This document shows, one piece after another, positions 1 through 64,000 of a stretch of 64,000 nt of DNA. The notes under the pieces are model-generated. The model was not told where the DNA came from. It searched no databases and saw only the letters and a list, made by a program, of their open reading frames with translations. The position numbers and the translations under genes were made by a program. Numbering within the stretch: the first letter of the stretch is position 1; each line of letters starts with the position of its first letter. Origin of the DNA: Thermobifida halotolerans (GTDB taxonomy: Bacteria > Actinomycetota > Actinomycetes > Streptosporangiales > Streptosporangiaceae); the NCBI RefSeq assembly GCF_003574835.2, contig NZ_CP063196.1, positions 5,270,001-5,334,000 on the forward strand, in the 5' to 3' direction.

Positions 1-281
1 TCGGGGTCGGTCACCGCGATGGTGAGTTCCCCGCTGGCCGCGTCGAGGTGGACGCCGCCGAAGTCGGAGCCGAGAGTGTCGCGCAGTTCCGCTTCGCGGT
101 CCATCGCCTCGGTCTCGGCCGTGCGCAGCCGTGCGACCTCGGAGTCGGTCAGGCCGAGGTCCCGCTTGAGTGCGTCGTGCCGGTCGGCGGAGGCGGGCGT
201 GGCCGAGGCGGTCAGTGCGGTGGCCACCATGCCCGCGGTGAGGAGGGTGCGGAGGGTTCTGTGGGTGGAGGGTTGTTTCAC
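1..281 (-). CDS. Secreted S1-family serine protease (alpha-lytic/streptogrisin type), N-terminal part
   Basis: The reverse strand from 281 runs off the left edge and gives 93 codons. The GTG start has an AAAGGAAC ribosome-binding site 6-8 nt upstream. Residues 1-32 form a signal peptide: basic start, hydrophobic stretch, and a likely cut after TPASA. The rest reads like the alpha-lytic-protease propeptide, with DLGLTDSEVARLR and then GGVHLDAASGELTIAVTD, the hallmark segment of that prodomain. The catalytic domain lies outside the window. Proteases of this type are secreted and self-process the propeptide. The 237-bp gap to the next gene holds its upstream region, and I see no further gene there. 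Family assignment is fairly secure; substrate is unknown. Confidence 0.7.
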   Translation of the reverse strand, partial: MKQPSTHRTLRTLLTAGMVATALTASATPASADRHDALKRDLGLTDSEVARLRTAETEAMDREAELRDTLGSDFGGVHLDAASGELTIAVTDP

Positions 282-518
282 GAACCGTTCCTTTCTGGGG
301 TGCGGAGTCCGTGGCGCGGGCGGTGCCGACGAACCGGTCGGTTCGCTTCCCGGGCAGCGATCCTCCGCATGGGGGGACACCGACCCGCCCATCGGACAAT
401 TGGTAGTCGATTACTTACCCTCCGTAGTTGAAAGCATGCTGGTCTGCGCCGTTAACCTTGCCGCCGACGGGACCGAGTCCGCGGACAGACCCCGTCGGCG
501 GCGGTTCGGCGGTGGACC

Positions 519-2651
519 TCAGCCCAGCCGCAGCGCGTCGCGGAGAAACTCCACCTGCAACAGCAGCAGGTTCTCCGAGACCGTCGGATCGCTGGCCATG
601 TGCGTGGCTCCCGACAGCGGCAGCACCGTGTGCGGCCGTCCCGCCGCCAGCAGCGCCGAGGACAGCCGCTGCGTGTGCGCGAACACCACGTTGTCGTCGG
701 CCAGACCGTGGATCAGCATCAGCGGACGCCGCAGCCCGGGCGCGTCGACCAGCAGCGACTCCCGGTCGTAGCGCTCCGGATCGGTGTTCGGGTGCCCCAG
801 GTAGCGCTCGGTGTAGTGGGTGTCGTACAGCCGCCAGTCGGTGACCGGCGCACCCGCCACCGCCGCGTGGAACACGTCCGGCCGGCGCAGCACCGCCAGC
901 GCCGCCAGGTACCCGCCGTAGGACCAGCCGCGGATTCCCACCCTCGTCAGGTCCAGGCGCACCCCGAACGCGTCCGGCGCGGTCTCCAGCGCCGCCACCT
1001 GGTCGTCCAGCACGGTCCCCGCCATGTCGCGGTGGATGGCCTGCTCCCAGGCCAGGCCGATGCCGGGGGTGCCGCGCCCGTCGGCGATCAGCACCGCGAA
1101 CCCCTGCTCGGCGAACCACTGCGAGGTCAGGTAGGCGCCCTGCGCGCCGAGCACCCGCTGGGCGTGCGGCCCGCCGTAGGGGTCCAGCAGCACCGGAAGC
1201 GGCTCGGAGTCGGGGGTGTGCCAGGACGGCAGCACCAGAGCGGCGGGAATGCGCCGCTCGCCCAGCCGCCGCAGCCGCACGTTCACCCCCGGCAGGTCCG
1301 GGCGTTCGGCCAGGCTCTCGACCGCGACGACCGACCGCTCGGAGCCGGCCCCCCGGACGATCGCGGTGCGCACGCCCGGAGCGGACAGGTCGCGGCGCTG
1401 CACGACCAGGGTGCCGCCGACCAGCCGGCCCGAGTGCACCCCCGAGGGGTCGTCGACGCCGGGGAAGAGCACCTCGGCGCGCGTGCCCTCCTGGCCGTCG
1501 TACAACCACAGCCGCACGTCCTGGGGCCGGTCCGGCGGCGACGCCGAGTACAGCACCCGCGAGCCGTCCACGTCCAGCAGCGCCCGGACGTACTGGCCCG
1601 GAGCGCTCACCACCTGGTCGCCCCGGTACAGCACCCGCTCGCCGTCGGCGTCCACGCCGAAACGCAGCGCCGTACCGGAGGAGTCGAAGGCCGGAACCCC
1701 CGGCATGATCTCCACCCAGACCTCGGAGGTCTCCGTCCACAGCTCCCGGAGATGCCCGGTGAGCGGGTCGGCGGCGAAGGCCCGCACCGTGCGCTGGGCG
1801 CGGTCCTGCGCGGTGAGGACCACCGTCGAAGCGCCGTCGAGCTGGTCCGTCCACCCCGCGGTGACCAGATAGGGCAGTTCCGTCCGGTCCCACTCCACCC
1901 ACACCGGCCCTCCCGAGCCGTCCGCGCGCAGCACCGCCAGCCGCACCTCGGCGTTGGCGGTTCCCGCCGCCGGGTAGGCGACCGTCTGGGCGGCGGTCTC
2001 GGGACTGCCGGGGTCGCTGATGTGCCAGCGCCGCACCGGGGTGTCGTCGACCCGCGCCGCGAGCAGGAAGACGCCGTCCGGCGACCACCACATGCCGCGG
2101 TGGCGCCCCATCTCCTCGGCGGCGACGAACTCGGCCAGACCCCAGGTGACGTTCTCCCCGTCCGGTTCGGCCACGACCCGGTCGCCGCCGTCGACGTCCA
2201 GCACGTGGACGGCGCCGCCGCTGACGTAGGCCACCGACCGGCCCGTGGGGTCGAGCACCGGGTCGACGACCGGGGGCGACGCGGGCAGCTCCCGGGGGGC
2301 GGACGCGCCGTCCAGGTCCACGCCGTAGAGCCTGCCGGACAGGGTGAAGACGGCCCGGGTGAACGCCCGGTCGACGCTGTAGGAGACGATCCCGCCGCCC
2401 GCCTCGCGCAGCCGCTCCCGCCGGGCCCGCTCCTCCGGCGGCAGGTCCTCGCCGGTGTCGCCGATCGTGCGCGGGTCGGCGACCAGGCGCTCCGAGCCGT
2501 CCGGCTCCGCCACCCACAGGCAGGTCGCGGTGTCCGTGCCGTGCCTGCCCCGCAGGAACGCCACCCGCCGACCGTCGGGGGAGATCTGGAACGAACGGGG
2601 CACGCCGATGCTGAAACGCTGGGTACGGGCGTATTGTCGTGGGAAGCTCAT
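519..2651 (-). CDS. S9 family peptidase (dipeptidyl-peptidase IV / prolyl oligopeptidase type)
   Basis: This 710-aa serine peptidase has an N-terminal beta-propeller-like region followed by an alpha/beta-hydrolase domain. The nucleophile sits in GWSYGG (Ser577), with Asp652 or Asp653 in HGLADDN and His684 in SGATHM, in the order expected for S9. The segment [11 protein letters not shown] before the nucleophile is typical of the DPP-IV branch. No signal peptide is visible, so a cytoplasmic role in degrading short peptides is inferred. The ATG at 2651 begins [13 protein letters not shown]. The reading frame stays open upstream, but that stretch overlaps mshB on the other strand and is rejected. 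Only about 110 bp separate it from divergent mshB. Confidence 0.9.
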
Positions 2652-2749
2652 GCACCGAATTCTGGCAGCCGGAGCAGGCGGCGCAGGGACGCCCGCGCCC
2701 TCGTGGCGTTTCGGGGAGCCGCGTTCCCGACGGCCCCGGCCCGTGAGGG

Positions 2750-2755
2750 TATCGT
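2750..2755 (+). promoter_or_regulatory. Leaderless -10 element of mshB (TATCGT)
   Basis: TATCGT ends 7 nt before the mshB ATG. No Shine-Dalgarno lies between, so the transcript is expected to begin at or next to the start codon. No clear -35 was found. Confidence 0.5.
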
Positions 2756-2762
2756 CGCCGAC

Positions 2763-3623
2763 ATGAGAGACCGCCGCCTGCTGCTGGTGCACGCCCATCC
2801 CGACGACGAGACCATCGTCACCGGGGCGACCATGGCCAGATACGCGGCCGAGGGCGTCCACGTGACCCTGGTGACCTGCACCCTCGGCGAGGAGGGCGAG
2901 ATCATCCCGCCGGAGCTGGCGCACCTGGCCGGTGACCGCGAGGGCGGGCTGGGCGAGTACCGCGTCACGGAGCTGCGCCGGGCCTGCGCCGCGCTGGGCG
3001 TACGCGACCAGCGGTTCCTCGGTGGAAGGGGCCGCTACCGCGACTCGGGGATGATGGGCGCGCCCAGCAACGACGACCCCGCGTGCTTCTGGCGCGCCGA
3101 CGTGGAGGCCGCGGCGCACGAGCTCGCGATGGTCATCCGCGAGGTCCGCCCCGACGTCATCGTCACCTACGACGACAACGGCGGCTACGGGCATCCCGAC
3201 CACATCCAGGCGCACCGCGTGACGGTGCGCGCGTTCGCCAGGGCCGCCGAACGCACCCTGCCGGGCACCCCCTGGCAGACCCGCAAGTTGTACGCCGTCG
3301 CCCATCCCCGGACGCTGCTGTCCGCGTCGGTCGCGCGCATGCAGGCCGACCCCGGTCCCTTCACCGCGCCCGAGTCGATCGAGGACATCGCGCCGGGCAC
3401 CCCCGACGAACTGGTGACCACCCGCATCGACGCCTCCGACCACTGGGCGGCCAAGGCGACGGCCATGCGCGCGCACGCCACCCAGATCACCGTGGCGGGG
3501 GAGCGGTTCGCGCTGTCCAACGACATCGCCCAGGAGATCTCCGCCGTGGAGTACTTCACCCTGCTGCGCGGTCCCGCGCCCCGCCGGGGACCCGACGGCT
3601 ACGAGACCGACCTGTTCGACTGA
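2763..3623 (+). CDS. mshB: N-acetyl-GlcNAc-Ins deacetylase MshB (mycothiol synthesis)
   Basis: This 286-aa LmbE/PIG-L-family zinc deacetylase removes the acetyl group of 1-D-myo-inosityl-2-acetamido-2-deoxy-glucopyranoside, the second step of mycothiol synthesis. The zinc ligands are visible as AHPDDE (His12, Asp15) and GHPDHIQAH (His146). Their spacing matches the described mycobacterial enzyme (13, 16, 147). Length is normal for MshB. The start is fixed by the -10 element 7 nt upstream. The related Mca lacks this exact length and context, so MshB is preferred. A mycoredoxin at 49.9 kb agrees with a mycothiol-based redox system. Confidence 0.93.
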
Positions 3624-3633
3624 TCCCCCGGTC

Positions 3634-3669
3634 CTCCCGGCTCGGCGGGACGGCCGGCGGAGCCGGGAG
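3634..3669 (+). terminator. Hairpin after mshB
   Basis: CTCCCGGCTC (3634-3643) and GAGCCGGGAG (3660-3669) form a perfect 10-bp stem with a 16-nt loop and no T-run. It lies between the mshB stop and the -10 of the next gene, so it likely insulates the two. Confidence 0.5.
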
Positions 3670-3684
3670 CGGTCCACCAGCGGC

Positions 3685-3690
3685 TAGGCT
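3685..3690 (+). promoter_or_regulatory. Leaderless -10 element (TAGGCT) of the DUF6113-like gene
   Basis: TAGGCT ends 7 nt before the GTG at 3698. No ribosome-binding site intervenes. Confidence 0.5.
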
Positions 3691-3697
3691 GCCAGAC

Positions 3698-4198
3698 GTG
3701 GCCACTTCCTCGTCAGAGCAGACCGACCCGCTGCCGGAGCCAGCCGCCGCGGCGGACACCGGTGTACTGGACCGCCGGCTGGGGACCGCGCTGGCCGTGC
3801 TGAACGGCGTGTTCCTGACGGTGCTGGGCTTTGTCGCCGGGATCGTGCTGTCCGTGTGCGCCGGCTGGCTGTCGTGGCTGTGGCTGACCGGAACGGTCGG
3901 CCAGGTCCTCGGTATGGTCACGATCCTGCTGTTCCTGGCCGTCCTCTTCCTCGGCGGGCGGGCGATCGGCTGGGGGACCGGAGCCAGGTGGGGACCGGGG
4001 GCGTTCGCGGTCGGGTGGGTCCTGGCGAACTCCGCCCTGACCGGATACGTCGCCGGAGGCGACGTCATGGTGACCTCCGCCACCCCCAACTACCTGCTTC
4101 TCTACGGCGGAGTGGGGGCGGTGATCCTGGCGACCGTGCTCACCCCCGACGCCCCGAGACCCGTCACCAGGGGCGGGCGAACGTCTGACCCCAGTTGA
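3698..4198 (+). CDS. Small four-helix membrane protein next to mshB (DUF6113-like)
   Basis: This 166-aa protein has a polar, Glu/Ala-rich N-terminus of about 25 residues and then four hydrophobic segments: around residues 32-60, 65-90, 95-120 and 130-155. It has no catalytic motif. Actinobacteria often carry a DUF6113-type membrane protein directly after mshB, and position and topology fit that; the domain name is from memory, not a search. The start is the GTG just after TAGGCT. Its 3' end overlaps the convergent M50-like gene by 35 bp. Function unknown. Confidence 0.75.
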   Translation: MATSSSEQTDPLPEPAAAADTGVLDRRLGTALAVLNGVFLTVLGFVAGIVLSVCAGWLSWLWLTGTVGQVLGMVTILLFLAVLFLGGRAIGWGTGARWGPGAFAVGWVLANSALTGYVAGGDVMVTSATPNYLLLYGGVGAVILATVLTPDAPRPVTRGGRTSDPS

Positions 4199-5003
4199 GG
4201 TAGATCTCGTTCACGTCGACCAGGGTGAACAGGGCGAACACCCCGTCCATGAAGACGGCGTTGACCGGCGGGCACCACACGACGGCGAAGATCGCCACCG
4301 TGCCGAAGATCGCCGCGTTGCGGCCGGGCCGCCACCGGTCCAGCCCCTCCGCGACCGCGTCGAAGGTGTCGGTGCCGGGTACCGGGAGCAGGTTGAGCAG
4401 CACCGCGCTGACGTTGAGGTAGCACAGGAACATCAGGGACACGATGGCCCAGTTGTTCGTGACGGAGCCCTCGGGGACGAGCAGCATCACCACGGCCGCC
4501 AGCACCGCGGCCAGCACCGCGTTGGTCAGCAGACCGCCCAGGGCCACCAGGGCACGGCGGCCCCGGCCGGAGACCGCCGAACGGTCCAGGTGCACGGCGG
4601 GACCGTTCAGACCGAACGAGCCGACCAGCATGTAGGCGACCGGCAGCACCAGCCCGGCGCCGAGTTCGCGGAAGGCGAACGGGTTGAGCCGCAGGTAGCC
4701 GGTGCCGCGCAGCGCGCGGTCGCCGAACCGGTAGGCCAGCAGCGAACGCACGTACTGCTGCAGGGTCAGGCAGATGATCCAGCCGCCCAGGATGAACAGG
4801 AACGGCGCGTAGGCGCTGTCCCAGCCGAGCGTGGTCTCCTCGGCGCGGGTCCACGACAGCCATCCGGCCAGCGCGGTCACCCCCACCAGCAGGAGGAACA
4901 CCGGACTGGGCGCGAGGTCCAGCCTGCTGGCGGCGGGTTCGGTCTCGGCGGCGGCCGTCGGCTCCCCGGCCGCCCGCTGCGGGGCCGGATCGGACGTGGA
5001 CAT
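4164..5003 (-). CDS. Degenerate site-2-protease (M50)-like membrane protein
   Basis: This 279-aa polytopic protein aligns along its length with site-2 proteases: AYRFGD then GYLRLNPF, a LVALGGLLTNAVLA segment like the usual AGPxxN helix, and LLPVPGTD at the LDG region. The zinc site is broken. Where the family has HExxH this protein has QQYVR (residues 82-86), replacing both His ligands and the catalytic Glu. The third ligand, Asp in LLPVPGTD, is kept. The N-terminal 30 residues are polar and cytoplasmic. The ATG at 5003 has GGGAG 5 nt upstream. I infer a membrane pseudoprotease that binds substrates or partners without cutting them. Confidence 0.8.
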   Translation of the reverse strand: MSTSDPAPQRAAGEPTAAAETEPAASRLDLAPSPVFLLLVGVTALAGWLSWTRAEETTLGWDSAYAPFLFILGGWIICLTLQQYVRSLLAYRFGDRALRGTGYLRLNPFAFRELGAGLVLPVAYMLVGSFGLNGPAVHLDRSAVSGRGRRALVALGGLLTNAVLAAVLAAVVMLLVPEGSVTNNWAIVSLMFLCYLNVSAVLLNLLPVPGTDTFDAVAEGLDRWRPGRNAAIFGTVAIFAVVWCPPVNAVFMDGVFALFTLVDVNEIYLNWGQTFARPW

Positions 5004-5147
5004 GCTGCTCCCGCTGGTCGCGAAGCGGATCGAACGAGTCGAACCGACTGGGAAAGGAACCACTGCCAGGCTAGACGGTCCCGGGGAGCACCCCGCGCCA
5101 GGGGAGAGATCCGGGGCCGCCTCGGCCCGGGAGCGGACTCCCGGGAC

Positions 5148-6482
5148 TCAGATGGACGCCGACGGCGCCGTCGCGGACAGGTGGATCGCGGTCAGCGCGA
5201 AGGCCCGCCCCACCTTGGTCAACCGTTTGGCCCGACCCTCGCCGAGCAGGTCCGGGCCGGCCACGCAGCCCAGGATCTCCAGCAGCCAGACCACGGTGAT
5301 CAGCACCGACCGCACCTGGTCGGTGCGCGGACGGCCTCCCGTGACGTCGTCCTCCCACCCGGCCCGGATCAGCAGCTTGCAGGCCTCCTCGGCGATGTCG
5401 ACGTCCTCGTCCCGGCGCGGGGTGACCACCGAGCGCGGGGAACGCAGCAGGAGCAGCCCCAGCAGGGTCTCGGTGGCGGCCTGCTCGAAACCGTCGGTCA
5501 TCAGCACGCTCTCGGCGACCGCCCGCCACAGTTCGTCGATGTCGTCGCGTAACTGCCGCCCGTGCCGGGTCAGCACCAGGCGGCGGCCCGACCGGCGCAC
5601 CGCCCGCATGGTGCGCAGCAGCTTGTGGAGGGCGATGAGCTGCATGACGTCGGTCTCGCTGCGCGGCGGCGACGGCGTGGTCGCCCAGCCGAACTCCTCG
5701 CACAGCGCGCGCACCACGTTCGGCGACATGTAGCCGATCTGGGTCAGGTTGATGCCGTCGGCGGCGTAGTCGAGCAGCCGCCGCACCGGAGCGAGCGCCT
5801 TGGGCGCGTCGTGCGGCACCTCCGCTCCCGCCGCGATCTGGCCGCGCAACGGAATCAGGTGCTCCCGGTGCGGGTGGGAACGGGAGGACAGCCACTCGTT
5901 CACCCGCTCCTGGCGGATCTTGTCCAGGTGACTGAGGCCGCGCGGGTCGGGCTGGGTGAGGAAGCTGCGGGCGCGTTCCTCCTGGGCGGCCCGCCAGCCC
6001 CGGGTTCCCGGACGCACCTCGCCCACCGCGATCGCCAACTCCAGGGCCGCGGACGTCTCGCGGTAGGCCTCGATCTCGGCGCTGCCCAGAGCCGTGCCCC
6101 AGGTGAGCTCGGGAAGGTCGGGCGGGGTGACCCCGGAGGAGCGCATGCTGCGTTCGTAGGCCGCCATCCCGTTGTCGTGCGAGACCGCGTAGGCCCGCAG
6201 GACCTCGCGGGTACGCTCCGAGGTGCAGATGTCGGCATAGCGCTGCAGGTCGAGCAGGCGGAACAGGGAGCCGAGCGAGTCGGTGACGAACTGCCACTCG
6301 CTGGGCTCCGAGGCGAACCGCACCGGAAGCACGTGCCAGCAGAACTCCTGGACCGCGCGTTGGGTCAGCGACTCCAGACGCCGTCCGGCGATGAGGGTGT
6401 CCAGCGCGCTCTCGGCGGTGCGGGCCGCGGCGGGATCGGTGCGTGCGAGGTTGGCGAGAGCGACGGCCACGGTCTCCTGCAT
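5148..6482 (-). CDS. Conserved-looking protein of unknown function, 444 aa
   Basis: I do not recognise this family. The protein is soluble and helix-rich, with no signal peptide or membrane segment. The middle (around residues 240-340) contains a winged-helix-like stretch with INLTQIGYMSPNVV, then DVMQLIALHKLLRTMRAVRRSG and RLVLTRHGRQLRDD. That pattern is seen in DNA-binding or HTH-containing proteins, but it is not diagnostic. The ATG at 6482 follows GGAGGTGGG by about 9 nt. It is 52 bp downstream of the SH3-like gene on the same strand, so co-transcription is likely. Codon use is ordinary for the window. Confidence 0.8.
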   Translation of the reverse strand: MQETVAVALANLARTDPAAARTAESALDTLIAGRRLESLTQRAVQEFCWHVLPVRFASEPSEWQFVTDSLGSLFRLLDLQRYADICTSERTREVLRAYAVSHDNGMAAYERSMRSSGVTPPDLPELTWGTALGSAEIEAYRETSAALELAIAVGEVRPGTRGWRAAQEERARSFLTQPDPRGLSHLDKIRQERVNEWLSSRSHPHREHLIPLRGQIAAGAEVPHDAPKALAPVRRLLDYAADGINLTQIGYMSPNVVRALCEEFGWATTPSPPRSETDVMQLIALHKLLRTMRAVRRSGRRLVLTRHGRQLRDDIDELWRAVAESVLMTDGFEQAATETLLGLLLLRSPRSVVTPRRDEDVDIAEEACKLLIRAGWEDDVTGGRPRTDQVRSVLITVVWLLEILGCVAGPDLLGEGRAKRLTKVGRAFALTAIHLSATAPSASI

Positions 6483-6534
6483 GGCGTGGTTTCCCACCTC
6501 CTGCCTCGTTCCGCCTTCGGTCAGCCTCTCCTGG

Positions 6535-6795
6535 TCACTCGGAATCCGGTGTGCCGCGGCGCCGGGGCGGCTGTCGTGGCACGACCCGGCTGGCGACCAC
6601 GTCGCCCGCGTCGACGTGTGCGACGGAACCGTCGCGGCGGCGCAGCACCAGCACGTCGTCGTGCCATGACTCCAGTACACCGACGATATCCCGGAATCGT
6701 CCGTCCGGCAGCCGGAAACGCACGGTGACGCGCTGTCCGGTGTCGTCCGGGGTCACGGAGTGCGTCAACCTCGCGACGTATCCCAATGTCGCCAC
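6535..6795 (-). CDS. Stand-alone SH3-like domain protein (N-terminal domain of Rv0428c-type GNATs)
   Basis: This is an 86-aa soluble protein with TGQRVTVRFRLPDGRFRDIVG, then VLVLRRRDGSVAHVDAGDVV and VASRVVPRQPP. It resembles the SH3-like domain that precedes the acetyltransferase domain in actinobacterial Rv0428c-like GNAT proteins. Here the protein ends right after that domain, so no acetyltransferase is attached. The GTG start at 6795 is the best in-frame choice, but no strong ribosome-binding site is seen; the frame is open further upstream. The gene lies head-to-head with fdxA, a neighbourhood where related actinobacteria carry the full-length acetyltransferase (from memory). Function unknown. 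Confidence 0.6.
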   Translation of the reverse strand: MATLGYVARLTHSVTPDDTGQRVTVRFRLPDGRFRDIVGVLESWHDDVLVLRRRDGSVAHVDAGDVVASRVVPRQPPRRRGTPDSE

Positions 6796-7019
6796 CCCCG
6801 ATTGTGGTCCGCGCCGCTTGCACCGCAATACTAGGGAGAGCGGTACCCGTGTCCTCTGGCCGTTAGACCCGTTTCGGGGCGTTGCCGGTTCTTCCGCGCA
6901 GGCCCGTCCCGGAGACGCACCGGACCCCGGTTGCCCACTTCGGTGGTGGTCGGTCAGAAGTACCGCGACGCAGCAGCCACATACGCGGTCCACGTGGCGA
7001 GACCGAGGAGGAGTACGAC

Positions 7020-7343
7020 GTGACCTACGTCATCGCGCAGCCGTGTGTCGATGTGCTCGACAAGGCGTGCATTGAAGAGTGCCCCGTCGACTGCATCTAC
7101 GAGGGCGAGCGCATGCTCTACATCCACCCCGACGAGTGCGTCGACTGCGGCGCCTGCGAGCCGGTGTGCCCTGTGGAGGCCATCTACTACGAGGACGACC
7201 TGCCCGGTGAGTGGTCGGACTTCCACAAGGCCAACGTCGAGTTCTTCGACGACCTCGGTTCGCCCGGCGGCGCGTCCAAGCTCGGCAAGGTCAACAAGGA
7301 CCACCCGATCGTCGCGGCTCTTCCGCCCCAGTCGGAGGAGTAG
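7020..7343 (+). CDS. fdxA: 7Fe ferredoxin [3Fe-4S][4Fe-4S]
   Basis: This 107-aa electron carrier resembles the FdxA/FdxC ferredoxins of actinobacteria. Cys9, Cys17, Cys21 and Cys25 form the first cluster region, and Cys40, Cys43, Cys46 and Cys50 form the CxxCxxCxxxCP motif. The spacing gives one [3Fe-4S] and one [4Fe-4S] cluster. The C-terminal half ([13 protein letters not shown]) is the usual extension of this class. The GTG at 7020 has GAGGAG 9 nt upstream. It sits directly before dapC, as in many actinomycetes. Confidence 0.93.
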
Positions 7344-7351
7344 GGCGGATC

Positions 7352-7375
7352 CGGCCGCCGCGCACGCGGCGGCCG
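7352..7375 (+). terminator. Hairpin after fdxA
   Basis: CGGCCGCCGCG (7352-7362) is followed two bases later by its exact inverse (7365-7375). It begins 9 bp after the fdxA stop. There is no T-run. It may separate fdxA from dapC transcription. Confidence 0.5.
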
Positions 7376-7532
7376 AGGACCGACCACGCCGCCGCCCGCC
7401 CCGGAGCCTCCGGCCCGGACCGTCCCGCGGTGGTGTCGCCGTGTCATGCCCTGAACGGGGCGAGCACGCCGGTGAACGACAAGCCCGCTCCTCTCGACCG
7501 GGACGGTACGGGGAGCAACACGACGAGGGGAC

Positions 7533-8654
7533 GTGGCGACAATGGCCGAGCGGCGTCCGGTGGCCGACCGGCTGCCGACCTTCCCGTGGGACCGGCTGAC
7601 TCCCTGCAAGGAGACCGCGGCACAGCACCCGGACGGCATCGTGGACCTGTCCGTGGGCACCCCGGTCGACCCGGTCCCCGAAAGTCTGCGTGCGGCGCTG
7701 GCCGCGGCCTCCGACTCGCCGGGCTATCCGCAGACGTACGGCACCCGGCGGTTGCGCGAGTCCATCAGCGGCTGGCTGGAGCGCCGCCACGGGGTACGGG
7801 TGGACCCCGACGCCACGCTGCCGACCATCGGCTCCAAGGAGCTGGTGGCCTGGCTGCCCACCCTGCTCGGGCTCGGGCGGGGCGACACCGTCGTCTTCCC
7901 GGAACTGGCCTACCCCACCTACGACGTCGGCGCGCGCCTGGCGGGAGCCACCCCGGTCGCGGCCGACGGACTGGCCCAGTTGGGACCCGTGCGCCCCGGC
8001 CTGCTGTGGATCAACTCCCCGGCCAACCCCACCGGGCGGGTTCTCGGAACCGAGCACCTGCGCAAGGTGGTGACCTGGGCGCGGGAGCGCGGGGTCGTCG
8101 TCGCCTCCGACGAGTGCTACCTGGACCTGGGGTGGGAGGGCACGCGGCCGCTGTCGATCCTGCACCCCGACGTGTGCGGTGGCTCGCACGAGGGACTGCT
8201 CGCCGTCCACTCGCTGTCCAAGCGCTCCAACCTCGCCGGATACCGGGCGGGTTTCGTGGCGGGCGACGCCGGGCTGGTCCGGCGGCTGCTCGCGGTGCGC
8301 AAGCACGCCGGGATGATCGTGCCCGCTCCGGTGCAGGCGGCCATGTGCGCTGCCCTCGACGACGACGTGCACGCCGCCGAGCAGAAGGAGCGCTACGCGG
8401 CCCGCCGCACCCTGCTGCGCGACGCGCTGGAGGGCGCGGGCTGGCGCATCACCCACTCGGAGGCCGGTCTGTACCTGTGGGCCGCGCATCCCGACCACGA
8501 CGGGTGGGGATCGGTGCGGCTGCTGGCCGAACGGGGCATCCTGGTGGCCCCCGGGGAGTTCTACGGCCCCGCGGGAGCGCGACACGTCCGGGTGGCCTTC
8601 ACCGCGACCGACGAGCGGGTGGCCGCCGCGGCCAAGCGCCTCACGGAGCTGTGA
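7533..8654 (+). CDS. dapC: N-succinyldiaminopimelate aminotransferase (fold type I PLP enzyme)
   Basis: This 373-aa class I/II aminotransferase has SLSKRSNLAGYR, in which Lys230 is the PLP lysine. NSPANPTG and SDECYLDLG are the usual cofactor-contact motifs, and an Arg near the C-terminus (ARHVRVAF) fits carboxylate binding. In the succinylase branch of diaminopimelate synthesis it converts N-succinyl-2-amino-6-ketopimelate to N-succinyl-LL-DAP. dapD and dapE within 3 kb support the assignment. GTG 7533 and ATG 7542 are both possible starts; GAGGGG lies only 2 nt from the GTG, so the ATG may be the real one. Confidence 0.9.
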   Translation: MATMAERRPVADRLPTFPWDRLTPCKETAAQHPDGIVDLSVGTPVDPVPESLRAALAAASDSPGYPQTYGTRRLRESISGWLERRHGVRVDPDATLPTIGSKELVAWLPTLLGLGRGDTVVFPELAYPTYDVGARLAGATPVAADGLAQLGPVRPGLLWINSPANPTGRVLGTEHLRKVVTWARERGVVVASDECYLDLGWEGTRPLSILHPDVCGGSHEGLLAVHSLSKRSNLAGYRAGFVAGDAGLVRRLLAVRKHAGMIVPAPVQAAMCAALDDDVHAAEQKERYAARRTLLRDALEGAGWRITHSEAGLYLWAAHPDHDGWGSVRLLAERGILVAPGEFYGPAGARHVRVAFTATDERVAAAAKRLTEL

Positions 8655-8658
8655 CCGG

Positions 8659-8680
8659 ACAGGGGCACAAAAGCCCCTGT
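8659..8680. terminator. Bidirectional hairpin between dapC and the lysozyme-like gene
   Basis: ACAGGGGC and GCCCCTGT form a perfect 8-bp stem around the loop ACAAAA. It starts 4 bp after the dapC stop and faces the convergent gene ending at 8744. Confidence 0.6.
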
Positions 8681-8743
8681 CGCGGGGAGTTCCAGGCGGC
8701 CTCGCCCCGCCCCGGCCTCGGGCACAGGCCCCCCGGGCTCCGC

Positions 8744-9589
8744 TCAGCGCAGGACCAGTTCCTCCGACACCGTCTGCGTGGTCTGCCAGCCCTCCTCACC
8801 GGACTCGGCGGTCCAGCGCCGGTCCAGGTAGGTCACCGAGGTGAGGCCGTAGGAGGAGGCGTGGGCGACCGCCCACTGGGCCATCGCCCAGCCGAGGTCG
8901 CCGGTCTGGCGTTGGGCCGTGCCCAGTTCCTCGGGGCCGACGCCGAAGACGCGCCGCAGTTCCCCGACGGCCGCGGCCACGTCGGTGGTGCCCGCCTCCT
9001 CTTCGGGGAACCAGCAGGTCACAGCCGCTCCCGCGGCTCCGGTGAAGGCCTGCGCCATGCTCCGGGAGCGCGCCTCGTGCTGGTCGTAGGCGAATCCGTC
9101 GGCGCTGCGCTGCACGGCCTGGGCCGCCTCGTAGACCGGGAGGTCCAGGTATCCCTCGACCGTCACCAGTTCCTCGTAGAACCTGCTGCTGGCGTAGACG
9201 GGGTCGATGATCTCCTCGGGGCTGCCCCACTCCATGGAGGGACGCTGCTGGAACAGGCCCAGCGAGTCGCGGTCCCCGTACTCGATGTTGTAGAACTTCG
9301 ACTCCTGCCACACCGTGGCGTAGGAGACGACAACGGCGTGCGCGGGGAGGTCGCGGGAGAAGGCCACGCCGGCGACCGTCGCGGCGTTGGCGGCCTGTTC
9401 CACCTCCAACGTGTCGGTGTCCTCCTCGGTGGCGAGCCGGCAGCCGTCCTCCGGGGGAGGCGGTGACAGGTCAAGAGGCTTGATCGAGCGCATGACGTAG
9501 ATCCCGGCCGCGACCAGCAGGCCACAGGCCAGGGTCAGGACGACCAGGATCTTGACGAATGCGGAAATCCTTCGACGCTTTCTGGGCAC
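8744..9589 (-). CDS. Membrane-anchored lysozyme-like protein
   Basis: This 281-aa protein has a basic N-terminus (RKRRR), one transmembrane helix at about residues 11-32, a Pro-rich linker and an extracellular domain. The motif WQESKFYN followed by GDRDSLGLFQQRPS resembles the core of lytic-transglycosylase/lysozyme folds, with Glu96 in the place of the catalytic acid. This architecture is common in actinomycetes and is sometimes mis-labelled a heavy-metal transporter. A role in cutting or binding peptidoglycan at the cell surface is inferred. The start is a GTG with a weak ribosome-binding site, so the exact N-terminus is uncertain. Confidence 0.75.
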   Translation of the reverse strand: MPRKRRRISAFVKILVVLTLACGLLVAAGIYVMRSIKPLDLSPPPPEDGCRLATEEDTDTLEVEQAANAATVAGVAFSRDLPAHAVVVSYATVWQESKFYNIEYGDRDSLGLFQQRPSMEWGSPEEIIDPVYASSRFYEELVTVEGYLDLPVYEAAQAVQRSADGFAYDQHEARSRSMAQAFTGAAGAAVTCWFPEEEAGTTDVAAAVGELRRVFGVGPEELGTAQRQTGDLGWAMAQWAVAHASSYGLTSVTYLDRRWTAESGEEGWQTTQTVSEELVLR

Positions 9590-9830
9590 GAGCAGACCAT
9601 ATAGATTCAGTAGGAAATCACGCTATGGAACGACGAAACTCCCATAGCGCGACATAAGGGCGTTGACGGCCGGTTGTGGCAGACACACGCTTTGATGCAC
9701 GGTGCGGCGCAGGAGTTCTCGGTTTCGGCGCCACGGCCGGTCCGCCGCGCCGCCGCGGAACGGTGTGACCGACGCCACGGCGCGCGGGCCCCGGTGGCAA
9801 CCGGTTTTTCCCGGTCAGGGCGGAACCCAG

Positions 9831-9836
9831 TAGGCT
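9831..9836 (+). promoter_or_regulatory. Leaderless -10 element of dapD (TAGGCT)
   Basis: TAGGCT ends 8 nt before the dapD ATG, with no Shine-Dalgarno in between. The 255-bp divergent gap upstream shows no other clear signal. Confidence 0.45.
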
Positions 9837-9844
9837 CCTCAGCC

Positions 9845-10681
<837 letters not shown>

Positions 10682-10691
10682 CCCGTTCCTT

Positions 10692-10731
10692 GCGCCGGTC
10701 CCCGCGCCCCACGGCGGCCCGGGACCGGCGC
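10692..10731 (+). terminator. Hairpin between dapD and dapE
   Basis: GCGCCGGTCCC (10692-10702) and GGGACCGGCGC (10721-10731) form a perfect 11-bp stem with an 18-nt loop, 11 bp after the dapD stop. It could terminate dapD transcripts or lower dapE expression by read-through. Confidence 0.5.
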
Positions 10732-10771
10732 CCCCGTGCCGCCCAGATCCGACCAGACCGGAAGCGCAGCC

Positions 10772-11836
10772 ATGCTGGACCTCACCGCGGACGTCCGCGA
10801 CCTCACCGCCCACCTCGTCGACATCGAGTCGGTCAGCGGGGAGGAGAAGCCCCTCGCCGACGCCATCGAACAGGCGTTGCGGGGGTTGGCGCACCTGACC
10901 GTGCTGCGTGACGGCGACGCCGTCGTGGCCCGCACCGACCTGGGCCGGGGGCGGCGCGTGGTGATCGCCGGACACATCGACACCGTCCCGACCGCCGACA
11001 ACGTCCCCTCCCACGTGGCGGACGGCAGGCTCTACGGCTGCGGGACGTCCGACATGAAGAGCGGTGTCGCGGTGCAGCTCAAGCTGGCCGCGACCGTCAC
11101 CGAGCCGGTCCACGACCTCACCTTCGTCTTCTACGACTGCGAGGAGGTCGAGGCCGAACGCAACGGGCTGCGCCGTCTCGCCGCCCGTCATCCCGACTGG
11201 CTGCGCGGGGACTTCGCGGTGCTGATGGAACCCACCGGCGGCCAGATCGAGGGCGGCTGCCAGGGGACCATGCGCGTGGAGGTGACCGCACGCGGCGTCC
11301 GCGCGCACAGCGCCCGGTCGTGGATGGGACACAACGCCATCCACGAGGCCGGGCGGATCCTGGACGTGCTGCGCGCCTACACCCCGAGGCGGCCCGAGGT
11401 CGACGGGCTGCGGTTCCACGAGGGGTTGAACGCGGTCGGCGTCACCGGGGGAGTGGCGGGCAACGTCATCCCCGACACGTGCGTGGTCACCGTCAACTAC
11501 CGGTTCGCCCCCGACCACACGCCGGCATCCGCCGAGGCGCACCTGAGGGAGCTGTTCGAGGGGTTCGACGTGCGGGTCACCGACGTCGCCGCCCCCGCCC
11601 GCCCCGGCCTGGACCATCCGGCGGCGGCCGCGTTCGTGGCGACGGTCGGCGGGGGCCGGGCCCGCGCCAAGCTCGGCTGGACCGACGTCGCCCGCATGGC
11701 CGAACTGGGGATTCCCGCGGTCAACTACGGTCCGGGCGAGCCCACACTGGCGCACACCAGGGACGAGTCCGTGTCGCTGGAGGAGATCGTGACGGCGGAG
11801 CGCCGAATGGTCGCCTGGCTGACCGGCGCGGCCTGA
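10772..11836 (+). CDS. dapE: Succinyl-diaminopimelate desuccinylase (M20)
   Basis: This 354-aa di-zinc M20 hydrolase frees LL-diaminopimelate from its N-succinyl form. The metal and catalytic residues are visible: GHIDTVP (His68, Asp70), GTSDMKSG (Asp94) and CEEVEAE (Glu124/Glu125). The dimerisation/lid domain spans about residues 165-280. The ATG at 10772 follows GGAAG by 7 nt; a GTG further upstream (10736) has no site. The dapC-dapD-dapE cluster supports DapE over other M20 peptidases. Confidence 0.92.
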
Positions 11837-11909
11837 CCTGCGGCGGTTCGGACCACTTCCGGACACCGTAGCGTGACCTGAACTTCGGTGGGTGAGAACC
11901 CGAAGTGGG

Positions 11910-11915
11910 TAACGT
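11910..11915 (+). promoter_or_regulatory. Leaderless -10 element of the LOG-family gene (TAACGT)
   Basis: TAACGT ends 6 nt before the ATG at 11922. Just upstream, CTTCGG (11883-11888) and CCGAAG (11900-11905) form an inverted repeat that overlaps the core promoter and could be an operator. Confidence 0.45.
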
Positions 11916-11921
11916 TGCGAC

Positions 11922-12731
11922 ATGACGGATTCTCGATCTGAAGAGCGACAGGCGGGTCCCCTCACCTACCGGGGCAAGGCCGTCCCCAAGGGCACCACCG
12001 ACCAGCGGCTGCTGGACCGCCGCGGTCCCTCGGACTGGGTGCACACCGACCCCTGGCGGGTACTGCGCATCCAGTCGGAGTTCGTCGAGGGTTTCGGCAT
12101 GCTCTCCGAGGTGGGACGGGCCGTGTGCGTGTTCGGTTCGGCCCGGATCAAGCCCGGAAACCCCTACTACGAACTGGGCGAGACGATCGGCGAGAGGATC
12201 GCGCAGGCCGGTTACACCGTCATCACCGGCGGTGGACCGGGGCTGATGGAGGCCGCCAACAAGGGCGCCAGCGAGGCCGGCGGCACGTCGATCGGTCTGG
12301 GCATCGAGCTTCCGTTCGAGCAGGCGCTGAACGACCACATCAACATGGGCGTCACCTTCCGGTACTTCTTCGTCCGCAAGACGATGTTCGTGAAGTACTC
12401 CCAGGCGTTCGTGGTGCTGCCGGGCGGCTTCGGCACGCTCGACGAACTGTTCGAGGCGATCACCCTGGTGCAGACCGGCAAGGTCACCCGGTTCCCGGTG
12501 ATCCTGATGGGGACGGAGTTCTGGGCCGGGCTGGTGGACTGGATCCACGAGCGGCTGCTCACCGAGGGGCTGATCTCGCCGCACGACCCCGACCTGCTCC
12601 ACCTCACCGACGACCCCGACGAGGCCGTCGAGATCATCCGCGGGGCGCACGCGCAACTGGAGCAGGCGATCGAGGAGGAGGAAGCCGTGGCCGGACTGGA
12701 GGAGGCCCTGCACGAGGCCGAGCGGACCTGA
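11922..12731 (+). CDS. LOG-family Rossmann-fold protein (TIGR00730; nucleotide phosphoribohydrolase type)
   Basis: This 269-aa protein carries the LOG signature: GGGPGLMEAANKGA near residue 105 and PGGFGTLDE near residue 167. LOG enzymes release free cytokinin bases by hydrolysing nucleoside 5'-monophosphates; the bacterial members' physiological substrates are mostly unsettled. Two domain features argue for a functional enzyme: both nucleotide-binding loops are intact, and the length is normal. It precedes a DivIVA-like gene and tag, as in other actinomycetes. The start is set by the -10 element just upstream. Confidence 0.88.
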   Translation: MTDSRSEERQAGPLTYRGKAVPKGTTDQRLLDRRGPSDWVHTDPWRVLRIQSEFVEGFGMLSEVGRAVCVFGSARIKPGNPYYELGETIGERIAQAGYTVITGGGPGLMEAANKGASEAGGTSIGLGIELPFEQALNDHINMGVTFRYFFVRKTMFVKYSQAFVVLPGGFGTLDELFEAITLVQTGKVTRFPVILMGTEFWAGLVDWIHERLLTEGLISPHDPDLLHLTDDPDEAVEIIRGAHAQLEQAIEEEEAVAGLEEALHEAERT

Positions 12732-12800
12732 GCCGCGCGGCCGGCCCGGTGGTCCGCGCCGCGATCCCATCGGGAGTGCGGATGTGGCACGATCGAGGGT

Positions 12801-13283
12801 GTGATAGCCATCCTGATCCTGGCGGCACTGGCCGCCTTCGCGGTGCTCGTCACCGTGGCGGTGCTGGTCATGGGGCACGGTGGGCAGTTGGCACGGTTCG
12901 AGGCCGATCACCCTCCCCTCGACCTGCCCACGGACCGGCCCGTGACCGGACGTGACGTGGCGCGGATCCGGCTTCCTCTGGCGCTGTGGGGATACCACGT
13001 GCGCGCCGTGGACGAGGTGCTGGACCGGGTGACCGCCGGCATCGAGGAACGCGATGCGCGGATCGCCCAGTTGGAGGCGAGGCTCGGCGACCGCGCCTCC
13101 TCCGCGGACCAGCCGCCTGTGTGGTACCCGCGTCCGCCCCGGGAGGCGTCCACCGGGAGCGAGGCGCGGCGGGTTCCCGACACCGATGACGCCGACGCCG
13201 ATCCGGCCTGGGAGGCCGGGGGAGCGGAGCGCGACACCGGCTACACCGAACAGCGCGACGAGGTCGGAGGCGGCCGACGGTGA
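12801..13283 (+). CDS. DivIVA-like membrane-anchored protein
   Basis: This 160-aa protein has an N-terminal transmembrane helix (residues 1-26). A DivIVA/Wag31-like segment follows: VTGRDVARIRLPLALWGYHVRAVDEVLDRV. After a short coiled coil comes an acidic, Pro-rich tail. The family marks cell poles and septa, so an envelope or division role is inferred. The GTG start at 12801 lies 7 nt after CACGAT, a weak -10-like hexamer. Its stop overlaps the tag start as GTGA, which implies translational coupling. Confidence 0.75.
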   Translation: MIAILILAALAAFAVLVTVAVLVMGHGGQLARFEADHPPLDLPTDRPVTGRDVARIRLPLALWGYHVRAVDEVLDRVTAGIEERDARIAQLEARLGDRASSADQPPVWYPRPPREASTGSEARRVPDTDDADADPAWEAGGAERDTGYTEQRDEVGGGRR

Positions 13284-13945
13284 GTACGAGCGGTCCGCCC
13301 CGCCCGGCTGGCGGGGCGGACCTCCCCGAGGGGGCGGCGGTGCCCGGTCCCGACGGTCTGCGCCGCTGTCCGTGGGCGCTCGGCACCGAGGAGCTGCTGC
13401 GCTACCACGACCTGGAGTGGGGCGGGGTGGTCCGCGACGACCGGGGGCTGTTCGAACGCGTGAGCCTGGAGGCGTTCCAGGCGGGGCTGTCGTGGCTGAC
13501 CGTGCTGCGCAGGCGTCCCGCCCTGCGCGAGGTCTTCCACGGTTTCGACATCGCGGCCGTGGCCGCCTTCACCGACAGGGACGTCGAGCGGCTGCTCGCC
13601 GACGCCCGCATCATCCGCAGCCGCGCCAAGATCGAGGCCGTGGTCGGCAACGCCCGCGCCGCCCTCGACCTCGACGGGGGACTGGCGGAGTTCGTGTGGC
13701 GCCATGCGCCTTCGAGTCCGCCTCCCGCTCCGGTGACCGTCGCCGACCTGCCCGCGGCCACTCCCGAGAGCACGGCTCTGGCCGGGGAGCTCAAGAGGCG
13801 CGGTTTCCGGTTCGTCGGCCCGACCACCGTCTACGCGATGATGGAGGCGGTGGGGATGGTGGACGACCACCTGGCCCACTGCCATCGCAGGGGTGTGTCC
13901 GCCGCGGCGGGCGACCCTTCGGGGGTCTCCTCTCTCCTGCGGTGA
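13280..13945 (+). CDS. tag: DNA-3-methyladenine glycosylase I
   Basis: This 221-aa base-excision repair enzyme removes 3-methyladenine from alkylated DNA. It has CPWALGTEELLRYHDLEWGG near the N-terminus and VDDHLAHCHRR near the C-terminus. These supply the Cys and His residues of the structural zinc site known from E. coli Tag. An HhH-type core lies between. The N-terminal 20 residues are extra compared with E. coli. The GTG start overlaps the previous stop by 4 bp. Confidence 0.9.
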   Translation: MSTSGPPRPAGGADLPEGAAVPGPDGLRRCPWALGTEELLRYHDLEWGGVVRDDRGLFERVSLEAFQAGLSWLTVLRRRPALREVFHGFDIAAVAAFTDRDVERLLADARIIRSRAKIEAVVGNARAALDLDGGLAEFVWRHAPSSPPPAPVTVADLPAATPESTALAGELKRRGFRFVGPTTVYAMMEAVGMVDDHLAHCHRRGVSAAAGDPSGVSSLLR

Positions 13946-14016
13946 CCTGCTCCCTCCCGGCGGAGAGGGACGGCTTTCTCCCGGAAGGGTGACAGAACCC
14001 AACAGAACCGCCTTTG

Positions 14017-14032
14017 TGTGACTTTCGTCACT
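14017..14032. promoter_or_regulatory. Possible CRP/FNR-type box
   Basis: TGTGA, six bases, then TCACT. This matches the TGTGA-N6-TCACA consensus at 9 of 10 positions. A possible -10 (TATCCT) lies at 14066-14071. The spacing to the inferred start site is not a classical activating position, so this is only a candidate. Confidence 0.25.
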
Positions 14033-14128
14033 GTGTTTGTCTATGTGGGCGCGGTTCGCGTGGCTTATCCTGATTCGCTGTATCGCGAACGGCCTCTCCA
14101 CGCACGTTCGCATCGTTGGAGGAGAGCG

Positions 14129-14185
14129 ATGATCGATTCGCGCCAGAGTCCTCACTCCGAGCCTCTCGCCGGGGAACAGCGGTGA
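14129..14185 (+). CDS. 18-codon leader ORF coupled to the membrane-protein gene
   Basis: The ATG at 14129 has the best ribosome-binding site of the area (GGAGGAGA, 3-7 nt upstream). It encodes MIDSRQSPHSEPLAGEQR and stops with a TGA that overlaps the next GTG start. The main gene itself has only a weak site, so its translation may depend on this ORF. A sequencing frameshift joining the two is the main alternative. Confidence 0.4.
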   Translation: MIDSRQSPHSEPLAGEQR

Positions 14186-14742
14186 CCGCGCCCCCCAGTT
14201 CGGAACGTAGCCGCTCCACGGCGGCGTCTCCGATCCGGGAGATGTCGCTGTGGCCTCCGCCGCGGTCCAGTCGGCACAGCGGCAGGCGCGTCAGGCTCCC
14301 GTTCGTCCTCGGCGCCGCCGCGCTGGCGCTGGCCGCCGTGGTCGGCGGCGTGACCTGGGCGCTGTGGCCCGACGAGGAGCAGCCCTTGGTCACCGACGGC
14401 ATCCCCCACAGCTACGCGGGGAGTTGGAGCGGCGAGATGGCCCAGTACGACGAGGCCGGGGAACTGGTCACCGACTGGGTCGTGCGGCTCAAGCTCGACG
14501 AGGGAACCGACCGGGGCAGCGCCGACCTGCTTCCCCTCGACTGCCGGGGCAGCATCGTCCTCACCGAGAGGACCGACGACTTCCTCGTGTTCGAGTACGC
14601 GGAGACCTACGATCCCGAGAACCGCTGCATCGACGAGAGCACCCTGACCCTGGCCCAGCAGGTTCCGGGAACGCTCGAGGCCGAGTGGGTGGGGACCTCC
14701 CGCGAGGGAACCGTGATGACCTCCACCGGTACTCTCAAGTAG
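14182..14742 (+). CDS. Single-pass membrane protein of unknown function, paired with a Ser/Thr kinase gene
   Basis: This 186-aa protein has a polar N-terminus of about 35 residues and a helix near residues 36-60 ending in WALWPDEEQP. The extracellular domain of about 125 residues contains two Cys, in LDCRGS and NRCIDES, that may form a disulfide. The ectodomain (SYAGSWSGEM... and ...TSTGTLK) resembles small lipocalin-like domains found near actinobacterial kinases, but I cannot name it. The kinase gene follows 64 bp later on the same strand, so it may be a sensor partner or substrate. The GTG start overlaps the stop of the leader ORF. Confidence 0.65.
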   Translation: MTAPPSSERSRSTAASPIREMSLWPPPRSSRHSGRRVRLPFVLGAAALALAAVVGGVTWALWPDEEQPLVTDGIPHSYAGSWSGEMAQYDEAGELVTDWVVRLKLDEGTDRGSADLLPLDCRGSIVLTERTDDFLVFEYAETYDPENRCIDESTLTLAQQVPGTLEAEWVGTSREGTVMTSTGTLK

Positions 14743-14806
14743 GTTCGTCCCATGCCCGCCGCCCACCCAGGTACACGGCGGCGGGCCCACACGACCGGGA
14801 GGACCG

Positions 14807-16168
14807 ATGGCCGATCCGGCCCCCTTGATCGACGCCGACCCCACGCGAATCGGTGAGTACACCCTGCTCGGACGGCTCGGGCAGGGCGGCCAGGGAGTCG
14901 TGTACCTCGGCACCGGCCCCGACGGCGCGCAGGTGGCCGTCAAGACACTGCACGGCGACGCGCTCGATCTGCCCGGGCTGCGCGCCCAACTCGCCGAAGA
15001 GGTCGAGATGGCCCGTCGGGTCGCGCGCTTCTGCACCGCGCAGGTGCTGGCCGCCGACCTGGAGTCCGATCCTCCCTACGTCGTCAGCGAGTACGTGGAG
15101 GGTCAGTCGCTGCAGGCGGTGGTCCGGCAACAGGGGGCGCTGGACGGGGCCGTCCTGGAACGGCTCGCGGTGGGCACCCTCACCGCCCTGGCCGCCATCC
15201 ACCAGGCCGGGATCGTGCACCGCGACTTCAAGCCCGGCAACGTGCTCATGGCGCCCGGCGGTCCCCGGGTGATCGACTTCGGCATCGCGCGGGCACTGGA
15301 GGGCACCGCGATCCTGACCAGCAGGATCGCCGGAACCCCCGCCTACATGGCCCCCGAGCAGATCACCGGCGGTCCGCTGGGACCGGCCGTGGACCTGTTC
15401 GCGTGGGGCGCCACCATCGTCTACGCCGCCAACGGCAGGGGGCCGTTCGGGCACGACTCGCTGAAGGCCGTGGTCAACCGGGTCGTCAACGACGATCCGG
15501 ACCTGGGGGAACTGAACGGCCCGCTGCGGGAGATCGCCGAGCGCTGCCTGGACAAGGACGCGAGCCGGCGGCCCACCGCGGCCGAGGCGCTGATGCTGGT
15601 GCTCGGGGTCGAGAACGCGCCGCCGCCCGACGAGCCCACCACCGACACGGCCGTGCCCGTCGCCCACCAGACCCTTGTCGCGGGCGCGATCGCCGCGGCG
15701 GACACCGGAGCCCAGGAGAGCGCGGCAGCCGAGATCTACCGCTCCTACCCGCCGGTGAACCCGTCGCCGCCGGGACCGGGGGCCGTCCCGCCTCCCGTCC
15801 AGCCGCCTCCGGTGGCGCCTCCCGGGCCTCCGTATCCGACCGGCGGCCAGCAGCGTCTGCCGTACCCGTACCCCACCGGTCCGCAGCGCCCCGGGTATCC
15901 GGGCGCCCCGTACCCGAACCCGCCGGTCCCCTCCGGACCGGGCCAGCCCTACCAGCCGCCCGCCCGGCCGCACTGGACGCCGCCCACCGGACCGCATCCG
16001 GGGCAGCCCGTGCCGCCGCAGCCGCAGTACCCGGGGCGGCCGCCGTACGGGCAGCAGCCCGCCAACGGCACCAGCACCGGGGTCGTGATCGGCGTCATCG
16101 GCGCGGTCGTCGTCGCGGGGCTGCTGGTCTTCGTGCTCGTGATCGCGGCCATCAGCAATCTCGGCTGA
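14807..16168 (+). CDS. Hanks-type Ser/Thr protein kinase with tail-anchor helix
   Basis: This 453-aa kinase has its domain at residues 15-270: Gly loop GQGGQGVVY, Lys46, HRDFKPGN with catalytic Asp140, DFG at 157-159, and APEQ in the activation segment. A Pro/Gly/Tyr-rich linker of about 120 residues follows. One transmembrane helix (about 427-450) comes almost at the end, leaving only a few outside residues. It therefore has no extracellular sensor of its own and may rely on the membrane protein encoded just upstream. The ATG follows GGGAGG. The substrate is not deducible. Confidence 0.92.
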   Translation: MADPAPLIDADPTRIGEYTLLGRLGQGGQGVVYLGTGPDGAQVAVKTLHGDALDLPGLRAQLAEEVEMARRVARFCTAQVLAADLESDPPYVVSEYVEGQSLQAVVRQQGALDGAVLERLAVGTLTALAAIHQAGIVHRDFKPGNVLMAPGGPRVIDFGIARALEGTAILTSRIAGTPAYMAPEQITGGPLGPAVDLFAWGATIVYAANGRGPFGHDSLKAVVNRVVNDDPDLGELNGPLREIAERCLDKDASRRPTAAEALMLVLGVENAPPPDEPTTDTAVPVAHQTLVAGAIAAADTGAQESAAAEIYRSYPPVNPSPPGPGAVPPPVQPPPVAPPGPPYPTGGQQRLPYPYPTGPQRPGYPGAPYPNPPVPSGPGQPYQPPARPHWTPPTGPHPGQPVPPQPQYPGRPPYGQQPANGTSTGVVIGVIGAVVVAGLLVFVLVIAAISNLG

Positions 16169-16232
16169 CCCGTCGGTCCCGGCGGGAAGGCGGTCGGCCG
16201 TGCGGGCCCCGGTCGTCAGGAGTGGCGCGGAG

Positions 16233-17024
16233 TCAGCGTCCCTGGAAGGTCGGCCGCTGCTTCTCCAGGAACGCCAGGGTGGCGTTCAGGTGGTCGGCGG
16301 TCTCGGCGCACTGGTCCTGGAGCCTGGCCTCGATGTCCAGCGCGCTGGGCAGGTCCAGCGTCGCGCCGAACGCCACCTCCGCCTTGATCGCGGAGTAGGC
16401 CACGGTCGGCCCCGAGGCCAGCCGCTCGGCGAGCTCCCGTGCGGCGCCTTCCAGTTCCTCGGGCTCCACCACCCGGTTGACCAGGCCGATCTCCAGGGCC
16501 CGGTCCGCCTTGACCGGCTCGGCCAGCAGCAGCATCTCCATGGCCCGCGCCTGCCCGACCAGCCGCGGCAGCGTCCACGACGCGCCCGAGTCCGCGCCCA
16601 GGCCCACGTTGGCGAAGGCCATCAGGAAGGACGCCTTGGTGGAGGCCACCCGCAGGTCGCAGGCGAACGCCAGCGCCGCGCCCGCGCCCGCCGCCACCCC
16701 GTTGACCGCGGCGACGATCGGCTTGGGCATCCGGGTCATCGTCAGCACGATGGGGTTGTAGTGCTTGCGCACGGTGTCCTTGAGCCCCTCGTTGTCGCTG
16801 AGCGCCTGCCCGTGCTCGTCGAGGTCCTGTCCGGCGCAGAACGCCCTCCCCGCTCCGGTGAGCAGCACCGCGCGCGCCCCGGCGTCGGCGCGTGCCCGCT
16901 CCAGGGCCTCCAGCAGTTCCTCCTTGGCCGCCGTGGTCAGCGAGTTCAGCGATTTCGGCCGGTCCAGGGTGATGGTGGCGACCCCGTTGGCGACCTCGTA
17001 ACGGACGTTTTCTTTATCGGACAT
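16233..17024 (-). CDS. Enoyl-CoA hydratase/isomerase family (PaaG-like)
   Basis: This 263-aa crotonase-fold protein has an oxyanion-hole loop, AFCAGQDLDE, then NGVAAGAGAALAFACD. The segment GLGADSGASWTLPRLVG resembles the PaaG branch (1,2-epoxyphenylacetyl-CoA isomerase) more than standard hydratases, because Asp replaces a usual Glu. It acts on acyl-CoA esters in the cytoplasm; the precise substrate is unknown. The ATG has AGGGAG 6 nt upstream. It is transcribed away from DUF3117 across a 336-bp regulatory gap. Confidence 0.85.
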   Translation of the reverse strand: MSDKENVRYEVANGVATITLDRPKSLNSLTTAAKEELLEALERARADAGARAVLLTGAGRAFCAGQDLDEHGQALSDNEGLKDTVRKHYNPIVLTMTRMPKPIVAAVNGVAAGAGAALAFACDLRVASTKASFLMAFANVGLGADSGASWTLPRLVGQARAMEMLLLAEPVKADRALEIGLVNRVVEPEELEGAARELAERLASGPTVAYSAIKAEVAFGATLDLPSALDIEARLQDQCAETADHLNATLAFLEKQRPTFQGR

Positions 17025-17199
17025 GAACGCTCCCTGTTCAGGTAGGCCCGGAATATGCGAAGTGCGGTCCGCGTACGGAACTGTCCCGCCTGATGGACAC
17101 GGGGACCAGACGGGGGTGGAGAAGTCCTGGGGCGGCGGGGCTACAACTGTAACCGTCCTGCGATCTTCGAGTTTCGTGGGGTTCGGAGGCTCCCGGTCG

Positions 17200-17229
17200 T
17201 TTCCAACCCGGGCCCGGAACCGAGATAAT
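17200..17229 (+). promoter_or_regulatory. Promoter of the DUF3117 gene
   Basis: TTTCCA (17200-17205), an 18-bp spacer and GATAAT (17224-17229). This is the best sigma-70-like promoter in the 336-bp gap between the enoyl-CoA hydratase and DUF3117. The rest of the gap (17025-17199 and 17255-17360) shows no gene. Confidence 0.5.
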
Positions 17230-17235
17230 GACAGA

Positions 17236-17254
17236 TCAGTGATTCGTTCACTGA
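17236..17254. promoter_or_regulatory. 19-bp perfect palindrome at the transcription start (putative operator)
   Basis: TCAGTGA-TTCGT-TCACTGA has 7-bp perfect arms. It begins 6 bp after the GATAAT -10, so it covers the predicted start site. Placement and symmetry fit a repressor operator, for example of a TetR- or GntR-type protein. The regulator is not identified. Confidence 0.45.
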
Positions 17255-17360
17255 GTCACGCGGATTCGGCCCGCTCCGCACTCCGGACTCGTCGCGGCGA
17301 TCCGGGACGCCGATGGACCGACTCACACGCGCGACCATCGTCTAGGAAAGGGGATACGGC

Positions 17361-17528
17361 ATGGCGGCGATGAAGCCGAGGACCGGAGATGGACCGATGG
17401 AGGTCACCAAGGAGGGTCGCGGCATCATCATGCGGGTTCCGCTGGAGGGCGGTGGGCGTCTGGTGGTCGAGCTGACCCCGGCCGAGGCCGGTGAACTCGC
17501 CAACGCACTCAACGAAGTCGTCGGTTAA
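17361..17528 (+). CDS. DUF3117 protein, 55 aa
   Basis: This very small soluble protein runs MAAMKPRTGDGPMEVTKEGR, then a short beta-rich stretch and a C-terminal helix (PAEAGELANALNEVVG). The sequence is nearly invariant across actinobacteria, as I recall, and Rv1211 of M. tuberculosis is the counterpart. The ribosome-binding site is GAAAGGGG about 8 nt before the ATG. No function is established. The carefully built promoter/operator upstream suggests its level matters. Confidence 0.9.
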   Translation: MAAMKPRTGDGPMEVTKEGRGIIMRVPLEGGGRLVVELTPAEAGELANALNEVVG

Positions 17529-17658
17529 CGGCCCGTCCCACCATTGTCCCAGCGTGCCACCGGGCGTTCGGACCTGACCTCGACCTCGTCCCCACCTCAG
17601 GAGTCAGTGAGAGCGTTCGCCCCGGGCACGCGATGACCAAGGAAGAATGTGAGCGTCC

Positions 17659-19158
17659 GTGCCTGTCGCTACGGAGATCCACCCGGTCGAAGGTGTTCTC
17701 GCCGAATCCACGGCTGACCGTGTCGCGCTCGTCGTCCGAACCGGAGCGGACGGGCCGCAGCCGGTCATGGACGGGGTGGGACTGAGTCCGACCGATCTCG
17801 ACGCCCGGTTTCCCGCTTCGGTGGCGCGGCTTCTCGACACCTACGACTTCAGCGGAAAACCGGGGCAGACCGTCGAGTTCCCGGTGGATCTCGGCCGGGG
17901 ACCGGTCCGGTTGACCTTCCTGGGGATCGGCGACGCCACCCCCGCGGAGATGCGCAGGGCGGGCGCGGCGTTCGCCCGCTCGGTCAGGGGGAGTTCCCGG
18001 GCGGCGGTCAACGTCGCCGCACCGGAGCACGGTCCGGCCGCGCTGACCGCGTTCGTGGAGGGGGCGCTCCTCGCCTCCTACACGTTCACCCTGGCCGAGA
18101 CGCCCAGGAGCGCCGTACCCGCTCCCCGGCTCGACCTGCTCGGGTCGGCGGCAGAGGAGGCGGCCGACCCGGTCCGGCACGGCACGGTCCTGGCACGGGC
18201 CACCGCCACGGCCCGGGACCTGATCAACACCCCCTCGGCGGAGAAGGACCCCGCCTGGCTCGCGGCCCGGGCCGAGGAGATCGGCGGCGAGGCGGGCCTG
18301 TCGGTGCGGGTCTGGGACGAGACCGCCCTGAAACGCGACGGGTTCGGCGCGATCCTGGCCGTCGGACAGGGAGCGGTCCGTCCGCCGCGACTGGTCGAGC
18401 TGTCCTACACGCCGGAGAACCCCGCGGGGCACGTGGTCCTGGTCGGCAAGGGCATCACCTTCGACACCGGTGGCCTGTCGTTGAAGCCCAACGACAACAT
18501 GAAGCTCATGAAGACCGACATGAGCGGCGCCGGAATCGTGCTGGCCGTCCTCGCGGCGCTGCGCGACCTCGGGGTGCGGACCAGGGTCACCGGGCTGATG
18601 GCGCTCGCCGAGAACGCCTTCTCCGGCAGCGCCGTCCGGCCCGGCGACGTGCTGACCACCTACAGCGGCCGCACTGTCGAGGTGCTCAACACCGACGCCG
18701 AGGGACGCCTGGTGCTCGCCGACGCGATGGGCTACGCCGTGGCGGAACTGGCGCCGGACGTCCTGGTGGACGTGGCCACGCTCACCGGTGCGGCCAAGGT
18801 GGCGCTGGGCACCGGGATCGGCGCGCTGTTCGCCACCGACGACGACCTGGCCGCCGCGCTCGTCGACGCGGGCGAACGGTCGGGTGAGGCGCTGTGGCGG
18901 CTGCCGCTGCAGGAGGAGTACCGCGACACGCTCGACTCGCCGGTCGCCGACCTGGCCAACGTCGGCGTCAAGTCCGACTACGGCCATCCCGGGGCCACCG
19001 AGGCCGCGCTGTTCCTGCGCGAGTTCGTCGGCTCCGTCCCCTGGGCGCACCTCGACATCGCCGGACCGGGGCGTTCGATGAGCGAGGAGGGCGTGCTCAG
19101 CAAGGGAGGCACCGCGTTCACCACCCGCCTGCTGCTGCGCTGGCTGACCGAGCGGTAG
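17659..19158 (+). CDS. pepA: Leucyl aminopeptidase (M17)
   Basis: This 499-aa two-metal cytosolic aminopeptidase trims N-terminal residues from peptides. The C-terminal catalytic domain contains GKGITFDTGGLSLKP, MKTDMSGAG and the family signature NTDAEGRLVLAD. These supply the metal-binding Lys, Asp and Glu residues. The N-terminal domain (about 1-165) is the usual macrodomain-like regulatory part. Length is normal. The GTG start has AAGGAAG about 13 nt upstream, which is rather far, so the first residues are less certain. It converges on the O-methyltransferase with a 26-bp gap. Confidence 0.92.
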   Translation: MPVATEIHPVEGVLAESTADRVALVVRTGADGPQPVMDGVGLSPTDLDARFPASVARLLDTYDFSGKPGQTVEFPVDLGRGPVRLTFLGIGDATPAEMRRAGAAFARSVRGSSRAAVNVAAPEHGPAALTAFVEGALLASYTFTLAETPRSAVPAPRLDLLGSAAEEAADPVRHGTVLARATATARDLINTPSAEKDPAWLAARAEEIGGEAGLSVRVWDETALKRDGFGAILAVGQGAVRPPRLVELSYTPENPAGHVVLVGKGITFDTGGLSLKPNDNMKLMKTDMSGAGIVLAVLAALRDLGVRTRVTGLMALAENAFSGSAVRPGDVLTTYSGRTVEVLNTDAEGRLVLADAMGYAVAELAPDVLVDVATLTGAAKVALGTGIGALFATDDDLAAALVDAGERSGEALWRLPLQEEYRDTLDSPVADLANVGVKSDYGHPGATEAALFLREFVGSVPWAHLDIAGPGRSMSEEGVLSKGGTAFTTRLLLRWLTER

Positions 19159-19184
19159 TCGACGCTCCCGCACGGGCCCGGCGG

Positions 19185-19805
19185 TCAGGCGGTGCTGACC
19201 GCCGCGAGCAGGCCCGCGCCGACCGGAAGCAGCAGCGGAACCAGGGTCTCGTCCTCGTGGACTAGGCGGCCCAGTTCGCGGACCGCGGCGCCCGCGGGGT
19301 CGGCGGCGGCCTCCAACGGCCCGTCCCGCACTCCGTCGGTGTCCAGAGCGCCGTGGTAGACCACGATCCCGCCGGGGCGCAGCACGCGCAGCGCCTCGGC
19401 CAGGTACGCCGGGTACTCGGCCCGGTCGGAGTCCAGGAAGACCATGTCGTAGGCGGCGTCGCGCAGCCGGGGCAGCACCTCCAGGGCGCGGCCGTGGATG
19501 AGCCGCGTCCGATTGGCCGCGAACCCGGCCCGCCGGTAGGCGCCGCGCGCGAACTGCTGACTCGCGGGATCGACGTCCACGGTGGTCAGCACCGAGTCGG
19601 GGCGCATGCCGCGCAGCAGCCAGAGGCCCGAACTGCCGCACCCGGTACCGATCTCCACGACCGCGCGGGCGCCGATCACCGTGGCCAGGAAGCGCAGCGC
19701 CGCCCCCGTGGTGGGACTCACCGGACGGACGTCCCAGTGCCGCCCCTGCTCCCGGGCGGCCGCCAGGGCGTCGTCCTCCACCGCGTACCGCTCGATGTAG
19801 GCCAA
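19185..19805 (-). CDS. Class I SAM-dependent O-methyltransferase
   Basis: This 206-aa protein has VEIGTGCGSSGLWLL (SAM-binding loop), VDVDPASQQFA and FLDSDRAEYPAYL. These are typical of the catechol-O-methyltransferase-like family found beside sigE in actinobacteria (Rv1220c in M. tuberculosis). The only start codon I find before the conserved N-terminus is TTG at 19805; no ATG or GTG lies between it and the upstream in-frame stop. It is divergent from sigE across about 260 bp. The substrate is unknown. Confidence 0.82.
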   Translation of the reverse strand: MAYIERYAVEDDALAAAREQGRHWDVRPVSPTTGAALRFLATVIGARAVVEIGTGCGSSGLWLLRGMRPDSVLTTVDVDPASQQFARGAYRRAGFAANRTRLIHGRALEVLPRLRDAAYDMVFLDSDRAEYPAYLAEALRVLRPGGIVVYHGALDTDGVRDGPLEAAADPAGAAVRELGRLVHEDETLVPLLLPVGAGLLAAVSTA

Positions 19806-19966
19806 GGTGTCGTCTGGGTGGGCGATGACGGCCTCCCCCGCTGCGCCGGATACGAACCTGGTCCACGCGGACAGACGGTCTCGTGGCGGTGGGTATCGTG
19901 ACTGTTACACCGAGTCCGCGCTTCCTGGCACAGACTAGCCCCAACGGCTGCCGGTGCGCGGGATGT

Positions 19967-19992
19967 GGAACTTAATCGCCCTCCGCGGTGTT
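19967..19992 (+). promoter_or_regulatory. ECF-type promoter upstream of sigE (probable autoregulation)
   Basis: GGAACTT (19967-19973) and GTGTT (19988-19992), with 18 bp between GGAAC and GTT. This fits the GGAAC...GTT pattern used by SigE-type ECF factors. It lies about 75 bp before the sigE start codon. Confidence 0.45.
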
Positions 19993-20065
19993 AGAGAAAC
20001 AGACAGGGTCACGCCCCCCCGCTTGCCCCGCCGCGTGGACCGAGCGCCGAACGAAGGGAGCGCCA

Positions 20066-20641
20066 GTGGCAGGTCCTGACTCTGCCGTTGACTTCGGGCA
20101 CTGGGAACCACCCAGTTGGGACGAGGTCGTGCGCACTCACTCGGCACGGGTCTACCGTCTCGCCTACCGCCTGACCGGCAACCAGCACGACGCCGAGGAC
20201 CTCACCCAGGAGGTCTTCATCCGGGTGTTCCGGTCACTGGCCAACTACACGCCCGGCACCTTCGAGGGCTGGTTGCACCGCATCACCACCAACCTGTTCC
20301 TCGACATGGCGCGCCGCCGTGCCCGCATCCGCTTCGAGGGCCTGGCCGAGAGCGCCGACGACCGTATCGAAGGCCGTGAACCCTCCCCGGCGCAGGCCTA
20401 CGACGACCGTCACTTCGACGCCGACGTGCAGGCGGCCCTCGACGCCCTGCCTCCCGAGTTCCGCGCCGCCGTCGTGCTGTGCGACATCGAAGGGCTCTCC
20501 TACGAGGAGATCGCGGCCACTCTGGGGGTGAAGCTGGGCACGGTGCGCAGCCGCATCCACCGCGGCAGGGCCCAACTGCGCGCCGCGTTGGAGCACCGCC
20601 GTCTGACCGCCGAACGAGTCGGGGAGGTCAAGGAAGCATGA
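20066..20641 (+). CDS. sigE: ECF sigma factor SigE
   Basis: This 191-aa group IV sigma factor has region 2 with [28 protein letters not shown] and region 4 with [41 protein letters not shown]. It recruits RNA polymerase to envelope- and oxidative-stress promoters. GTG 20066 has AAGGGAG 7 nt upstream; a longer frame exists but lacks a site. Its stop overlaps the anti-sigma start (ATGA). The order sigE-anti-sigma-htrA-mrp matches the mycobacterial sigE locus. Confidence 0.93.
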
Positions 20642-21276
20642 GCCACCTGGAGGAGCGGCTGTCCGCCTTCGTCGACGGCGAACTGGGACACAGCGACCGG
20701 GACCGCGTGCTGAGCCACCTGGCCGGGTGCGAGACCTGCCGGTTCGAAGCCGAGATGCTGCGCAGCCTCAAGCAGCGGCTGTGCTCCCTGAACGCTCCGG
20801 AACCCGCCTCGGACTTCCTCGGCCGACTGCTCTCCCTTCCCGACGACGCATCCTCGGGTGAACCGCCGCACGGCGGCGCCGAGCCGTTCGCGGCGACCCC
20901 TCCGCTGGGCGCCGGCCGTCCGCTCGGGGGCGCCACCGCCGTCGAGCGGCGTGACCATCCCGTGCGCGGGTTCACCCGCTTCCGGTCCGGCTGGGGAAGG
21001 GCCCGCTACGCGGTGGCGGGGGTCTCGGTCGTGGCGGCCACCCTCGGGACGGCCTTCGTCGCGGGAGGCGACCCCGCCCCCGCCGACCAGCCCGTGGTCT
21101 CTCCGGCGCTGGTCGACTACGCGATCGAGCACGCGGCCGTGTCCGGTCAGGCGCTGCTGGGCGATCCCGTCACGGTTCCGATGGTCACGACGCGGTCCAC
21201 GGAGAACGGGACGATCCGGACCGCGGAGTCGGACACCAGCGGCTCGGAGCGGCCGGGCGACTCCCGCACCCGGTGA
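20638..21276 (+). CDS. rseA: Anti-sigma-E factor (ZAS type) with transmembrane helix
   Basis: This 212-aa protein carries the zinc-binding anti-sigma signature His27-x3-Cys31-x2-Cys34 (HLAGCETC) in the N-terminal 40 residues, which would hold SigE. A long linker is followed by a transmembrane helix at about 122-140 and an extracytoplasmic tail of about 70 residues. That layout suits release by regulated proteolysis from outside. In mycobacteria RseA is described as mostly cytoplasmic, so the clear membrane span here is of interest. Start and stop overlap both neighbours by 4 bp. Confidence 0.9.
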
Positions 21277-22358
21277 GCGGGGAGCACAACGGGTCCGCAC
21301 ACCGTCGGGGGCACGCGACGGTGTCGGCGGCCGTGCTGTGCGTGCTGCTGTGCCTGATCGCCGTCACCGTGGCCGCGGACTCCCGGGCCGTCCCGCCCGC
21401 CGAGCGGCGCGGCGGCGACGGTATGGCGATCCTGCGCCGTGCGGTGGAGCTCGACGACGGACTCCACTACGCGGGGGTGCGTTCGCTGTCCTGGCGCGAC
21501 AGCGCGGGCCGCACCGAGACGACCCTGCTGCACGTCCTGCACCGGCCCGAGGTGGGCACGCTGGTCAGACCGGTCCGGGAGACCGGTGGGGGAACGGACG
21601 TCCTGGTCGGTTCGGGGGCCTGGGGCGACCCCGACGGCGCCGTCCTCGCGGTTCTGGAGAGCAACTTCTGGGTCGACGCCGACGGCGCCGAGAAGGTCGG
21701 TGAGCGTTCCGCGCTGCGCGTGACCGCACGGCGCGACAACGGGCAGCTCGCGGCCCGGTTCTGGGTCGACGAGGCGACCGGTCTGCTGCTGCGCCGCGAG
21801 GTGTACGACACCGACGGGGAGCTGGCCCAGGCCGGTGTCTTCGAGTCGATCCGGTTCGGAGCCGACGCGGTCGCCGCGGCGGACGACACGGCACAGTCCG
21901 ACACCACGGTGGTGAGCCGTCCCTGGGGTGACGAACTCGACGAGCGGGAACTGGACCTGCTGCGTTCCGACGGGTGGGCGCTGCCCGAGCAGCTTCCCTG
22001 GGGGTTCACGCTGGTCGAGGCACGCTCCACCGGGAGCGGGAGCAACCGGGTGACGCATCTGACCTACTCCGACGGGATCTGCGTGATCTCGGTGTTCACC
22101 CAGCGCGGGAGCCTGGGCGCGGGCGCGGTCTCGGGACTGCGCGCGGTGGAGGAGGACGGCGCGCTCGTCCACGTCGCCGACGAGGGCGGCCAGCACCAGC
22201 GGATGTGGGAGGCGGACGGGTTCGTCCACACCGTGCTCGCCGACGCCCCCGAAGGCATCGTGTCCGGCGCGTTGCGCACACTGCCCCCGCCCGACGGCAC
22301 CGGCTTCTGGGCGCGGGTGGGCAGGGGCCTGGACCGGATGGGAACCTGGCTGGAGTAG
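21273..22358 (+). CDS. RseB/MucB-like extracytoplasmic sigma-E regulator
   Basis: This 361-aa exported protein has a signal peptide or anchor at about 18-36 (VSAAVLCVLLCLIAVTVAA). Its two-part periplasmic-type domain has the N-terminal LolA-like beta fold: YAGVRSLSWRD, LHVLHRPEVGTLV and ARFWVDEATGLLLRREVYD. The C-terminal part has LPWGFTLVEAR and LTYSDGICVISVFTQ, the latter matching the MucB/RseB C-terminal domain. In proteobacteria RseB binds RseA outside the membrane and shields it from DegS until lipid signals appear. The GTG start overlaps the anti-sigma stop. The same job here is inferred. Confidence 0.85.
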   Translation: MSGEHNGSAHRRGHATVSAAVLCVLLCLIAVTVAADSRAVPPAERRGGDGMAILRRAVELDDGLHYAGVRSLSWRDSAGRTETTLLHVLHRPEVGTLVRPVRETGGGTDVLVGSGAWGDPDGAVLAVLESNFWVDADGAEKVGERSALRVTARRDNGQLAARFWVDEATGLLLRREVYDTDGELAQAGVFESIRFGADAVAAADDTAQSDTTVVSRPWGDELDERELDLLRSDGWALPEQLPWGFTLVEARSTGSGSNRVTHLTYSDGICVISVFTQRGSLGAGAVSGLRAVEEDGALVHVADEGGQHQRMWEADGFVHTVLADAPEGIVSGALRTLPPPDGTGFWARVGRGLDRMGTWLE

Positions 22359-22476
22359 TGCGCGTCCCACCAGAATGGTGCGGACAGACACGGGTTTCGG
22401 GCGGACGCGAACCCTGTTAACCGACGTTTATGTTGTGTGCGCCAGGATGGATCGGGCAGCGATAGACGGAGAGCAC

Positions 22477-24033
22477 ATGACCGACGAAACCGGACGCCGT
22501 GACTTCGGGGGAGAGGCGGAAAGCCCGGTGACGGACCCGGCGGTCCACTCCGGACCGACCATCGGCCCGTCCGCAGCGCCTGAGGGAGCCGTCGCCCCGG
22601 CACAGCAGGGCGGAGTACCCCAGGAACCGTGGGGATCCCCGCAGGGGCGGCCCGTGCCGCCGTCCCAGGGGCATCCCGCCCGACCGCCGTGGTCCGTCCC
22701 CGGGTGGACGCCGACCGGACCGGGGCAGCCGCAGTCCGCTCCGCCGCCCTCCTCCCAGACCTGGGCGGGCGGCCAGCAGCCGCCCCCGCCTCCTCCTGTC
22801 CCGACGTGGCCGGGCGCTCCCGCACCGTCGGGCGGCACGGGCATGCACCAGCCCCCGCACGGCCCCGCGGGCCCCCCTGGGCAGTGGCCCGCGGGCGCAC
22901 CCGGCGGCGGACACGCAGCGGCGCCCGCGCGGAAGCGCCGCGGTGTCCCGGTGTGGGCGATGCTGCTCGTCGTCGCGGTCGTGGCCATGGCATCGGCCGG
23001 TGTGGGCGGTGCGGTCAGCGCCTCCCTGGTCGGCAACGAGCCCCCGGAGCCGCAGGGCTCCAACGCGCTGAACAACGAGGTCCCCAGCGACGTGCCCAGT
23101 CGCGCCCCCGACACCATCGCGGGGGTCGCGCAGCGGGTCAGCCCCAGCGTGGTGTCCATCCGCAGCGCCAGCCCGCAGACCGGCGGGAACGGTTCCGGTT
23201 TTGTCATCGAGGGCGACTACGTGGTCACCAACAACCACGTCGTCGACGCGGTGGAGCGGACCGGCATCGAGGTCGTCTACAGCGACGGCCACGTCAGCAA
23301 GGCCGAGGTGGTGGGCGCGGCGGCCTCCTCCGACCTGGCGGTCCTGCGACTGGCCGACCCCCTGGACGTGGAGCCGCTGGAGTTCGGCGACTCCGACGAG
23401 GTGACCGTCGGGGACACCGTCATCGCGATCGGCGCGCCGCTCGGCCTGGAGGGCACCGTCACCTCCGGTATCGTCAGCGCCCTCAACCGTCCCGTCACCG
23501 TCGGCGAGAGCGGCCAGGAGGCCTACATCAGCGCGATCCAGACCGACGCGGCCATCAACCCCGGCAACTCGGGCGGACCGCTCGTCAACGAGCAGGGCAT
23601 GGTGATCGGGGTGAACTCGGCGATCGCCACCATGGGCAGTCTCAGCGGGGAGCAGACCGGAAGCATCGGTCTGGGGTTCGCGATCCCGTCCAACCAGGCG
23701 TCGCGTGTGGTGGAGCAGCTCATCGAGACCGGTGAGGCCCCGCACGCCGTCATCGGCGCGGTCATAGACCTGCAGTACCGGGAACAGGGCGCGCTGATCC
23801 TGGAGGAGCGGGAGAACGGCGGCGACACCATCGTGCGGGGCGGCCCCGCCGACCAGGCGGGACTGCGCCCCGGCGACGTCATCGTGGAGTTCGACGGCAC
23901 TCCGGTGCGCGACGGCAACCAGCTCGTCACCCTGATCCACACCAAGGCTCCGGGCGACCGGGTCGAGATCCGCTACGAACGGAACGGCGAGGAGCACACC
24001 ACGGTCATGGTCCTGGGATCGTCGAACGACTGA
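22477..24033 (+). CDS. htrA: HtrA/DegP-type serine protease, membrane anchored
   Basis: This 518-aa protein has a cytoplasmic Pro/Gly-rich N-terminus of 155 residues, a transmembrane helix at about 157-176, an extracytoplasmic trypsin-like domain and a PDZ domain from about 415. The catalytic triad is His254 (TNNHVV), Asp286 (SSDLAVL) and Ser365 (GNSGGPL). It degrades or refolds misfolded envelope proteins and is a natural candidate for cleaving the anti-sigma factor. The ATG at 22477 has GGAGAG 4 nt upstream. The 118-bp gap before it contains TATGTT (22429-22434), a possible separate -10. Confidence 0.93.
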   Translation: MTDETGRRDFGGEAESPVTDPAVHSGPTIGPSAAPEGAVAPAQQGGVPQEPWGSPQGRPVPPSQGHPARPPWSVPGWTPTGPGQPQSAPPPSSQTWAGGQQPPPPPPVPTWPGAPAPSGGTGMHQPPHGPAGPPGQWPAGAPGGGHAAAPARKRRGVPVWAMLLVVAVVAMASAGVGGAVSASLVGNEPPEPQGSNALNNEVPSDVPSRAPDTIAGVAQRVSPSVVSIRSASPQTGGNGSGFVIEGDYVVTNNHVVDAVERTGIEVVYSDGHVSKAEVVGAAASSDLAVLRLADPLDVEPLEFGDSDEVTVGDTVIAIGAPLGLEGTVTSGIVSALNRPVTVGESGQEAYISAIQTDAAINPGNSGGPLVNEQGMVIGVNSAIATMGSLSGEQTGSIGLGFAIPSNQASRVVEQLIETGEAPHAVIGAVIDLQYREQGALILEERENGGDTIVRGGPADQAGLRPGDVIVEFDGTPVRDGNQLVTLIHTKAPGDRVEIRYERNGEEHTTVMVLGSSND

Positions 24034-24063
24034 CCCCGAGGTGGTCCCACCGGGGAGGCGCTG

Positions 24064-24083
24064 CGGGGGCGAAAAGGCCCCCG
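24064..24083. terminator. Bidirectional terminator between htrA and mrp
   Basis: CGGGGGC and GCCCCCG form a 7-bp perfect stem around GAAAAG. It lies in the 74-bp gap between convergent genes. Confidence 0.6.
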
Positions 24084-24107
24084 GCGCCGACCAGCGGCGG
24101 GTTCGGA

Positions 24108-25247
24108 TCAGCGGCTGGTCGGGCTGAGGCCCAGCATCATCCCGGCCAGGCCGCGCGGCTTGCCGACGAGCTCCTCGGCAATGGAGCGCAGCACCTTGCC
24201 CGCCTCGCTGTCGGGAGCGTCGAGTACCAGCGGCATCCCCCGGTCGCCGCCCTCGCGCAGCGCCACCTCCAGCGGCACCTGCCCCAGCAGCGGAACCCTG
24301 GTGCCCAGGGCCTTGGTGAGTCCGTCGCAGACGGCCTGGCCGCCGCCCTCGCCGAACAGGTAGACCCGCTCGTCGCTGCCGGGAGCCTGGTAGTAGGACA
24401 TGTTCTCGATCACGCCCGCGACCCGCTGGTGGGTCTGCGCGGAGATCGCCCCGGCGCGCTCGGCGACCTCGGCCGCGGCCTGCTGCGGGGTGGTCACCAC
24501 CAGGATCTCGGCGCCCGGCAGCAGTTGGGCGACGGAGATGGCGACGTCGCCGGTGCCCGGGGGCAGATCCATCAGCAGGACGTCCAGGTCGCCCCAGAAG
24601 ACGTCGGCGAGGAACTGCTGCAGCGCCCGGTGCAGCATCGGCCCGCGCCACACGACCGGCTGGTTGCCCTGGGTGAACATGCCGACCGAGATGACCTTGA
24701 CGCCGTGTGCGGTCGGCGGCAGGATCATGTCCTCGACCTTGGTGGGACGGTCGTCGGCGCCCAGCATCCGGGGCACGGAGTGGCCGTAGATGTCGGCGTC
24801 CACGACACCCACCTTGTGTCCCTGGGCGGCCAGGGCGGCGGCCAGGTTCACCGTGACCGAGGACTTGCCGACACCGCCCTTGCCGGAGGCGATGGCGAAC
24901 ACCTTGGTGAGCGAGTTCGGCTTGGCGAACGGGATCTCCTTCTCGGCCTGTCCGCCGCGCAGCTTCGTCTGCAACGCCTTGCGCTGTTCGTCGCTCATGA
25001 CGTCGAGCGTGACCTTCACGCCGGTGACACCGGGCACCTTGCTGACCGCGGCGGCGACGTCCTTCTCGATACGGCCCCGCATGGGGCAGCCGGCCACCGT
25101 GAGGTAGATGCCGACCGCGACCGTACCGTCGTCGTTGATCTCGACGTTCTTGACCATGTCGAGCTCGGTGATGGGACGGTGGATCTCTGGGTCCTTGACG
25201 GTGGCCAGAGCCGCGTTCACCTGCTCGGTGGTGGGTGTGGAGGACAT
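24108..25247 (-). CDS. mrp: Mrp/ApbC-type iron-sulfur carrier P-loop ATPase
   Basis: This 379-aa protein has an N-terminal MIP18/DUF59 domain (residues 1-90, with TVAGCPMRGRIE) and a P-loop ATPase domain with the deviant Walker A GKGGVGKSS near residue 122. It delivers Fe-S clusters or assists their assembly. The CxxC found in many Mrp proteins after ENMS is absent here (NMSYYQAPGSDER), as I recall for the mycobacterial homologue too. The start is set by a leaderless -10. Its position after htrA, in the opposite direction, matches M. tuberculosis. Confidence 0.92.
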   Translation of the reverse strand: MSSTPTTEQVNAALATVKDPEIHRPITELDMVKNVEINDDGTVAVGIYLTVAGCPMRGRIEKDVAAAVSKVPGVTGVKVTLDVMSDEQRKALQTKLRGGQAEKEIPFAKPNSLTKVFAIASGKGGVGKSSVTVNLAAALAAQGHKVGVVDADIYGHSVPRMLGADDRPTKVEDMILPPTAHGVKVISVGMFTQGNQPVVWRGPMLHRALQQFLADVFWGDLDVLLMDLPPGTGDVAISVAQLLPGAEILVVTTPQQAAAEVAERAGAISAQTHQRVAGVIENMSYYQAPGSDERVYLFGEGGGQAVCDGLTKALGTRVPLLGQVPLEVALREGGDRGMPLVLDAPDSEAGKVLRSIAEELVGKPRGLAGMMLGLSPTSR

Positions 25248-25254
25248 GTCATCA

Positions 25255-25260
25255 ATGGTA
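25255..25260 (-). promoter_or_regulatory. Leaderless -10 element of mrp (TACCAT)
   Basis: On the reverse strand TACCAT ends 7 nt before the mrp ATG at 25247. Confidence 0.45.
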
Positions 25261-25371
25261 CGAAAGCCCAGGTGTGAATCGCGCAGGCGGCCTCGGCGGC
25301 TCTTCCGGAGAAAGCCGTGACGTGCTCTTAACACCCGCAATACACAACCCGCTAGTAGTGTCGGACGAACG

Positions 25372-26535
25372 ATGGGCAACGCGCTACCACCATGGTCGTC
25401 CGGACCCGACCCGCGGGAGCGGTCGGCTCCGCAGCATTCCCAGATCTGGGCGTCGCCGGGCCGGGCGGGAGGACAGGGGTCGGACGCGGTCTGGGCGTGG
25501 CCGCCTCCCGTGGCACGCAGACCGCGGACGGTCGAGCCGCCCCCGGGCGTTCCCTACCACCGGATGGCCCGAACCGAGACGCACCGCTGGTGGAAGCCGC
25601 CGTTGACACTGGGACTCGCGGTGCTGCTGGTCCTGGGGATGACCGTTTTCACACTGGTCGTGGTCGAACTGGTCAAGGCCATCCAGCGCATCCCCGAAGA
25701 CGTCGAACTGTTCGGCGACCCCGTTGCCGACCTCGCGGTCAACCTCCTGGCGCTGGCGCTGATGATCCCGGCGGTGATGGTCGCCGTGCGGGTCGTCCAG
25801 AAACGCCGGATCGGTTCGCTGGCCTCGGTCGAGGGACGGCTGCGCTGGCCGTGGCTGTTGCGCTGCGCGGTGGTCGCCACGGTGAGCGTCGCGGTCTCCT
25901 TCGGCATCCTCAGCGTCCTGTACCTGCTCAGCGAGCCGGGGGAGCCGCTGTTCGGCGAGTACGTGGGCGCCCGCCGGTTCGCCTTGGCGGTGGTGGTCGT
26001 CGTGCTGCTGGTGCCGTTCCAGGCCGCCGCCGAGGAGTACGCCCTGCGGGGATTCCTCATGCAGATGGTCGGCGCCTACGGAAGCACGTCGTACGGAGAC
26101 CGGCGGCCGGGTCCGGTCGCCGTGGTCAACCGCGTCCTCGCCAGTCCGGTGCCCGCGATCCTGGTGAGCGGACTGGTGTTCACCGTCATGCACGACTACT
26201 CCGGCTGGGCGACGGCCGAGGTCGCGCTGTTCGGTCTGGCCATGGCCTGGCTCGTCTGGTACACCGGAGGCCTCGAGGCGGCGATCACGCTGCACGTGGC
26301 GCACAACGTGGTGGCGTTCGTTCTCTCCGCCTACGAGGGCCTGCCCGACCCGTCGGGCAGCATCGGAAGCTGGCAGGGGGTCGTCGCGACCGCCCTCCAG
26401 TTGGGGCTGTTCTGCCTCGTGGTGGTCTGGATGGCGCGCCGCGCGAGGGTGCGCCGCACCACTCCCGACCCCCACGCGGCGCTTCCCCCGCCTCCCGGGG
26501 GCGAAACTGCTGGTCCCGGTCACGACCACGGCTGA
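25372..26535 (+). CDS. CPBP-family intramembrane metalloprotease
   Basis: This 387-aa protein has a cytoplasmic Pro-rich N-terminus of about 75 residues and then eight or so hydrophobic segments. The CPBP/Abi signature is present: AAAEEYALRGFLMQ (EExxxR), a His in FTVMHDYSGW and a further His in TLHVAHNVVAF. All the glutamate and histidine residues needed for a glutamate-type intramembrane protease are kept. Relatives cleave prenylated or membrane proteins, but bacterial substrates are mostly unknown. TAGTGT ends 10 nt before the ATG, so the leader is very short. Confidence 0.85.
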   Translation: MGNALPPWSSGPDPRERSAPQHSQIWASPGRAGGQGSDAVWAWPPPVARRPRTVEPPPGVPYHRMARTETHRWWKPPLTLGLAVLLVLGMTVFTLVVVELVKAIQRIPEDVELFGDPVADLAVNLLALALMIPAVMVAVRVVQKRRIGSLASVEGRLRWPWLLRCAVVATVSVAVSFGILSVLYLLSEPGEPLFGEYVGARRFALAVVVVVLLVPFQAAAEEYALRGFLMQMVGAYGSTSYGDRRPGPVAVVNRVLASPVPAILVSGLVFTVMHDYSGWATAEVALFGLAMAWLVWYTGGLEAAITLHVAHNVVAFVLSAYEGLPDPSGSIGSWQGVVATALQLGLFCLVVVWMARRARVRRTTPDPHAALPPPPGGETAGPGHDHG

Positions 26536-26580
26536 CAGGCACGTTTTCTCCCGGACCTTCCGGGTAGCACCCGGACAACC

Positions 26581-27237
26581 ATGAAGACTGTCCCTTCGTG
26601 TCCTCGCTGTGGGCGCGTCGTCCACGAACCCGATCTGTGGTCGAGCGCGTGGCGATGTGACGCGCACGGACCGGTCGTCCCCCTGCGCGCGGTGCGCGAC
26701 CCCGGCGCCGCCTCCCTGGAGCTCCTGCTCGACGAGGCGAGGGTGCCGGTCTGGATTCCCTGGCCGCTGCCGTCCGGATGGGTCCTCACCGGATTCGCCG
26801 AGGCCGGGGACGAACGCACCGGAATCCTCGCCGCCGCGGTCGCCCTGTCCGGTCCGGCCCCGTTGGGCGGAGTGGGGGAGCTGGTGGTGGTCGCGGAGGA
26901 GCCCGGCGTCGGACTCGCCGCCCGGATCGCCGGGGTCGGTGGCCCCGACCCCGGGGACGGCTTCGACCACGACCCCCCGAACACCAGGGTCCGCAACGAC
27001 GGCCACGAGATCCACCTGTGGAGCGTCGACGGCGGACCGGAGCGCGCGATCTACGTCGGAGAGGCGATGGCCCAGTGGCTGTGGTTCGTCTTCGACTCGG
27101 CCGACGGCGGCGTGCTCATGTGCGAGATCGACGCCGTGCGAGACCTGCGCGACGCCCGTGACGTCGGTCCCTTCCCGGACCTGCCGTTCGGGGCGCCCTC
27201 CCCGTTCCTGGTCGAGGCGCTCAAACCGGCCGGATGA
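26581..27237 (+). CDS. Zinc-ribbon protein of unknown function (DUF6758-like)
   Basis: This 218-aa soluble protein has an N-terminal zinc-ribbon-like motif CPRCGRVVHEPDLWSSAWRC, then VPVWIPWPLPSGWVLTGFAEAGDERTG-type sequence. The body is hydrophobic-core beta/alpha with no catalytic signature I recognise. Actinomycetes commonly carry this protein before a PHP-domain gene; the DUF number is from memory. It starts 45 bp after the CPBP gene and ends 26 bp before the PHP gene, which has its own -10. Function unknown. Confidence 0.75.
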   Translation: MKTVPSCPRCGRVVHEPDLWSSAWRCDAHGPVVPLRAVRDPGAASLELLLDEARVPVWIPWPLPSGWVLTGFAEAGDERTGILAAAVALSGPAPLGGVGELVVVAEEPGVGLAARIAGVGGPDPGDGFDHDPPNTRVRNDGHEIHLWSVDGGPERAIYVGEAMAQWLWFVFDSADGGVLMCEIDAVRDLRDARDVGPFPDLPFGAPSPFLVEALKPAG

Positions 27238-27250
27238 GTCGGCGCTGGCC

Positions 27251-27256
27251 TATGAT
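27251..27256 (+). promoter_or_regulatory. Leaderless -10 element of the PHP gene (TATGAT)
   Basis: TATGAT, close to consensus, ends 7 nt before the ATG at 27264. Confidence 0.55.
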
Positions 27257-27263
27257 CAGGGCG

Positions 27264-28124
27264 ATGCGCATCGACCTGCACTCCCACAGTTCCGTCTCGG
27301 ACGGCACCGAACCCCCCGCCGCCGTCGTCGACCGCGCCGTCGCGGCCGGACTCGACGTCCTGGCGCTCACCGACCACGACACGGTGGCCGGGATCGCCGA
27401 GGCCGCCGCGCGCCTGCCGTCCGGGTTCACCCTGGTCCCCGGCGTCGAGCTGTCCTGCGCCCACCAGGGCTCCACCGTGCACCTGCTCGGCTACCTGTTC
27501 GATCCGCAGCATCCCGAGCTGACCGCCGAGCTGCGCCGGATCCGCGACGACCGCGTCGTGCGCGCCCGGGCCATGGTCGACCGGCTGCGGGCCGAGGGGC
27601 TGCCCGTCACCTGGGAGCGGGTCCGCGCCATCGCCGGGGACGTGGAGGGCCGGGACGTGGTCGGCCGCCCGCACATCGCCCGCGCCATCGTCGAGGTCGG
27701 CGGGGCCGAGGACGTCCCGGACGCCTTCGACCGGTGGATCGGGGCGGACAAGCCCGCCCACGTGGCCCGGTACGCGCTGGATCCGGTGCGGGCGGTGCGG
27801 CTGGTCCGGGAGGCGGGAGGGGTGTGCGTGCTCGCGCACCCGGCGCGCAGTGAAGGGGGAGGCACCACGGCGGTCCCCGACGAACTGGTCGAACGCATGG
27901 CCGAGGCCGGACTCGGCGGGATCGAAGCCGACCACCCCTCGCACGACGACGCCGAACGCGCCCACTGGCGGCGGCGCGCCGAGGAGTTGGGGCTGGTGGT
28001 CACAGGTTCCAGCGACGACCACGGCGAACTGACCGGGCACCGGCTGGGCTGCTCGACCACGGACCCGGACGCCTACGCCGCACTGGTGGCGCCGGCCACC
28101 GGAGCAGCCCCCCACGTGGGGTGA
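27264..28124 (+). CDS. PHP-domain phosphoesterase
   Basis: This 286-aa metal-dependent phosphoesterase has DLHSHSSVSDGT and LALTDHDTVAG near the N-terminus, GVELSC with a metal-binding Glu, LAHPAR in the middle and GSSDDHGE near the end. Together these supply the PHP metal ligands. The size and motif set match the YciV/TrpH group, for which 5'-3' exonuclease or 3',5'-nucleotide phosphatase activity is described. Which activity applies here is not deducible. The ATG at 27264 follows the -10; a start 30 nt upstream is less likely. Confidence 0.88.
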   Translation: MRIDLHSHSSVSDGTEPPAAVVDRAVAAGLDVLALTDHDTVAGIAEAAARLPSGFTLVPGVELSCAHQGSTVHLLGYLFDPQHPELTAELRRIRDDRVVRARAMVDRLRAEGLPVTWERVRAIAGDVEGRDVVGRPHIARAIVEVGGAEDVPDAFDRWIGADKPAHVARYALDPVRAVRLVREAGGVCVLAHPARSEGGGTTAVPDELVERMAEAGLGGIEADHPSHDDAERAHWRRRAEELGLVVTGSSDDHGELTGHRLGCSTTDPDAYAALVAPATGAAPHVG

Positions 28125-28337
28125 CGGCAGCGCCGCAGGACTCTTGAGTACTTTTAACCATTCCGGCCGATACTGTCGGCGAGCTGCATGGACGCGGGCC
28201 GCGGAACGCCGGGCAGGCCCGGGGCTACCCCGGGGCGGTGCTCCGCGACAGCGTCGGATACCCATCAGGAGCGTCCGGCCGTCACAATAGGCCCGCACCA
28301 GTTCTTGTGAGTCGTAGACCAACCGAAGGGGCGGCAC

Positions 28338-29198
28338 GTGTTCTGGAAGCGGAAAGCCAAGAAGAAGGACGATGCCGAGGCGGACGCCGCTTCGACCACC
28401 GCCAAGGACACCGAGGAGACGGAGGACGCGGAGGCGGGGAGCGACGCCGACGCTGACGCCGCGGCCGAGGAGAGGAGTGGTGACGTCGAGGAGACCGACG
28501 CCGCGGCCGAGTCGGACGAGGACGCCGACGGCAAGGAGGCGGAGACCGACGTCGAGGGCGGCGGGTCCGAACTGCCCGTCGAACGGGTCGAGATCCCCGG
28601 CACCCTGGAGGTCGACGGCGAGGAGTACGAGGTCGTCACCAACACCTGGATCGTCCAGGTCGACGAGGACGGTGTTGTCGTCGTCAACCCCGGCCAGGAC
28701 GCCAAGGCCGTCCTCGACGCGGTGGGCGACCGCGAGATCTACCTCGTGGCCTGCACCAACGGCTACCAGCCGCACATCGCGGGCGCGGTGGAGGTCGCCG
28801 AGCGCGACGAAGCCCCGATCGCCGTGCATCCCAGGGAGCTGCGCCGCTGGCGCAAGGTCCACGGAGTGGAGCACAACCCCGAGATCGAGGCCGAGGGCGG
28901 CGGCAGGCTGACCATCGGCGACGTCGAGCTGGAGATCCTGGCCACTCCCGGCACCGCTCCCGGATCGCTGTCCTACTACTTCCCCCACCTGAAGGTGGTG
29001 TGCAGCGGCGACACCCTGCTCGCCGGGCAGCTCGGCACGGTCGGCGAGGGTTACCTGGACTACACCACCCAGCTCGCCTCCGTCGGCGAGGTCCTGCTGT
29101 CCCTGCCCGAGGAGACCCGGGTGCTCCCTTCCACGGGAGAGGAGACCACCATCGGCGCCGAGTCGAAGAACTTCGACTCCTGGGTCGCCGGAGAGTAG
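28338..29198 (+). CDS. Metallo-beta-lactamase-fold protein with degenerate metal site and acidic N-terminus
   Basis: This 286-aa protein starts with KRKAKKK. A highly acidic Asp/Glu/Ala-rich region follows to about residue 80, and then an MBL-fold domain. The domain keeps its shape (NPGQDAKAVLDAV, TPGTAPGSLSYYF, CSGDTLLAGQLGT) but has lost most metal ligands. The HxHxDH motif is NGYQPH (141-146). The usual HTPGH is ATPGT (202-206). The late GHG is STG (265-267). His146 and Asp225 remain. A structural or binding role is inferred instead of hydrolysis. The GTG start has GAAGGGG upstream. The 213-bp leader contains a CCCGGGG-CTA-CCCCGGG hairpin at 28218-28234. Confidence 0.8.
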   Translation: MFWKRKAKKKDDAEADAASTTAKDTEETEDAEAGSDADADAAAEERSGDVEETDAAAESDEDADGKEAETDVEGGGSELPVERVEIPGTLEVDGEEYEVVTNTWIVQVDEDGVVVVNPGQDAKAVLDAVGDREIYLVACTNGYQPHIAGAVEVAERDEAPIAVHPRELRRWRKVHGVEHNPEIEAEGGGRLTIGDVELEILATPGTAPGSLSYYFPHLKVVCSGDTLLAGQLGTVGEGYLDYTTQLASVGEVLLSLPEETRVLPSTGEETTIGAESKNFDSWVAGE

Positions 29199-29213
29199 TC
29201 CCCGAGCCGCCGT

Positions 29214-29273
29214 CGGCCGTGGCATCGGCGGAACGGAGCCGTCCGCGGGCGGCCTCCGCCGATGCCGCGGCCG
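29214..29273. terminator. Long bidirectional hairpin between convergent genes
   Basis: Positions 29214-29232 and 29255-29273 pair over 19 bp with a single G-T wobble, around a 22-nt loop. The core is GGCATCGGCGGA and its exact inverse. It fills the gap between two convergent stops. Confidence 0.65.
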
Positions 29274-29278
29274 GAGGG

Positions 29279-30154
29279 TCAGCGGGGCTCCGCGCCGTTC
29301 CAGAAGCTGGTGAGAGCACTCGCGGTGGTCTCGGGAGCCTCCACGTTGGGCGAGTGGGCGGCGTCGGGGATCACCACGCGCTGCGCGCCCAACCGCTTGG
29401 CCATGTCCGACTGGGTCTGGGGTGACCAGGCGTCGTCGTTCTCGCCGTAGAGCACCAGTTTGGGAAGGTCGGCCGCGGCGAGTTCGGCGGTCCGGTCCGA
29501 CGCGGAGGTCACCTCCTGGGCCATCCGGAGCAGCCCCAGCGGGTGGTTGGCGAGCATCCGCTCCCGCAGGAACACGTGGATCTCCTCGGGAAGTCCCCGG
29601 GCCTGCTGCGGCTCCTCGAAGTGCGCCCACCAGATCTGGTTCATCAGTTCGCGGGTCGGGGAACCTCCGAGCACGGCCATCAGCCGCTCGGCGTCGTTGA
29701 CCCGCGACGCCCCCTCCACCCCCGCCGGACCCGAACTCATCAGGGTGAGGGACAGCAGCGGGACCTCAGCCGCGAGCACGGTCTCGCGGGTGACCAGACC
29801 GCCGAAGGAGTGTCCGAGCAGGTGCACCGGTCCCTGGTCGACGGCGTCGACGAAGTCGGCGACGACCCCGCCCAGCGCCGCGCACGAGTAGGCCTCCGGA
29901 TCGTCGCTGCCCGGGGACTCGTACTGGCCGGGCAGGTCGATCGCGTACACCCGGCGCCCCGCCTGGGCCAGCGTCTGCAGCAGCGCGATGAAGTCTTCCT
30001 TGCTGCCGGTGAACCCCGGAACCAGGACCGCCGCGTGGAGTTCGCAGCCGCCGACGACCGGACTGGCGGCCAGGGCGGCGACCGGGCCGGACGGGGTGGT
30101 GACGTCGACGCGCTCCACCCCGGGCGGGAGAGTCAGAAACCGAGGAGTACTCAC
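29279..30154 (-). CDS. Alpha/beta-hydrolase
   Basis: This 291-aa protein has the nucleophile elbow GHSFGG, a GFTGSKEDF oxyanion loop, LPGQYESPG after the second strand, an acid in GENDDAWSP and His in DAAHSPN. The triad is complete. No signal peptide is present, so it is cytoplasmic. The family covers esterases, lipases and carboxylic-ester hydrolases, and the substrate cannot be named. The GTG start lies just after a leaderless -10. It is followed on the opposite strand by the MBL-like gene. Confidence 0.85.
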   Translation of the reverse strand: MSTPRFLTLPPGVERVDVTTPSGPVAALAASPVVGGCELHAAVLVPGFTGSKEDFIALLQTLAQAGRRVYAIDLPGQYESPGSDDPEAYSCAALGGVVADFVDAVDQGPVHLLGHSFGGLVTRETVLAAEVPLLSLTLMSSGPAGVEGASRVNDAERLMAVLGGSPTRELMNQIWWAHFEEPQQARGLPEEIHVFLRERMLANHPLGLLRMAQEVTSASDRTAELAAADLPKLVLYGENDDAWSPQTQSDMAKRLGAQRVVIPDAAHSPNVEAPETTASALTSFWNGAEPR

Positions 30155-30162
30155 ATGGACTC

Positions 30163-30168
30163 ACCCTA
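30163..30168 (-). promoter_or_regulatory. Leaderless -10 element of the hydrolase gene (TAGGGT)
   Basis: On the reverse strand TAGGGT ends 8 nt before the GTG at 30154. Confidence 0.4.
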
Positions 30169-30239
30169 GACGATGCGGTTCCGCGGGCGGTTTTTCGAGG
30201 ACGCCGGGTCTTCCGGGTGAGCAGACCCGGCATCGCGTC

Positions 30240-31757
30240 TCAGTCCTGGTCGTTGTTGGCCTCGACGCCGCCCCGGGAACGGCGGCGGGTGCGCTTGCGG
30301 GTCCGGGCGGGGGAGTCGCCGTCCGCGGCGGCCGGTTCGCCGGTGGAGTCCGCCGTGGCGGCGCCGCGCCCGGTGGGCGCTCCGCCCCGGGTACGGCGAC
30401 GGTTGCGGGAGTGCCGCCGACGGGGACGCTCACGGTCGTCGGCACCGCGCCTCGTCCGGCCGCCGGTCTCGCCGATGTCCTCGACGTCCTCGGCTTCCAG
30501 ACCGGCGCGCTCCCGCTCCTCCTCGGCGAGCACGCCCTTGGCGCCCGACGGGATTCCCAGCGCCTCGAAGAAGTGCGGGGAGGTGGAGTAGGTCTCCTCC
30601 GGGTTGCCGAACGGCAGTTCCAGCGTCTTGTTGATCAGCTTCCAGCGGGCCACCTCCTGCCAGTCGATGAACGTGACGGCGGTGCCCGAACGTCCGGCCC
30701 GGCCGGTGCGGCCGATCCGGTGCGTGTAGGTCTTCTCGTCCTCGGGGCACTCGTAGTTGACCACGTGTGTCACGTCGTCCACGTCGATTCCCCGGGCGGC
30801 GACGTCGGTGGCGACCAGCACGTCGATCTTGCCGTTGCGGAACGCCCGCAGGGCGCGCTCGCGCTGGCTCTGTCCGAGGTCCCCGTGCACGGCCGCGGCG
30901 GCGAAGCCGCGTCCCCGCAGTGCGGCCGAGACCTGGTCGCAGACCCGTTTGGTCTGGCAGAACACCATGGTCAGACCGCGGTCGCGCGCCTGGAGCAGGC
31001 GGGCGAGCATCTCCAGTTTGTCCAGCGGGTGGGTACGGAAGACGTGCTGGGTGACCTGGCCGGAGCCGGACCGCTCGGAGTCGTCGCCGGCCCGCACGTG
31101 GGTGGGGCGGCGCAGGTACCTGCGGGACAGGCTCACGATCTCGCTCGGCATCGTCGCCGAGAACAGCATGGTCTGCCGCTGTTCGGGGGTCTTGGCGAGA
31201 ATGCGCTCGATATCGGGCAGGAAGCCCAGGTCGAGCATCTTGTCGGCCTCGTCCAGGACGAGCGAGGAGGCTTCGGACAGGTCGAGGTGGCGCTGGTTCT
31301 CCAGGTCGAGCAGGCGTCCCGGAGTTCCCACGACGATGTCCACGCCGTTGCGCAGTGAGGTGATCTGCGGTTCGTAGGCGCGCCCCCCGTAGACGGTGAC
31401 GATCCGCGCGCCGGTGCGTTTGCTGGCGGTGGTGAGGTCGGCGGCCACCTGGATGGCGAGTTCGCGGGTCGGCACGATCACCAGGGCACGGGGGCGCCTG
31501 GCGCCGCCGGGCCGGGCGTGCACGCTCTGGAGCAGGGGAAGTCCGAAGGCGAAGGTCTTGCCGGTGCCGGTACGGGCCTGACCGATGATGTCGGCGCCGG
31601 TCAGGGCCAGGGGCAGCGCCAGGGTCTGGATGGGAAAGGGAGAGACGATGCCTTCGGCCTCGAGGGCGTCGGCGATGTCGTCGATGACGCCGAGATCACG
31701 GAAGGTCGTCTGCGGACTGCTGGTGTTGTCGGTGGTGGTCAGGATCCATGCCTCCAT
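30240..31757 (-). CDS. rhlE: DEAD-box RNA helicase (RhlE-like)
   Basis: This 505-aa protein has motif Q (FPIQTLALPL), Walker A ARTGTGKT (61-68), PTRELAIQ, GTPGRLLD, DEAD (in LVLDEADKML), SAT, and HRIGRTGRAG. A C-terminal tail of about 100 residues is rich in Arg and low in complexity, typical of RNA-binding tails. It unwinds RNA duplexes, often in ribosome assembly or cold adaptation. The ATG at 31757 has no obvious ribosome-binding site. The 530-bp upstream gap leaves room for a long 5' leader. It is divergent from the ferritin-like gene, as in M. tuberculosis Rv3211/Rv3210c. Confidence 0.92.
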   Translation of the reverse strand: MEAWILTTTDNTSSPQTTFRDLGVIDDIADALEAEGIVSPFPIQTLALPLALTGADIIGQARTGTGKTFAFGLPLLQSVHARPGGARRPRALVIVPTRELAIQVAADLTTASKRTGARIVTVYGGRAYEPQITSLRNGVDIVVGTPGRLLDLENQRHLDLSEASSLVLDEADKMLDLGFLPDIERILAKTPEQRQTMLFSATMPSEIVSLSRRYLRRPTHVRAGDDSERSGSGQVTQHVFRTHPLDKLEMLARLLQARDRGLTMVFCQTKRVCDQVSAALRGRGFAAAAVHGDLGQSQRERALRAFRNGKIDVLVATDVAARGIDVDDVTHVVNYECPEDEKTYTHRIGRTGRAGRSGTAVTFIDWQEVARWKLINKTLELPFGNPEETYSTSPHFFEALGIPSGAKGVLAEEERERAGLEAEDVEDIGETGGRTRRGADDRERPRRRHSRNRRRTRGGAPTGRGAATADSTGEPAAADGDSPARTRKRTRRRSRGGVEANNDQD

Positions 31758-32287
31758 CTGGGCGGGCCGCGTGCGCGGCGGTGCTTGTGGGCGGACGGGC
31801 TCGTCGTCGAGCTCGTTGCGGTCGCGGCGGTCCGGCGCGGCTCATCGGAGCCGGGGATCCGCGTGGCGCGTTGTCACGCCTGGGCGGGGCCGGGGCCGTC
31901 GGGCACGGACGCGCGACCGGTTCTGGGCCGTCCGCTTGCAGTTGTCATGACGCGTGGCCACTCCGTGCAGGGCGGTCGCCGCCGTAGGATGCGGCGGCCC
32001 GTTTCCCGTCGTGGGTTCGTACGTCCGTACCGGGTCACAGGGCCGCTGCCGAACGTGTCGGTGGATCACTGCGCGGGCCTCCAGGTCGGGGCGACGCGAC
32101 CGGCTGCGACGGGGCGCTTCGCGTGCGACCGACGGGTGCCGGCCGCGGCTTCGAGTCTAGCCTGCGTGTTCAACGCTGGATAGAGCACGACGCCGTGCCC
32201 TGTCCGCCTGTGGAGGACAACGTGCCAGGTGCCGCCGATAGTCCCGGCGTGGAGGGTCCTCTCCGGGAGGGCGCTACGCTGAGGGGT
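31758..32287. other. 530-bp divergent intergenic region, no gene seen
   Basis: This gap lies between the DEAD-box helicase and the ferritin-like gene. Short frames on both strands lack ribosome-binding sites and codon bias. A CGCCGC/GCGGCG inverted repeat sits near 31979-31998. No tRNA fold was recognised. It probably holds the helicase promoter and a long helicase leader. Confidence 0.5.
32275..32280 (+). promoter_or_regulatory. Leaderless -10 element of the ferritin-like gene (TACGCT)
   Basis: TACGCT ends 7 nt before the ATG at 32288. Confidence 0.45.
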
Positions 32288-32983
32288 ATGAGCTCCGCAG
32301 CCGCTCCGAAACCCCATGACGTCACCCCGGTCGAGCGCGGTGTGATCGACCTGCTGGGGCTGCTGGCCTATGCCGAACTGGTCTCGTTCTTCCGGCTGGC
32401 CTCCGACGCCGAACTCGCGCCCACCCTGGGGGACAAGGGGGAACTCGCGGCGTTCGCGGCGATGGAGCAGACCCACCACCGGCTGCTGCGGAACAGGCTC
32501 GTGGAGTTGGGGGTCGACCCCGAGGCCGCGATGCGACCGTTCGTGGAGCCGCTGGATGCCTGGCACGCCCGCACCGCACCGCAGAACTGGGTGGAGAGTC
32601 TGGTCAAGGCGTATGTCGGAGACGGGATCGCCGCGGACTTCTACCGGCAGATCGCCGAGTTGACCGACGACGAGACCAGGGAGCTGGTCACGGGGGTGCT
32701 CTCAGAGGAGGGACGGGCCGAGTTCATCGCCGCCAAGGTCAAGCAGGCGGTGGCCGACGATCCGAAGCTGGCCGGACGGCTCGCGCTGTGGGCGCGTCGC
32801 CTGGTCGGCGAGGCCCTCAGCCAGGCGCAGCGGGTCGCCGTCGACCGGCCCGACCTCGCCGCGCTGCTGGCCTCGGGCAACGCCGAGGGCGGGACCGGCG
32901 ATCTCGCCGCGGTCAGCCGGGTCTTCGCCAGGCTGACCGACGCGCACAACGCCCGACTGCAGGCCATGGGCCTGGGGAGCTGA
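32288..32983 (+). CDS. Ferritin-like (MiaE-related) diiron-fold protein
   Basis: This 231-aa helical protein has a first helix with LAYAELVSFFRLASDAE and a second with EQTHHRLLRNRLVELG, giving the Glu and ExxH ligands of a ferritin-like four-helix bundle. Later helices include VKAYVGDGIAADFYRQIAE and SEEGRAEFIAAKVKQ, with further Glu ligands. The family is annotated either as tRNA-hydroxylase-like or as ferritin-like fold protein; hydroxylase activity on tRNA is unproven for actinobacterial members. Its placement opposite the RNA helicase keeps an RNA link open. The start is set by the -10. Confidence 0.82.
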   Translation: MSSAAAPKPHDVTPVERGVIDLLGLLAYAELVSFFRLASDAELAPTLGDKGELAAFAAMEQTHHRLLRNRLVELGVDPEAAMRPFVEPLDAWHARTAPQNWVESLVKAYVGDGIAADFYRQIAELTDDETRELVTGVLSEEGRAEFIAAKVKQAVADDPKLAGRLALWARRLVGEALSQAQRVAVDRPDLAALLASGNAEGGTGDLAAVSRVFARLTDAHNARLQAMGLGS

Positions 32984-33046
32984 CCGGGCGGCCGGGATCA
33001 CCTTCTCCCGCGAAGCCGCCTGTCCCTTTTGCGGTGTGTAGGCGTA

Positions 33047-33052
33047 TATAGT
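33047..33052 (+). promoter_or_regulatory. Candidate -10 (TATAGT) for the 103-aa protein gene
   Basis: TATAGT lies in the 136-bp gap before 33120 and gives a leader of about 60 nt. A good -35 was not found at 17-18 bp. Confidence 0.35.
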
Positions 33053-33119
33053 CGGCGTTGTCATTATTTCCCCGCCGTCCGGTGTCTCAGGACGGCTGTT
33101 TCCTGAGGTACTCATCCAC

Positions 33120-33431
33120 ATGCGCAGTGGGTTCTCCGCCAACTGCCCGCTGGTCCGGCTCACGCATGCTTTCGACAGCTTCGGGCTGCGGGAAGACTCT
33201 TCGGCTCCCGGACTGGTCGCCCAGGTCGACCAGCACGTCGCCGGTGTCCGCGATTCGCTGTCCCGCGACGGTCTCCCGTTGACCCGCCGCAGCCTCACGC
33301 ACTACCTCCAGGGGTTCCTCGACGGGTGCCGCGAACGCGGATGGCACTCCGACGGGGCGGACTACGACTGGGAGACCCTGCGGCTGCTCGCCGTCTGCAG
33401 GCTGGCCAGAGAAGAAGGCTTCGTCTGCTAG
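33120..33431 (+). CDS. Small soluble protein of unknown function, 103 aa
   Basis: The protein includes AQVDQHVAGVRDSLSRDG, then LTRRSLTHYLQGFLDGCRERGW and DYDWETLRLLAVCRLAREEG. Helical, three Cys, no membrane segment. The pattern reminds me of short actinobacterial proteins filed under DUF6401, but I am not sure. The ATG has GAGGT about 10 nt upstream and its own -10 candidate, so it is probably a single-gene unit. Codon use agrees with coding. Confidence 0.65.
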   Translation: MRSGFSANCPLVRLTHAFDSFGLREDSSAPGLVAQVDQHVAGVRDSLSRDGLPLTRRSLTHYLQGFLDGCRERGWHSDGADYDWETLRLLAVCRLAREEGFVC

Positions 33432-33671
33432 GTTCGCGGCGCCTTCTGGGAAACGTCACCGTGGTGATCTGTGAATTGGTGACGAAGCTTCGCGCGGTGG
33501 GCGTACGCTAAGCCCTGTCCGGAGTACGGTCGCGCGTTCTGCACCGGTCCGTGGGAGGGAATGGGAACGGGCCGCGCGAGCCGGAATGTGAACTCCGCCG
33601 CTACAGGCTGGGCACCTCCAGCCCTATGACCGAAATGCGGCAACCGTTGTGCCGCGAGAAAGGAAAAGCGA

Positions 33672-33914
33672 ATGGGGAGCGGTCGGCACGGGGCGGCGCG
33701 TCCACCGATCGGAGTCCTGATCCACCGGGATCGCGTCGACTTCTCCATCTACGGTCTGCAGGCGGTCGTCGCGCTGGTCATCATGATCGCCACGGGACCC
33801 GGCAGTCTGGCCTTCTGGCTGTGCTTCCTGCTGCTGTTCGCCGGAGTCGTCCTCTTCTTCCGACGTATCGACCGGCTGGCCCGCGAGGAGCTCGCGGGAG
33901 AGGACCTGCTCTGA
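33672..33914 (+). CDS. Small two-helix membrane protein, 80 aa
   Basis: The protein has a short basic N-terminus, a first helix at about 25-43 (IYGLQAVVALVIMIATG), a tight turn and a second helix at about 47-63 (AFWLCFLLLFAGVVLFF). A charged tail RRIDRLAREELAGEDLL follows. The ATG has a strong AAAGGAA site 6-7 nt upstream. The 240-bp gap before it contains TACGCT (33504-33509), a possible -10, and a CGTCACC/GGTGACG inverted repeat. Function unknown. Confidence 0.6.
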   Translation: MGSGRHGAARPPIGVLIHRDRVDFSIYGLQAVVALVIMIATGPGSLAFWLCFLLLFAGVVLFFRRIDRLAREELAGEDLL

Positions 33915-33973
33915 CGCCCCGCCCCGCGGCGCGCGACACATCGGGTCGGCGACCGTGACAGCCACGGGACGCG

Positions 33974-34017
33974 CCCGCCCGCCGAACCCCCGTCAGGGGA
34001 CGGGGACAACGGGCGGG
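33974..34017. terminator. Two-tier bidirectional hairpin
   Basis: The outer arms are CCCGCCCG (33974-33981) and CGGGCGGG (34010-34017). The inner arms are CCCCGTC (33988-33994) and GACGGGG (33999-34005) around AGGG. It lies between convergent genes. Confidence 0.55.
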
Positions 34018-34046
34018 ACGCAACCGCCTCGGTGGCCGGCCGCGGG

Positions 34047-34862
34047 CTACCTGCGCTCGTGTCGGGGCGCCACGATCCGCTCGGTCGGAGCCGTGTCCCG
34101 TTCCGGGGCACGCGCCGCCCCACCCGGGCGGGAGCCCATGGCGTCGGCGCGACCCCGCTGGTATCCGCCCTCCTCACGGAAGCGCTTGGTCTCGTCCTCG
34201 GCCGTGTCCAGCCAGTTCGCCCAGCGCTGCTGCATCGGGCGGACCAGACCGCCGCCGACACCGACGATCAGAATGCCCGCCGCGGTGGCCAGCACCGTGA
34301 TCAGCACCGGAAGGGTCACCGAGACGGCCACGCCGATCTGGTTCAACGCGGCGATGACGCCGAGGCCGAGGATGAACACTCCCGCGGCGTTGGCCAGCAG
34401 CCTGCCGTAGCTGAGACCGCCGAGCGCGTCAGAGGCGAGGTCGCGGACGGCTCGCGCGATCAGGGCGGCCACCACGACGATGATCAGCGCCACGGCGAGC
34501 TGCGGCAGCCACGCGATCACGCCGTTGAGCAGTTGGGTGACCGGGTTGTCGGGCCCGAACGCGCTGAAGGCCAGTTGCAGGACGATCAGCACACCCGCGT
34601 AGTAGACGAACTTCCCCGCGATGTCGCTGGCGCTGAACCGGCTGCGCTGGAAGTACCTGCCCAGACCACCGCGCTCCAGAGCCCGGTCGAGGCCGACCTT
34701 GGCCAGCCCCTTGGTGACCAGGCGGCCGATGAGTTTGGCGAGCAGCCAGCCCAGGACCAGGATGACGAGGAAGACCACGAGCCTGGGAATGAAGGCCACC
34801 ACGGTGTCCCAGACGTTGCCGAGGCCCTGCCCGACGTCGGTCACGGCCAATGGTGTGAACAT
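34047..34862 (-). CDS. MscS-like small-conductance channel-type membrane protein
   Basis: This 271-aa protein has hydrophobic helices at about 20-45, 80-105, 115-140, 150-175 and 185-215. The first is followed by amphipathic LAKLIGRLVTKGLAKVGLD. The last region is Gly/Ala-rich (ATAAGILIVGVGGGLVRPMQQRW), like the pore-lining or conserved TM-helix repeat of the MscS superfamily. The C-terminal 50 residues are polar and end in PRHERR. It lacks the large beta domain of full MscS. The ATG has GGGAGGGA upstream. An osmotic-shock function is inferred from fold only. Confidence 0.75.
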   Translation of the reverse strand: MFTPLAVTDVGQGLGNVWDTVVAFIPRLVVFLVILVLGWLLAKLIGRLVTKGLAKVGLDRALERGGLGRYFQRSRFSASDIAGKFVYYAGVLIVLQLAFSAFGPDNPVTQLLNGVIAWLPQLAVALIIVVVAALIARAVRDLASDALGGLSYGRLLANAAGVFILGLGVIAALNQIGVAVSVTLPVLITVLATAAGILIVGVGGGLVRPMQQRWANWLDTAEDETKRFREEGGYQRGRADAMGSRPGGAARAPERDTAPTERIVAPRHERR

Positions 34863-35044
34863 CTCGTCCCTCCCCACAGAGGCGGTTCCGTCGGACGGCG
34901 GCCGGAGGGCCTCCGGAGTGCCGCGGCGTACCGACCGAACCGGGAGAATGCCTGTCATCTCGGCCACTACCCCCGAGTCGGTGGACGAACCACGGGCGGG
35001 AACCATGGGGAGGAGGACGCGGACCGCGCGTCCGGACCGGACAG

Positions 35045-35665
35045 TCAGATCCGGGTGAGGTCCCAGCCGCTGATGCCGCGCCAGGCGAGGCGGGCGATGA
35101 GCTGCTCGGCGGCGTCCTTGGGGATGTCCCCCCGGCTCAGCCAGTAGCGCGCGCTGGTCTCGGCCATGCCGACCAGGCCGATGCTGAGCAGGTGCGCCTC
35201 CTCGTCGGAGACGCTGGTGTCCTGGCGGATGACCTCGCCGATGAGCTCGGCGCACCGGAGCGTGGTCTGCTCGGTCTTCTCCCGCACCGCGGGCAGGTTG
35301 CGCAGGTCGGACTCGAAGACCAGACGGAACGCCTCACCCTCGCCGGAGACGAAGTCGAAGTAGGCCTTGAAGCTCGCGGCGACCCGCTGCCGGTTGTCGT
35401 CGGTGGACTGCAGCGCGGCCCGCTGCTTTTCGACCAGGGCCTCGGAGTGCTGTTCCAGCAGCGCCAGATAGAGCTCCAGCTTTCCGGGGAAATGCTGGTA
35501 CAGCACGGGCTTGGAGACACCGGCCCGCTCGGCGATCTCGTCCATCGCCGCCGCATGGTATCCCCGCTCCACGAAGACCTGCTGGGCCGCGGCGAGCAGT
35601 TGCCGTCGACGGGCCACCCGGGGGAGCCTGGTTCCCCGTGGGCGGGCTTCTGAAGGAGCCGTCAC
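35045..35665 (-). CDS. TetR-family regulator (FasR-like)
   Basis: This 206-aa protein has an N-terminal HTH: RRRQLLAAAQQVFVERGYHAAAMDEIAERAGVS, with KPVLYQHFPGKLELY as the recognition part. The C-terminal helical ligand domain ends in ARLAWRGISGWDL. Similarity, and its position in the rhlE...TetR...moeZ order, recall FasR (Rv3208), which controls fatty-acid synthase genes in mycobacteria. I cannot confirm orthology. GTG 35665 has GGAGGG 7 nt upstream; another in-frame GTG two codons earlier is too close to the site. Confidence 0.85.
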   Translation of the reverse strand: MTAPSEARPRGTRLPRVARRRQLLAAAQQVFVERGYHAAAMDEIAERAGVSKPVLYQHFPGKLELYLALLEQHSEALVEKQRAALQSTDDNRQRVAASFKAYFDFVSGEGEAFRLVFESDLRNLPAVREKTEQTTLRCAELIGEVIRQDTSVSDEEAHLLSIGLVGMAETSARYWLSRGDIPKDAAEQLIARLAWRGISGWDLTRI

Positions 35666-35852
35666 AGCCACACCCTCCGAACTGTTCGCGGCGTCGAGCG
35701 CCGCGTCCTGATCTGGTCGTCTCAAATGGCCTGGGAGGACCGGCCGCGACCGACACGTACCGCGCTATCTTACTCGCCCGTAGGTCATCGGCCCCATCCG
35801 CCCAGGTCGGATGCCCGCCACACCACGACAGACCCGGCGCGGCGGATCCGGC

Positions 35853-36143
35853 TCAGCGGTAGTCGTCCTCGTCTTCGGGAACCTCGAGCGCCTGCTCGAC
35901 GGCGTCGGCCTCGGGGACCTCCAGACCGGTCTCCAGAGTGAGGGCGGGGGGCTCGTCATCGGCGGCGCCCTGCTCCGCGGCGTCGGCCTCGGGGACCTCC
36001 AGACCGGTCTCCAGGGAGGGTCCGGCGGCCCGTTCGCCCTTGACGGCGCCCTGCTCCGCGGCGTCGGCCTCGGGAGCCTCCAGAGGGGGCTCGTCCTCCG
36101 TGTTGCCCGGTGCGACGTATGGGCGCTTCGCCTCGGCTGCCAT
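35853..36143 (-). CDS. Acidic tandem-repeat protein, 96 aa
   Basis: After KRPYVAPGNTEDEPP this protein consists of imperfect repeats. EAPEADAAEQGA, EVPEADAAEQGA and EVPEADAVEQAL recur with a period of 26-27 residues, linked by LETGL. It ends in EVPEDEDDYR. The DNA repeats are also well kept, at 78- and 81-bp spacing (around 35901, 35979 and 36060). Strongly acidic, no Cys, no membrane segment; probably extended or disordered. The ATG follows GGGAGTC. It diverges from moeZ. Function unknown; a binding surface for a repeated partner is one possibility. Confidence 0.7.
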   Translation of the reverse strand: MAAEAKRPYVAPGNTEDEPPLEAPEADAAEQGAVKGERAAGPSLETGLEVPEADAAEQGAADDEPPALTLETGLEVPEADAVEQALEVPEDEDDYR

Positions 36144-36398
36144 GAAGACTCCCGTCGGTCGGTGTCGGTCTCCCACCGGGCCCGCCGTCCCACGAACCCT
36201 GGGAAGCGCCGAAGGACCGGTGCTGAGCTGCGGGGAGACAGTCGGCCCGGCAGTTCTTCCGTTCCCGTATCCCCAGGAGGGAATGATAAACCCCACCCCG
36301 TAGGTTGGGATAATGAGCAAGCTCGCAGCGTGCGACACGGTCGAGGCCCGCGCCCGCCGCGAGCACACGCCGCGTCATCGATCGTTTGAGGAGCTGTT

Positions 36399-37559
36399 GT
36401 GTCGCTGCCGCCGCTGGTCGAGCCAGCCGACGAGCTGACCGTTGACGAGGTGCAACGGTATTCGCGCCACCTGATCATCCCCGACGTCGGCATGGACGGT
36501 CAGAAGCGTCTGAAGAACGCCAGGGTTCTGGTCGTGGGTGCGGGCGGGCTCGGCTCTCCCGCGCTGCTGTACCTGGCCGCCGCCGGTGTGGGAACCCTGG
36601 GCATCATCGACTTCGACGTCGTGGACGAGTCCAACCTGCAGCGTCAGGTCATCCACGGCCAGAGCGACATCGGCAAGCCCAAGGCCGAGTCCGCTCGGGA
36701 GAGCATCGAGGAGGTCAATCCCTACGTCAACGTCGTCCTCCACAAGGAGCGGCTTGACTCCACCAACGCTCTGGAGATCTTCTCGGGCTACGACCTGATC
36801 CTGGACGGTACCGACAACTTCGCCACCCGCTACCTGGTCAACGACGCCGCCGTGCTGCTGAACAAGCCGTACGTGTGGGGGTCGATCTACCGTTTCGACG
36901 GCCAGGTCAGCGTGTTCTGGAACGAGTACGGGCCCAACTACCGCGACCTGTACCCCGAGCCGCCGCCGCCCGGAATGGTGCCCTCCTGCGCCGAGGGGGG
37001 CGTCCTGGGCGTGCTGTGCGCCGCCATCGGGTCGGTCATGGTCAACGAGGCGATCAAGCTGATCACCGGTATCGGCGACCCGCTGGTCGGCCGACTGATG
37101 ATCTACGACGCCCTGGAGATGACCTGGCGGACCGTGAAGGTGCGCAAGGACCCCGACGCCGAGCCGATCACCGAACTGATCGACTACGAGGCGTTCTGCG
37201 GCACCGTCTCCGAGGAGGCGCAGCAGGCCGCGATGGGCTCCACCATCACCGCCCGCGAGCTCAAGGAGAAGATGGACAGGGGCGAGGACTTCTTCCTCGT
37301 CGACGTCCGGGAGAAGAACGAGTACGAGATCGTCAACATCCCGGGCGCGGTCCTCATCCCCAAGGGCGAGTTCCTGACCGGCGAGGCGTTCGCCAAGCTG
37401 CCGCAGGACAAGCAGATCGTCCTGCACTGCAAGTCCGGCGCCCGCTCGGCCGAGGCGCTGGCCGCGGTCAAGAACGCGGGCTTCGGCAGCGCCGTGCACG
37501 TCGGCGGGGGCGTGCTGTCCTGGATCGAGACCATCGACCCGAGTCTGCCCAGGTACTGA
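36399..37559 (+). CDS. moeZ: MoeZ: E1-like adenylyltransferase with rhodanese domain
   Basis: This 386-aa protein has a ThiF/MoeB domain (residues 15-260) with nucleotide loop VVGAGGLGSPALLYLAAAGVG, DFDVVDESNLQRQ and a DGTDNF motif. The rhodanese domain (about 290-386) carries active-site Cys in CKSGARS. It adenylates and sulfurylates the C-terminus of sulfur-carrier proteins for molybdopterin and, in actinobacteria, other thio-modifications. The zinc Cys pairs of E. coli MoeB are not evident. GTG 36399 has GAGGAG 5 nt upstream. Upstream lie TAGGTT (36301-36306) and GATAAT (36309-36314). An overlapping 41-codon frame starts at 36313, but I do not call it. Confidence 0.93.
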   Translation: MSLPPLVEPADELTVDEVQRYSRHLIIPDVGMDGQKRLKNARVLVVGAGGLGSPALLYLAAAGVGTLGIIDFDVVDESNLQRQVIHGQSDIGKPKAESARESIEEVNPYVNVVLHKERLDSTNALEIFSGYDLILDGTDNFATRYLVNDAAVLLNKPYVWGSIYRFDGQVSVFWNEYGPNYRDLYPEPPPPGMVPSCAEGGVLGVLCAAIGSVMVNEAIKLITGIGDPLVGRLMIYDALEMTWRTVKVRKDPDAEPITELIDYEAFCGTVSEEAQQAAMGSTITARELKEKMDRGEDFFLVDVREKNEYEIVNIPGAVLIPKGEFLTGEAFAKLPQDKQIVLHCKSGARSAEALAAVKNAGFGSAVHVGGGVLSWIETIDPSLPRY

Positions 37560-37572
37560 TTCCGGCTGCGTC

Positions 37573-37611
37573 CGAAGGGGGCCGTCGCCACGCGCGGCGG
37601 CCCCCTTCGGC
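37573..37611 (+). terminator. Strong hairpin terminator after moeZ
   Basis: CCGAAGGGGGCCG (37573-37585) pairs exactly with 37599-37611. Pairing can extend to about 16 bp including one wobble, with a 7-nt loop. No T-run. Confidence 0.7.
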
Positions 37612-37695
37612 GTCCGCGCCTCCGGGCGGCGTGAGTTCCGCACCGCCTCGGGTAGCGGTTCCGCAAGCAGCGGAGGCGCGGCCGGGAGGTGCGTG

Positions 37696-38091
37696 ATGAG
37701 GGGACGTTGGGACGACTGGGTGGCACTGACGGCAGGCGTCGTGGCGTCGGTCAGTTGGGTCTGGCACGGCCTGTTCGGCGTCGGCATGGTCGCGCTGTTC
37801 CTGGTCGGGGTGACCACGGTGTTCACCGCGGTGATATCCATCACCCGACCGGGGCTGATCGTCAGTGAGCTGATCCTCGTGGTACTGGGGGTGCTGCTGT
37901 TCCTCACCCCCTGGCTGGTGGGCTTCGCCGGGGAGCCTGCGGCGGCGTGGACCGCCTGGATCCTCGGCGCCGTCATCGCGGCCATGGGCGCGGTCGGCGT
38001 CCCGCGGAGCGGGAAGTCCCGCCGCGGACTGAGGCCCCACGGACCGGACGGGTCGGAGACGCGCTCGCCGACAACCCACTCCTACCGTTGA
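37696..38091 (+). CDS. SPW-repeat membrane protein
   Basis: This 131-aa protein has four predicted helices. The helix pattern WDDWVALTAGVVASVSWVW and later LFLTPWLVGF is typical of SPW-repeat proteins, where Ser/Trp-Pro motifs end the helices. The C-terminal 30 residues are polar and basic. The ATG at 37696 has GGGAGG about 7 nt upstream; a GTG sits directly before it. Integral to the cell membrane, function unknown. Confidence 0.75.
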   Translation: MRGRWDDWVALTAGVVASVSWVWHGLFGVGMVALFLVGVTTVFTAVISITRPGLIVSELILVVLGVLLFLTPWLVGFAGEPAAAWTAWILGAVIAAMGAVGVPRSGKSRRGLRPHGPDGSETRSPTTHSYR

Positions 38092-38262
38092 GGGACTGGC
38101 GAGGCCCGGGACCGGCCCACCCTCTGGGGGCGGGTGGCTTCCGCACCGCCCCCCGGGGGGCGGGCGGAGGCGCACGGCCCCGGGGTGAGGCGGTCCGGGA
38201 ACTCGCCCCCAAGCCGCCCGGCGGTGGATTCGCGGCCCTCCCGCCGGGGCCGCCTCTGCCGC

Positions 38263-38268
38263 TAGAGT
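38263..38268 (+). promoter_or_regulatory. Leaderless -10 element of the ATL gene (TAGAGT)
   Basis: TAGAGT ends 7 nt before the ATG at 38276. Confidence 0.5.
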
Positions 38269-38275
38269 GTGCGGC

Positions 38276-38593
38276 ATGTCACGACCCGGTGGTTATCCCA
38301 GCGAGTACGCGGAAAGGGTCCTCGAGTTCGTCCGGTCCATCCCCGAGGGAAGGACCATGTCCTACGGGGACGTGGCCGAGTACCTCGAGGAGGGAAGCGC
38401 CCGTTCGGTGGGAGCGGTCATGGCGACCTGGGGAGCGGACGCGCCCTGGTGGCGGGTGGTGTTCGCGGACGGCGCCCCGCCCTCCAGCCGTCCGGAGCGG
38501 GCACTGGAACGCTACGCGGCGGAGGGCACGCCCCTGACGCTCGACGGCACCCGCGTGGACATGGAGCGGGCCCGCTGGGACGGAACCTCCTGA
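38276..38593 (+). CDS. Alkyltransferase-like protein (ATL), MGMT fold without active Cys
   Basis: This 105-aa protein matches the C-terminal DNA-binding domain of O6-alkylguanine transferases (PEGRTMSYGDVAEYL, SVGAVMA). The reactive PCHRV motif is replaced by PWWRV (residues 57-61), so the Cys is now Trp58. This is the hallmark of ATL proteins, which bind O6-alkylguanine and flag it to nucleotide-excision repair instead of repairing it. It lies next to the AdnAB-type repair genes, and the M. tuberculosis order has a methyltransferase-like gene in the same place. Confidence 0.85.
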   Translation: MSRPGGYPSEYAERVLEFVRSIPEGRTMSYGDVAEYLEEGSARSVGAVMATWGADAPWWRVVFADGAPPSSRPERALERYAAEGTPLTLDGTRVDMERARWDGTS

Positions 38594-38663
38594 GCTCCGG
38601 CGACGGCCCCGGTGAGACGGCCGCGCGACGCGACTGTCACCGGCGTCTGATGAACTAGGTCGG

Positions 38664-41600
38664 GTGAACACCCCCCCGTACCGTCTCGTGCGCCGGACGC
38701 AGCGTGTCGCGCCCGCCCCGAACCTCGACGACGACCAGCGCCGGGTGGTCGCCCACCGGGGCGGCCCGCTGCTCGTGCTCGCCGGACCGGGGACCGGGAA
38801 GACCACCACGATCGTCGAGGCGGTGGTCGACCGCATCGACAACCGGGGCGTGGACCCCTCGCACGTGCTCGTACTCACCTTCAGCCGCAAGGCCGCCCAG
38901 GAGGTGCGCGAGCGCATCACCGCGCGCCTGCGGCGCACCACCCGCGAACCGCTCGCCCTGACCTTCCACAGCTACGCCTACGCCCTGATCCGCCGGGAGT
39001 TCCGGCTCTCGGGCGACCAGGCGCCCCGGCTGCTGTCCGGTCCCGAGCAGTTGATGGAGGTCCGTGAACTGCTCGCGGGCGAACTCGGCGACGGCGCCCG
39101 CGACTGGCCCGAACCGCTCCGCCCCATGCTGCACACCCGGGGCTTCGCCGAGGAGCTGCGCGACTTCCTGATGCGCGCCCAGGAGCGCGGTCTGACCGCC
39201 GACGACATCCGGGAACTCGGCCGCCGCCACGAGCGGCCCGACTGGACCGCCGCCGGAGGCTTCCTGGAGCGCTACACCGGTCGCTTCGACGTCGCCCCGG
39301 TGCCCACCTTCAACTACGCCGAACTGGTGCGTGTCGCCGCCAACCTGCTCAACGACCCCGAGGTGCAGGCGCGGGAACGCGCCGCGCGGCAGGTCGTGTT
39401 CGTCGACGAGTACCAGGACACCGACCCCGCCCAGGAGGAGTTGCTGCGCGCGCTGGCCGGGGACGGACGCGACCTGGTCGCGGTGGGCGACCCCGACCAG
39501 TCCGTCTACGGCTTCCGCGGCGCCGACGTGCGCAACATCATGGAGTTCCCCGACCGGTTCCGCACCGCCTCGGGCGAACCCGCCCCCGTGGTGGCGCTGC
39601 GCACCTGCCGTCGCAGCGGTCCGGAGCTGCTGCGGATCTCCCGCAGCCTCGCCCAGCGGCTGCCCGCCGCGCCCGGGCCCCGGGGCGGCGGGGTCAACGC
39701 CCACCGCAGGCTCGTCCCCGTCGAGGACGCCGATCCCGGCCGGGCCAGGGTGCTGCTCGCCGAGAGCCCCACCCAGGAGGCCGCCGCCATCGCCGACATT
39801 CTGCGCCGGGCCCACCTCATCGACGGCGTGCCCTGGTCGCGCATGGCGGTGCTGGTCCGTTCGGCCACCCGGCAGGTTCCGGTGCTGCGCCGCGCCCTGA
39901 TCGCCGCGGACGTCCCGGTGGTCGTCAGCGGCGACGAACTGCCGCTGGCCGCCGAACCGCTGGTGCGGTCGCTGCTGCTGCTGATCCGCTGCGCGCTGCA
40001 CCCCGACGACCTCGACGAGAACGCCGCCCGTGAACTGCTGACCAGCGCGTTCGGTGAGGCCGACAGCATCCGGCTGCGCAGGCTCGGCCGGGCGCTGCGG
40101 CGGCTGGAACTCGACGCCGGAGGCAACCGCCCCGCCGCGGCCCTGCTCGCCGAGATCCTCCGCGACCCCCGCGACCTGGTGATGATCGACCCCGAGGTGC
40201 GGGCGCCCGCCGACCGCATCGCCTCCCTGCTGGGCCTGGTCCGTGACAGCACGGCCGAGGGAGCCTCCGCCGAGGAGGTGCTGTGGCGGGTGTGGCACCG
40301 CTCCGGGCTGGCCGACCGGCTGCTGCGGGCCAGCCAGGCGGGCGGGCGGCGCGGCGCCGCCGCCGACCGCGAACTGGACTCGGTGGTGGCGCTGTTCGAG
40401 AACGCCGCACGCTACTGCGACCGGCTGCCGCCCGGCGCCCCGGAGGGGTTCCTGGAGGACCTGGAGGCCCAGGAGATCCCCGGTGACACGCTCGCCGAGC
40501 ACGCCCCCCACGGCGAGGCGGTGCGCGTCCTCACCGCGCACCGCTCCAAGGGACTGGAGTGGGACCTGGTCGTGGTGGCCGGGGTGCAGGAGGGCGACTG
40601 GCCGGACCTGCGGCTGCGCGGCTCCCTGCTGGGAATCGAGCAGTTGCTCGACACGGTCTCCGGGTTCGCCGAGACCTCCCCGGCCGCGGTGGTGTCGAAG
40701 CTGCTGGACGAGGAGCGGCGGCTGTTCTACGTCGCGCTCACCCGGGCCCGGCGGGAACTGGTGGTGACGGCGGTCGGCGGTGAGGACACCGAGGAGCGAC
40801 CCTCCCGGTTCCTCACCGAACTCGGCCTCGGCGAACCCGAACGGGTGGCGGCGGGACGGCGGTGGCTGTCGCTGCCCGCCCTGGTCGCCGACCTGCGTTC
40901 GGCGCTGCTCGACCCGCGGAGCGACCCGCCGGTGCGCCGCGCGGCAGCCGCCCACCTGGCCCGGCTGGCCGACGAGGGGGTGCGGGGCGCCGATCCCGGC
41001 GAGTGGTACGCCCTGACCGAACTGTCCGACGACAGTCCACTGGTGCTCGACGGCGAGCAGATCCGCGTCTCCCCGTCCCAGGTCGAGAAGTTCGGCGCCT
41101 GCGAACTGCGGTGGCTGCTGGAGACGGCCGCGGGCGCACAGAAGCCGCACACCTCCTCCGGACTGGGCAGCATCGTGCACGCGCTGACGGTGCTGGCGGC
41201 CGGGGGAGCCGACCTGCCGGAGATCCGGCGGCGCATGGACCGGATCTGGTCGGAGTTGGACTTCGGCGGCCCCTGGTACGCCGAGAAGCAGCGCGAGAAG
41301 GCCGAGGACATGCTGGCCCGGTTCCTGCTGTGGCAGCAGGACAACCCCCGGGAACTGGTCGCCACCGAGGAGGGGTTCCGGGTCGAGGTCGACGACATCG
41401 AGATCGTGGGCCGCGTCGACCGCCTGGAGCGCGACGCGGAGGGGCGCGGCGTCGTCGTCGACATCAAGACCGGGCAGGCGGTCTCCGACCGCGAGATCGG
41501 CCGCCACCCGCAGCTCGGCGTCTACCAGTTGGCGGTGCTCATGGCCGCTTTCGAGCACTACGGCCTGACCGCCCCGGGCGGCGCGGCCCTGCTGCAGATC

Positions 41601-41804
41601 GGCGACAGGCGCAAGACCGCGAAGGAGCAGGCCCAGCCCGCGCTCACCGACGACCCCGACCCCCGCTGGTCCGAACGCCTGGTGCGGGAGGTGGCGTCGG
41701 GCATGGCGGGGGCGCGGTTCAAGGCGGTGTCCAGCCCGTCGTGCCGCCACTGCTCGGTCCGCTCCAGCTGTCCGGCCCAGAGCGAGGGCGACCACGTGTC
41801 GTGA
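38664..41804 (+). CDS. adnA: UvrD-like helicase with RecB-type nuclease and Fe-S motif (AdnA-like)
   Basis: This 1046-aa protein has Walker A AGPGTGKTTT (40-49), FSRKAAQEVRERI (Ia), VDEYQDTDPAQ (II), GDPDQSVYGFRGA (III), and YVALTRARREL (VI). The C-terminal nuclease domain has GRVDRLE and VVDIKTGQ, plus Cys in KFGACEL and CRHCSVRSSC, four residues suited to a [4Fe-4S] cluster as in AddB/AdnA. With the next gene it forms the AdnAB DNA-end resection motor-nuclease. The assignment A before B follows gene order and the Fe-S motif. GTG 38664 has no clear ribosome-binding site. Confidence 0.85.
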   Translation: MNTPPYRLVRRTQRVAPAPNLDDDQRRVVAHRGGPLLVLAGPGTGKTTTIVEAVVDRIDNRGVDPSHVLVLTFSRKAAQEVRERITARLRRTTREPLALTFHSYAYALIRREFRLSGDQAPRLLSGPEQLMEVRELLAGELGDGARDWPEPLRPMLHTRGFAEELRDFLMRAQERGLTADDIRELGRRHERPDWTAAGGFLERYTGRFDVAPVPTFNYAELVRVAANLLNDPEVQARERAARQVVFVDEYQDTDPAQEELLRALAGDGRDLVAVGDPDQSVYGFRGADVRNIMEFPDRFRTASGEPAPVVALRTCRRSGPELLRISRSLAQRLPAAPGPRGGGVNAHRRLVPVEDADPGRARVLLAESPTQEAAAIADILRRAHLIDGVPWSRMAVLVRSATRQVPVLRRALIAADVPVVVSGDELPLAAEPLVRSLLLLIRCALHPDDLDENAARELLTSAFGEADSIRLRRLGRALRRLELDAGGNRPAAALLAEILRDPRDLVMIDPEVRAPADRIASLLGLVRDSTAEGASAEEVLWRVWHRSGLADRLLRASQAGGRRGAAADRELDSVVALFENAARYCDRLPPGAPEGFLEDLEAQEIPGDTLAEHAPHGEAVRVLTAHRSKGLEWDLVVVAGVQEGDWPDLRLRGSLLGIEQLLDTVSGFAETSPAAVVSKLLDEERRLFYVALTRARRELVVTAVGGEDTEERPSRFLTELGLGEPERVAAGRRWLSLPALVADLRSALLDPRSDPPVRRAAAAHLARLADEGVRGADPGEWYALTELSDDSPLVLDGEQIRVSPSQVEKFGACELRWLLETAAGAQKPHTSSGLGSIVHALTVLAAGGADLPEIRRRMDRIWSELDFGGPWYAEKQREKAEDMLARFLLWQQDNPRELVATEEGFRVEVDDIEIVGRVDRLERDAEGRGVVVDIKTGQAVSDREIGRHPQLGVYQLAVLMAAFEHYGLTAPGGAALLQIGDRRKTAKEQAQPALTDDPDPRWSERLVREVASGMAGARFKAVSSPSCRHCSVRSSCPAQSEGDHVS

Positions 41805-41938
41805 CGACGCGGTGATCCCGACACCGGCGGGCACCCGACCGCGGAGGGCAGGCCCCCGCAGTCAAGATCATCGGTGCTGGTCGAAAGAGGGTCTGGAAGA
41901 ATGCCCGGGTCAACGTAGCCGACAGGGCAGGACCCCCC

Positions 41939-44900
41939 ATGACCGACGTCTACGGACCCGCGCAGCTCGCGCGGCTGCTCGGGCTGCCGGAACCCACTCC
42001 GGAGCAGGCCGCGGTCATCGCCGCACCGCTGAGTCCCGGACTGGTGGTGGCCGGGGCCGGTTCCGGGAAGAGCGAGACCATGGCCGCCCGGGTGGTGTGG
42101 CTGGTCGCCAACGGGCACGTGCGCCCCGAGAACGTGCTCGGCCTCACCTTCACCCGCAAGGCCGCCGCCGAACTCGCCGAACGCGTCCGCAAACGGCTCG
42201 ACCAGTTGCGCGGCGCGGGTACGGTGCCCGACGAGGTGCTCGACGGCGAACCCGCCGTCTCCACCTACCACTCCTACGCGATCCGCCTCGTCGGTGACCA
42301 CGCGCTGCGCGAGGCCGTGGAACCGAACACCCGCCTCGTCTCCCCGGCCCTGGCCTGGCAGCTCGCCCACCGCGTGGTCAGCACCTACGACGGGCCGATG
42401 GACGCGGTCACCTCCGCGCCCTCCACCGTGGTGCGCGACGTCCTCGCCCTCGCCGGAGAACTCGCCGAACACCTGCGCACCCCCGACGACGTGCGTGAGT
42501 TCGGCTCCTGGCTGCGCTCCCGCGCCGCGGCCCTGAAGAAGATCCCCGCGGCCACCCGCGACCTGCTCGCCACCCAGCGCCACCGCGAGCAACTGCTGCC
42601 GCTGCTGGAACGGTTCGCCCGGCTCAAGACGGACCGCGAGATGATGGACTACGACGACCAGATCGCGCTGGCCGCCCGCATCGCGCAACGCCACCCCGAG
42701 GTCTCCCTGATCGAACGCGGCCGCTACCACGTGGTGCTGCTCGACGAGTACCAGGACACCAGCCACGCCCAACTGGTGCTGCTGCGGGCGCTGTTCGGCG
42801 ACGGCCATCCCGTCACCGCGGTCGGCGACCCCTGCCAGTCCATCTACGGCTGGCGCGGCGCCAGCGCGGGCAACCTCATCAGCTTCCCCACCCACTTCCC
42901 GGAACGGCCCGGCAGACCCGCCCCGGTCCGTCAGCTCGCCACCAGCTTCCGCAACGGCGAGCAGGTCCTGGAGGTCGCCAAACGCGTCGCCGAACCGCTG
43001 CGCGCCGAGGCCGACACCGTCCCCGTCCTCTACCCGGGGCCGGCGCGCGTCGGTCGGGGTCGGGTCACCTGCGCGCTGCTGCGCACCGAGACCGAGGAGG
43101 CCGCCTGGGTCGCCGAGCAGATCGACCTGGCGCTGCGGGAGTCCCGCGACCGGCACACCGCGCCCGACGGTCTGCCCTGGCCCGAACATGACAACCGGGG
43201 GCCGCTCGGCCACGGCGACGTCGCCGTGCTGTGCCGCAAGCGCTCCCAGTTCCCGGCCCTCCGCCACGCGCTGGAGGAGCGCGGCATCCCCGTCGAGGTC
43301 GTCGGCCTGGGCGGGCTGATCGAGGTTCCCGAGGTGCGCGACATCGTCGCCACCCTGCGCGTGCTGCACGACCCCACCGCCGGACACGAACTCGCCCGGC
43401 TGCTCACCGGACCCCGCTGGCGGCTGGGGCCGCGCGACCTGGTGGCGCTCAACAGACGCGCCGTGGAACTCGCCAGGGAGGCACGCCGCGACCTGCGCGG
43501 CCAGGCCGCCGAGGAGACGGAGGAGGAGACCGACCCGCTGCGCCAGACCGTCCTGGACCTGACCGCCGAGACCGGAAGCCTGGTCGACGCGCTCGACGAC
43601 CTCGGCCCCGCCGAGCACTACTCCGAGACCGGCTATCTGCGGCTGTGCGCCCTCGCCGACGAGTTGCGGGTGCTGCGCGGCCGGATCAGCCAGCCGCTGC
43701 CCGACCTGATCACCGACGTGGAGCGGGTCCTCGGCCTCGACGTCGAGGTGGGCGCCCGCCCCGGCCGGGACCAGGTCGCCGCCCGCGCCGACCTCGACGC
43801 CTTCGTGGACGCCGCGGTGCGCTTCTCCGGTTCCACCGACACCCCCACCCTGCACGCGTTCCTCGCCTACCTGGACTCCGCGGAGGACACCGAGCACGGC
43901 CTGGCCCCCGGCGAGCGGGTCGGCTCCAGCGACACCGTCAAACTCATGACCGTGCACGCCGCCAAGGGGCTGCAGTGGCCGATGGTGGTCGTGCCGGGGC
44001 TCAGCCAGGGGCAGTTCCCCGGCGTCGCCAAGACCGTGAAGAGCTGGACCGGCAGGGCCGCGGAACTGCCGTTCGCGCTGCGCGGCGACCGCGCGGGCCT
44101 GCCCGACCTGCCGGACGTGGGCGCCGATGACCTCAAGGGCTTCATGGCTGCCGAGCGGGACCGTGAGCTGATGGAGCAGCGCCGCCTCGCCTACGTGGCG
44201 GTGACCCGCGCCGCGTTCGCGCTGCTGTGCACCGGGCACTGGTGGGGACGGGAGGCCAAGCAGCGGCGCGGTCCCTCCGTCTTCCTGGAGGAGGTCCGTG
44301 AGGTGTGCGCGGCGGGCGCGGGCCGGGTCGCGGTGTGGGCCGACCCGCCCGAGGACGGCGAGGGCAACCCGGAGCTGGCCGAGGACGCCCCCGTCGTCTG
44401 GCCGCTGGACGGAGACACCCGCCGCGACGCGGCCGCGGCCGCGGCCGAGCTGGTGACGCGGTACCGGGACGGGGGCTGGGAGCGGGAGCTGAACCTGCTG
44501 GACCGGGCCGTGCTGCGTCCCGGAGCGCGCCGCCGGACCCGCGACTGGGCGCGCGACGTGGAGCTGCTGCTGCGCCACCGTGCCGCCGAACCCTCCGGCG
44601 GGCAGGCCGTCGAGGTGGAACTGCCCGCCCACCTGACCGTGTCCTCACTGGTGTCGCTGGCCCGCGACCCCGCAGCGCTGGCCCGGCAGATCCGCCGCCC
44701 GCTGCCGCGCCCGCCCGCGCCGCACACCCGCCGGGGCACCGCCTTCCACACCTGGCTGGAGCGGCGCTTCGGCCAGCAGAGCCTGGTGGACCCCGACGAG
44801 CTGCCGGGCGCCGCCGACGACACCGCGGGCGGCGACGCCGACCTCGACGAGCTGCAACGCCGGTTCGAGGAGAGCGCGTGGGCCGACCGCACTCCGCTGG

Positions 44901-45304
44901 ACGTGGAGGTCTCCTTCGAGACCATCATCGGCGACCGGCTGGTGCGGGGCCGCATGGACGCGGTCTTCCACGACGCCGAGCACGACGTCTACGACGTGGT
45001 GGACTGGAAGACCGGACAGCCGCCCACCACCGCCCGGGAGCGCCGCGCGGTGGCCGTGCAGTTGGCCGCCTACCGCGTGGCCTGGTCCCGGATCGTCGAC
45101 GTGCCCCTGGACCGGGTGCGCGCGGCCTTCCACTACGTCCGCCACGACCGGACGGTCCGCCCCGCCGACCTGCTGGACGCCGACGGGCTGGCCGCCCTCA
45201 TCAACACGGTCCCGGAGGCCGGGCGGGGAGGCGGCACCGAGGCGGGGCCGACCGGCGGGCGGCCCGAATCCGGCCGCGAAGAAAGGCGAGCCCCTCTTGA
45301 CTGA
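41939..45304 (+). CDS. adnB: UvrD-like helicase-nuclease (AdnB-like)
   Basis: This 1121-aa protein has Walker A AGAGSGKSET, FTRKAAAELAERV, LDEYQDTSHAQ, GDPCQSIYGWRGA and YVAVTRAAFAL. The C-terminal nuclease domain has GRMDAVF and VVDWKTGQPP but none of the Cys seen in the AdnA-like partner, so only one subunit would carry an Fe-S cluster. The extra 75 residues compared with its partner are mostly in the middle. The ATG at 41939 lies 134 bp after adnA. The Pro/Gly/Glu-rich tail is probably disordered. Works in double-strand-break end processing. Confidence 0.87.
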   Translation: MTDVYGPAQLARLLGLPEPTPEQAAVIAAPLSPGLVVAGAGSGKSETMAARVVWLVANGHVRPENVLGLTFTRKAAAELAERVRKRLDQLRGAGTVPDEVLDGEPAVSTYHSYAIRLVGDHALREAVEPNTRLVSPALAWQLAHRVVSTYDGPMDAVTSAPSTVVRDVLALAGELAEHLRTPDDVREFGSWLRSRAAALKKIPAATRDLLATQRHREQLLPLLERFARLKTDREMMDYDDQIALAARIAQRHPEVSLIERGRYHVVLLDEYQDTSHAQLVLLRALFGDGHPVTAVGDPCQSIYGWRGASAGNLISFPTHFPERPGRPAPVRQLATSFRNGEQVLEVAKRVAEPLRAEADTVPVLYPGPARVGRGRVTCALLRTETEEAAWVAEQIDLALRESRDRHTAPDGLPWPEHDNRGPLGHGDVAVLCRKRSQFPALRHALEERGIPVEVVGLGGLIEVPEVRDIVATLRVLHDPTAGHELARLLTGPRWRLGPRDLVALNRRAVELAREARRDLRGQAAEETEEETDPLRQTVLDLTAETGSLVDALDDLGPAEHYSETGYLRLCALADELRVLRGRISQPLPDLITDVERVLGLDVEVGARPGRDQVAARADLDAFVDAAVRFSGSTDTPTLHAFLAYLDSAEDTEHGLAPGERVGSSDTVKLMTVHAAKGLQWPMVVVPGLSQGQFPGVAKTVKSWTGRAAELPFALRGDRAGLPDLPDVGADDLKGFMAAERDRELMEQRRLAYVAVTRAAFALLCTGHWWGREAKQRRGPSVFLEEVREVCAAGAGRVAVWADPPEDGEGNPELAEDAPVVWPLDGDTRRDAAAAAAELVTRYRDGGWERELNLLDRAVLRPGARRRTRDWARDVELLLRHRAAEPSGGQAVEVELPAHLTVSSLVSLARDPAALARQIRRPLPRPPAPHTRRGTAFHTWLERRFGQQSLVDPDELPGAADDTAGGDADLDELQRRFEESAWADRTPLDVEVSFETIIGDRLVRGRMDAVFHDAEHDVYDVVDWKTGQPPTTARERRAVAVQLAAYRVAWSRIVDVPLDRVRAAFHYVRHDRTVRPADLLDADGLAALINTVPEAGRGGGTEAGPTGGRPESGREERRAPLD

Positions 45305-45394
45305 CTGAGGTTTGGGTGTTCGGTTCTGCGGTGGGCGCGGGTTGTTTTCGGAGAGACCGGGGAGAGGCGTGGCATTCCACCTCCGCGTTCGGGG

Positions 45395-45425
45395 TGGGCC
45401 ACCACCGGCAGCCGGTGGTGGCCCA
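45395..45425 (+). terminator. 15-bp perfect hairpin after adnB
   Basis: TGGGCCACCACCGGC pairs exactly with 45411-45425 around a single central A. Outside it, 45371-45380 and 45440-45449 form a further near-perfect 10-bp pairing, giving an extended structure of about 80 nt. Confidence 0.65.
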
Positions 45426-45541
45426 TCGCGGGGGTTGGTGTGGAACGCCCTGGGTTGATCGGCCGCCCCCTTCTTCTCCACACGGCCGGTGTCCGCCGCG
45501 AAGGCGGCCGTCACACCTCGGTGAGGAGGTCCTTGCTTTGT

Positions 45542-45580
45542 TGAGGCAAGCCTTTCTTGACTGAGGAAAGCCTTTCCTGG
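45542..45580. promoter_or_regulatory. Tandem palindromes resembling DtxR-family boxes
   Basis: TGAGGCAAGCCTTTCTTGA (45542-45560) and TGAGGAAAGCCTTTCCTGG (45562-45580) lie 20 bp apart. The second contains a perfect palindrome, AGGAAAG-C-CTTTCCT. Each matches the 19-bp DtxR/IdeR consensus at about 12 of 19 positions. Confidence 0.3.
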
Positions 45581-45838
45581 GTGATGGCTCAGACGGTTCC
45601 TGTTCCCCTGTCGGGAATGTGTACGGGCGACGTCGGCGGGTACAGCCAGAAACAACGAGGAAAAGGCGGTGGTTTCGCGGGGTGGTGCTCGGATGCGGCG
45701 TCCGGGAGGTCCGCAGCCGGTGGCAGGCAGTCCGCCGAAGCGTGCCATACTGGCTGCTGCCTGCCGATTTCCCTGACCGACCGGGGCCGCCGCAGCCGCG
45801 GGAACCGGGCGTACCGGCTGCGGGCGGAAAAACTTCGG

Positions 45839-45857
45839 CCAGGTTTCCCTAACTTTG
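45839..45857. promoter_or_regulatory. DtxR/IdeR-box-like site upstream of the VIT gene
   Basis: CCAGGTTTCCCTAACTTTG agrees with TWAGGTTAGSCTAACCTWA at about 13 of 19 positions. It lies about 100 bp upstream of a -10 that serves a metal-transporter gene. Confidence 0.3.
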
Positions 45858-45922
45858 GCTCGCCTGTCCTAAAGTTTTTCAACAAAGGCTTGCCTGAGTG
45901 GTGGCAATCATTCTTCCATTGC

Positions 45923-45951
45923 TTTTCCGCTCCTTTTCTCCGTGTTATTTT
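45923..45951 (+). promoter_or_regulatory. Promoter of the leader ORF/VIT gene
   Basis: TTTTCC (45923-45928), a 17-bp spacer and TATTTT (45946-45951). The -10 ends 6 nt before the ATG of the leader ORF. Confidence 0.45.
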
Positions 45952-45957
45952 CGACTC

Positions 45958-46067
45958 ATGGCTCCGTGGGTGCGGAGTTTTTCCGGTGATTCCGTGGACC
46001 GCTCGGGGCCACTTCGGGGGAGCGGTTTCCGCGTTTGGGAGCAGAAGGGAAACACGGCGCAGACATG
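45958..46067 (+). CDS. 36-codon leader ORF overlapping the VIT gene start
   Basis: This ORF encodes MAPWVRSFSGDSVDRSGPLR and 16 more residues. It starts 6 nt after a -10 hexamer, so it would be translated from the mRNA 5' end. Its TGA overlaps the ATG of the VIT gene (ATGA). The VIT gene has only a distant ribosome-binding site, so coupled translation is plausible. Confidence 0.4.
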
Positions 46068-46820
46068 AAGGAGACCGTGCAGATCGAGGACCGTCCGGAC
46101 ACCACCGCGCAGATCACCGTCGACCACGAGGCCCGCACCGGCGGGTTCGCGCAGCGGCTCAACGCCCTGCGCGCCGGAGTCCTCGGCGCCAACGACGGCA
46201 TCGTGTCCACCGCGGCCGTCGTCGTCGGCGTCGCCGGAGCCACCACCGCCGAGGGGCCGATCCTCATGGCCGGTCTCGCGGCCGCGGTCGGCGGAGCCGT
46301 GTCGATGGCACTCGGCGAGTACGTCTCCGTCAGCAGTCAGCGCGACAGCGAGCGCCACCTCATCGATCGGGAGCGCCGCGCCCTGGCCGCCGACCCGGAG
46401 GGCGAGCTGCGCGCCCTGGCCCGCAGCTACGAGGAGCGCGGCATCTCCCCGGCGACCGCGCGGCGCGCCGCCGAGGAACTCTTCGCCAGCAACGCGCTGG
46501 AGGCCCAGATGCGCGAGCGGCACAACATCGACCCCGACGAGGTCACCAGCCCCTGGCACGCCGCGATCGCCTCGTTCGCCGCCTTCGCGGCCGGCGCGCT
46601 GCTGCCGCTGCTCGCGATCCTGCTGCCCGCCCCCGACCTGCGGGTCCCGGTGGCCTTCGGCGCGACCCTGCTGGGACTGGCGCTCACCGGGGCGGTGGCC
46701 GCGGGCATCGGCGGCGGCTCGCAACTGCGCGCGGCGGCACGGGTGACCGTGGGGGGTGCGCTGGCCCTGGCCGCCACCTACCTCATCGGGTCGCTGCTCG
46801 GCACCGCCGGCGTGGTCTGA
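46065..46820 (+). CDS. VIT/CCC1-family Fe2+/Mn2+ transporter
   Basis: This 251-aa membrane protein has RLNALRAGVLGANDGIVSTAAVVVGVAGA, the strong VIT1/CCC1 signature, then GAVSMALGEYVSVSSQRD and a cytoplasmic Glu-rich loop with DRERRALAADPEGELRAL. Three further helices follow. Family members move Fe2+ or Mn2+ out of the cytoplasm. The loop Glu residues resemble the metal-binding helices of VIT1. DtxR-like palindromes upstream hint at metal control. ATG 46065 is chosen for its stop-start overlap with the leader ORF; TTG 46035 is an alternative. Confidence 0.85.
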   Translation: MKETVQIEDRPDTTAQITVDHEARTGGFAQRLNALRAGVLGANDGIVSTAAVVVGVAGATTAEGPILMAGLAAAVGGAVSMALGEYVSVSSQRDSERHLIDRERRALAADPEGELRALARSYEERGISPATARRAAEELFASNALEAQMRERHNIDPDEVTSPWHAAIASFAAFAAGALLPLLAILLPAPDLRVPVAFGATLLGLALTGAVAAGIGGGSQLRAAARVTVGGALALAATYLIGSLLGTAGVV

Positions 46821-46939
46821 CCCGCCGACGGCGCCGACACCGCGCCCAGGCGAATCCGGCCGCCCGAAGCGACGGACCGGGCCGACCGGTCGTAGGCTCA
46901 TAGGCGCGTCGGACACCACGGGAGGGGACGGACAAGACG

Positions 46940-48340
46940 ATGGACGTGCGCGCCCACATCCAGGCGAACCGGGACGACTTCGTCGCGACGCTCAGCGAGT
47001 GGCTCACCATCCCGTCCGTCTCCGCCGACCCCGCCCGCCACGGCGACGTGCGCCGCTCCGCCGAGTGGCTGGCCGACCACCTCAGACGGACCGGCTTCCC
47101 CACGGTCGAGATCTGGGAGACCCCCGGCCTGCCCGCGGTCTTCGCCGAATGGCCCGCCGCCGACCCCGACGCCCCCACCGTCGTCGTCTACGGACACCAC
47201 GACGTGCAGCCCGCCGATCCCGTCGAAGCCTGGCAGACCCACCCGTTCACACCCACGGTGCGGGGGGACCAGATGATCGGGCGCGGCGCCTCCGACGACA
47301 AGGGCCAGATCCTCTTCCACACCCTGGGACTGCGCGCCAACCTGGCCGCCTCCGGCGCCGACGCCCCGCCGGTGACCGTCAGACTCCTGGTGGAGGGAGA
47401 GGAGGAGTCGGGCTCACCGCACTTCGCGGACCTGCTCACCCGCCACCGCGACCGGCTGGCCTGCGACGTCGTGGTGATTTCCGACACCACCATGTGGGCT
47501 GCGGACACGCCGTCGATGTGCGTGGGCATGCGCGGACTCACCGACTGCCAGATCGACGTGCACGGCCCGCGCAGCGACCTGCACAGCGGCTCCTTCGGCG
47601 GCGCCGCCCCCAACCCGGCGCGCGCCCTGGCCGCGCTGCTGGCGGGACTGCACGACGCCGACGGCCGGGTCGCCGTTCCCGGCTTCTACGACGAGGTCGT
47701 CGAGGCGTCCGAGACCGAACGGGCCAGCATCGCCGGTCTGCCGTTCGACGAGGCCGCGTGGCTGGCGAACGCCACCAGCGACGCGGCGGTCGGCGAGGCC
47801 GGATACAGCGTCCTGGAGCGGATCTGGCTGCGCCCCACCGCCGAGATCAACGGCATGTGGAGCGGATACACCGGAGAGGGCGGCAAGACGATCGTGCCGC
47901 GCTCGGCGCACGCCAAACTGAGCTTCCGCCTGGTCCCCGACCAGGAACCGGCCCGCATCCAGGAGTTGGTCCGCCACTATGTGCGGGACAACCTGCCCGA
48001 GGGGGTGCGCGCCGAGGTCCGCTTCCACGGACCCGGAGTGCGCCCGTGCGCCTCCGACCTGGGCTCGGCGGCGGTGCGCGCCGCCCGCGAAGCCATGGCC
48101 AGGGCGTTCGGCACCGAGGTCCGCTACACCCGTGAGGGCGGCAGCGGACCCGAGGCCGACCTGGCCGACATCCTCGACGCGCCCCTGGTGTTCGTCGCGG
48201 TGGGACTGAACTCCGACCGCATCCACGCGCCGAACGAGAAGGTGGAGATCCCACTGCTGCTCAAGGGCGCCGAAACCGTCGCGTACCTGTGGGACGCCTA
48301 CGCCACCGCGCTGCGCGACCGAACCGTTGAAGAGAGATGA
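46940..48340 (+). CDS. M20-family dipeptidase
   Basis: This 466-aa protein has the metal site in YGHHDVQP and GASDDKGQ, the catalytic EGEEESGS, and a His in HSGSFGG. A dimerisation domain lies at about 190-350. It resembles the carnosinase-like/PepV-type dipeptidases rather than DapE. Cytosolic, no signal peptide. The ATG follows GGAGGGGAC, which lies farther away than usual (about 10 nt). A TAGGCT -10 lies at 46893-46898. Its TGA overlaps the nudC ATG. Confidence 0.88.
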   Translation: MDVRAHIQANRDDFVATLSEWLTIPSVSADPARHGDVRRSAEWLADHLRRTGFPTVEIWETPGLPAVFAEWPAADPDAPTVVVYGHHDVQPADPVEAWQTHPFTPTVRGDQMIGRGASDDKGQILFHTLGLRANLAASGADAPPVTVRLLVEGEEESGSPHFADLLTRHRDRLACDVVVISDTTMWAADTPSMCVGMRGLTDCQIDVHGPRSDLHSGSFGGAAPNPARALAALLAGLHDADGRVAVPGFYDEVVEASETERASIAGLPFDEAAWLANATSDAAVGEAGYSVLERIWLRPTAEINGMWSGYTGEGGKTIVPRSAHAKLSFRLVPDQEPARIQELVRHYVRDNLPEGVRAEVRFHGPGVRPCASDLGSAAVRAAREAMARAFGTEVRYTREGGSGPEADLADILDAPLVFVAVGLNSDRIHAPNEKVEIPLLLKGAETVAYLWDAYATALRDRTVEER

Positions 48341-49308
48341 TGGACGAACAGTCCCTGATCCCCGCCCTGTCCCGAGGAACACTGGACAGCCTCGGACACC
48401 GGCGCAGAGACGACCGGTGGCTGGCCGAGGCCTGGGACGACCCGCGCACCCGGGTGCTGGTGCTGGAACGCGGCGACCCGGGGGAGCACGGCTGGCCCCG
48501 AGCCATGGAACGCCAGACCCGGGCCCTGGTCACCACCGGCACCGCCCATCCCGAACTGGTGTTCCGCAGCCCCGAGCAGGCCCCCGAGGGGGAGCGCTAC
48601 CTGCTGGGACAGGACGACGAGGGCCGTGTCTACTTCGCGGTGCGCGCCGAGCCGGGAGCGGAGCCGGCCGCCGAACCCGGAACGGAACCGGCCTCGCTGC
48701 GCCGCGTCGGCGCACTGCTCGGCGGACGCGACGCGGGACTGCTCACCCACGCCGTGGCACTGGCCAACTGGCACGCCGAGAACGGGTTCTGCTCCCGGTG
48801 CGGCTCACCCACCCGGATCGGGGCGGCCGGGCACGTGCGGATCTGCGACGTCGACGAGTGCGAGCACTACCCCAGGATGGACCCGGCGGTGATCATGCTG
48901 GTCCACCGGGAGGTGGGCGGCGTCGAGCAGTGCCTGCTCGCCCACAGTCCGAACTGGCCGGACAACCGCTACTCGGTGCTGGCCGGATTCGTGGAACCGG
49001 GGGAGTCCCTGGAGCAGGCCGTGGCCAGGGAGGTCGCCGAGGAGGTGGGTGTGGCGGTCACCGATCCCGTCTACGTGGGCTCGCAGCCGTGGCCGTTCCC
49101 ACGCAGTCTGATGCTCGGCTACTTCGCCCGGGCCGTGGGCAGCGCACCGCGGACCGACTACGAGGAGATCGCCGACGTCCGCTGGTTGCGCCGCGAGGAG
49201 TTGCGCGACGCGGTCGACAGCGGTGAGATCCTGCTTCCCGGTTCCGTCTCCATCGCCCGCAAACTCATCGAGCGCTGGTACGGGGGGAGCCTTCCCGGCG
49301 AGTGGTGA
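48337..49308 (+). CDS. nudC: NAD+/NADH diphosphatase NudC
   Basis: This 323-aa Nudix enzyme hydrolyses NADH and, in other bacteria, removes NAD caps from RNA. A zinc ribbon has CSRCG and two more Cys in CDVDEC. The Nudix box is GFVEPGESLEQAVAREVAEEVGV. The NudC-specific SQPWPFPRSLM follows, so family assignment is firm. The N-terminal 130 residues are the usual accessory domain, with a repetitive acidic GAEPAAEPGTEPA insert. ATGA overlap with the upstream peptidase gene. Confidence 0.93.
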   Translation: MMDEQSLIPALSRGTLDSLGHRRRDDRWLAEAWDDPRTRVLVLERGDPGEHGWPRAMERQTRALVTTGTAHPELVFRSPEQAPEGERYLLGQDDEGRVYFAVRAEPGAEPAAEPGTEPASLRRVGALLGGRDAGLLTHAVALANWHAENGFCSRCGSPTRIGAAGHVRICDVDECEHYPRMDPAVIMLVHREVGGVEQCLLAHSPNWPDNRYSVLAGFVEPGESLEQAVAREVAEEVGVAVTDPVYVGSQPWPFPRSLMLGYFARAVGSAPRTDYEEIADVRWLRREELRDAVDSGEILLPGSVSIARKLIERWYGGSLPGEW

Positions 49309-49322
49309 CGGGACCGACTCCG

Positions 49323-49820
49323 CTACCCGGCGCGCCGCGACCGCTGCGCCCGGATCGCCGAACCGTCCCGGGCCAGTTCCTCGGGGAGGGCGATCAGCGG
49401 GTTCAGGGTGCTCTCGACCACGTCCTGAGCCAGTGCGGCGACCTTCTGACCGCGGCCGCGGGCGGCACGGCGCAGCCGTTCGAAGGCCGTGCGCGGGAGG
49501 AGCCGGTGCCGCTCGGCGAGCACGCCGATGGCCTGCTCGACGACCACCCGGGTGCGCAGGGCGTGCTCCAGTTGCAGCACCGTCACCCGCAGCCGTTCCG
49601 CCTCGGACAGGCCGGCCGTCACACGGGGCGGCGAGGGGAGGTCGGCGGACGCGTCGTCGGCGCCCAGCAGGTCGGCGAGGACCATGGCGTTGAGCAGGTC
49701 GGGAAGCTCCTCCCCGGCACCGTCGACCCGCCAGCCCGCCGGAGTCCGGCGGATCAGGGCGGTGGACCGGGACCCTGTCCCGCGGTCCTGTTCGTGGCGA
49801 GCTGATGTGTGTGGTACCAC
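49323..49820 (-). CDS. ANTAR-domain protein
   Basis: This 165-aa protein has a C-terminal ANTAR domain: LEHALRTRVVVEQAIGVLAERHRLLPRTAFERLRRAARGRGQKVAALAQDVV pattern, given here in parts (LEHALRTRVVVEQAIG, then FERLRRAARGRGQKV). The domain binds two-hairpin RNA sites to prevent transcription termination. The first 75 residues (LIRRTPAGWRVDG, LPDLLNAMVLADLLGAD) are not a recognised sensor. The GTG at 49820 has GGAAGGGG upstream. NudC ends only 14 bp away on the other strand. In M. tuberculosis this spot holds different genes, so it may be lineage-specific. Confidence 0.78.
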   Translation of the reverse strand: MVPHTSARHEQDRGTGSRSTALIRRTPAGWRVDGAGEELPDLLNAMVLADLLGADDASADLPSPPRVTAGLSEAERLRVTVLQLEHALRTRVVVEQAIGVLAERHRLLPRTAFERLRRAARGRGQKVAALAQDVVESTLNPLIALPEELARDGSAIRAQRSRRAG

Positions 49821-49888
49821 GCCTCCCCTTCCCGTGTCTCTGTGGTGGAACCGGTCACCGCCGCCCGCCGTCGGGCGGCGGTCTTCCC

Positions 49889-50149
49889 TCACGACCGGGT
49901 CGCGAGTTTCTCCTTGACCTGAGCCAGCGACGGATTGGTCAGCGCGGTGCCGTCGGCGAAGAGAAGAGTGGGAACGGTCTGGTTGCCACCGTTGACCCGC
50001 ATCACGAACTCCGCCGCTTCGGGGGTCTGCTCGATGTCGACCTCCGTGACGGGGATTCCCTCGCGCGCCAGCTGGCTCTTCAGCCTCCTGCAGAAGCCGC
50101 ACCAGGGGGTGGTGTACATGGTGATCTGTGCGGTGGTGGGGGTCGCCAT
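49889..50149 (-). CDS. mrx1: Mycoredoxin-type glutaredoxin
   Basis: This 86-aa thioredoxin-fold protein has the redox motif CGFC (Cys17, Cys20) in YTTPWCGFCRRLK, then a cis-Pro loop (QTVPTLLF). Mycoredoxins reduce mixed disulfides with mycothiol. The gene's place next to uvrD2 is as in M. tuberculosis (Rv3198A), and mshB in this window supplies the thiol pathway. The ATG at 50149 follows AAAAGG closely; AAAGGAG lies further up. Confidence 0.9.
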   Translation of the reverse strand: MATPTTAQITMYTTPWCGFCRRLKSQLAREGIPVTEVDIEQTPEAAEFVMRVNGGNQTVPTLLFADGTALTNPSLAQVKEKLATRS

Positions 50150-50472
50150 AGCCTTTTCGGTTCTCCTTTGCCGTTACCTGGCCTCGACGTCGGATGCCGA
50201 TTACCCCAACACAGACAACCGTCTCCAACTTCCCGATGCGGTTCGCATGCCCTCTCTGATGCCGTCGGGCGCGTCGAGGTTCCACGGAATTGGTGCCGGG
50301 AAGCCGCATGTCCACAGCCCGGCGGGAGACCTCCCGGAGCACGGGGGAGCACGGGGATACTTGAGAGACTGGGCGGACAGGTGAGCGTGCGGTGGCCGGA
50401 CAGGCGGGAGGGCACGGAAGAGGCGCTGCGCGAACCACCCCGAACCGACCGGACGGATTGGAGAGACTGCTG

Positions 50473-52635
50473 ATGGGGCCAGACGAAACCGGTGGGCCGC
50501 GTCCGACCGGCGCTCCGGGAGGAGCGTTCCCCCCGCCCGACGAGCTCCTACGCGGACTGGACCCCGAACAACTCGAAGCGGCCCGGTCGGTACGCGGACC
50601 CGTGTGCATCCTGGCCGGTGCGGGAACCGGCAAGACCCGCGCCATCACCCACCGGATCGCCTACGCCGTGGCCACCGGGGTGGTTCCCGAGCAGCAGGTC
50701 CTCGCCGTGACCTTCACCACGCGCGCCGCGGGGGAGATGCGCGGGCGGCTGCGGGCGCTGGGCGCGCCCCGCGTGCAGGCCCGCACCTTCCACGCCGCCG
50801 CGCTGCGCCAGCTCTCCTACTTCTGGGGCGAGGCGGTCGGCGGCCCCAAGCCCACCCTCATCGACAGCAAGATCAAGACGGTCGCCGCGGCCGCGCACGC
50901 CTGCGGCTTCCAGGCCGACCGCACGGAACTGCGCGACCTCGCCGGTGAGATCGAGTGGGCCAAGGTCACCCAGATCCGTCCCGTCGACTACGAGACCGCC
51001 GTCACCAAGGCCGGACGCACTCCGCCGATGCCCTCACGCGACGTCGCCCGCGTCTACGAGGCCTACGAGGAGTTGCGCGGCGAGCGCAACCTGCTCGACT
51101 TCGAGTCGATGCTGGAACTCACCATGGCGATGATCCACGAGTCGCCGCGGATCGCCGAGCAGATCCGCAGGCAGTACCGCTACTTCGTCGTCGACGAGTT
51201 CCAGGACGTCAACCCGCTGCAGAAGCAGTTACTGGACGCCTGGCTGGGCGACCGCGACGACATCTGCGTCGTCGGCGACCCCAACCAGACCATCTACACC
51301 TTCGCCGGAGCCACCCCCGGCTACCTCACCGGTTTCTGCGCCACCTACCCGCACGCCACGTTCGTCCGGTTGGTGCGCGACTACCGCTCCACACCGCAGG
51401 TGGTCCGGGTCGCCAACACCGTTCTCAGGGGGAGCGGCAGCCACACGACTCCCCCCGAGCACCGCCTCGAACTCGTCGCCCAGCGTCCCGACGGACCCGA
51501 ACCGGTCTACACCGAATACGACGACGAGCCCGCCGAGGCGACCTCCGTGGCCCGCAGGATCGCCGCCCTCATCGACTCGGGGGTGCCCGCCCGCGAGATC
51601 GCGGTGCTGTTTCGCACCAACTCCCAGTCCGCCGCCTACGAGCAGGCGCTCGGCGACGCCGGAGTGCCCTACACGGTGCGCGGCGCGGCCCAGTTCTTCG
51701 ACCGCCCCGAGATCCGCGCCGCCCTGCACACGCTGCGCGGCGCGGCCCAGGGCGACGGCGGCGCACCGATGGTCCAGACCGTCCGCCACATCCTGCAGCA
51801 ACCCCAGATCGGCCTCACCGACACCGCTCCGGAGGGACGGCAGGCACGTGAGAGATGGGAGTCGTTGGCCGCGCTCGCCCAGCTCGCCGAGGACATCGCC
51901 GGGCAGCGGCCCGAAGCGACTCTCGCGGACTTCGTCGCCGAACTGCGGGCCCGGGCGGCCACCGAGCACGCTCCCGGGTTCGAGGGGGTCACCCTGGCCT
52001 CGCTGCACGCGGCCAAGGGACTGGAGTGGGACGCGGTGTTCCTGGTGGGACTCACCGAGGGCATGCTGCCGATCGTCTACGCCGAGACCCCCGAACAGGT
52101 CGAGGAGGAACGCAGGCTCTTCTACGTCGGTGTCACCCGGGCCCGCGAGCATCTGAGCATGTCGTGGGCGCTGGCACGCTCCCCGGGCGGCCGCAGGACC
52201 CGCAAACCCTCGCGGTTCCTGGACGGGCTGCGTCCCGCGTCGCCGTCCCTGGCCGCCCAGCGCGGGGAGCGACGCAGGAAGACGGCCCGCGTCGTGCGGT
52301 GTCGGGTGTGCGGCACGACCCTGCTGGAGGCCGCCGAACGCAAACTGGGCCGCTGCCTGGACTGCCCGTCCGACTACGACGAGGAGCTTCTGGAGCGGCT
52401 GCGACAGTGGCGACGCGAGGTCTCCACCGCGCAGAAGGTGCCCGCCTACGTCGTCTTCACCGATGCCACCCTCCAGGCGATCGCCGAGCAGGAGCCGTCC
52501 AGCCTCGCGCAGCTGTCCCGGATATCCGGTGTGGGGACGACAAAACTGGACCGCTACGGTGAAGCGGTTCTGACGCTCTGTGCGGGCGGTACGCCCGACC
52601 AGGTCCTCAGCGGAGACAGAGAGGAGACGCCGTGA
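50473..52635 (+). CDS. uvrD2: UvrD2-type DNA helicase with tetra-Cys and HRDC domain
   Basis: This 720-aa SF1 helicase has AGAGTGKTRA, VDEFQDVNPLQ, GDPNQTIYTFAGA and FYVGVTRAREHL. After the motor it has the tetra-Cys CRVCGTTLLEAAERKLGRC plus LDC, and an HRDC domain (VVFTDATLQAIAE...ISGVGTTKLDRYG). This is the exact layout described for mycobacterial UvrD2. It unwinds 3'-tailed DNA. The ATG at 50473 has GGAGAG 9 nt upstream; a GTG at 50392 would add 27 residues. Its TGA overlaps the next GTG. Confidence 0.92.
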   Translation: MGPDETGGPRPTGAPGGAFPPPDELLRGLDPEQLEAARSVRGPVCILAGAGTGKTRAITHRIAYAVATGVVPEQQVLAVTFTTRAAGEMRGRLRALGAPRVQARTFHAAALRQLSYFWGEAVGGPKPTLIDSKIKTVAAAAHACGFQADRTELRDLAGEIEWAKVTQIRPVDYETAVTKAGRTPPMPSRDVARVYEAYEELRGERNLLDFESMLELTMAMIHESPRIAEQIRRQYRYFVVDEFQDVNPLQKQLLDAWLGDRDDICVVGDPNQTIYTFAGATPGYLTGFCATYPHATFVRLVRDYRSTPQVVRVANTVLRGSGSHTTPPEHRLELVAQRPDGPEPVYTEYDDEPAEATSVARRIAALIDSGVPAREIAVLFRTNSQSAAYEQALGDAGVPYTVRGAAQFFDRPEIRAALHTLRGAAQGDGGAPMVQTVRHILQQPQIGLTDTAPEGRQARERWESLAALAQLAEDIAGQRPEATLADFVAELRARAATEHAPGFEGVTLASLHAAKGLEWDAVFLVGLTEGMLPIVYAETPEQVEEERRLFYVGVTRAREHLSMSWALARSPGGRRTRKPSRFLDGLRPASPSLAAQRGERRRKTARVVRCRVCGTTLLEAAERKLGRCLDCPSDYDEELLERLRQWRREVSTAQKVPAYVVFTDATLQAIAEQEPSSLAQLSRISGVGTTKLDRYGEAVLTLCAGGTPDQVLSGDREETP

Positions 52636-53534
52636 GCGAGCCACCGAGGCAGGAGGCCGCCGAAACCGTTGATTCCGGCCAGAACCTGCAGGAACTGCTG
52701 GATATTCTCGACCTCGAGAAGATCGAGGTGAACATCTTCCGCGGACGCAGTCCGGAGGAGGGGCCGCAGCGGATCTTCGGCGGGCAGGTTGCGGGACAGG
52801 CGGTGGTCGCCGCGGGGCGCACCGTCACCGAGGACCGGTTCGTCCACTCGCTGCACGCCTACTTCATCCGCCCCGGAGATCCCTCGGTCCCGGTCATCTA
52901 CGAGGTCGACCGGGTCCGCGACGGGCGTTCCTTCACCACCCGCCGGGTCACGGCGATCCAGCACGGCAAGGCGATCTTCACCCTGTCCGCCTCCTTCCAC
53001 CGCCCCGAACCCGGGCTGTCGCACCAGTTCCCGATGCCGCAGGTGCCGCCGCCCGAGGAGCTGCCCACCATGCGGGAACGCCTGGTCCAGGCGCTGGGCA
53101 AGGTTCCCAGGTCGGCGGACTGGCATCCCTTCGAACGGCGCCCGGTCGGTCCCCTCTCCTACGAGGTGCAGCGTGACCGCAGTCTCATCCGCACCGAGAA
53201 CCCGGTCTGGCTCAAGGTCAACGGCAAGGTCCCCGACGACCCGCTGCTCCAGGTCTGCCTGATGACCTACGCGTCGGACATGACCCTGCTCGACACGGTT
53301 CTGCTGGCCCACGGTCGCACCTTCTCCGGCATCTCCATGGCGAGCCTGGACCACGCCATGTGGTTCCACCGCCCGTTCCGCACGGACGAGTGGCTGCTCT
53401 ACGCCCAGGAGACCCCGGTGGCCGGCGGTGCGCGCGGTCTGGCGCGCGGTCTGGTCTACACCCGCTCCGGGGAACTGGTCTGCTCGGTGGTCCAGGAGGG
53501 ACTTATCAGGATTGTGGACGAGGAACACCATTGA
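52632..53534 (+). CDS. tesB: Acyl-CoA thioesterase II
   Basis: This 300-aa double-hotdog thioesterase has RIFGGQVAGQAVVAAGRTV in the first repeat and YASDMTLLDTVLLAHG, then SLDHAMWFHRPFR, in the second. The catalytic Asp of TesB (here in SLDHAMWFH) and the Thr/Gln partners are present. It cleaves medium- to long-chain acyl-CoA. The GTG start overlaps the uvrD2 stop (GTGA), so the two are co-translated. whiB7 regulatory DNA begins about 45 bp after its stop. Confidence 0.92.
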   Translation: MSEPPRQEAAETVDSGQNLQELLDILDLEKIEVNIFRGRSPEEGPQRIFGGQVAGQAVVAAGRTVTEDRFVHSLHAYFIRPGDPSVPVIYEVDRVRDGRSFTTRRVTAIQHGKAIFTLSASFHRPEPGLSHQFPMPQVPPPEELPTMRERLVQALGKVPRSADWHPFERRPVGPLSYEVQRDRSLIRTENPVWLKVNGKVPDDPLLQVCLMTYASDMTLLDTVLLAHGRTFSGISMASLDHAMWFHRPFRTDEWLLYAQETPVAGGARGLARGLVYTRSGELVCSVVQEGLIRIVDEEHH

Positions 53535-53577
53535 CAGCGGTGTGATCTCGCGGCCGGATCCGGACACTGTCCAGGTC

Positions 53578-53616
53578 AAAAATGGGTTGCTGATTTTCTG
53601 CGACCCGTTCTAGGCT
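53578..53616 (+). promoter_or_regulatory. whiB7 promoter with WhiB7-type AT element
   Basis: AAAAAT (53578-53583), three bases, TTGCTG as -35 (53587-53592), an 18-bp spacer and TAGGCT as -10 (53611-53616). An AT-rich run directly before the -35 is the known WhiB7 contact site in mycobacterial and Streptomyces WhiB7 promoters, so autoactivation is likely. Confidence 0.65.
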
Positions 53617-53692
53617 TGAAGCCATCGAGTTCGCGCTCGTCACGGGAGAAGATCCCGGTGACCGCACACAGTAAGGGAGGTGCTCCGATCAA

Positions 53693-53923
53693 ATGGCAAC
53701 GCTGATTACCGGACTTGATATGTCCACGGATGCCTGGAGCGCCGCCTACGGCAGTGGTGCGCACGCGAATGTGTCGTATGCGTCTGGCAGTCTCTCGACC
53801 ATCGGCGAATCAGTCGAGCCGAGAATGCGTCGATTCAAGCACCGTCAGGAACCGCAGTTCGCAGGAGCCCGGCGCCCTTTGGGCGCGGTGGGGAAGTGTC
53901 CACTGAGTTACCCGGTCCAGTAG
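53693..53923 (+). CDS. 76-codon upstream ORF in the whiB7 leader
   Basis: The ATG at 53693 has GGGAGG about 12 nt upstream. The peptide (MATLITGLDMSTDAWSAAYG and on) resembles nothing I know and ends with TAG at 53921-53923, 24 nt before an intrinsic terminator stem. whiB7 leaders of other actinobacteria carry a regulatory upstream ORF. A second in-frame ATG at 53720 is an alternative start. The encoded product is probably less important than where the ribosome sits. Confidence 0.5.
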   Translation: MATLITGLDMSTDAWSAAYGSGAHANVSYASGSLSTIGESVEPRMRRFKHRQEPQFAGARRPLGAVGKCPLSYPVQ

Positions 53924-53949
53924 CCGAGGCCGGGTAGTCCTCCCAGTGG
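53900..53949 (+). promoter_or_regulatory. Nested leader hairpin around the uORF stop
   Basis: CCACTG (53900-53905) pairs with CAGTGG (53944-53949), and TACCCGG (53909-53915) with CCGGGTA (53930-53936). The uORF stop codon lies in the apical loop. Its outer arm shares two bases with the terminator stem. Separately, GTGGGGA (53888-53894) can pair with TCCCCAC (53957-53963) inside the terminator 5' arm, a mutually exclusive alternative. Confidence 0.45.
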
Positions 53950-53984
53950 CCGCGGGTCCCCACACATGGGGCCGCGGCCTTTTT
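53948..53984 (+). terminator. Intrinsic terminator in the whiB7 leader (attenuator)
   Basis: GGCCGCGG (53948-53955) and CCCC (53958-53961) pair with GGGG (53968-53971) and CCGCGGCC (53972-53979), loop ACACAT, followed by five T. It is one of the few hairpins in the window with a real T-run, and it lies 144 bp before whiB7, inside its leader. Confidence 0.75.
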
Positions 53985-54127
53985 GGTGTTCCGATCCCGC
54001 ACTCTTCGGTGAAAGAGCGGATCTGTCGGACTCACGCAGGTCAGGGCCCCGAAAAACCGGATCGGAAAAGATCCGGTGTCCGTTGTCGCCTACCGCGTTG
54101 ATCACCAGAGAAACAGGGAGGACACCG

Positions 54128-54406
54128 ATGCTTGCGTCGGTCCTTGAGTCCCCGTGGCTGGAGGGAGTCGAGATCCCGTGCCGTTCCCAGCCCGACCTCT
54201 TCTTCGCCGAGGCCCCGGCCGACGTCGAGGCGGCCAAGGCGCTGTGCGTGGACTGCCCGGTCCGGGAGCAGTGCCTCGCCGACGCGCTCGAGCGCCGCGA
54301 GCCGTGGGGGGTGTGGGGAGGTCAGCTACTGGTGAGCGGCCAGGTGGTCGCCCGTAAGCGCCCGCGTGGCCGTCCTCGCAAGAACGCCGAGCCGATCGCG
54401 GCGTAA
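54128..54406 (+). CDS. whiB7: WhiB7 transcription factor
   Basis: This 92-aa protein has four cluster-binding cysteines (Cys18, Cys40, Cys43 and Cys49), GVWGG at 61-65 and a C-terminal AT-hook RGRPR at 80-84. That combination is specific to WhiB7. It binds sigma-A region 4 and AT-rich DNA near the -35 to switch on intrinsic antibiotic resistance, including its own gene. The ATG has GGGAGG 7 nt upstream. The long structured leader (about 500 nt) with uORF and terminator is treated separately. Confidence 0.95.
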   Translation: MLASVLESPWLEGVEIPCRSQPDLFFAEAPADVEAAKALCVDCPVREQCLADALERREPWGVWGGQLLVSGQVVARKRPRGRPRKNAEPIAA

Positions 54407-54471
54407 CCGCCTTCCCGACCACTCGTCCGCTCTCCGACACAACACACCTCCGAGCCACGAAAGAGACCACC

Positions 54472-54624
54472 ATGCTGCTGCACGGACTCAACCAGTCACC
54501 GAGGACTCCCGACCCCAAGCGTCAGCGCCAGCGGATCGACGCCCGGCACCTCCGGGCGCAGTTGCGTGAACAGCGTCGCCTCGAAAGGTCGACCACACAA
54601 ACACGGGACACACACCGCTATTGA
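54472..54624 (+). CDS. Possible 50-aa basic protein after whiB7
   Basis: The frame from ATG 54472 to TGA 54622-54624 encodes a very basic peptide (DPKRQRQRIDARHLRAQLRE in the middle). Codon third positions are mostly G/C, as in real genes here. The ribosome-binding site is weak (AAAGAGA about 6 nt upstream). The spacing to whiB7 is 65 bp, so it could be co-transcribed. No homologue comes to mind. The remaining 269 bp up to 54893 show only the next gene's -10. Confidence 0.35.
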   Translation: MLLHGLNQSPRTPDPKRQRQRIDARHLRAQLREQRRLERSTTQTRDTHRY

Positions 54625-54880
54625 CGCCGCTGTCGGTGTCCTCCGACGGGTGGGGCGGTCCCGGACCGCCCCACCCGGAGGCCTTCCCGCCGCGCCAGAG
54701 AACGGACTTTCCGGCAGGCCCCGAACGTGGCCGGATGCGGCCTAACGGAGTGCAACGGAAAGCGTCTGTCAATCGGGACCTCCCGCCGCTGCACGGAATG
54801 CGCACCGGCGGGACGGGGAGCGTCCGGTGCCTCGGGCGGGCGGTGGCACCGCCCCTCTGTGGAAGCGGTCTGTTCTGGGA

Positions 54881-54886
54881 TAACGT
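54881..54886 (+). promoter_or_regulatory. Leaderless -10 element of the DUF45 gene (TAACGT)
   Basis: TAACGT ends 7 nt before the GTG at 54894. Confidence 0.5.
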
Positions 54887-54893
54887 AAAAATC

Positions 54894-55436
54894 GTGCCAG
54901 CAGATCCGCGAGTTGAGGTGCGTCGGAGTTCTCGTCGCCGGCGGACCGTCTCGGCCTACCGCGACGGGGACAAGACGGTTGTCCTGGTTCCTGCGGGTCT
55001 TTCCCACGCGGAGGAGCAGCAGTGGGTGGAGCTGATGCTGGAACGGCTGCGGACACGTGAGCAACGCCGCCGTCCCAGCGACACCGCGCTGCGCACCCGG
55101 GCGATGGAACTCGCCGAACGCTATCTGGGCGGACAGGTCCGCCCCTCCAGCGTCAGATGGGTGGACAACCAGAACACCCGTTGGGGGTCGTGCACCCCCG
55201 AGGACGGGTCGATCCGGGTCTCGCGCAGACTGTCGGGAATGCCCGGCTGGGTCGTCGACTACGTGCTCGTCCACGAACTCGTGCACCTCCTCGTCCCCGG
55301 TCACGGGCCGGAGTTCTGGAAACTCGTGAACCGCTACCCCCGGAGCGAACGGGCCCGCGGCTACCTGGAAGGTGTCAGCGACGCGCCACGCCTGGCAGCC
55401 GAAGGGCGCCAGGACCGGGAGGATGGCGTGGACTGA
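54894..55436 (+). CDS. YgjP/DUF45-type zinc metallopeptidase
   Basis: This 180-aa protein has HELVHLLVPGHGPEFW, the HExxH zinc site with the third His ten residues on, as in DUF45/WLM proteins. Before it comes NQNTRWGSCTPEDGSIRVSRRL, also typical. The N-terminal third is a basic, beta-rich segment. No signal peptide. The family is thought to act on protein substrates, but none is known for this group. The start is set by the -10; a longer open frame upstream is rejected. Confidence 0.82.
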   Translation: MPADPRVEVRRSSRRRRTVSAYRDGDKTVVLVPAGLSHAEEQQWVELMLERLRTREQRRRPSDTALRTRAMELAERYLGGQVRPSSVRWVDNQNTRWGSCTPEDGSIRVSRRLSGMPGWVVDYVLVHELVHLLVPGHGPEFWKLVNRYPRSERARGYLEGVSDAPRLAAEGRQDREDGVD

Positions 55437-55461
55437 ACCCCTCCACCCCACGGAGCACGAC

Positions 55462-56082
55462 GTGAAACGCATGACCGTGGTCCTGCTCACCGCAGGTCCG
55501 ACACCGGCGTGTCCTCGAGGAGTCGATCCCGCCGAGTTCCGGCTGGCCATGGCCGAGGACGTCTACGAGACCGCCGCCGAACTCCGACTGAGCGAGACCG
55601 CCCTGGTCTGCTGCGGGGACCCGGAACTCGCCGCCCGCGCCGTCGGGTTCACCTGGCCGGGCACCCCCGTGTTCACCGTGGGGCGGACCGATCCCGTCCC
55701 GGAGGCCTGCGGTGTGCTCGCCGGACGCGGTGTCGACCAGGTCGCGTTCCTCTCCGCCGACGCCCCCGATCTGCCTCCGCTGCTGGTGGGCAAGCTCTTC
55801 CGGGCGTTGGGCACCGCCGAAGCGGCGTTCTGCCCGGCACGCGGCGGCGGGCTGGCCGCACTGGCCACGCGGCTTCCCCCGCCCGAATGGCTCGGTTCGG
55901 TCACCCTGGACCACCCCGACGCCGTCCACACCCTGGCCGCGGCCCGCCCCACGGTTCGGGCGCTGGCCGCGGCGCCGGGCTGGCACCGCGTCCGTCGCCC
56001 CGAAGACCTCGCCGCGCTCGACCCCGGGCTGGAGGGCTGGGAGACGACCCGGGCGCTGCTGTCGGCCTCCGACGGCCGCTGA
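55462..56082 (+). CDS. Nucleotide-diphospho-sugar transferase-like protein (DUF2064/CofC-like)
   Basis: This 206-aa protein begins with TVVLLTAGPTPACPRGVDP. Its core QVAFLSADAPDLPPLLVGKLFRAL matches the GxDxPdLP motif of DUF2064 and CofC-like nucleotidyltransferases, followed by FCPARGGGLAAL. The N-terminal nucleotide-binding signature is weak, so catalytic activity is uncertain. GTG 55462 has GGAG 6 nt upstream; ATG 55423, overlapping the previous gene, and ATG 55471 are alternatives. It ends 12 bp from the convergent photolyase gene. Confidence 0.7.
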   Translation: MKRMTVVLLTAGPTPACPRGVDPAEFRLAMAEDVYETAAELRLSETALVCCGDPELAARAVGFTWPGTPVFTVGRTDPVPEACGVLAGRGVDQVAFLSADAPDLPPLLVGKLFRALGTAEAAFCPARGGGLAALATRLPPPEWLGSVTLDHPDAVHTLAAARPTVRALAAAPGWHRVRRPEDLAALDPGLEGWETTRALLSASDGR

Positions 56083-56089
56083 GCGGCCG
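56073..56089. terminator. Short hairpin spanning a stop codon
   Basis: CGGCCGC and GCGGCCG flank the TGA stop (56080-56082) as its loop. It lies at the junction of two convergent genes. Confidence 0.35.
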
Positions 56090-56094
56090 CGTCT

Positions 56095-57390
56095 TCACGG
56101 CTCGGGGAGCGGCGGCGGATAACCCCCGGGACGCGGAACCGGCGGATTGTGCACCTGGCAGCCGCGCAGGCCGCGGAGTTCGGGGACATGGCGCCGCACG
56201 TAGGAGCCGTCGGGATCTTGGCGTCGGGCCTGCCGCAGCGGATCGAAACGGCAGGGAGGACGCCTGCTGGCCCCGGTGCCCGCAGCCCACTGCCAGTTGC
56301 CGTAGTTGTCGGCGACGTCGCCGTCGACCAGCAGGGAGTGGAAGTGGTCGGCGCCCCGTTTCCAGTGGACCCGCAGCACCCGGGTCAGATAGGTGGCGAC
56401 AACCGTCCGGAGCCCGCCGGGCAGGTATCCCTCCCGCAGCAGTTGCCGCATGCCCGCGTCCACGATCGGAATCCCGGTCGTGCCCGAGCACCAGGCCGCG
56501 AAACCGGAGTCGTCCCGCCGCCAGCGGGTTCGGCACGGCCGGTAGTCGACCCGATTCAGGCGGGGAAAGGCCCACGCCACCTGATGGTGGAAGTCCCGCC
56601 GGGCCAGCCGGTGGAGAAACGCCACACCTTCGGGGCGGTCCCGCACGGTCAGCGCCACCTCCAGAGGAGAGACGCAGCCGAACCGCAGGTGGCAGCCCAG
56701 CCGTGACGCGTGCTCGGGGGCTTCGGAGCGGCTCCCGGCGCGCGCCAACTCCGCGGACCACGTGCGCACCCGGTCCCGGGCCGCGGTGATCCCGCCCCGG
56801 AGCCGGTGCGGCGACAGCGCGCCGATGCCGGAGGCGGCGAGGTCGGGACCGGGCAGCGCCCCCACCTCCCGCAGCGGGGGCAGCGCGACCCGTTCGGGGG
56901 CGGGCAGGGGAGCGCGCCACCGCGCGGACTCCCAGGCGCGCAGATACGGGGTGAAGATCCGGTAGTGGTCGCCGTGCTCGGGACGCAGCGCGCGGGGAGG
57001 GACCACGGTGACCCCCGGGAAGGTCCGGAGCCGAGCGCCCTCGGCGCCCACGGCCTCGGCCAGCCGCCGCGTCCGCGTGGCCGCCAGCGTGCTGACGTCC
57101 TCGCTGACGTGTACGGCCACGGCAGCGGTCTCGACCACAGTCCGGACGGTCTCGGCGACCGTGTCGCCCCGGCGGATCACCAGGTCGCCGCCGCGCTCAC
57201 GCAGCAGGCCGCGCAGGTCGGCCAGGGCCTCCACCAGGTAGGCGATCCGGTTGCGCGCCGAGACGCGCAGGACCGCGGGGTCGAGGACGAACAGCGGGAC
57301 CACCCGTTCGGCCTCGGCAACGGCGGCGTGCAGCGCGGGATGGTCGGACAGCCGCAGGTCGCGGGTGAACAGGACGATGATCGTGGACAT
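56095..57390 (-). CDS. phr: Deoxyribodipyrimidine photolyase / cryptochrome family
   Basis: This 431-aa protein has an N-terminal Rossmann-like domain (LFTRDLRLSDHPAL). The C-terminal helical FAD domain carries RLGCHLRFGCVSP, ARRDFHHQVAWAFP, GTTGIPIVDAGMRQL, and DGDVADNYGNWQWAAGTG. These are the residues that line FAD and contact the DNA lesion in CPD photolyases. It repairs UV dimers with light. Length fits a compact class I enzyme. The ATG at 57390 has GGAGGG 4-5 nt upstream. The 133-bp gap before the Nudix gene holds no other frame. Confidence 0.9.
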   Translation of the reverse strand: MSTIIVLFTRDLRLSDHPALHAAVAEAERVVPLFVLDPAVLRVSARNRIAYLVEALADLRGLLRERGGDLVIRRGDTVAETVRTVVETAAVAVHVSEDVSTLAATRTRRLAEAVGAEGARLRTFPGVTVVPPRALRPEHGDHYRIFTPYLRAWESARWRAPLPAPERVALPPLREVGALPGPDLAASGIGALSPHRLRGGITAARDRVRTWSAELARAGSRSEAPEHASRLGCHLRFGCVSPLEVALTVRDRPEGVAFLHRLARRDFHHQVAWAFPRLNRVDYRPCRTRWRRDDSGFAAWCSGTTGIPIVDAGMRQLLREGYLPGGLRTVVATYLTRVLRVHWKRGADHFHSLLVDGDVADNYGNWQWAAGTGASRRPPCRFDPLRQARRQDPDGSYVRRHVPELRGLRGCQVHNPPVPRPGGYPPPLPEP

Positions 57391-57523
57391 GTGCCCTCCG
57401 GGAGAACGAGGTCCGGCGTCGCTCACCCAGTGAACAGGGATGGTCGAGGCCCGCGCCACGTGTTCTCTCCGGCTGTGGAAAACTCCCGGACACCCCGTCC
57501 GGGCCGTCCGCCCGCACTCCCCC

Positions 57524-58081
57524 TCAACCGGCCGGTGCGGCCGCCCGCACCGCCCGGACGGCCGCACCGACCAGGGCGCGGCAGGCGTCGTCGGAGGGCT
57601 CGGGCAGGGCGGCCACGTCGAACCAGGCCAGGCCGTCGGACTCGGCCTCGTCGATGACGAGTTCGGCTCCGGCGGGGGCGATCGCCGCGTACTGCACGTC
57701 CAGGTGCCACGACCCGCCGCCGCACGGCACCGCGTGCCGGTCCAGCCGGACCGGCACGGGCAGCAGCCGCAGGCCGGGAATCCCCGACTCCTCGGTGGCC
57801 TCGCGCAGCGCCGCCGCGGCCAGTGAGGAGTCACCCGGCTCGCAGTGCCCGCCCAACTGCAGCCACAACCTGATCTTGCGGTGCAGGGTCAGCACCGTCC
57901 GCTCGCCCGCGGCGTCCAGGACCGCCGCGCTCGCGGTGAGATGTCCCGGCAGGCAGGACCGCCACACGGCGTCCGGATGGCGGTCCAGGTGCTCCAGGTA
58001 GGCGCGGCGCAGCTCCTCCTGGGCGGCATCCGGCGCGGTCCACGACGACAGTACCGCGCGGGCGTCGGCGTGCAGACTCAA
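57524..58081 (-). CDS. NUDIX hydrolase
   Basis: This 185-aa protein has the Nudix box GGHCEPGDSSLAAAALREATEESGI, in parts GGHCEPGDSSL and REATEESGI. The family splits nucleoside diphosphates linked to other groups; the substrate is unknown. An N-terminal extension of about 45 residues precedes the fold. The start is TTG at 58081, whose bases overlap the TGA of the preceding DUF2342 gene (TTGA), so translation is coupled. No ATG or GTG lies nearby in frame. Confidence 0.82.
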   Translation of the reverse strand: MSLHADARAVLSSWTAPDAAQEELRRAYLEHLDRHPDAVWRSCLPGHLTASAAVLDAAGERTVLTLHRKIRLWLQLGGHCEPGDSSLAAAALREATEESGIPGLRLLPVPVRLDRHAVPCGGGSWHLDVQYAAIAPAGAELVIDEAESDGLAWFDVAALPEPSDDACRALVGAAVRAVRAAAPAG

Positions 58082-59487
58082 CGGCCGTCCCCGCCGTCGC
58101 GTCCGTCCTCGTCGCGCCGCTCCTCGGCGGAGGGGTCCTCGGTCCACCGGGAGATGTCCAGGTCGTCGGAGGAACCGCTGCCGTTGACAAAAGCGTCGGG
58201 AGAGTCCAGGTCCTCGCCGGACGGCATCAGGTCGGGGTGCTCCCAGACGGCGTCGCGGCCGTCGATGCCCCGCGCCTCGGCGAGGGCGTTCCACAGCACC
58301 GCGGCGTCGCGCAGCCGCCGCGGCCGCAACTCCAGACCCACCAGGGTGGCGAAGGTGTGCTCGGCCGGACCGCCCGAGGCCCGACGGCGGCGCAGCGCCT
58401 CGCCCAGCGCGGCGGACTGCGGCAGCCGCTGCGACACCGCCGCGTCGACCACGGTCGACACCCAGCCCTCGACCAGCGCCAGAGTCGTCTCCAGACGGGC
58501 CAGGGACGCCTTCTGCTGCGGGGTGTCCTCGGTCTGGAACAGGCCCTGGCCCTCAAGACCCGACAGCGCGTCCTGAAGCGACTCGGGGTTGGCGAAGTCG
58601 ATGTGCCCCAGCCGGTCCTCGAATCCGCTCATGTCGAAGGACATGCCCATCGCATACTCCTCGACCAGGGTGAACAGGTGCGAGCGCAGCCACGGCACGT
58701 GACCGAACAGCCGGTGGTGGGCGGCCTCGCGGGCCGCCAGGTACAGCCGGACCTCGTCCAGCGGAACCCCCAGCCCCTCGCCGAACTCCCTGACCCCCTC
58801 GGGCAGCAGCGCGGCGCGGCCCTCACCGGCCAGCGGGAGCCCCACGTCGGTGGAGCCGAGCACCTCACGGGCCAGCTCCCCGATGGCCTGCCCCGCCTGC
58901 TGGCCGACCAGCGCGCCGCCCATCTGCTGGAGCATCCCCAGCAGGGGACCGGCCATCATGGCCATCTCCTGCGGCAGGTTCCGGCCCATGGACTCCACCA
59001 CCCGGCCGGTCAGCGGATCGCACAGCTTCGCCCACGTCGGCATGGTCTTCTCGACCCACTCGGCCCGGCTCCACGCCTCCATCGTGTGTACGCCCGACGG
59101 CAGCGCGGTGACCTCGTTCAGCCACAGGTCGGCCAGGCGCAGGGCCTCCTGGACCTGCGCGTAGTGGACGGGCCCGATGCTGGGGTCGCCGTGCTGGGAG
59201 ACGACGTGTCGGGCGACGGTCGTGGCGGCGGACCAGTTGACACCGCTCGCGCCGGCGTTCTCCTGTGCGGGGCCGGACGCCGACTGTGCGGACATCATGT
59301 CGGCGAACTGGCGGAGCATCTGCGCGATCTGCTGCGGGTCCCCGAACGGAAAGCCACCCGGCGGCATGTTGGGAAAATCACCGCCTGAGCCGCCCCGCCC
59401 GGCTCCCGAGCCGGAATCGCCCGAGCCACGGCCGGATTCGTCATCCGGGTCATTCGACATGCTGAAACCGAAAGGTAGGTCACTCAC
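58078..59487 (-). CDS. Zinc-dependent metalloprotease, DUF2342 (F420-associated family)
   Basis: This 469-aa protein has a Gly/Ser/Asp-rich N-terminus (about 1-45), then FADMMSAQSA and VNWSAATTVARHV. The body carries REAAHHRLFGHVPWLRSHL, the HHRLF motif of this family, and LLEGWV-type VEGWVSTVVDA. It is a proposed zinc metalloprotease conserved in actinobacteria (Rv3195-like); activity is not proven. The GTG at 59487 has GAGG about 7 nt upstream. It diverges from the SDR gene by 61 bp and is co-transcribed with the Nudix gene. Confidence 0.82.
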   Translation of the reverse strand: MSDLPFGFSMSNDPDDESGRGSGDSGSGAGRGGSGGDFPNMPPGGFPFGDPQQIAQMLRQFADMMSAQSASGPAQENAGASGVNWSAATTVARHVVSQHGDPSIGPVHYAQVQEALRLADLWLNEVTALPSGVHTMEAWSRAEWVEKTMPTWAKLCDPLTGRVVESMGRNLPQEMAMMAGPLLGMLQQMGGALVGQQAGQAIGELAREVLGSTDVGLPLAGEGRAALLPEGVREFGEGLGVPLDEVRLYLAAREAAHHRLFGHVPWLRSHLFTLVEEYAMGMSFDMSGFEDRLGHIDFANPESLQDALSGLEGQGLFQTEDTPQQKASLARLETTLALVEGWVSTVVDAAVSQRLPQSAALGEALRRRRASGGPAEHTFATLVGLELRPRRLRDAAVLWNALAEARGIDGRDAVWEHPDLMPSGEDLDSPDAFVNGSGSSDDLDISRWTEDPSAEERRDEDGRDGGDGR

Positions 59488-59548
59488 GATTAGACCTCAG
59501 GCAGGATAGGAACGTCTCCACTGTCACGTTAGCTGGGAGCCGCCCGGA

Positions 59549-60673
59549 GTGAACACTCAACCTGGCCAGGTTCGCCCACAGCACAGCCAATCCGCCGAAG
59601 GACTGGTCGTCGCGGTGACCGGAGCGGCCTCCGGTGTCGGCCGTCTACTGGTGCAACGCCTGTTGACACGCGAGGGTTCCAGAAGGATCGCCGAAGTCGT
59701 CGCGATCGACTCGCGGCGGGGAGAGGCCGACGGCGCCGTCTGGCACGTCGCCGACGTGTGCGATCCGCGCCTGGCGGTCCTGCTGGCCGGGGTGGACGTG
59801 CTCGTGCACACCGCCGACGACCGCTCCCTGGAGACCCCGCCGAGGCAGCGCCGCGCCCACAACATCCGGGCAACCCAGACCGTGCTGACCGCCGCGGCCG
59901 CCCAACGGGTCCCGCGGGTGGTCCTCGTCACCAGCACCATGGTCTACGGGGCCGCACCCGACAACGACGTCCCCCTCGACGAGACGCTCCCGTTCCAGAG
60001 CGAGCCGGAGTCCAGCCTGGTGGGGGACTTCGTCGAGATCGAGGAACTGGCGGCGCTGGCCCGCCGCGCGCATCCCGGGCTGTCGGTCACGGTGCTGCGT
60101 CCCGCCCCGCTGGTGGGCCCCGGCATGGACACCCTGCTCAGCAGGCACTTCTCGGCCCCCCGACTGCTCACCGTCAAAGGAAGCGCGCCGAAGTGGCAGT
60201 TCTGCCACGTCGACGACCTGGCCAGCGCCCTGGACTTCGTGATCCGCACCGAGACCGAGGGAAAGGGCGGAGCGCTCGCCGTCGGATGCGACGGCTTCCT
60301 CGAACACGAACAGGTCGAGGAGATCGCCCAGTTGCGCTCCTTCGAACTCCCCGCGGACCTGGCCTTCGGCACCACCCAGCGGCTGCACCGGGTCGGCATC
60401 ACCCCGGCTCCCGCCAGCGAACTGAAGTTCCTGGTCTACCCATGTGTGGTGGACTGCGCGGCGCTGCGGACGGCGGGGTGGCGACCCGCCCACGACAACG
60501 TCGAGGTCCTGCGGGCGCTGCTCGACCACCGCTCCGGCAGGCCCGCCCTGGTCGGCCGCAACCTCGGCCGCAAGGAGGTCACCATCACCGCCGCGGGTGC
60601 GGCCGGTGCGGCGGTCGCCGCGATCGGGACCGCGGTCGCAGCACACCACCTGCGTAAACGGCGGAAGAGCTGA
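59549..60673 (+). CDS. SDR-superfamily (NAD-dependent epimerase-like) protein with C-terminal hydrophobic helix
   Basis: This 374-aa extended-SDR-like protein has the Rossmann loop TGAASGVG near residue 24, and VLVTSTMVYG with the conserved Ser and first Tyr. The catalytic YxxxK is replaced by DFVEIEE, so standard SDR chemistry is unlikely. The C-terminus has a hydrophobic Ala/Gly-rich helix (about 345-363) followed by HLRKRRKS, which may anchor it to the membrane. The GTG at 59549 has GGGAG 9 nt upstream. It may be a NAD(P)-binding regulator or chaperone; this is inference. Confidence 0.78.
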   Translation: MNTQPGQVRPQHSQSAEGLVVAVTGAASGVGRLLVQRLLTREGSRRIAEVVAIDSRRGEADGAVWHVADVCDPRLAVLLAGVDVLVHTADDRSLETPPRQRRAHNIRATQTVLTAAAAQRVPRVVLVTSTMVYGAAPDNDVPLDETLPFQSEPESSLVGDFVEIEELAALARRAHPGLSVTVLRPAPLVGPGMDTLLSRHFSAPRLLTVKGSAPKWQFCHVDDLASALDFVIRTETEGKGGALAVGCDGFLEHEQVEEIAQLRSFELPADLAFGTTQRLHRVGITPAPASELKFLVYPCVVDCAALRTAGWRPAHDNVEVLRALLDHRSGRPALVGRNLGRKEVTITAAGAAGAAVAAIGTAVAAHHLRKRRKS

Positions 60674-60744
60674 ATCCGGGACCTCCGGGCCGCCGGGAAA
60701 TCCACACCCCTGCGAATCGACGGTTCGGACGCGCGGACGATTGG

Positions 60745-60750
60745 TACTGT
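60745..60750 (+). promoter_or_regulatory. Leaderless -10 element of moaE (TACTGT)
   Basis: TACTGT ends 7 nt before the GTG at 60758. Confidence 0.45.
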
Positions 60751-60757
60751 CAGGGGC

Positions 60758-61189
60758 GTGGAAGCCATCGCACTCGCGGAGATACGCGACACACCGCTCT
60801 CGATCGACGAGGTCGTCTCGGCGGTCGGAGACGACCGGGCGGGAGGCACCGCCTTCTTCGTCGGCACGGTCCGCGACCACGACCACGGCCGCGTGGTGAC
60901 CGCGCTGTCCTACTCCGCGCATCCCACGGCCGAGCAGCGGATGCGTGAGGTCATGGAGAAGGTGGTGGCCGACGCCGAGGGACGCGACGTCCACCGGGTC
61001 GCGGCCCTCCACCGCGTCGGCGACCTCCGGGTGGGCGACATCGCGGTCGTGGTCGCCGCGGCCGCCGCGCACCGTGAGGAGGCGTTCGCGGCCTGCCGCA
61101 GGCTCATCGACGACATCAAGGCCGAGGTGCCCATCTGGAAGAACCAGACGTTCACCGGGGGCGACAGCGAATGGGTGGGCTCCTGTTGA
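60758..61189 (+). CDS. moaE: Molybdopterin synthase catalytic subunit MoaE
   Basis: This 143-aa protein has VGTVRDHDHGR, YSAHPTAEQRMREV, HRVGDLRVGDIAVVVAAAAAHR, and VPIWKNQTF with the catalytic Lys, ending EWVGSC. With sulfurylated MoaD it adds two sulfurs to precursor Z to make molybdopterin. MoeZ at 36.4 kb would recharge MoaD. No moaD lies beside it. The start is set by the -10. Confidence 0.92.
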   Translation: MEAIALAEIRDTPLSIDEVVSAVGDDRAGGTAFFVGTVRDHDHGRVVTALSYSAHPTAEQRMREVMEKVVADAEGRDVHRVAALHRVGDLRVGDIAVVVAAAAAHREEAFAACRRLIDDIKAEVPIWKNQTFTGGDSEWVGSC

Positions 61190-61233
61190 CACCGCCTCCG
61201 GGTGGGCGTGCCACAGCGGGGAACCGGGCGACA

Positions 61234-61239
61234 TAGGCT
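61234..61239 (+). promoter_or_regulatory. Leaderless -10 element of the PDZ/Lon-like gene (TAGGCT)
   Basis: TAGGCT ends 7 nt before the ATG at 61247. Confidence 0.5.
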
Positions 61240-61246
61240 TGCGGCC

Positions 61247-62290
61247 ATGTTCCGCCGTGCGATGACTCTGATCGTGTCCGCCGTTCTTCTGGTCGGATTC
61301 ACGGTCGCAGCACTAGCCGTCCCCGTACCGTATGTCGTGGCCTCCCCGGGCCTGGCGCTGGACACGCTCGGTGAACTCGACGGGGAGCAGGTCATACAGG
61401 TCGAGGGGCACCCCAGTTACGAGCACGACGGATCGCTGTCCATGGTCACCGTCCAGTACGCGGGCGGCCCCGGTTCGCGGATGAACCTGTTCACCGCGTT
61501 GAGCGCCTGGCTCTCGCCGAGTCAGGCCGTGCTGCCGGAGGAGGCGATCTTCCCGCCCGACCGCAGCGCCGAGGAGGTCAGCCAGACCCAGGCGGTGCAG
61601 ATGGACAACTCGCAGGACGCGGCCGTGGCGGCGGCGCTCAACGAGATGGACGTCCCGTACGAGACGGCCGCTGTCGTGCACACGGTCAACGAGGACTATC
61701 CGGCCGAGGGAGTCCTGCGCTCCGGTGACGTCCTCGTCGAGATCGACGGCGAACCCGTCGCGGACAAGGAGGAGGCCGTGGCGGCCGTCCAGGACCGGTC
61801 CCCCGGGGACCCGGTCCGCATCCTCGTCGAACGCGACGGGCAGAAGCAGGAGGTCGAGGTCGGCACCGTCGAGTCCGACACCGGTGACCCCATCATCGGA
61901 ATCACGGTCGAGAACGACATGACCTTCCCCTTCGACGTCGAGATCAGTGTCGGCGGCGTCGGCGGTCCCAGCGCGGGGATGATGTTCGCGCTGGGGGTCA
62001 TGGACCGGCTCGATCCGGAGGGACTCACCGGGGGCCACCACATCGCGGGCACGGGGACCATCGACGTCGACGGCAACGTGGGCGGGGTCAGCGGTGTCCA
62101 GCAGAAGATGGTCAGCGCCAAGCGGGAGGGCGCCGAGTACTTCCTGGTCGCCGCGGAGAGCTGCGACCAGACCTTCGAGTCGGCCGTCACCGGACAGATC
62201 GAGGTGGTCAGGGTGGAGACGCTCGAGGAGGCCGCGGACGCGCTGGAGGACATCCGCGAGGGGGACACCGACGCGCTTCCCCGCTGCTAG
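61247..62290 (+). CDS. YlbL-like membrane protease: PDZ plus Lon-type Ser/Lys domain
   Basis: This 347-aa protein has an N-terminal transmembrane helix (7-28), an extracytoplasmic region, a PDZ domain (about 145-215, with GVLRSGDVLVEIDGEPV) and a Lon-like protease domain. The catalytic Ser is in GGVGGPSAGMMFALG and the Lys in GVQQKMVSAKREGA. A late signal C (Cys at the end) is present. The family (Rv3194c, B. subtilis YlbL) acts outside the membrane; substrates are largely unknown. Its start lies 7 nt after TAGGCT. Confidence 0.9.
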   Translation: MFRRAMTLIVSAVLLVGFTVAALAVPVPYVVASPGLALDTLGELDGEQVIQVEGHPSYEHDGSLSMVTVQYAGGPGSRMNLFTALSAWLSPSQAVLPEEAIFPPDRSAEEVSQTQAVQMDNSQDAAVAAALNEMDVPYETAAVVHTVNEDYPAEGVLRSGDVLVEIDGEPVADKEEAVAAVQDRSPGDPVRILVERDGQKQEVEVGTVESDTGDPIIGITVENDMTFPFDVEISVGGVGGPSAGMMFALGVMDRLDPEGLTGGHHIAGTGTIDVDGNVGGVSGVQQKMVSAKREGAEYFLVAAESCDQTFESAVTGQIEVVRVETLEEAADALEDIREGDTDALPRC

Positions 62291-62394
62291 GGGCCTGGGG
62301 AGAGGCCCAGACGTCGCCTCGGCCCCAGAGGGTCCTGTGGCACCGGGCCCCGGGGGAGGGAAGCGGTGAAGGAGACCCCGGCCGAAGGGAGCGC

Positions 62395-62426
62395 CGGCGG
62401 CGGAGCGCCTCCCCGCTCCGCCGCCG
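62395..62426. terminator. 13-bp bidirectional hairpin
   Basis: CGGCGGCGGAGCG and its exact inverse flank CCTCCC, in the gap between convergent genes. Confidence 0.65.
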
Positions 62427-62488
62427 ACCCACCCCCCGGGCTGACATTCCACGACCCCTGGGACCGAGGCCGTCGGGACCCCTCTCGG

Positions 62489-63010
62489 TCAGTCCTCCTC
62501 GAAGGTCAGGGCGAGGGCCGACGTCAGCCCCGGAACCAGGTCCTCCCCGTTGAGCACCTGGTCCTCGGCGTCGTAGCTGCGCATCCGGAGAGCCGAGTAG
62601 CGCGTCCCGTCCCGCAGCACGCCCGCCACCAGGCGGATCTCCTCACTGCCCGGCTGGTCCTTGGCCCAGGCCCCCGTGTCGCCGCGGTCGGGCGGGTCCA
62701 GGGTCTCGTCCGAGCCCTTGACGACCAGGCGCTCCATCACCAGCGCACAGCCCGCCACCGCCTCGGGCCACATGATCCTGCCCAGGGTCTCCTCCAGCGG
62801 AACGTCGGCGGGCAGCGGTTCCTGCTCGACCGGGGTCAGGTCCTCGGGGCTCGCGTCCCCGCGGATGCCCAACACCCCGGCGAGGTGGGGTTCCCGTTCC
62901 AGCAGGTCGGCGGTAGGCACCAGGGCGTACATCCGGACGGGCTGGTCCCAGCCCTGTTCGGACGCGTGGCGCTCCAGACTCAGAACGGCTTCGCGAATGT
63001 TGAAGGACAC
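62489..63010 (-). CDS. PPA1309-family protein
   Basis: This 173-aa soluble protein has SLERHASEQGWDQPVRMYALVPTADLLEREP near the start and WPEAVAGCALVMERLV, RLVAGVLRDGTRYSALRMR later. This is the PPA1309 family conserved between the YlbL-like and UPF0182 genes of actinobacteria. GTG 63010 has GGGGAG 9 nt upstream; the frame is open for a further 34 codons, but family proteins start here. A possible promoter on this strand is TTGGGG (63112-63107) and CATACT (63088-63083), 18 bp apart. Function unknown. Confidence 0.8.
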   Translation of the reverse strand: MSFNIREAVLSLERHASEQGWDQPVRMYALVPTADLLEREPHLAGVLGIRGDASPEDLTPVEQEPLPADVPLEETLGRIMWPEAVAGCALVMERLVVKGSDETLDPPDRGDTGAWAKDQPGSEEIRLVAGVLRDGTRYSALRMRSYDAEDQVLNGEDLVPGLTSALALTFEED

Positions 63011-63213
63011 CTGCTCTGTCTCCCCTGTCCTCGGAACGGTGGTGGTGAAGGACGGATCGGCACACGCTCCCGCGCGGTGCGAAGTATGGTCAAAGTGAAA
63101 GGTTGGCCCCAAGGGACTCCAGCCGACCTCGCGGACAGAGTGTCGAAGCCGTCTCGGCCAGGTTTCGGCGCGGTGAAGCGGGAACCCGACAAGGCCTCAA
63201 TAAGTTGCCACTG

Positions 63214-63219
63214 TATAGG
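63214..63219 (+). promoter_or_regulatory. Candidate -10 (TATAGG) before the UPF0182 leader ORF
   Basis: TATAGG ends 7 nt before the ATG at 63227. The last base departs from the TAnnnT pattern. The rest of the 344-bp divergent gap (63011-63226) shows no gene. Confidence 0.35.
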
Positions 63220-63226
63220 GGACGCC

Positions 63227-63358
63227 ATGTCCGCACATTCGACCAGCATTGAGCCAACCGGCGGGTGCGAGGGCAGACCGCCACGGGGTCCGGGCCGGAC
63301 CCGGTTCTGCCCGGGCACCCGTCTGACGATATCCAGTAGGAACGAGGGGGAGGCGTGA
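63227..63358 (+). CDS. 43-codon leader ORF overlapping the UPF0182 start
   Basis: This ORF encodes MSAHSTSIEPTGGCEGRPPR and 23 more residues. Its TGA (63356-63358) overlaps the GTG of the UPF0182 gene (GTGA). It would be read from a leaderless mRNA if TATAGG is used. The downstream gene also has a good ribosome-binding site, so coupling may only adjust its level. Confidence 0.35.
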   Translation: MSAHSTSIEPTGGCEGRPPRGPGRTRFCPGTRLTISSRNEGEA

Positions 63359-64000
63359 GCTTCCGATCGCCCGGCGCGCCGACCGCGCGCATGCCCCGAC
63401 GGTCCCGATTGCTCGCGCCGGTCGGCGCAGCCGTGGTCGTCATCATCGCGGGCATCATGTTCGCCGCGAATTTCTGGACCGAGTACAAGTGGTTCGCCTC
63501 GGTCGACTACACCACGGTCTTCTGGACGGAGTTGCGCACGAGATCGCTGCTCTTCGTCGCAGGAGCGCTGTTGATGGCCCTTGCCGTCGGCCTCAGCGTC
63601 TACTTCGCCTATCGAACCCGACCCGCCTATCGGCCGTTCAGTCTGGAACAGCAGGGGCTGGACCGCTACCGTTCCTCCATCGACCCCCACCGCAGGATCT
63701 TCTTCTGGGGGCTCGTCGGCGGTCTTGCGCTGCTCACCGGAGCGTCCGCGACCGCCGAGTGGCAGACCTTCCTGCAGTTCACCAACGCGACCGACTTCGG
63801 CACCGAGGACGCCCAGTTCGGTCTGGACATCTCGTTCTACACGTTCGTCTACCCGTTCCTCCAGGTGATCCTGGGCTACCTGTACACGGCGGTGGTCATC
63901 GCGTTCATCGCCGGCGTGGTGGTGCACTACCTGTACGGCGGGGTGCGGTTGCAGTCCCAGAGCCAGCGCGTCACCCCGGCCGCCCGCGTGCACCTGTCCA
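63355..64000 (+). CDS. UPF0182 family membrane protein, N-terminal part
   Basis: The GTG at 63355 has GGGGGAGG 2-8 nt upstream. It opens 215 codons that run off the right edge. After PRRSRLLAPVG comes a transmembrane helix (about 22-44), then NFWTEYKWFASVDYTTVFW, a second helix with LLFVAGALLMALAVGLSVY, a third with LVGGLALLTGASA and a fourth with YLYTAVVIAFIAGVVV. The pattern TEYKWFASVDY and FTNATDFGTEDAQFGLDISFYTF is diagnostic of the large UPF0182 proteins (Rv3193c), which are nearly 1000 aa. Function unknown. Confidence 0.9.
   Translation, partial: MSFRSPGAPTARMPRRSRLLAPVGAAVVVIIAGIMFAANFWTEYKWFASVDYTTVFWTELRTRSLLFVAGALLMALAVGLSVYFAYRTRPAYRPFSLEQQGLDRYRSSIDPHRRIFFWGLVGGLALLTGASATAEWQTFLQFTNATDFGTEDAQFGLDISFYTFVYPFLQVILGYLYTAVVIAFIAGVVVHYLYGGVRLQSQSQRVTPAARVHLS

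Follow-up and report, generated by a model that had tools for sequence, protein, structure and literature searches.

In actinobacteria, intrinsic resistance to antibiotics that target the ribosome is driven by WhiB7. In the scheme outlined for whiB7/wblC in passages of several papers, translation of an upstream open reading frame (uORF) leads to a terminator and stalling on the uORF leads to an antiterminator, which is made of overlapping uORF and terminator sequences (PMC11550727, PMC9618640, PMC13393426, PMC10727445). A further paper describes whiB7 attenuation as conserved in two mycobacteria (PMC4128351) and, for Streptomyces coelicolor, a WblC motif is placed 3 bp upstream of a -35 element with a spacing of 16-19 bp (passages of PMC7157823).

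We analyzed a 64,000-nucleotide stretch of Thermobifida DNA (the window), whose host belongs to the family Nocardiopsidaceae in the order Streptosporangiales (NCBI taxonomy) and in which a whiB7 gene is preceded by a candidate attenuator. As far as the passages describe the whiB7/wblC leaders of mycobacteria and S. coelicolor, the leader resembles them in its length, in an AT motif 3 bp before the -35 element, in a uORF preceded by a Shine-Dalgarno (SD) sequence and followed by a Rho-independent terminator, and in a predicted antiterminator that overlaps the uORF and the terminator (PMC11550727, PMC4128351, PMC9618640, PMC10727445, PMC7157823). In these known systems stalled ribosomes induce the gene, and by analogy they would do so here. 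The three helices described below are set beside whiB7/wblC by scheme only; the passages give no helix-level structure.

Two other systems share the general layout. The trp-like ilvB1 attenuator of Mycobacterium tuberculosis also combines a uORF, a terminator and an antiterminator and, in the passages at hand, a ribosome at its stop codon masks about 26 nt and blocks the antiterminator; its sensor has specific regulatory codons (LVVI), whereas the uORF here is long and its peptide unconserved and, unlike in ilvB1, the outer strand of the predicted antiterminator lies beyond the footprint of a stop ribosome (PMC13236596). The ARE-ABCF leaders of S. coelicolor (are5sc, tiaA) likewise have a uORF-controlled terminator/anti-terminator, with a proposed response to ribosome-binding drugs; the uORFs described there have 3 and 9 residues and ribosome binding sites that overlap the anti-terminator, whereas the uORF here has 76 codons and the overlap is at its end (PMC12421871).

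The mechanism of attenuation for whiB7 is thus not new, being described for mycobacterial and Streptomyces whiB7/wblC in the same passages. A first inspection of the window (the sequence-only reading) had called its pairing scheme new; this may hold for the helix-level, three-helix model. A literature search on covariation in whiB7 uORFs found no paper, although the structure may still be published, most subscription papers lying outside the search, and a search on transcription attenuation in Thermobifida returned none about whiB7, judged by title.

The whiB7 leader of Thermobifida and its relatives

The leader is followed by a whiB7 orthologue, as in whiB7/wblC attenuators. NCBIfam models gave no match to this WhiB-family protein and the gene was named whiB7 because of its similarity to relatives, a C-terminal RGRPRK motif, which we take to be a WhiB7 label, and the leader itself. 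Among the best 80 of 149 relatives the nearest named ones are from T. cellulosilytica and T. fusca, and the protein is 91-99% identical in three further genomes of the same genus. The host genome has five other WhiB-like places, all far weaker matches than whiB7. Directly 3' of whiB7 lies a 50-aa basic ORF (54472-54624); relatives with 51-58% identity are found downstream of whiB7 in L012, L013, L015 and L016 (our locus numbers), and none in the other 45 loci searched, the closest Thermobifida included.

Table 1. Features of the predicted whiB7 attenuator, in window coordinates
Feature	Position	Strand	Basis
AT-rich element AAAAAT	53578..53583	+	read from sequence; 3 bp before -35
Promoter: -35 TTGCTG (53587-53592), 18-bp spacer, -10 TAGGCT (53611-53616)	53587..53616	+	sequence and 50 leaders
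Shine-Dalgarno of uORF, AAGGGAGGTG	53673..53682	+	sequence; SD and ATG in 50/50 leaders
Predicted 76-codon uORF (ATG 53693, TAG 53921-53923)	53693..53923	+	sequence and relatives
Outer helix, 5' strand GTGGGGA (predicted)	53888..53894	+	covariation, folding, non-family loop matching
Middle helix, 5' strand CCACTG (predicted)	53900..53905	+	covariation, folding
Inner hairpin, 5' strand, ending 3 bases before the uORF stop (predicted)	53909..53917	+	folding, alignment
Inner hairpin, 3' strand (predicted)	53928..53936	+	folding, alignment
Middle helix, 3' strand CAGTGG, sharing its final two bases with the terminator foot (predicted)	53944..53949	+	covariation, folding
Terminator, 5' arm (8 + 5 pairs, 2-base bulge; predicted)	53948..53962	+	folding
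Outer helix, 3' strand TCCCCAC: one bulge base, terminator upper stem and one loop base (predicted)	53957..53963	+	covariation, folding
Terminator, 3' arm (predicted)	53967..53979	+	folding
U-tract, five T	53980..53984	+	sequence
whiB7 (WhiB-family regulator, 92 aa; start codon ATG at 54128)	54128..54406	+	Pfam PF02467 Whib, 60.6 bits vs cut-off 23.6

Leaders were compared within a family set of 50, consisting of the window, L007 and 48 loci (L010-L056, L059) that were picked by title and leader sequence from 80 named loci (the best 80 of the 149 relatives). The set includes one locus titled Glycomyces fuscus and a few metagenome bins; L008 and L009 were left out because they come from the same genomes as L010 and L011 (identical coordinates).

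The AT element, the promoter and the 76-codon uORF reported by the sequence-only reading were all borne out when the letters were read directly (Table 1). In all 50 family leaders AAAA(A)T is followed by TTGC as -35 and by TAnnnT as -10, and this element and promoter stand 71-79 nt before the ATG of an SD-preceded uORF. The uORF start was taken in our script as an SD-preceded ATG in frame with the stop, so the open frame is partly there by construction; the steady distance to the promoter is not. AT motif and spacer in the window agree with the definition of the WblC motif in PMC7157823. By a generic sigma-70 consensus the leader promoter is weak, a simple scanner finding no consensus promoter.

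Between the uORF and whiB7 there is a predicted Rho-independent terminator. Its place and its run of five T had been read correctly, but the even 12-bp stem had not: the stem is made of a block of 8 and a block of 5 pairs, 13 in all, and a bulge of two bases lies at 53956-53957. The 3' part of the leader (53870-53990) folds with z = -3.1, and 1 of 200 shuffles was equally stable. A generic terminator scan found 1 terminator against 0.8 expected by chance, in a different register from the leader terminator, and no Rfam family matched the window at gathering threshold. As the scanners gave no consensus promoter and terminator matches at chance level, the case rests on conservation. The terminator pattern and the core of the outer helix are kept in 50/50 family leaders, and the CCGCGG core of the terminator is present in 93 of the 102 loci examined and absent in 9.

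Covariation of a predicted three-helix antiterminator

Two pairings had been proposed for the leader, one of GTGGGGA in the uORF with TCCCCAC in the terminator and a nested one within 53900-53949. Comparison of the 50 leaders supports the first as the outer helix of a predicted three-helix antiterminator with covarying pairs; the second is supported as a middle helix and an inner hairpin. All three helices are nested in the window and would occupy both ends of the terminator 5' arm; they are built from the last ~12 codons of the uORF and the RNA directly behind it. Comparative and computed evidence points to an antiterminator overlapping both uORF and terminator, as in whiB7/wblC. An overlap of no more than two bases between nested hairpin and terminator, noted earlier as a caution, applies if the middle helix is taken by itself; once the outer helix is included, 7 of the 13 terminator pairs are contested.

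A further hairpin (53886-53892/53899-53905), present in the free-RNA minimum of the window, was considered as a possible conserved anti-antiterminator and set aside. RNAalifold retains a 3-pair version of it (GGG/UCC); we did not build on it because most Nocardiopsis leaders keep only about 3 of its pairs.

In the MAFFT alignment (A1), Thermobifida and Nocardiopsis are offset by one base in the outer helix and in the inner one, so that RNAalifold on A1 recovered the terminator, the middle helix in part and this same short hairpin, but not the full antiterminator. Flanking pairs were therefore counted by anchoring on the G-run and the C-run and in a covariance-model alignment, which leans towards the supplied structure. 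The pair beside the GGGG/CCCC core of the outer helix is formed in 50/50 leaders (C-G in 25, T-A in 22, T-G in 3); the second flanking pair is formed in 39 (G-C, T-A or C-G) and broken in 11. When the 3' letters were re-dealt, the observed outer pairing was reached in 0/20000 shuffles over all rows and in 214/20000 over the 7 distinct outer-helix combinations, permutation tests on pairings that ignore kinship. For the middle helix, most leaders have CCACGG/CCGTGG, whereas the four Thermobifida have CCACTG/CAGTGG; in Actinorugispora (L012) the two strands are mismatched.

In the covariance-model alignment of the family (49 distinct rows), 95.8% of the three-helix cells are paired and the covariation score is 0.148, compared to 0.077 in shuffled and 0.010-0.039 in slid controls. 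Changes on both sides are seen in 5/17 pairs, a number reached in 8/500 shuffles; further pair types are no more numerous in the family than in shuffles (324/500 reach their count). Over 71 leaders, 21 of them outside the family set, 93.1% of cells are paired, the score is 0.324 compared to 0.121, and 14/17 pairs change on both sides, a count that is weaker evidence because the structure itself was used to fit the distant rows and L065 was matched on the opposite strand.

Kinship was taken into account with a tree built from the upstream region. On it the outer-helix combination changes 13 times and there are 1 to 4 independent pairs on supported branches, none contrary and some without a partner change. 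A simulation was run on 47 rows, L026, L054 and L038 having been dropped for long branches or poor filling; with the four outer positions evolving independently on this 47-leaf tree, the observed 83/94 paired cells were reached in 134/4000 runs (~3%). With kinship counted, the family alone gives moderate support for covariation of the predicted helices, and the agreement of three helices and of other groups raises it.

Leaders outside the family

Matching between the uORF end and the terminator loop was assessed in 43 non-family leaders, of which 23 (of 32) were found by protein similarity alone and 20 (L101-L120) with a structure model, R1, which already rewards these helices. Over all 43, mean binding of the uORF end is -13.2 kcal/mol to the terminator loop region of the same leader and -11.8 to those of other leaders, and the cognate mean was reached in 0/5000 permutations, 20 of the 43 being model-found. 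For the 23 protein-only leaders the values are -13.6 and -12.1 kcal/mol with 12/5000 permutations, or 61/5000 when the first 10 loop-side bases alone are used; these tests ignore kinship, the best duplexes lie partly outside the homologous place, and when the whole loop is used, the upper 3' strand of the terminator is open to pairing with the uORF end as well. Duplexes in three model-found leaders, CTGCG/CGCAG in L110, GTGCG/CGCAC in L119 and GTGCTGG/CCAGCAC in L115, are suggestive of matching between uORF and loop.

Judged by their sequences, many of L063-L089 (Nocardioides and others) have the same switch, differently built. Their middle helix is CCTGGAG/CTCCAGG and directly overlaps the terminator foot, and the last residues of their uORF are ..WSPP or WSCP followed by 1-2 more.

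A structure-model search of the host genome gave one match at E up to 1. Under stricter filters, a match at E <= 0.01 was returned for 114 of 200 genomes of the order, with one listed per genome; the surroundings of 20 of the 114 were inspected and 17 have a recognisable WhiB-like start downstream, a simple scan finding none downstream of L101, L114 and L120. On the single host match and these 20 surroundings, a second use of the switch elsewhere was rejected.

Folding of the leader and position of the ribosome

Folding of RNA growing from 53880, sampled every three bases, gives the outer and middle helices values of at least 0.9 for 3' ends between 53963 and 53975; at 53978 it is the terminator that dominates. 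The finished terminator has -54.8 kcal/mol and the antiterminator -50.2 to -51.2, a difference of ~4 (3.6-4.6 by the helices enforced). The finished terminator being the more stable, the antiterminator must win in time, not in stability. Across the 50 leaders, with the ribosome upstream and the RNA 4 nt short of the terminator end, the outer helix exceeds 0.5 in 45/50 and the middle helix in 48/50; the complete terminator, by contrast, wins in 49/50 for the same upstream ribosome. When the ribosome is instead masked at the stop and the RNA is again 4 nt short, the terminator exceeds 0.5 in 48/50, only 8 bases upstream of the G-run being included.

Within the window the outcome varies with ribosome position. 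Over codons 1-60 the terminator stays at or below 0.40 at all 22 sampled positions, codons 64-69 give mostly terminator and codons 70-71 neither structure, while over codons 72-76 the result hinges on the footprint and on whether upstream RNA may pair. For a ribosome at the stop, two footprints give the terminator 0.82 and 0.70 with downstream RNA only, and 0.28 and 0.01 with upstream RNA allowed, the antiterminator standing at 0.98 in the last case; the model thus fails to switch off when the footprint is the narrower one and upstream RNA may pair. The earlier logic that an upstream stall frees the antiterminator is supported. The OFF state at the stop depends on the footprint, and shuffled sequences also block the terminator: 662/1000 shuffled upstream parts block the window terminator, and 268/1000 also switch with the mask. 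Folding energy hence does not discriminate and was dropped as proof of a switch.

The distance between uORF stop and G-run is 28 nt in 41/50 leaders and 31-37 nt in 9, and in the 50 leaders the stop lies 188-224 nt before whiB7. The idea that a ribosome reaching the stop would cover GTGGGGA fails, the assumed footprints spanning ~53903 or 53907 to 53932-53935. This strand stays exposed because the stop is at 53921 and GTGGGGA ends 27 nt before it. By the measure of trp-type masking, the outer strand (27-33 nt before the stop) is outside the footprint of a stop ribosome and the middle strand at its edge, and the outcome depends on the footprint assumed. The OFF step must therefore use loss of the inner hairpin together with the edge of the middle helix, or ribosomes crossing codons 64-69.

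One could suppose that only the terminator matters in the leader: transcription would stop early, constitutively or with the help of Rho, the promoter's strength would set the read-through, and the upstream pairings would be incidental in a GC-rich leader. The 662/1000 shuffles that block the terminator and a tree-based null that is not extreme (134/4000) agree with such a leader; changes on both sides in 5/17 family pairs (8/500 shuffles) and 14/17 in the set of 71, covariation scores well in excess of slid controls, loop-uORF matching beyond the family and the near-constant position of the uORF stop all speak against it, and we consider it improbable. A uORF-controlled switch is retained as the preferred reading.

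Conservation of the uORF

Across the 50 family leaders the uORF has 74-132 codons, and the other two frames over the same stretch are stop-free in 0/50 and 4/50. The window peptide is poorly kept, with a median identity to the 49 relatives of 0.14 (0.06-0.69) over residues 9-60 and of 50% over residues 63-72, and this better-kept C-terminal end is also the site of the antiterminator strands. In all six comparisons among the four Thermobifida uORFs, codon changes that alter the residue outnumber silent ones (17 to 9 in the closest pair, 35 to 8 in the widest); the differences are spread across codon positions 1, 2 and 3, with an excess at the third in the closest pair only (9, 8, 15). The peptide is nearly unconserved; to judge from these comparisons it seems to be the frame of the uORF, not its peptide, that matters.

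This pattern weighs against an erm-like arrest leader, in which a specific nascent uORF peptide would cause stalling in response to one drug class. The length of the uORF would allow it, and relatives in the family share a C-terminal motif around G-x-C-P-R; that motif, however, coincides with the RNA helices, and over residues 9-60 a conserved peptide is not found, the changed codons mostly altering the residue, which makes arrest by a given peptide very improbable.

In composition, the 50 uORFs contain 16.1% glycine and 8.2% serine, compared to 8.3% and 4.4% in two neighbouring window proteins, and no TTA among 5435 codons (0/5435).

RNA between the terminator and whiB7

The stretch 54040-54100, between the terminator and whiB7, is conserved across the 50 leaders; it might drift if attenuation were the only function. 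It contains the hairpin ACCGG..CCGGT, where 3/6 predicted pairs have changed on both sides (covariation term small, -0.12), followed by an invariant CGC within CCGCG(TTG).

That control acts mainly on whiB7 translation, RNA after the terminator hiding the Shine-Dalgarno, is hardly credible: an 8-base perfect complement, CGGTGTCC (54074-54081) with GGACACCG (54120-54127), touches the whiB7 SD and the post-terminator stretch is conserved and has a hairpin, but the complement is lost in several relatives (in the alignment, e.g. L012, L013, L036) and RNAalifold does not predict it. Such SD hiding could be an added layer on transcription attenuation, not a replacement for it.

A model for the whiB7 switch

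Layout, covariation and the described whiB7/wblC scheme together support the earlier proposal of uORF attenuation before whiB7, and the leader is very probably a ribosome-mediated, uORF-controlled transcription attenuator of whiB7. In the proposed model, transcription would start at a WhiB7-type promoter and run through an SD-preceded uORF with no fixed peptide and then a strong terminator. When ribosomes flow freely through the uORF, they would either occupy its 3' end or disrupt the inner hairpin while RNA polymerase goes by; the antiterminator would not be assembled and transcripts would end near 53984. A stall anywhere before about codon 60, caused by an antibiotic or by amino-acid starvation, would let the three helices form before the 3' arm of the terminator; polymerase would then read through, and WhiB7 would activate its own promoter. 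Such a switch would be kinetic. A toehold for takeover by the terminator may be offered by the CCGCGG core of its arm, which is unpaired in the predicted antiterminator.

More tentatively, and as less likely than not, we suggest that several actinobacterial groups might share an undescribed RNA family with a three-helix antiterminator, in which the last codons of the uORF would dock on the upper terminator hairpin and loop bases left unpaired by the terminator would coevolve with uORF codons, a long, unconserved, peptide-indifferent 'timer' uORF sensing any loss of ribosome flow and not a given drug.

The analysis provides a base-pair model of the whiB7 switch that names the uORF and terminator positions that would carry the signal, and Thermobifida as a non-mycobacterial case of whiB7 attenuation. 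The leader alignment is a starting point for building an RNA family, and the model explains how unrelated drugs and starvation could all induce whiB7.
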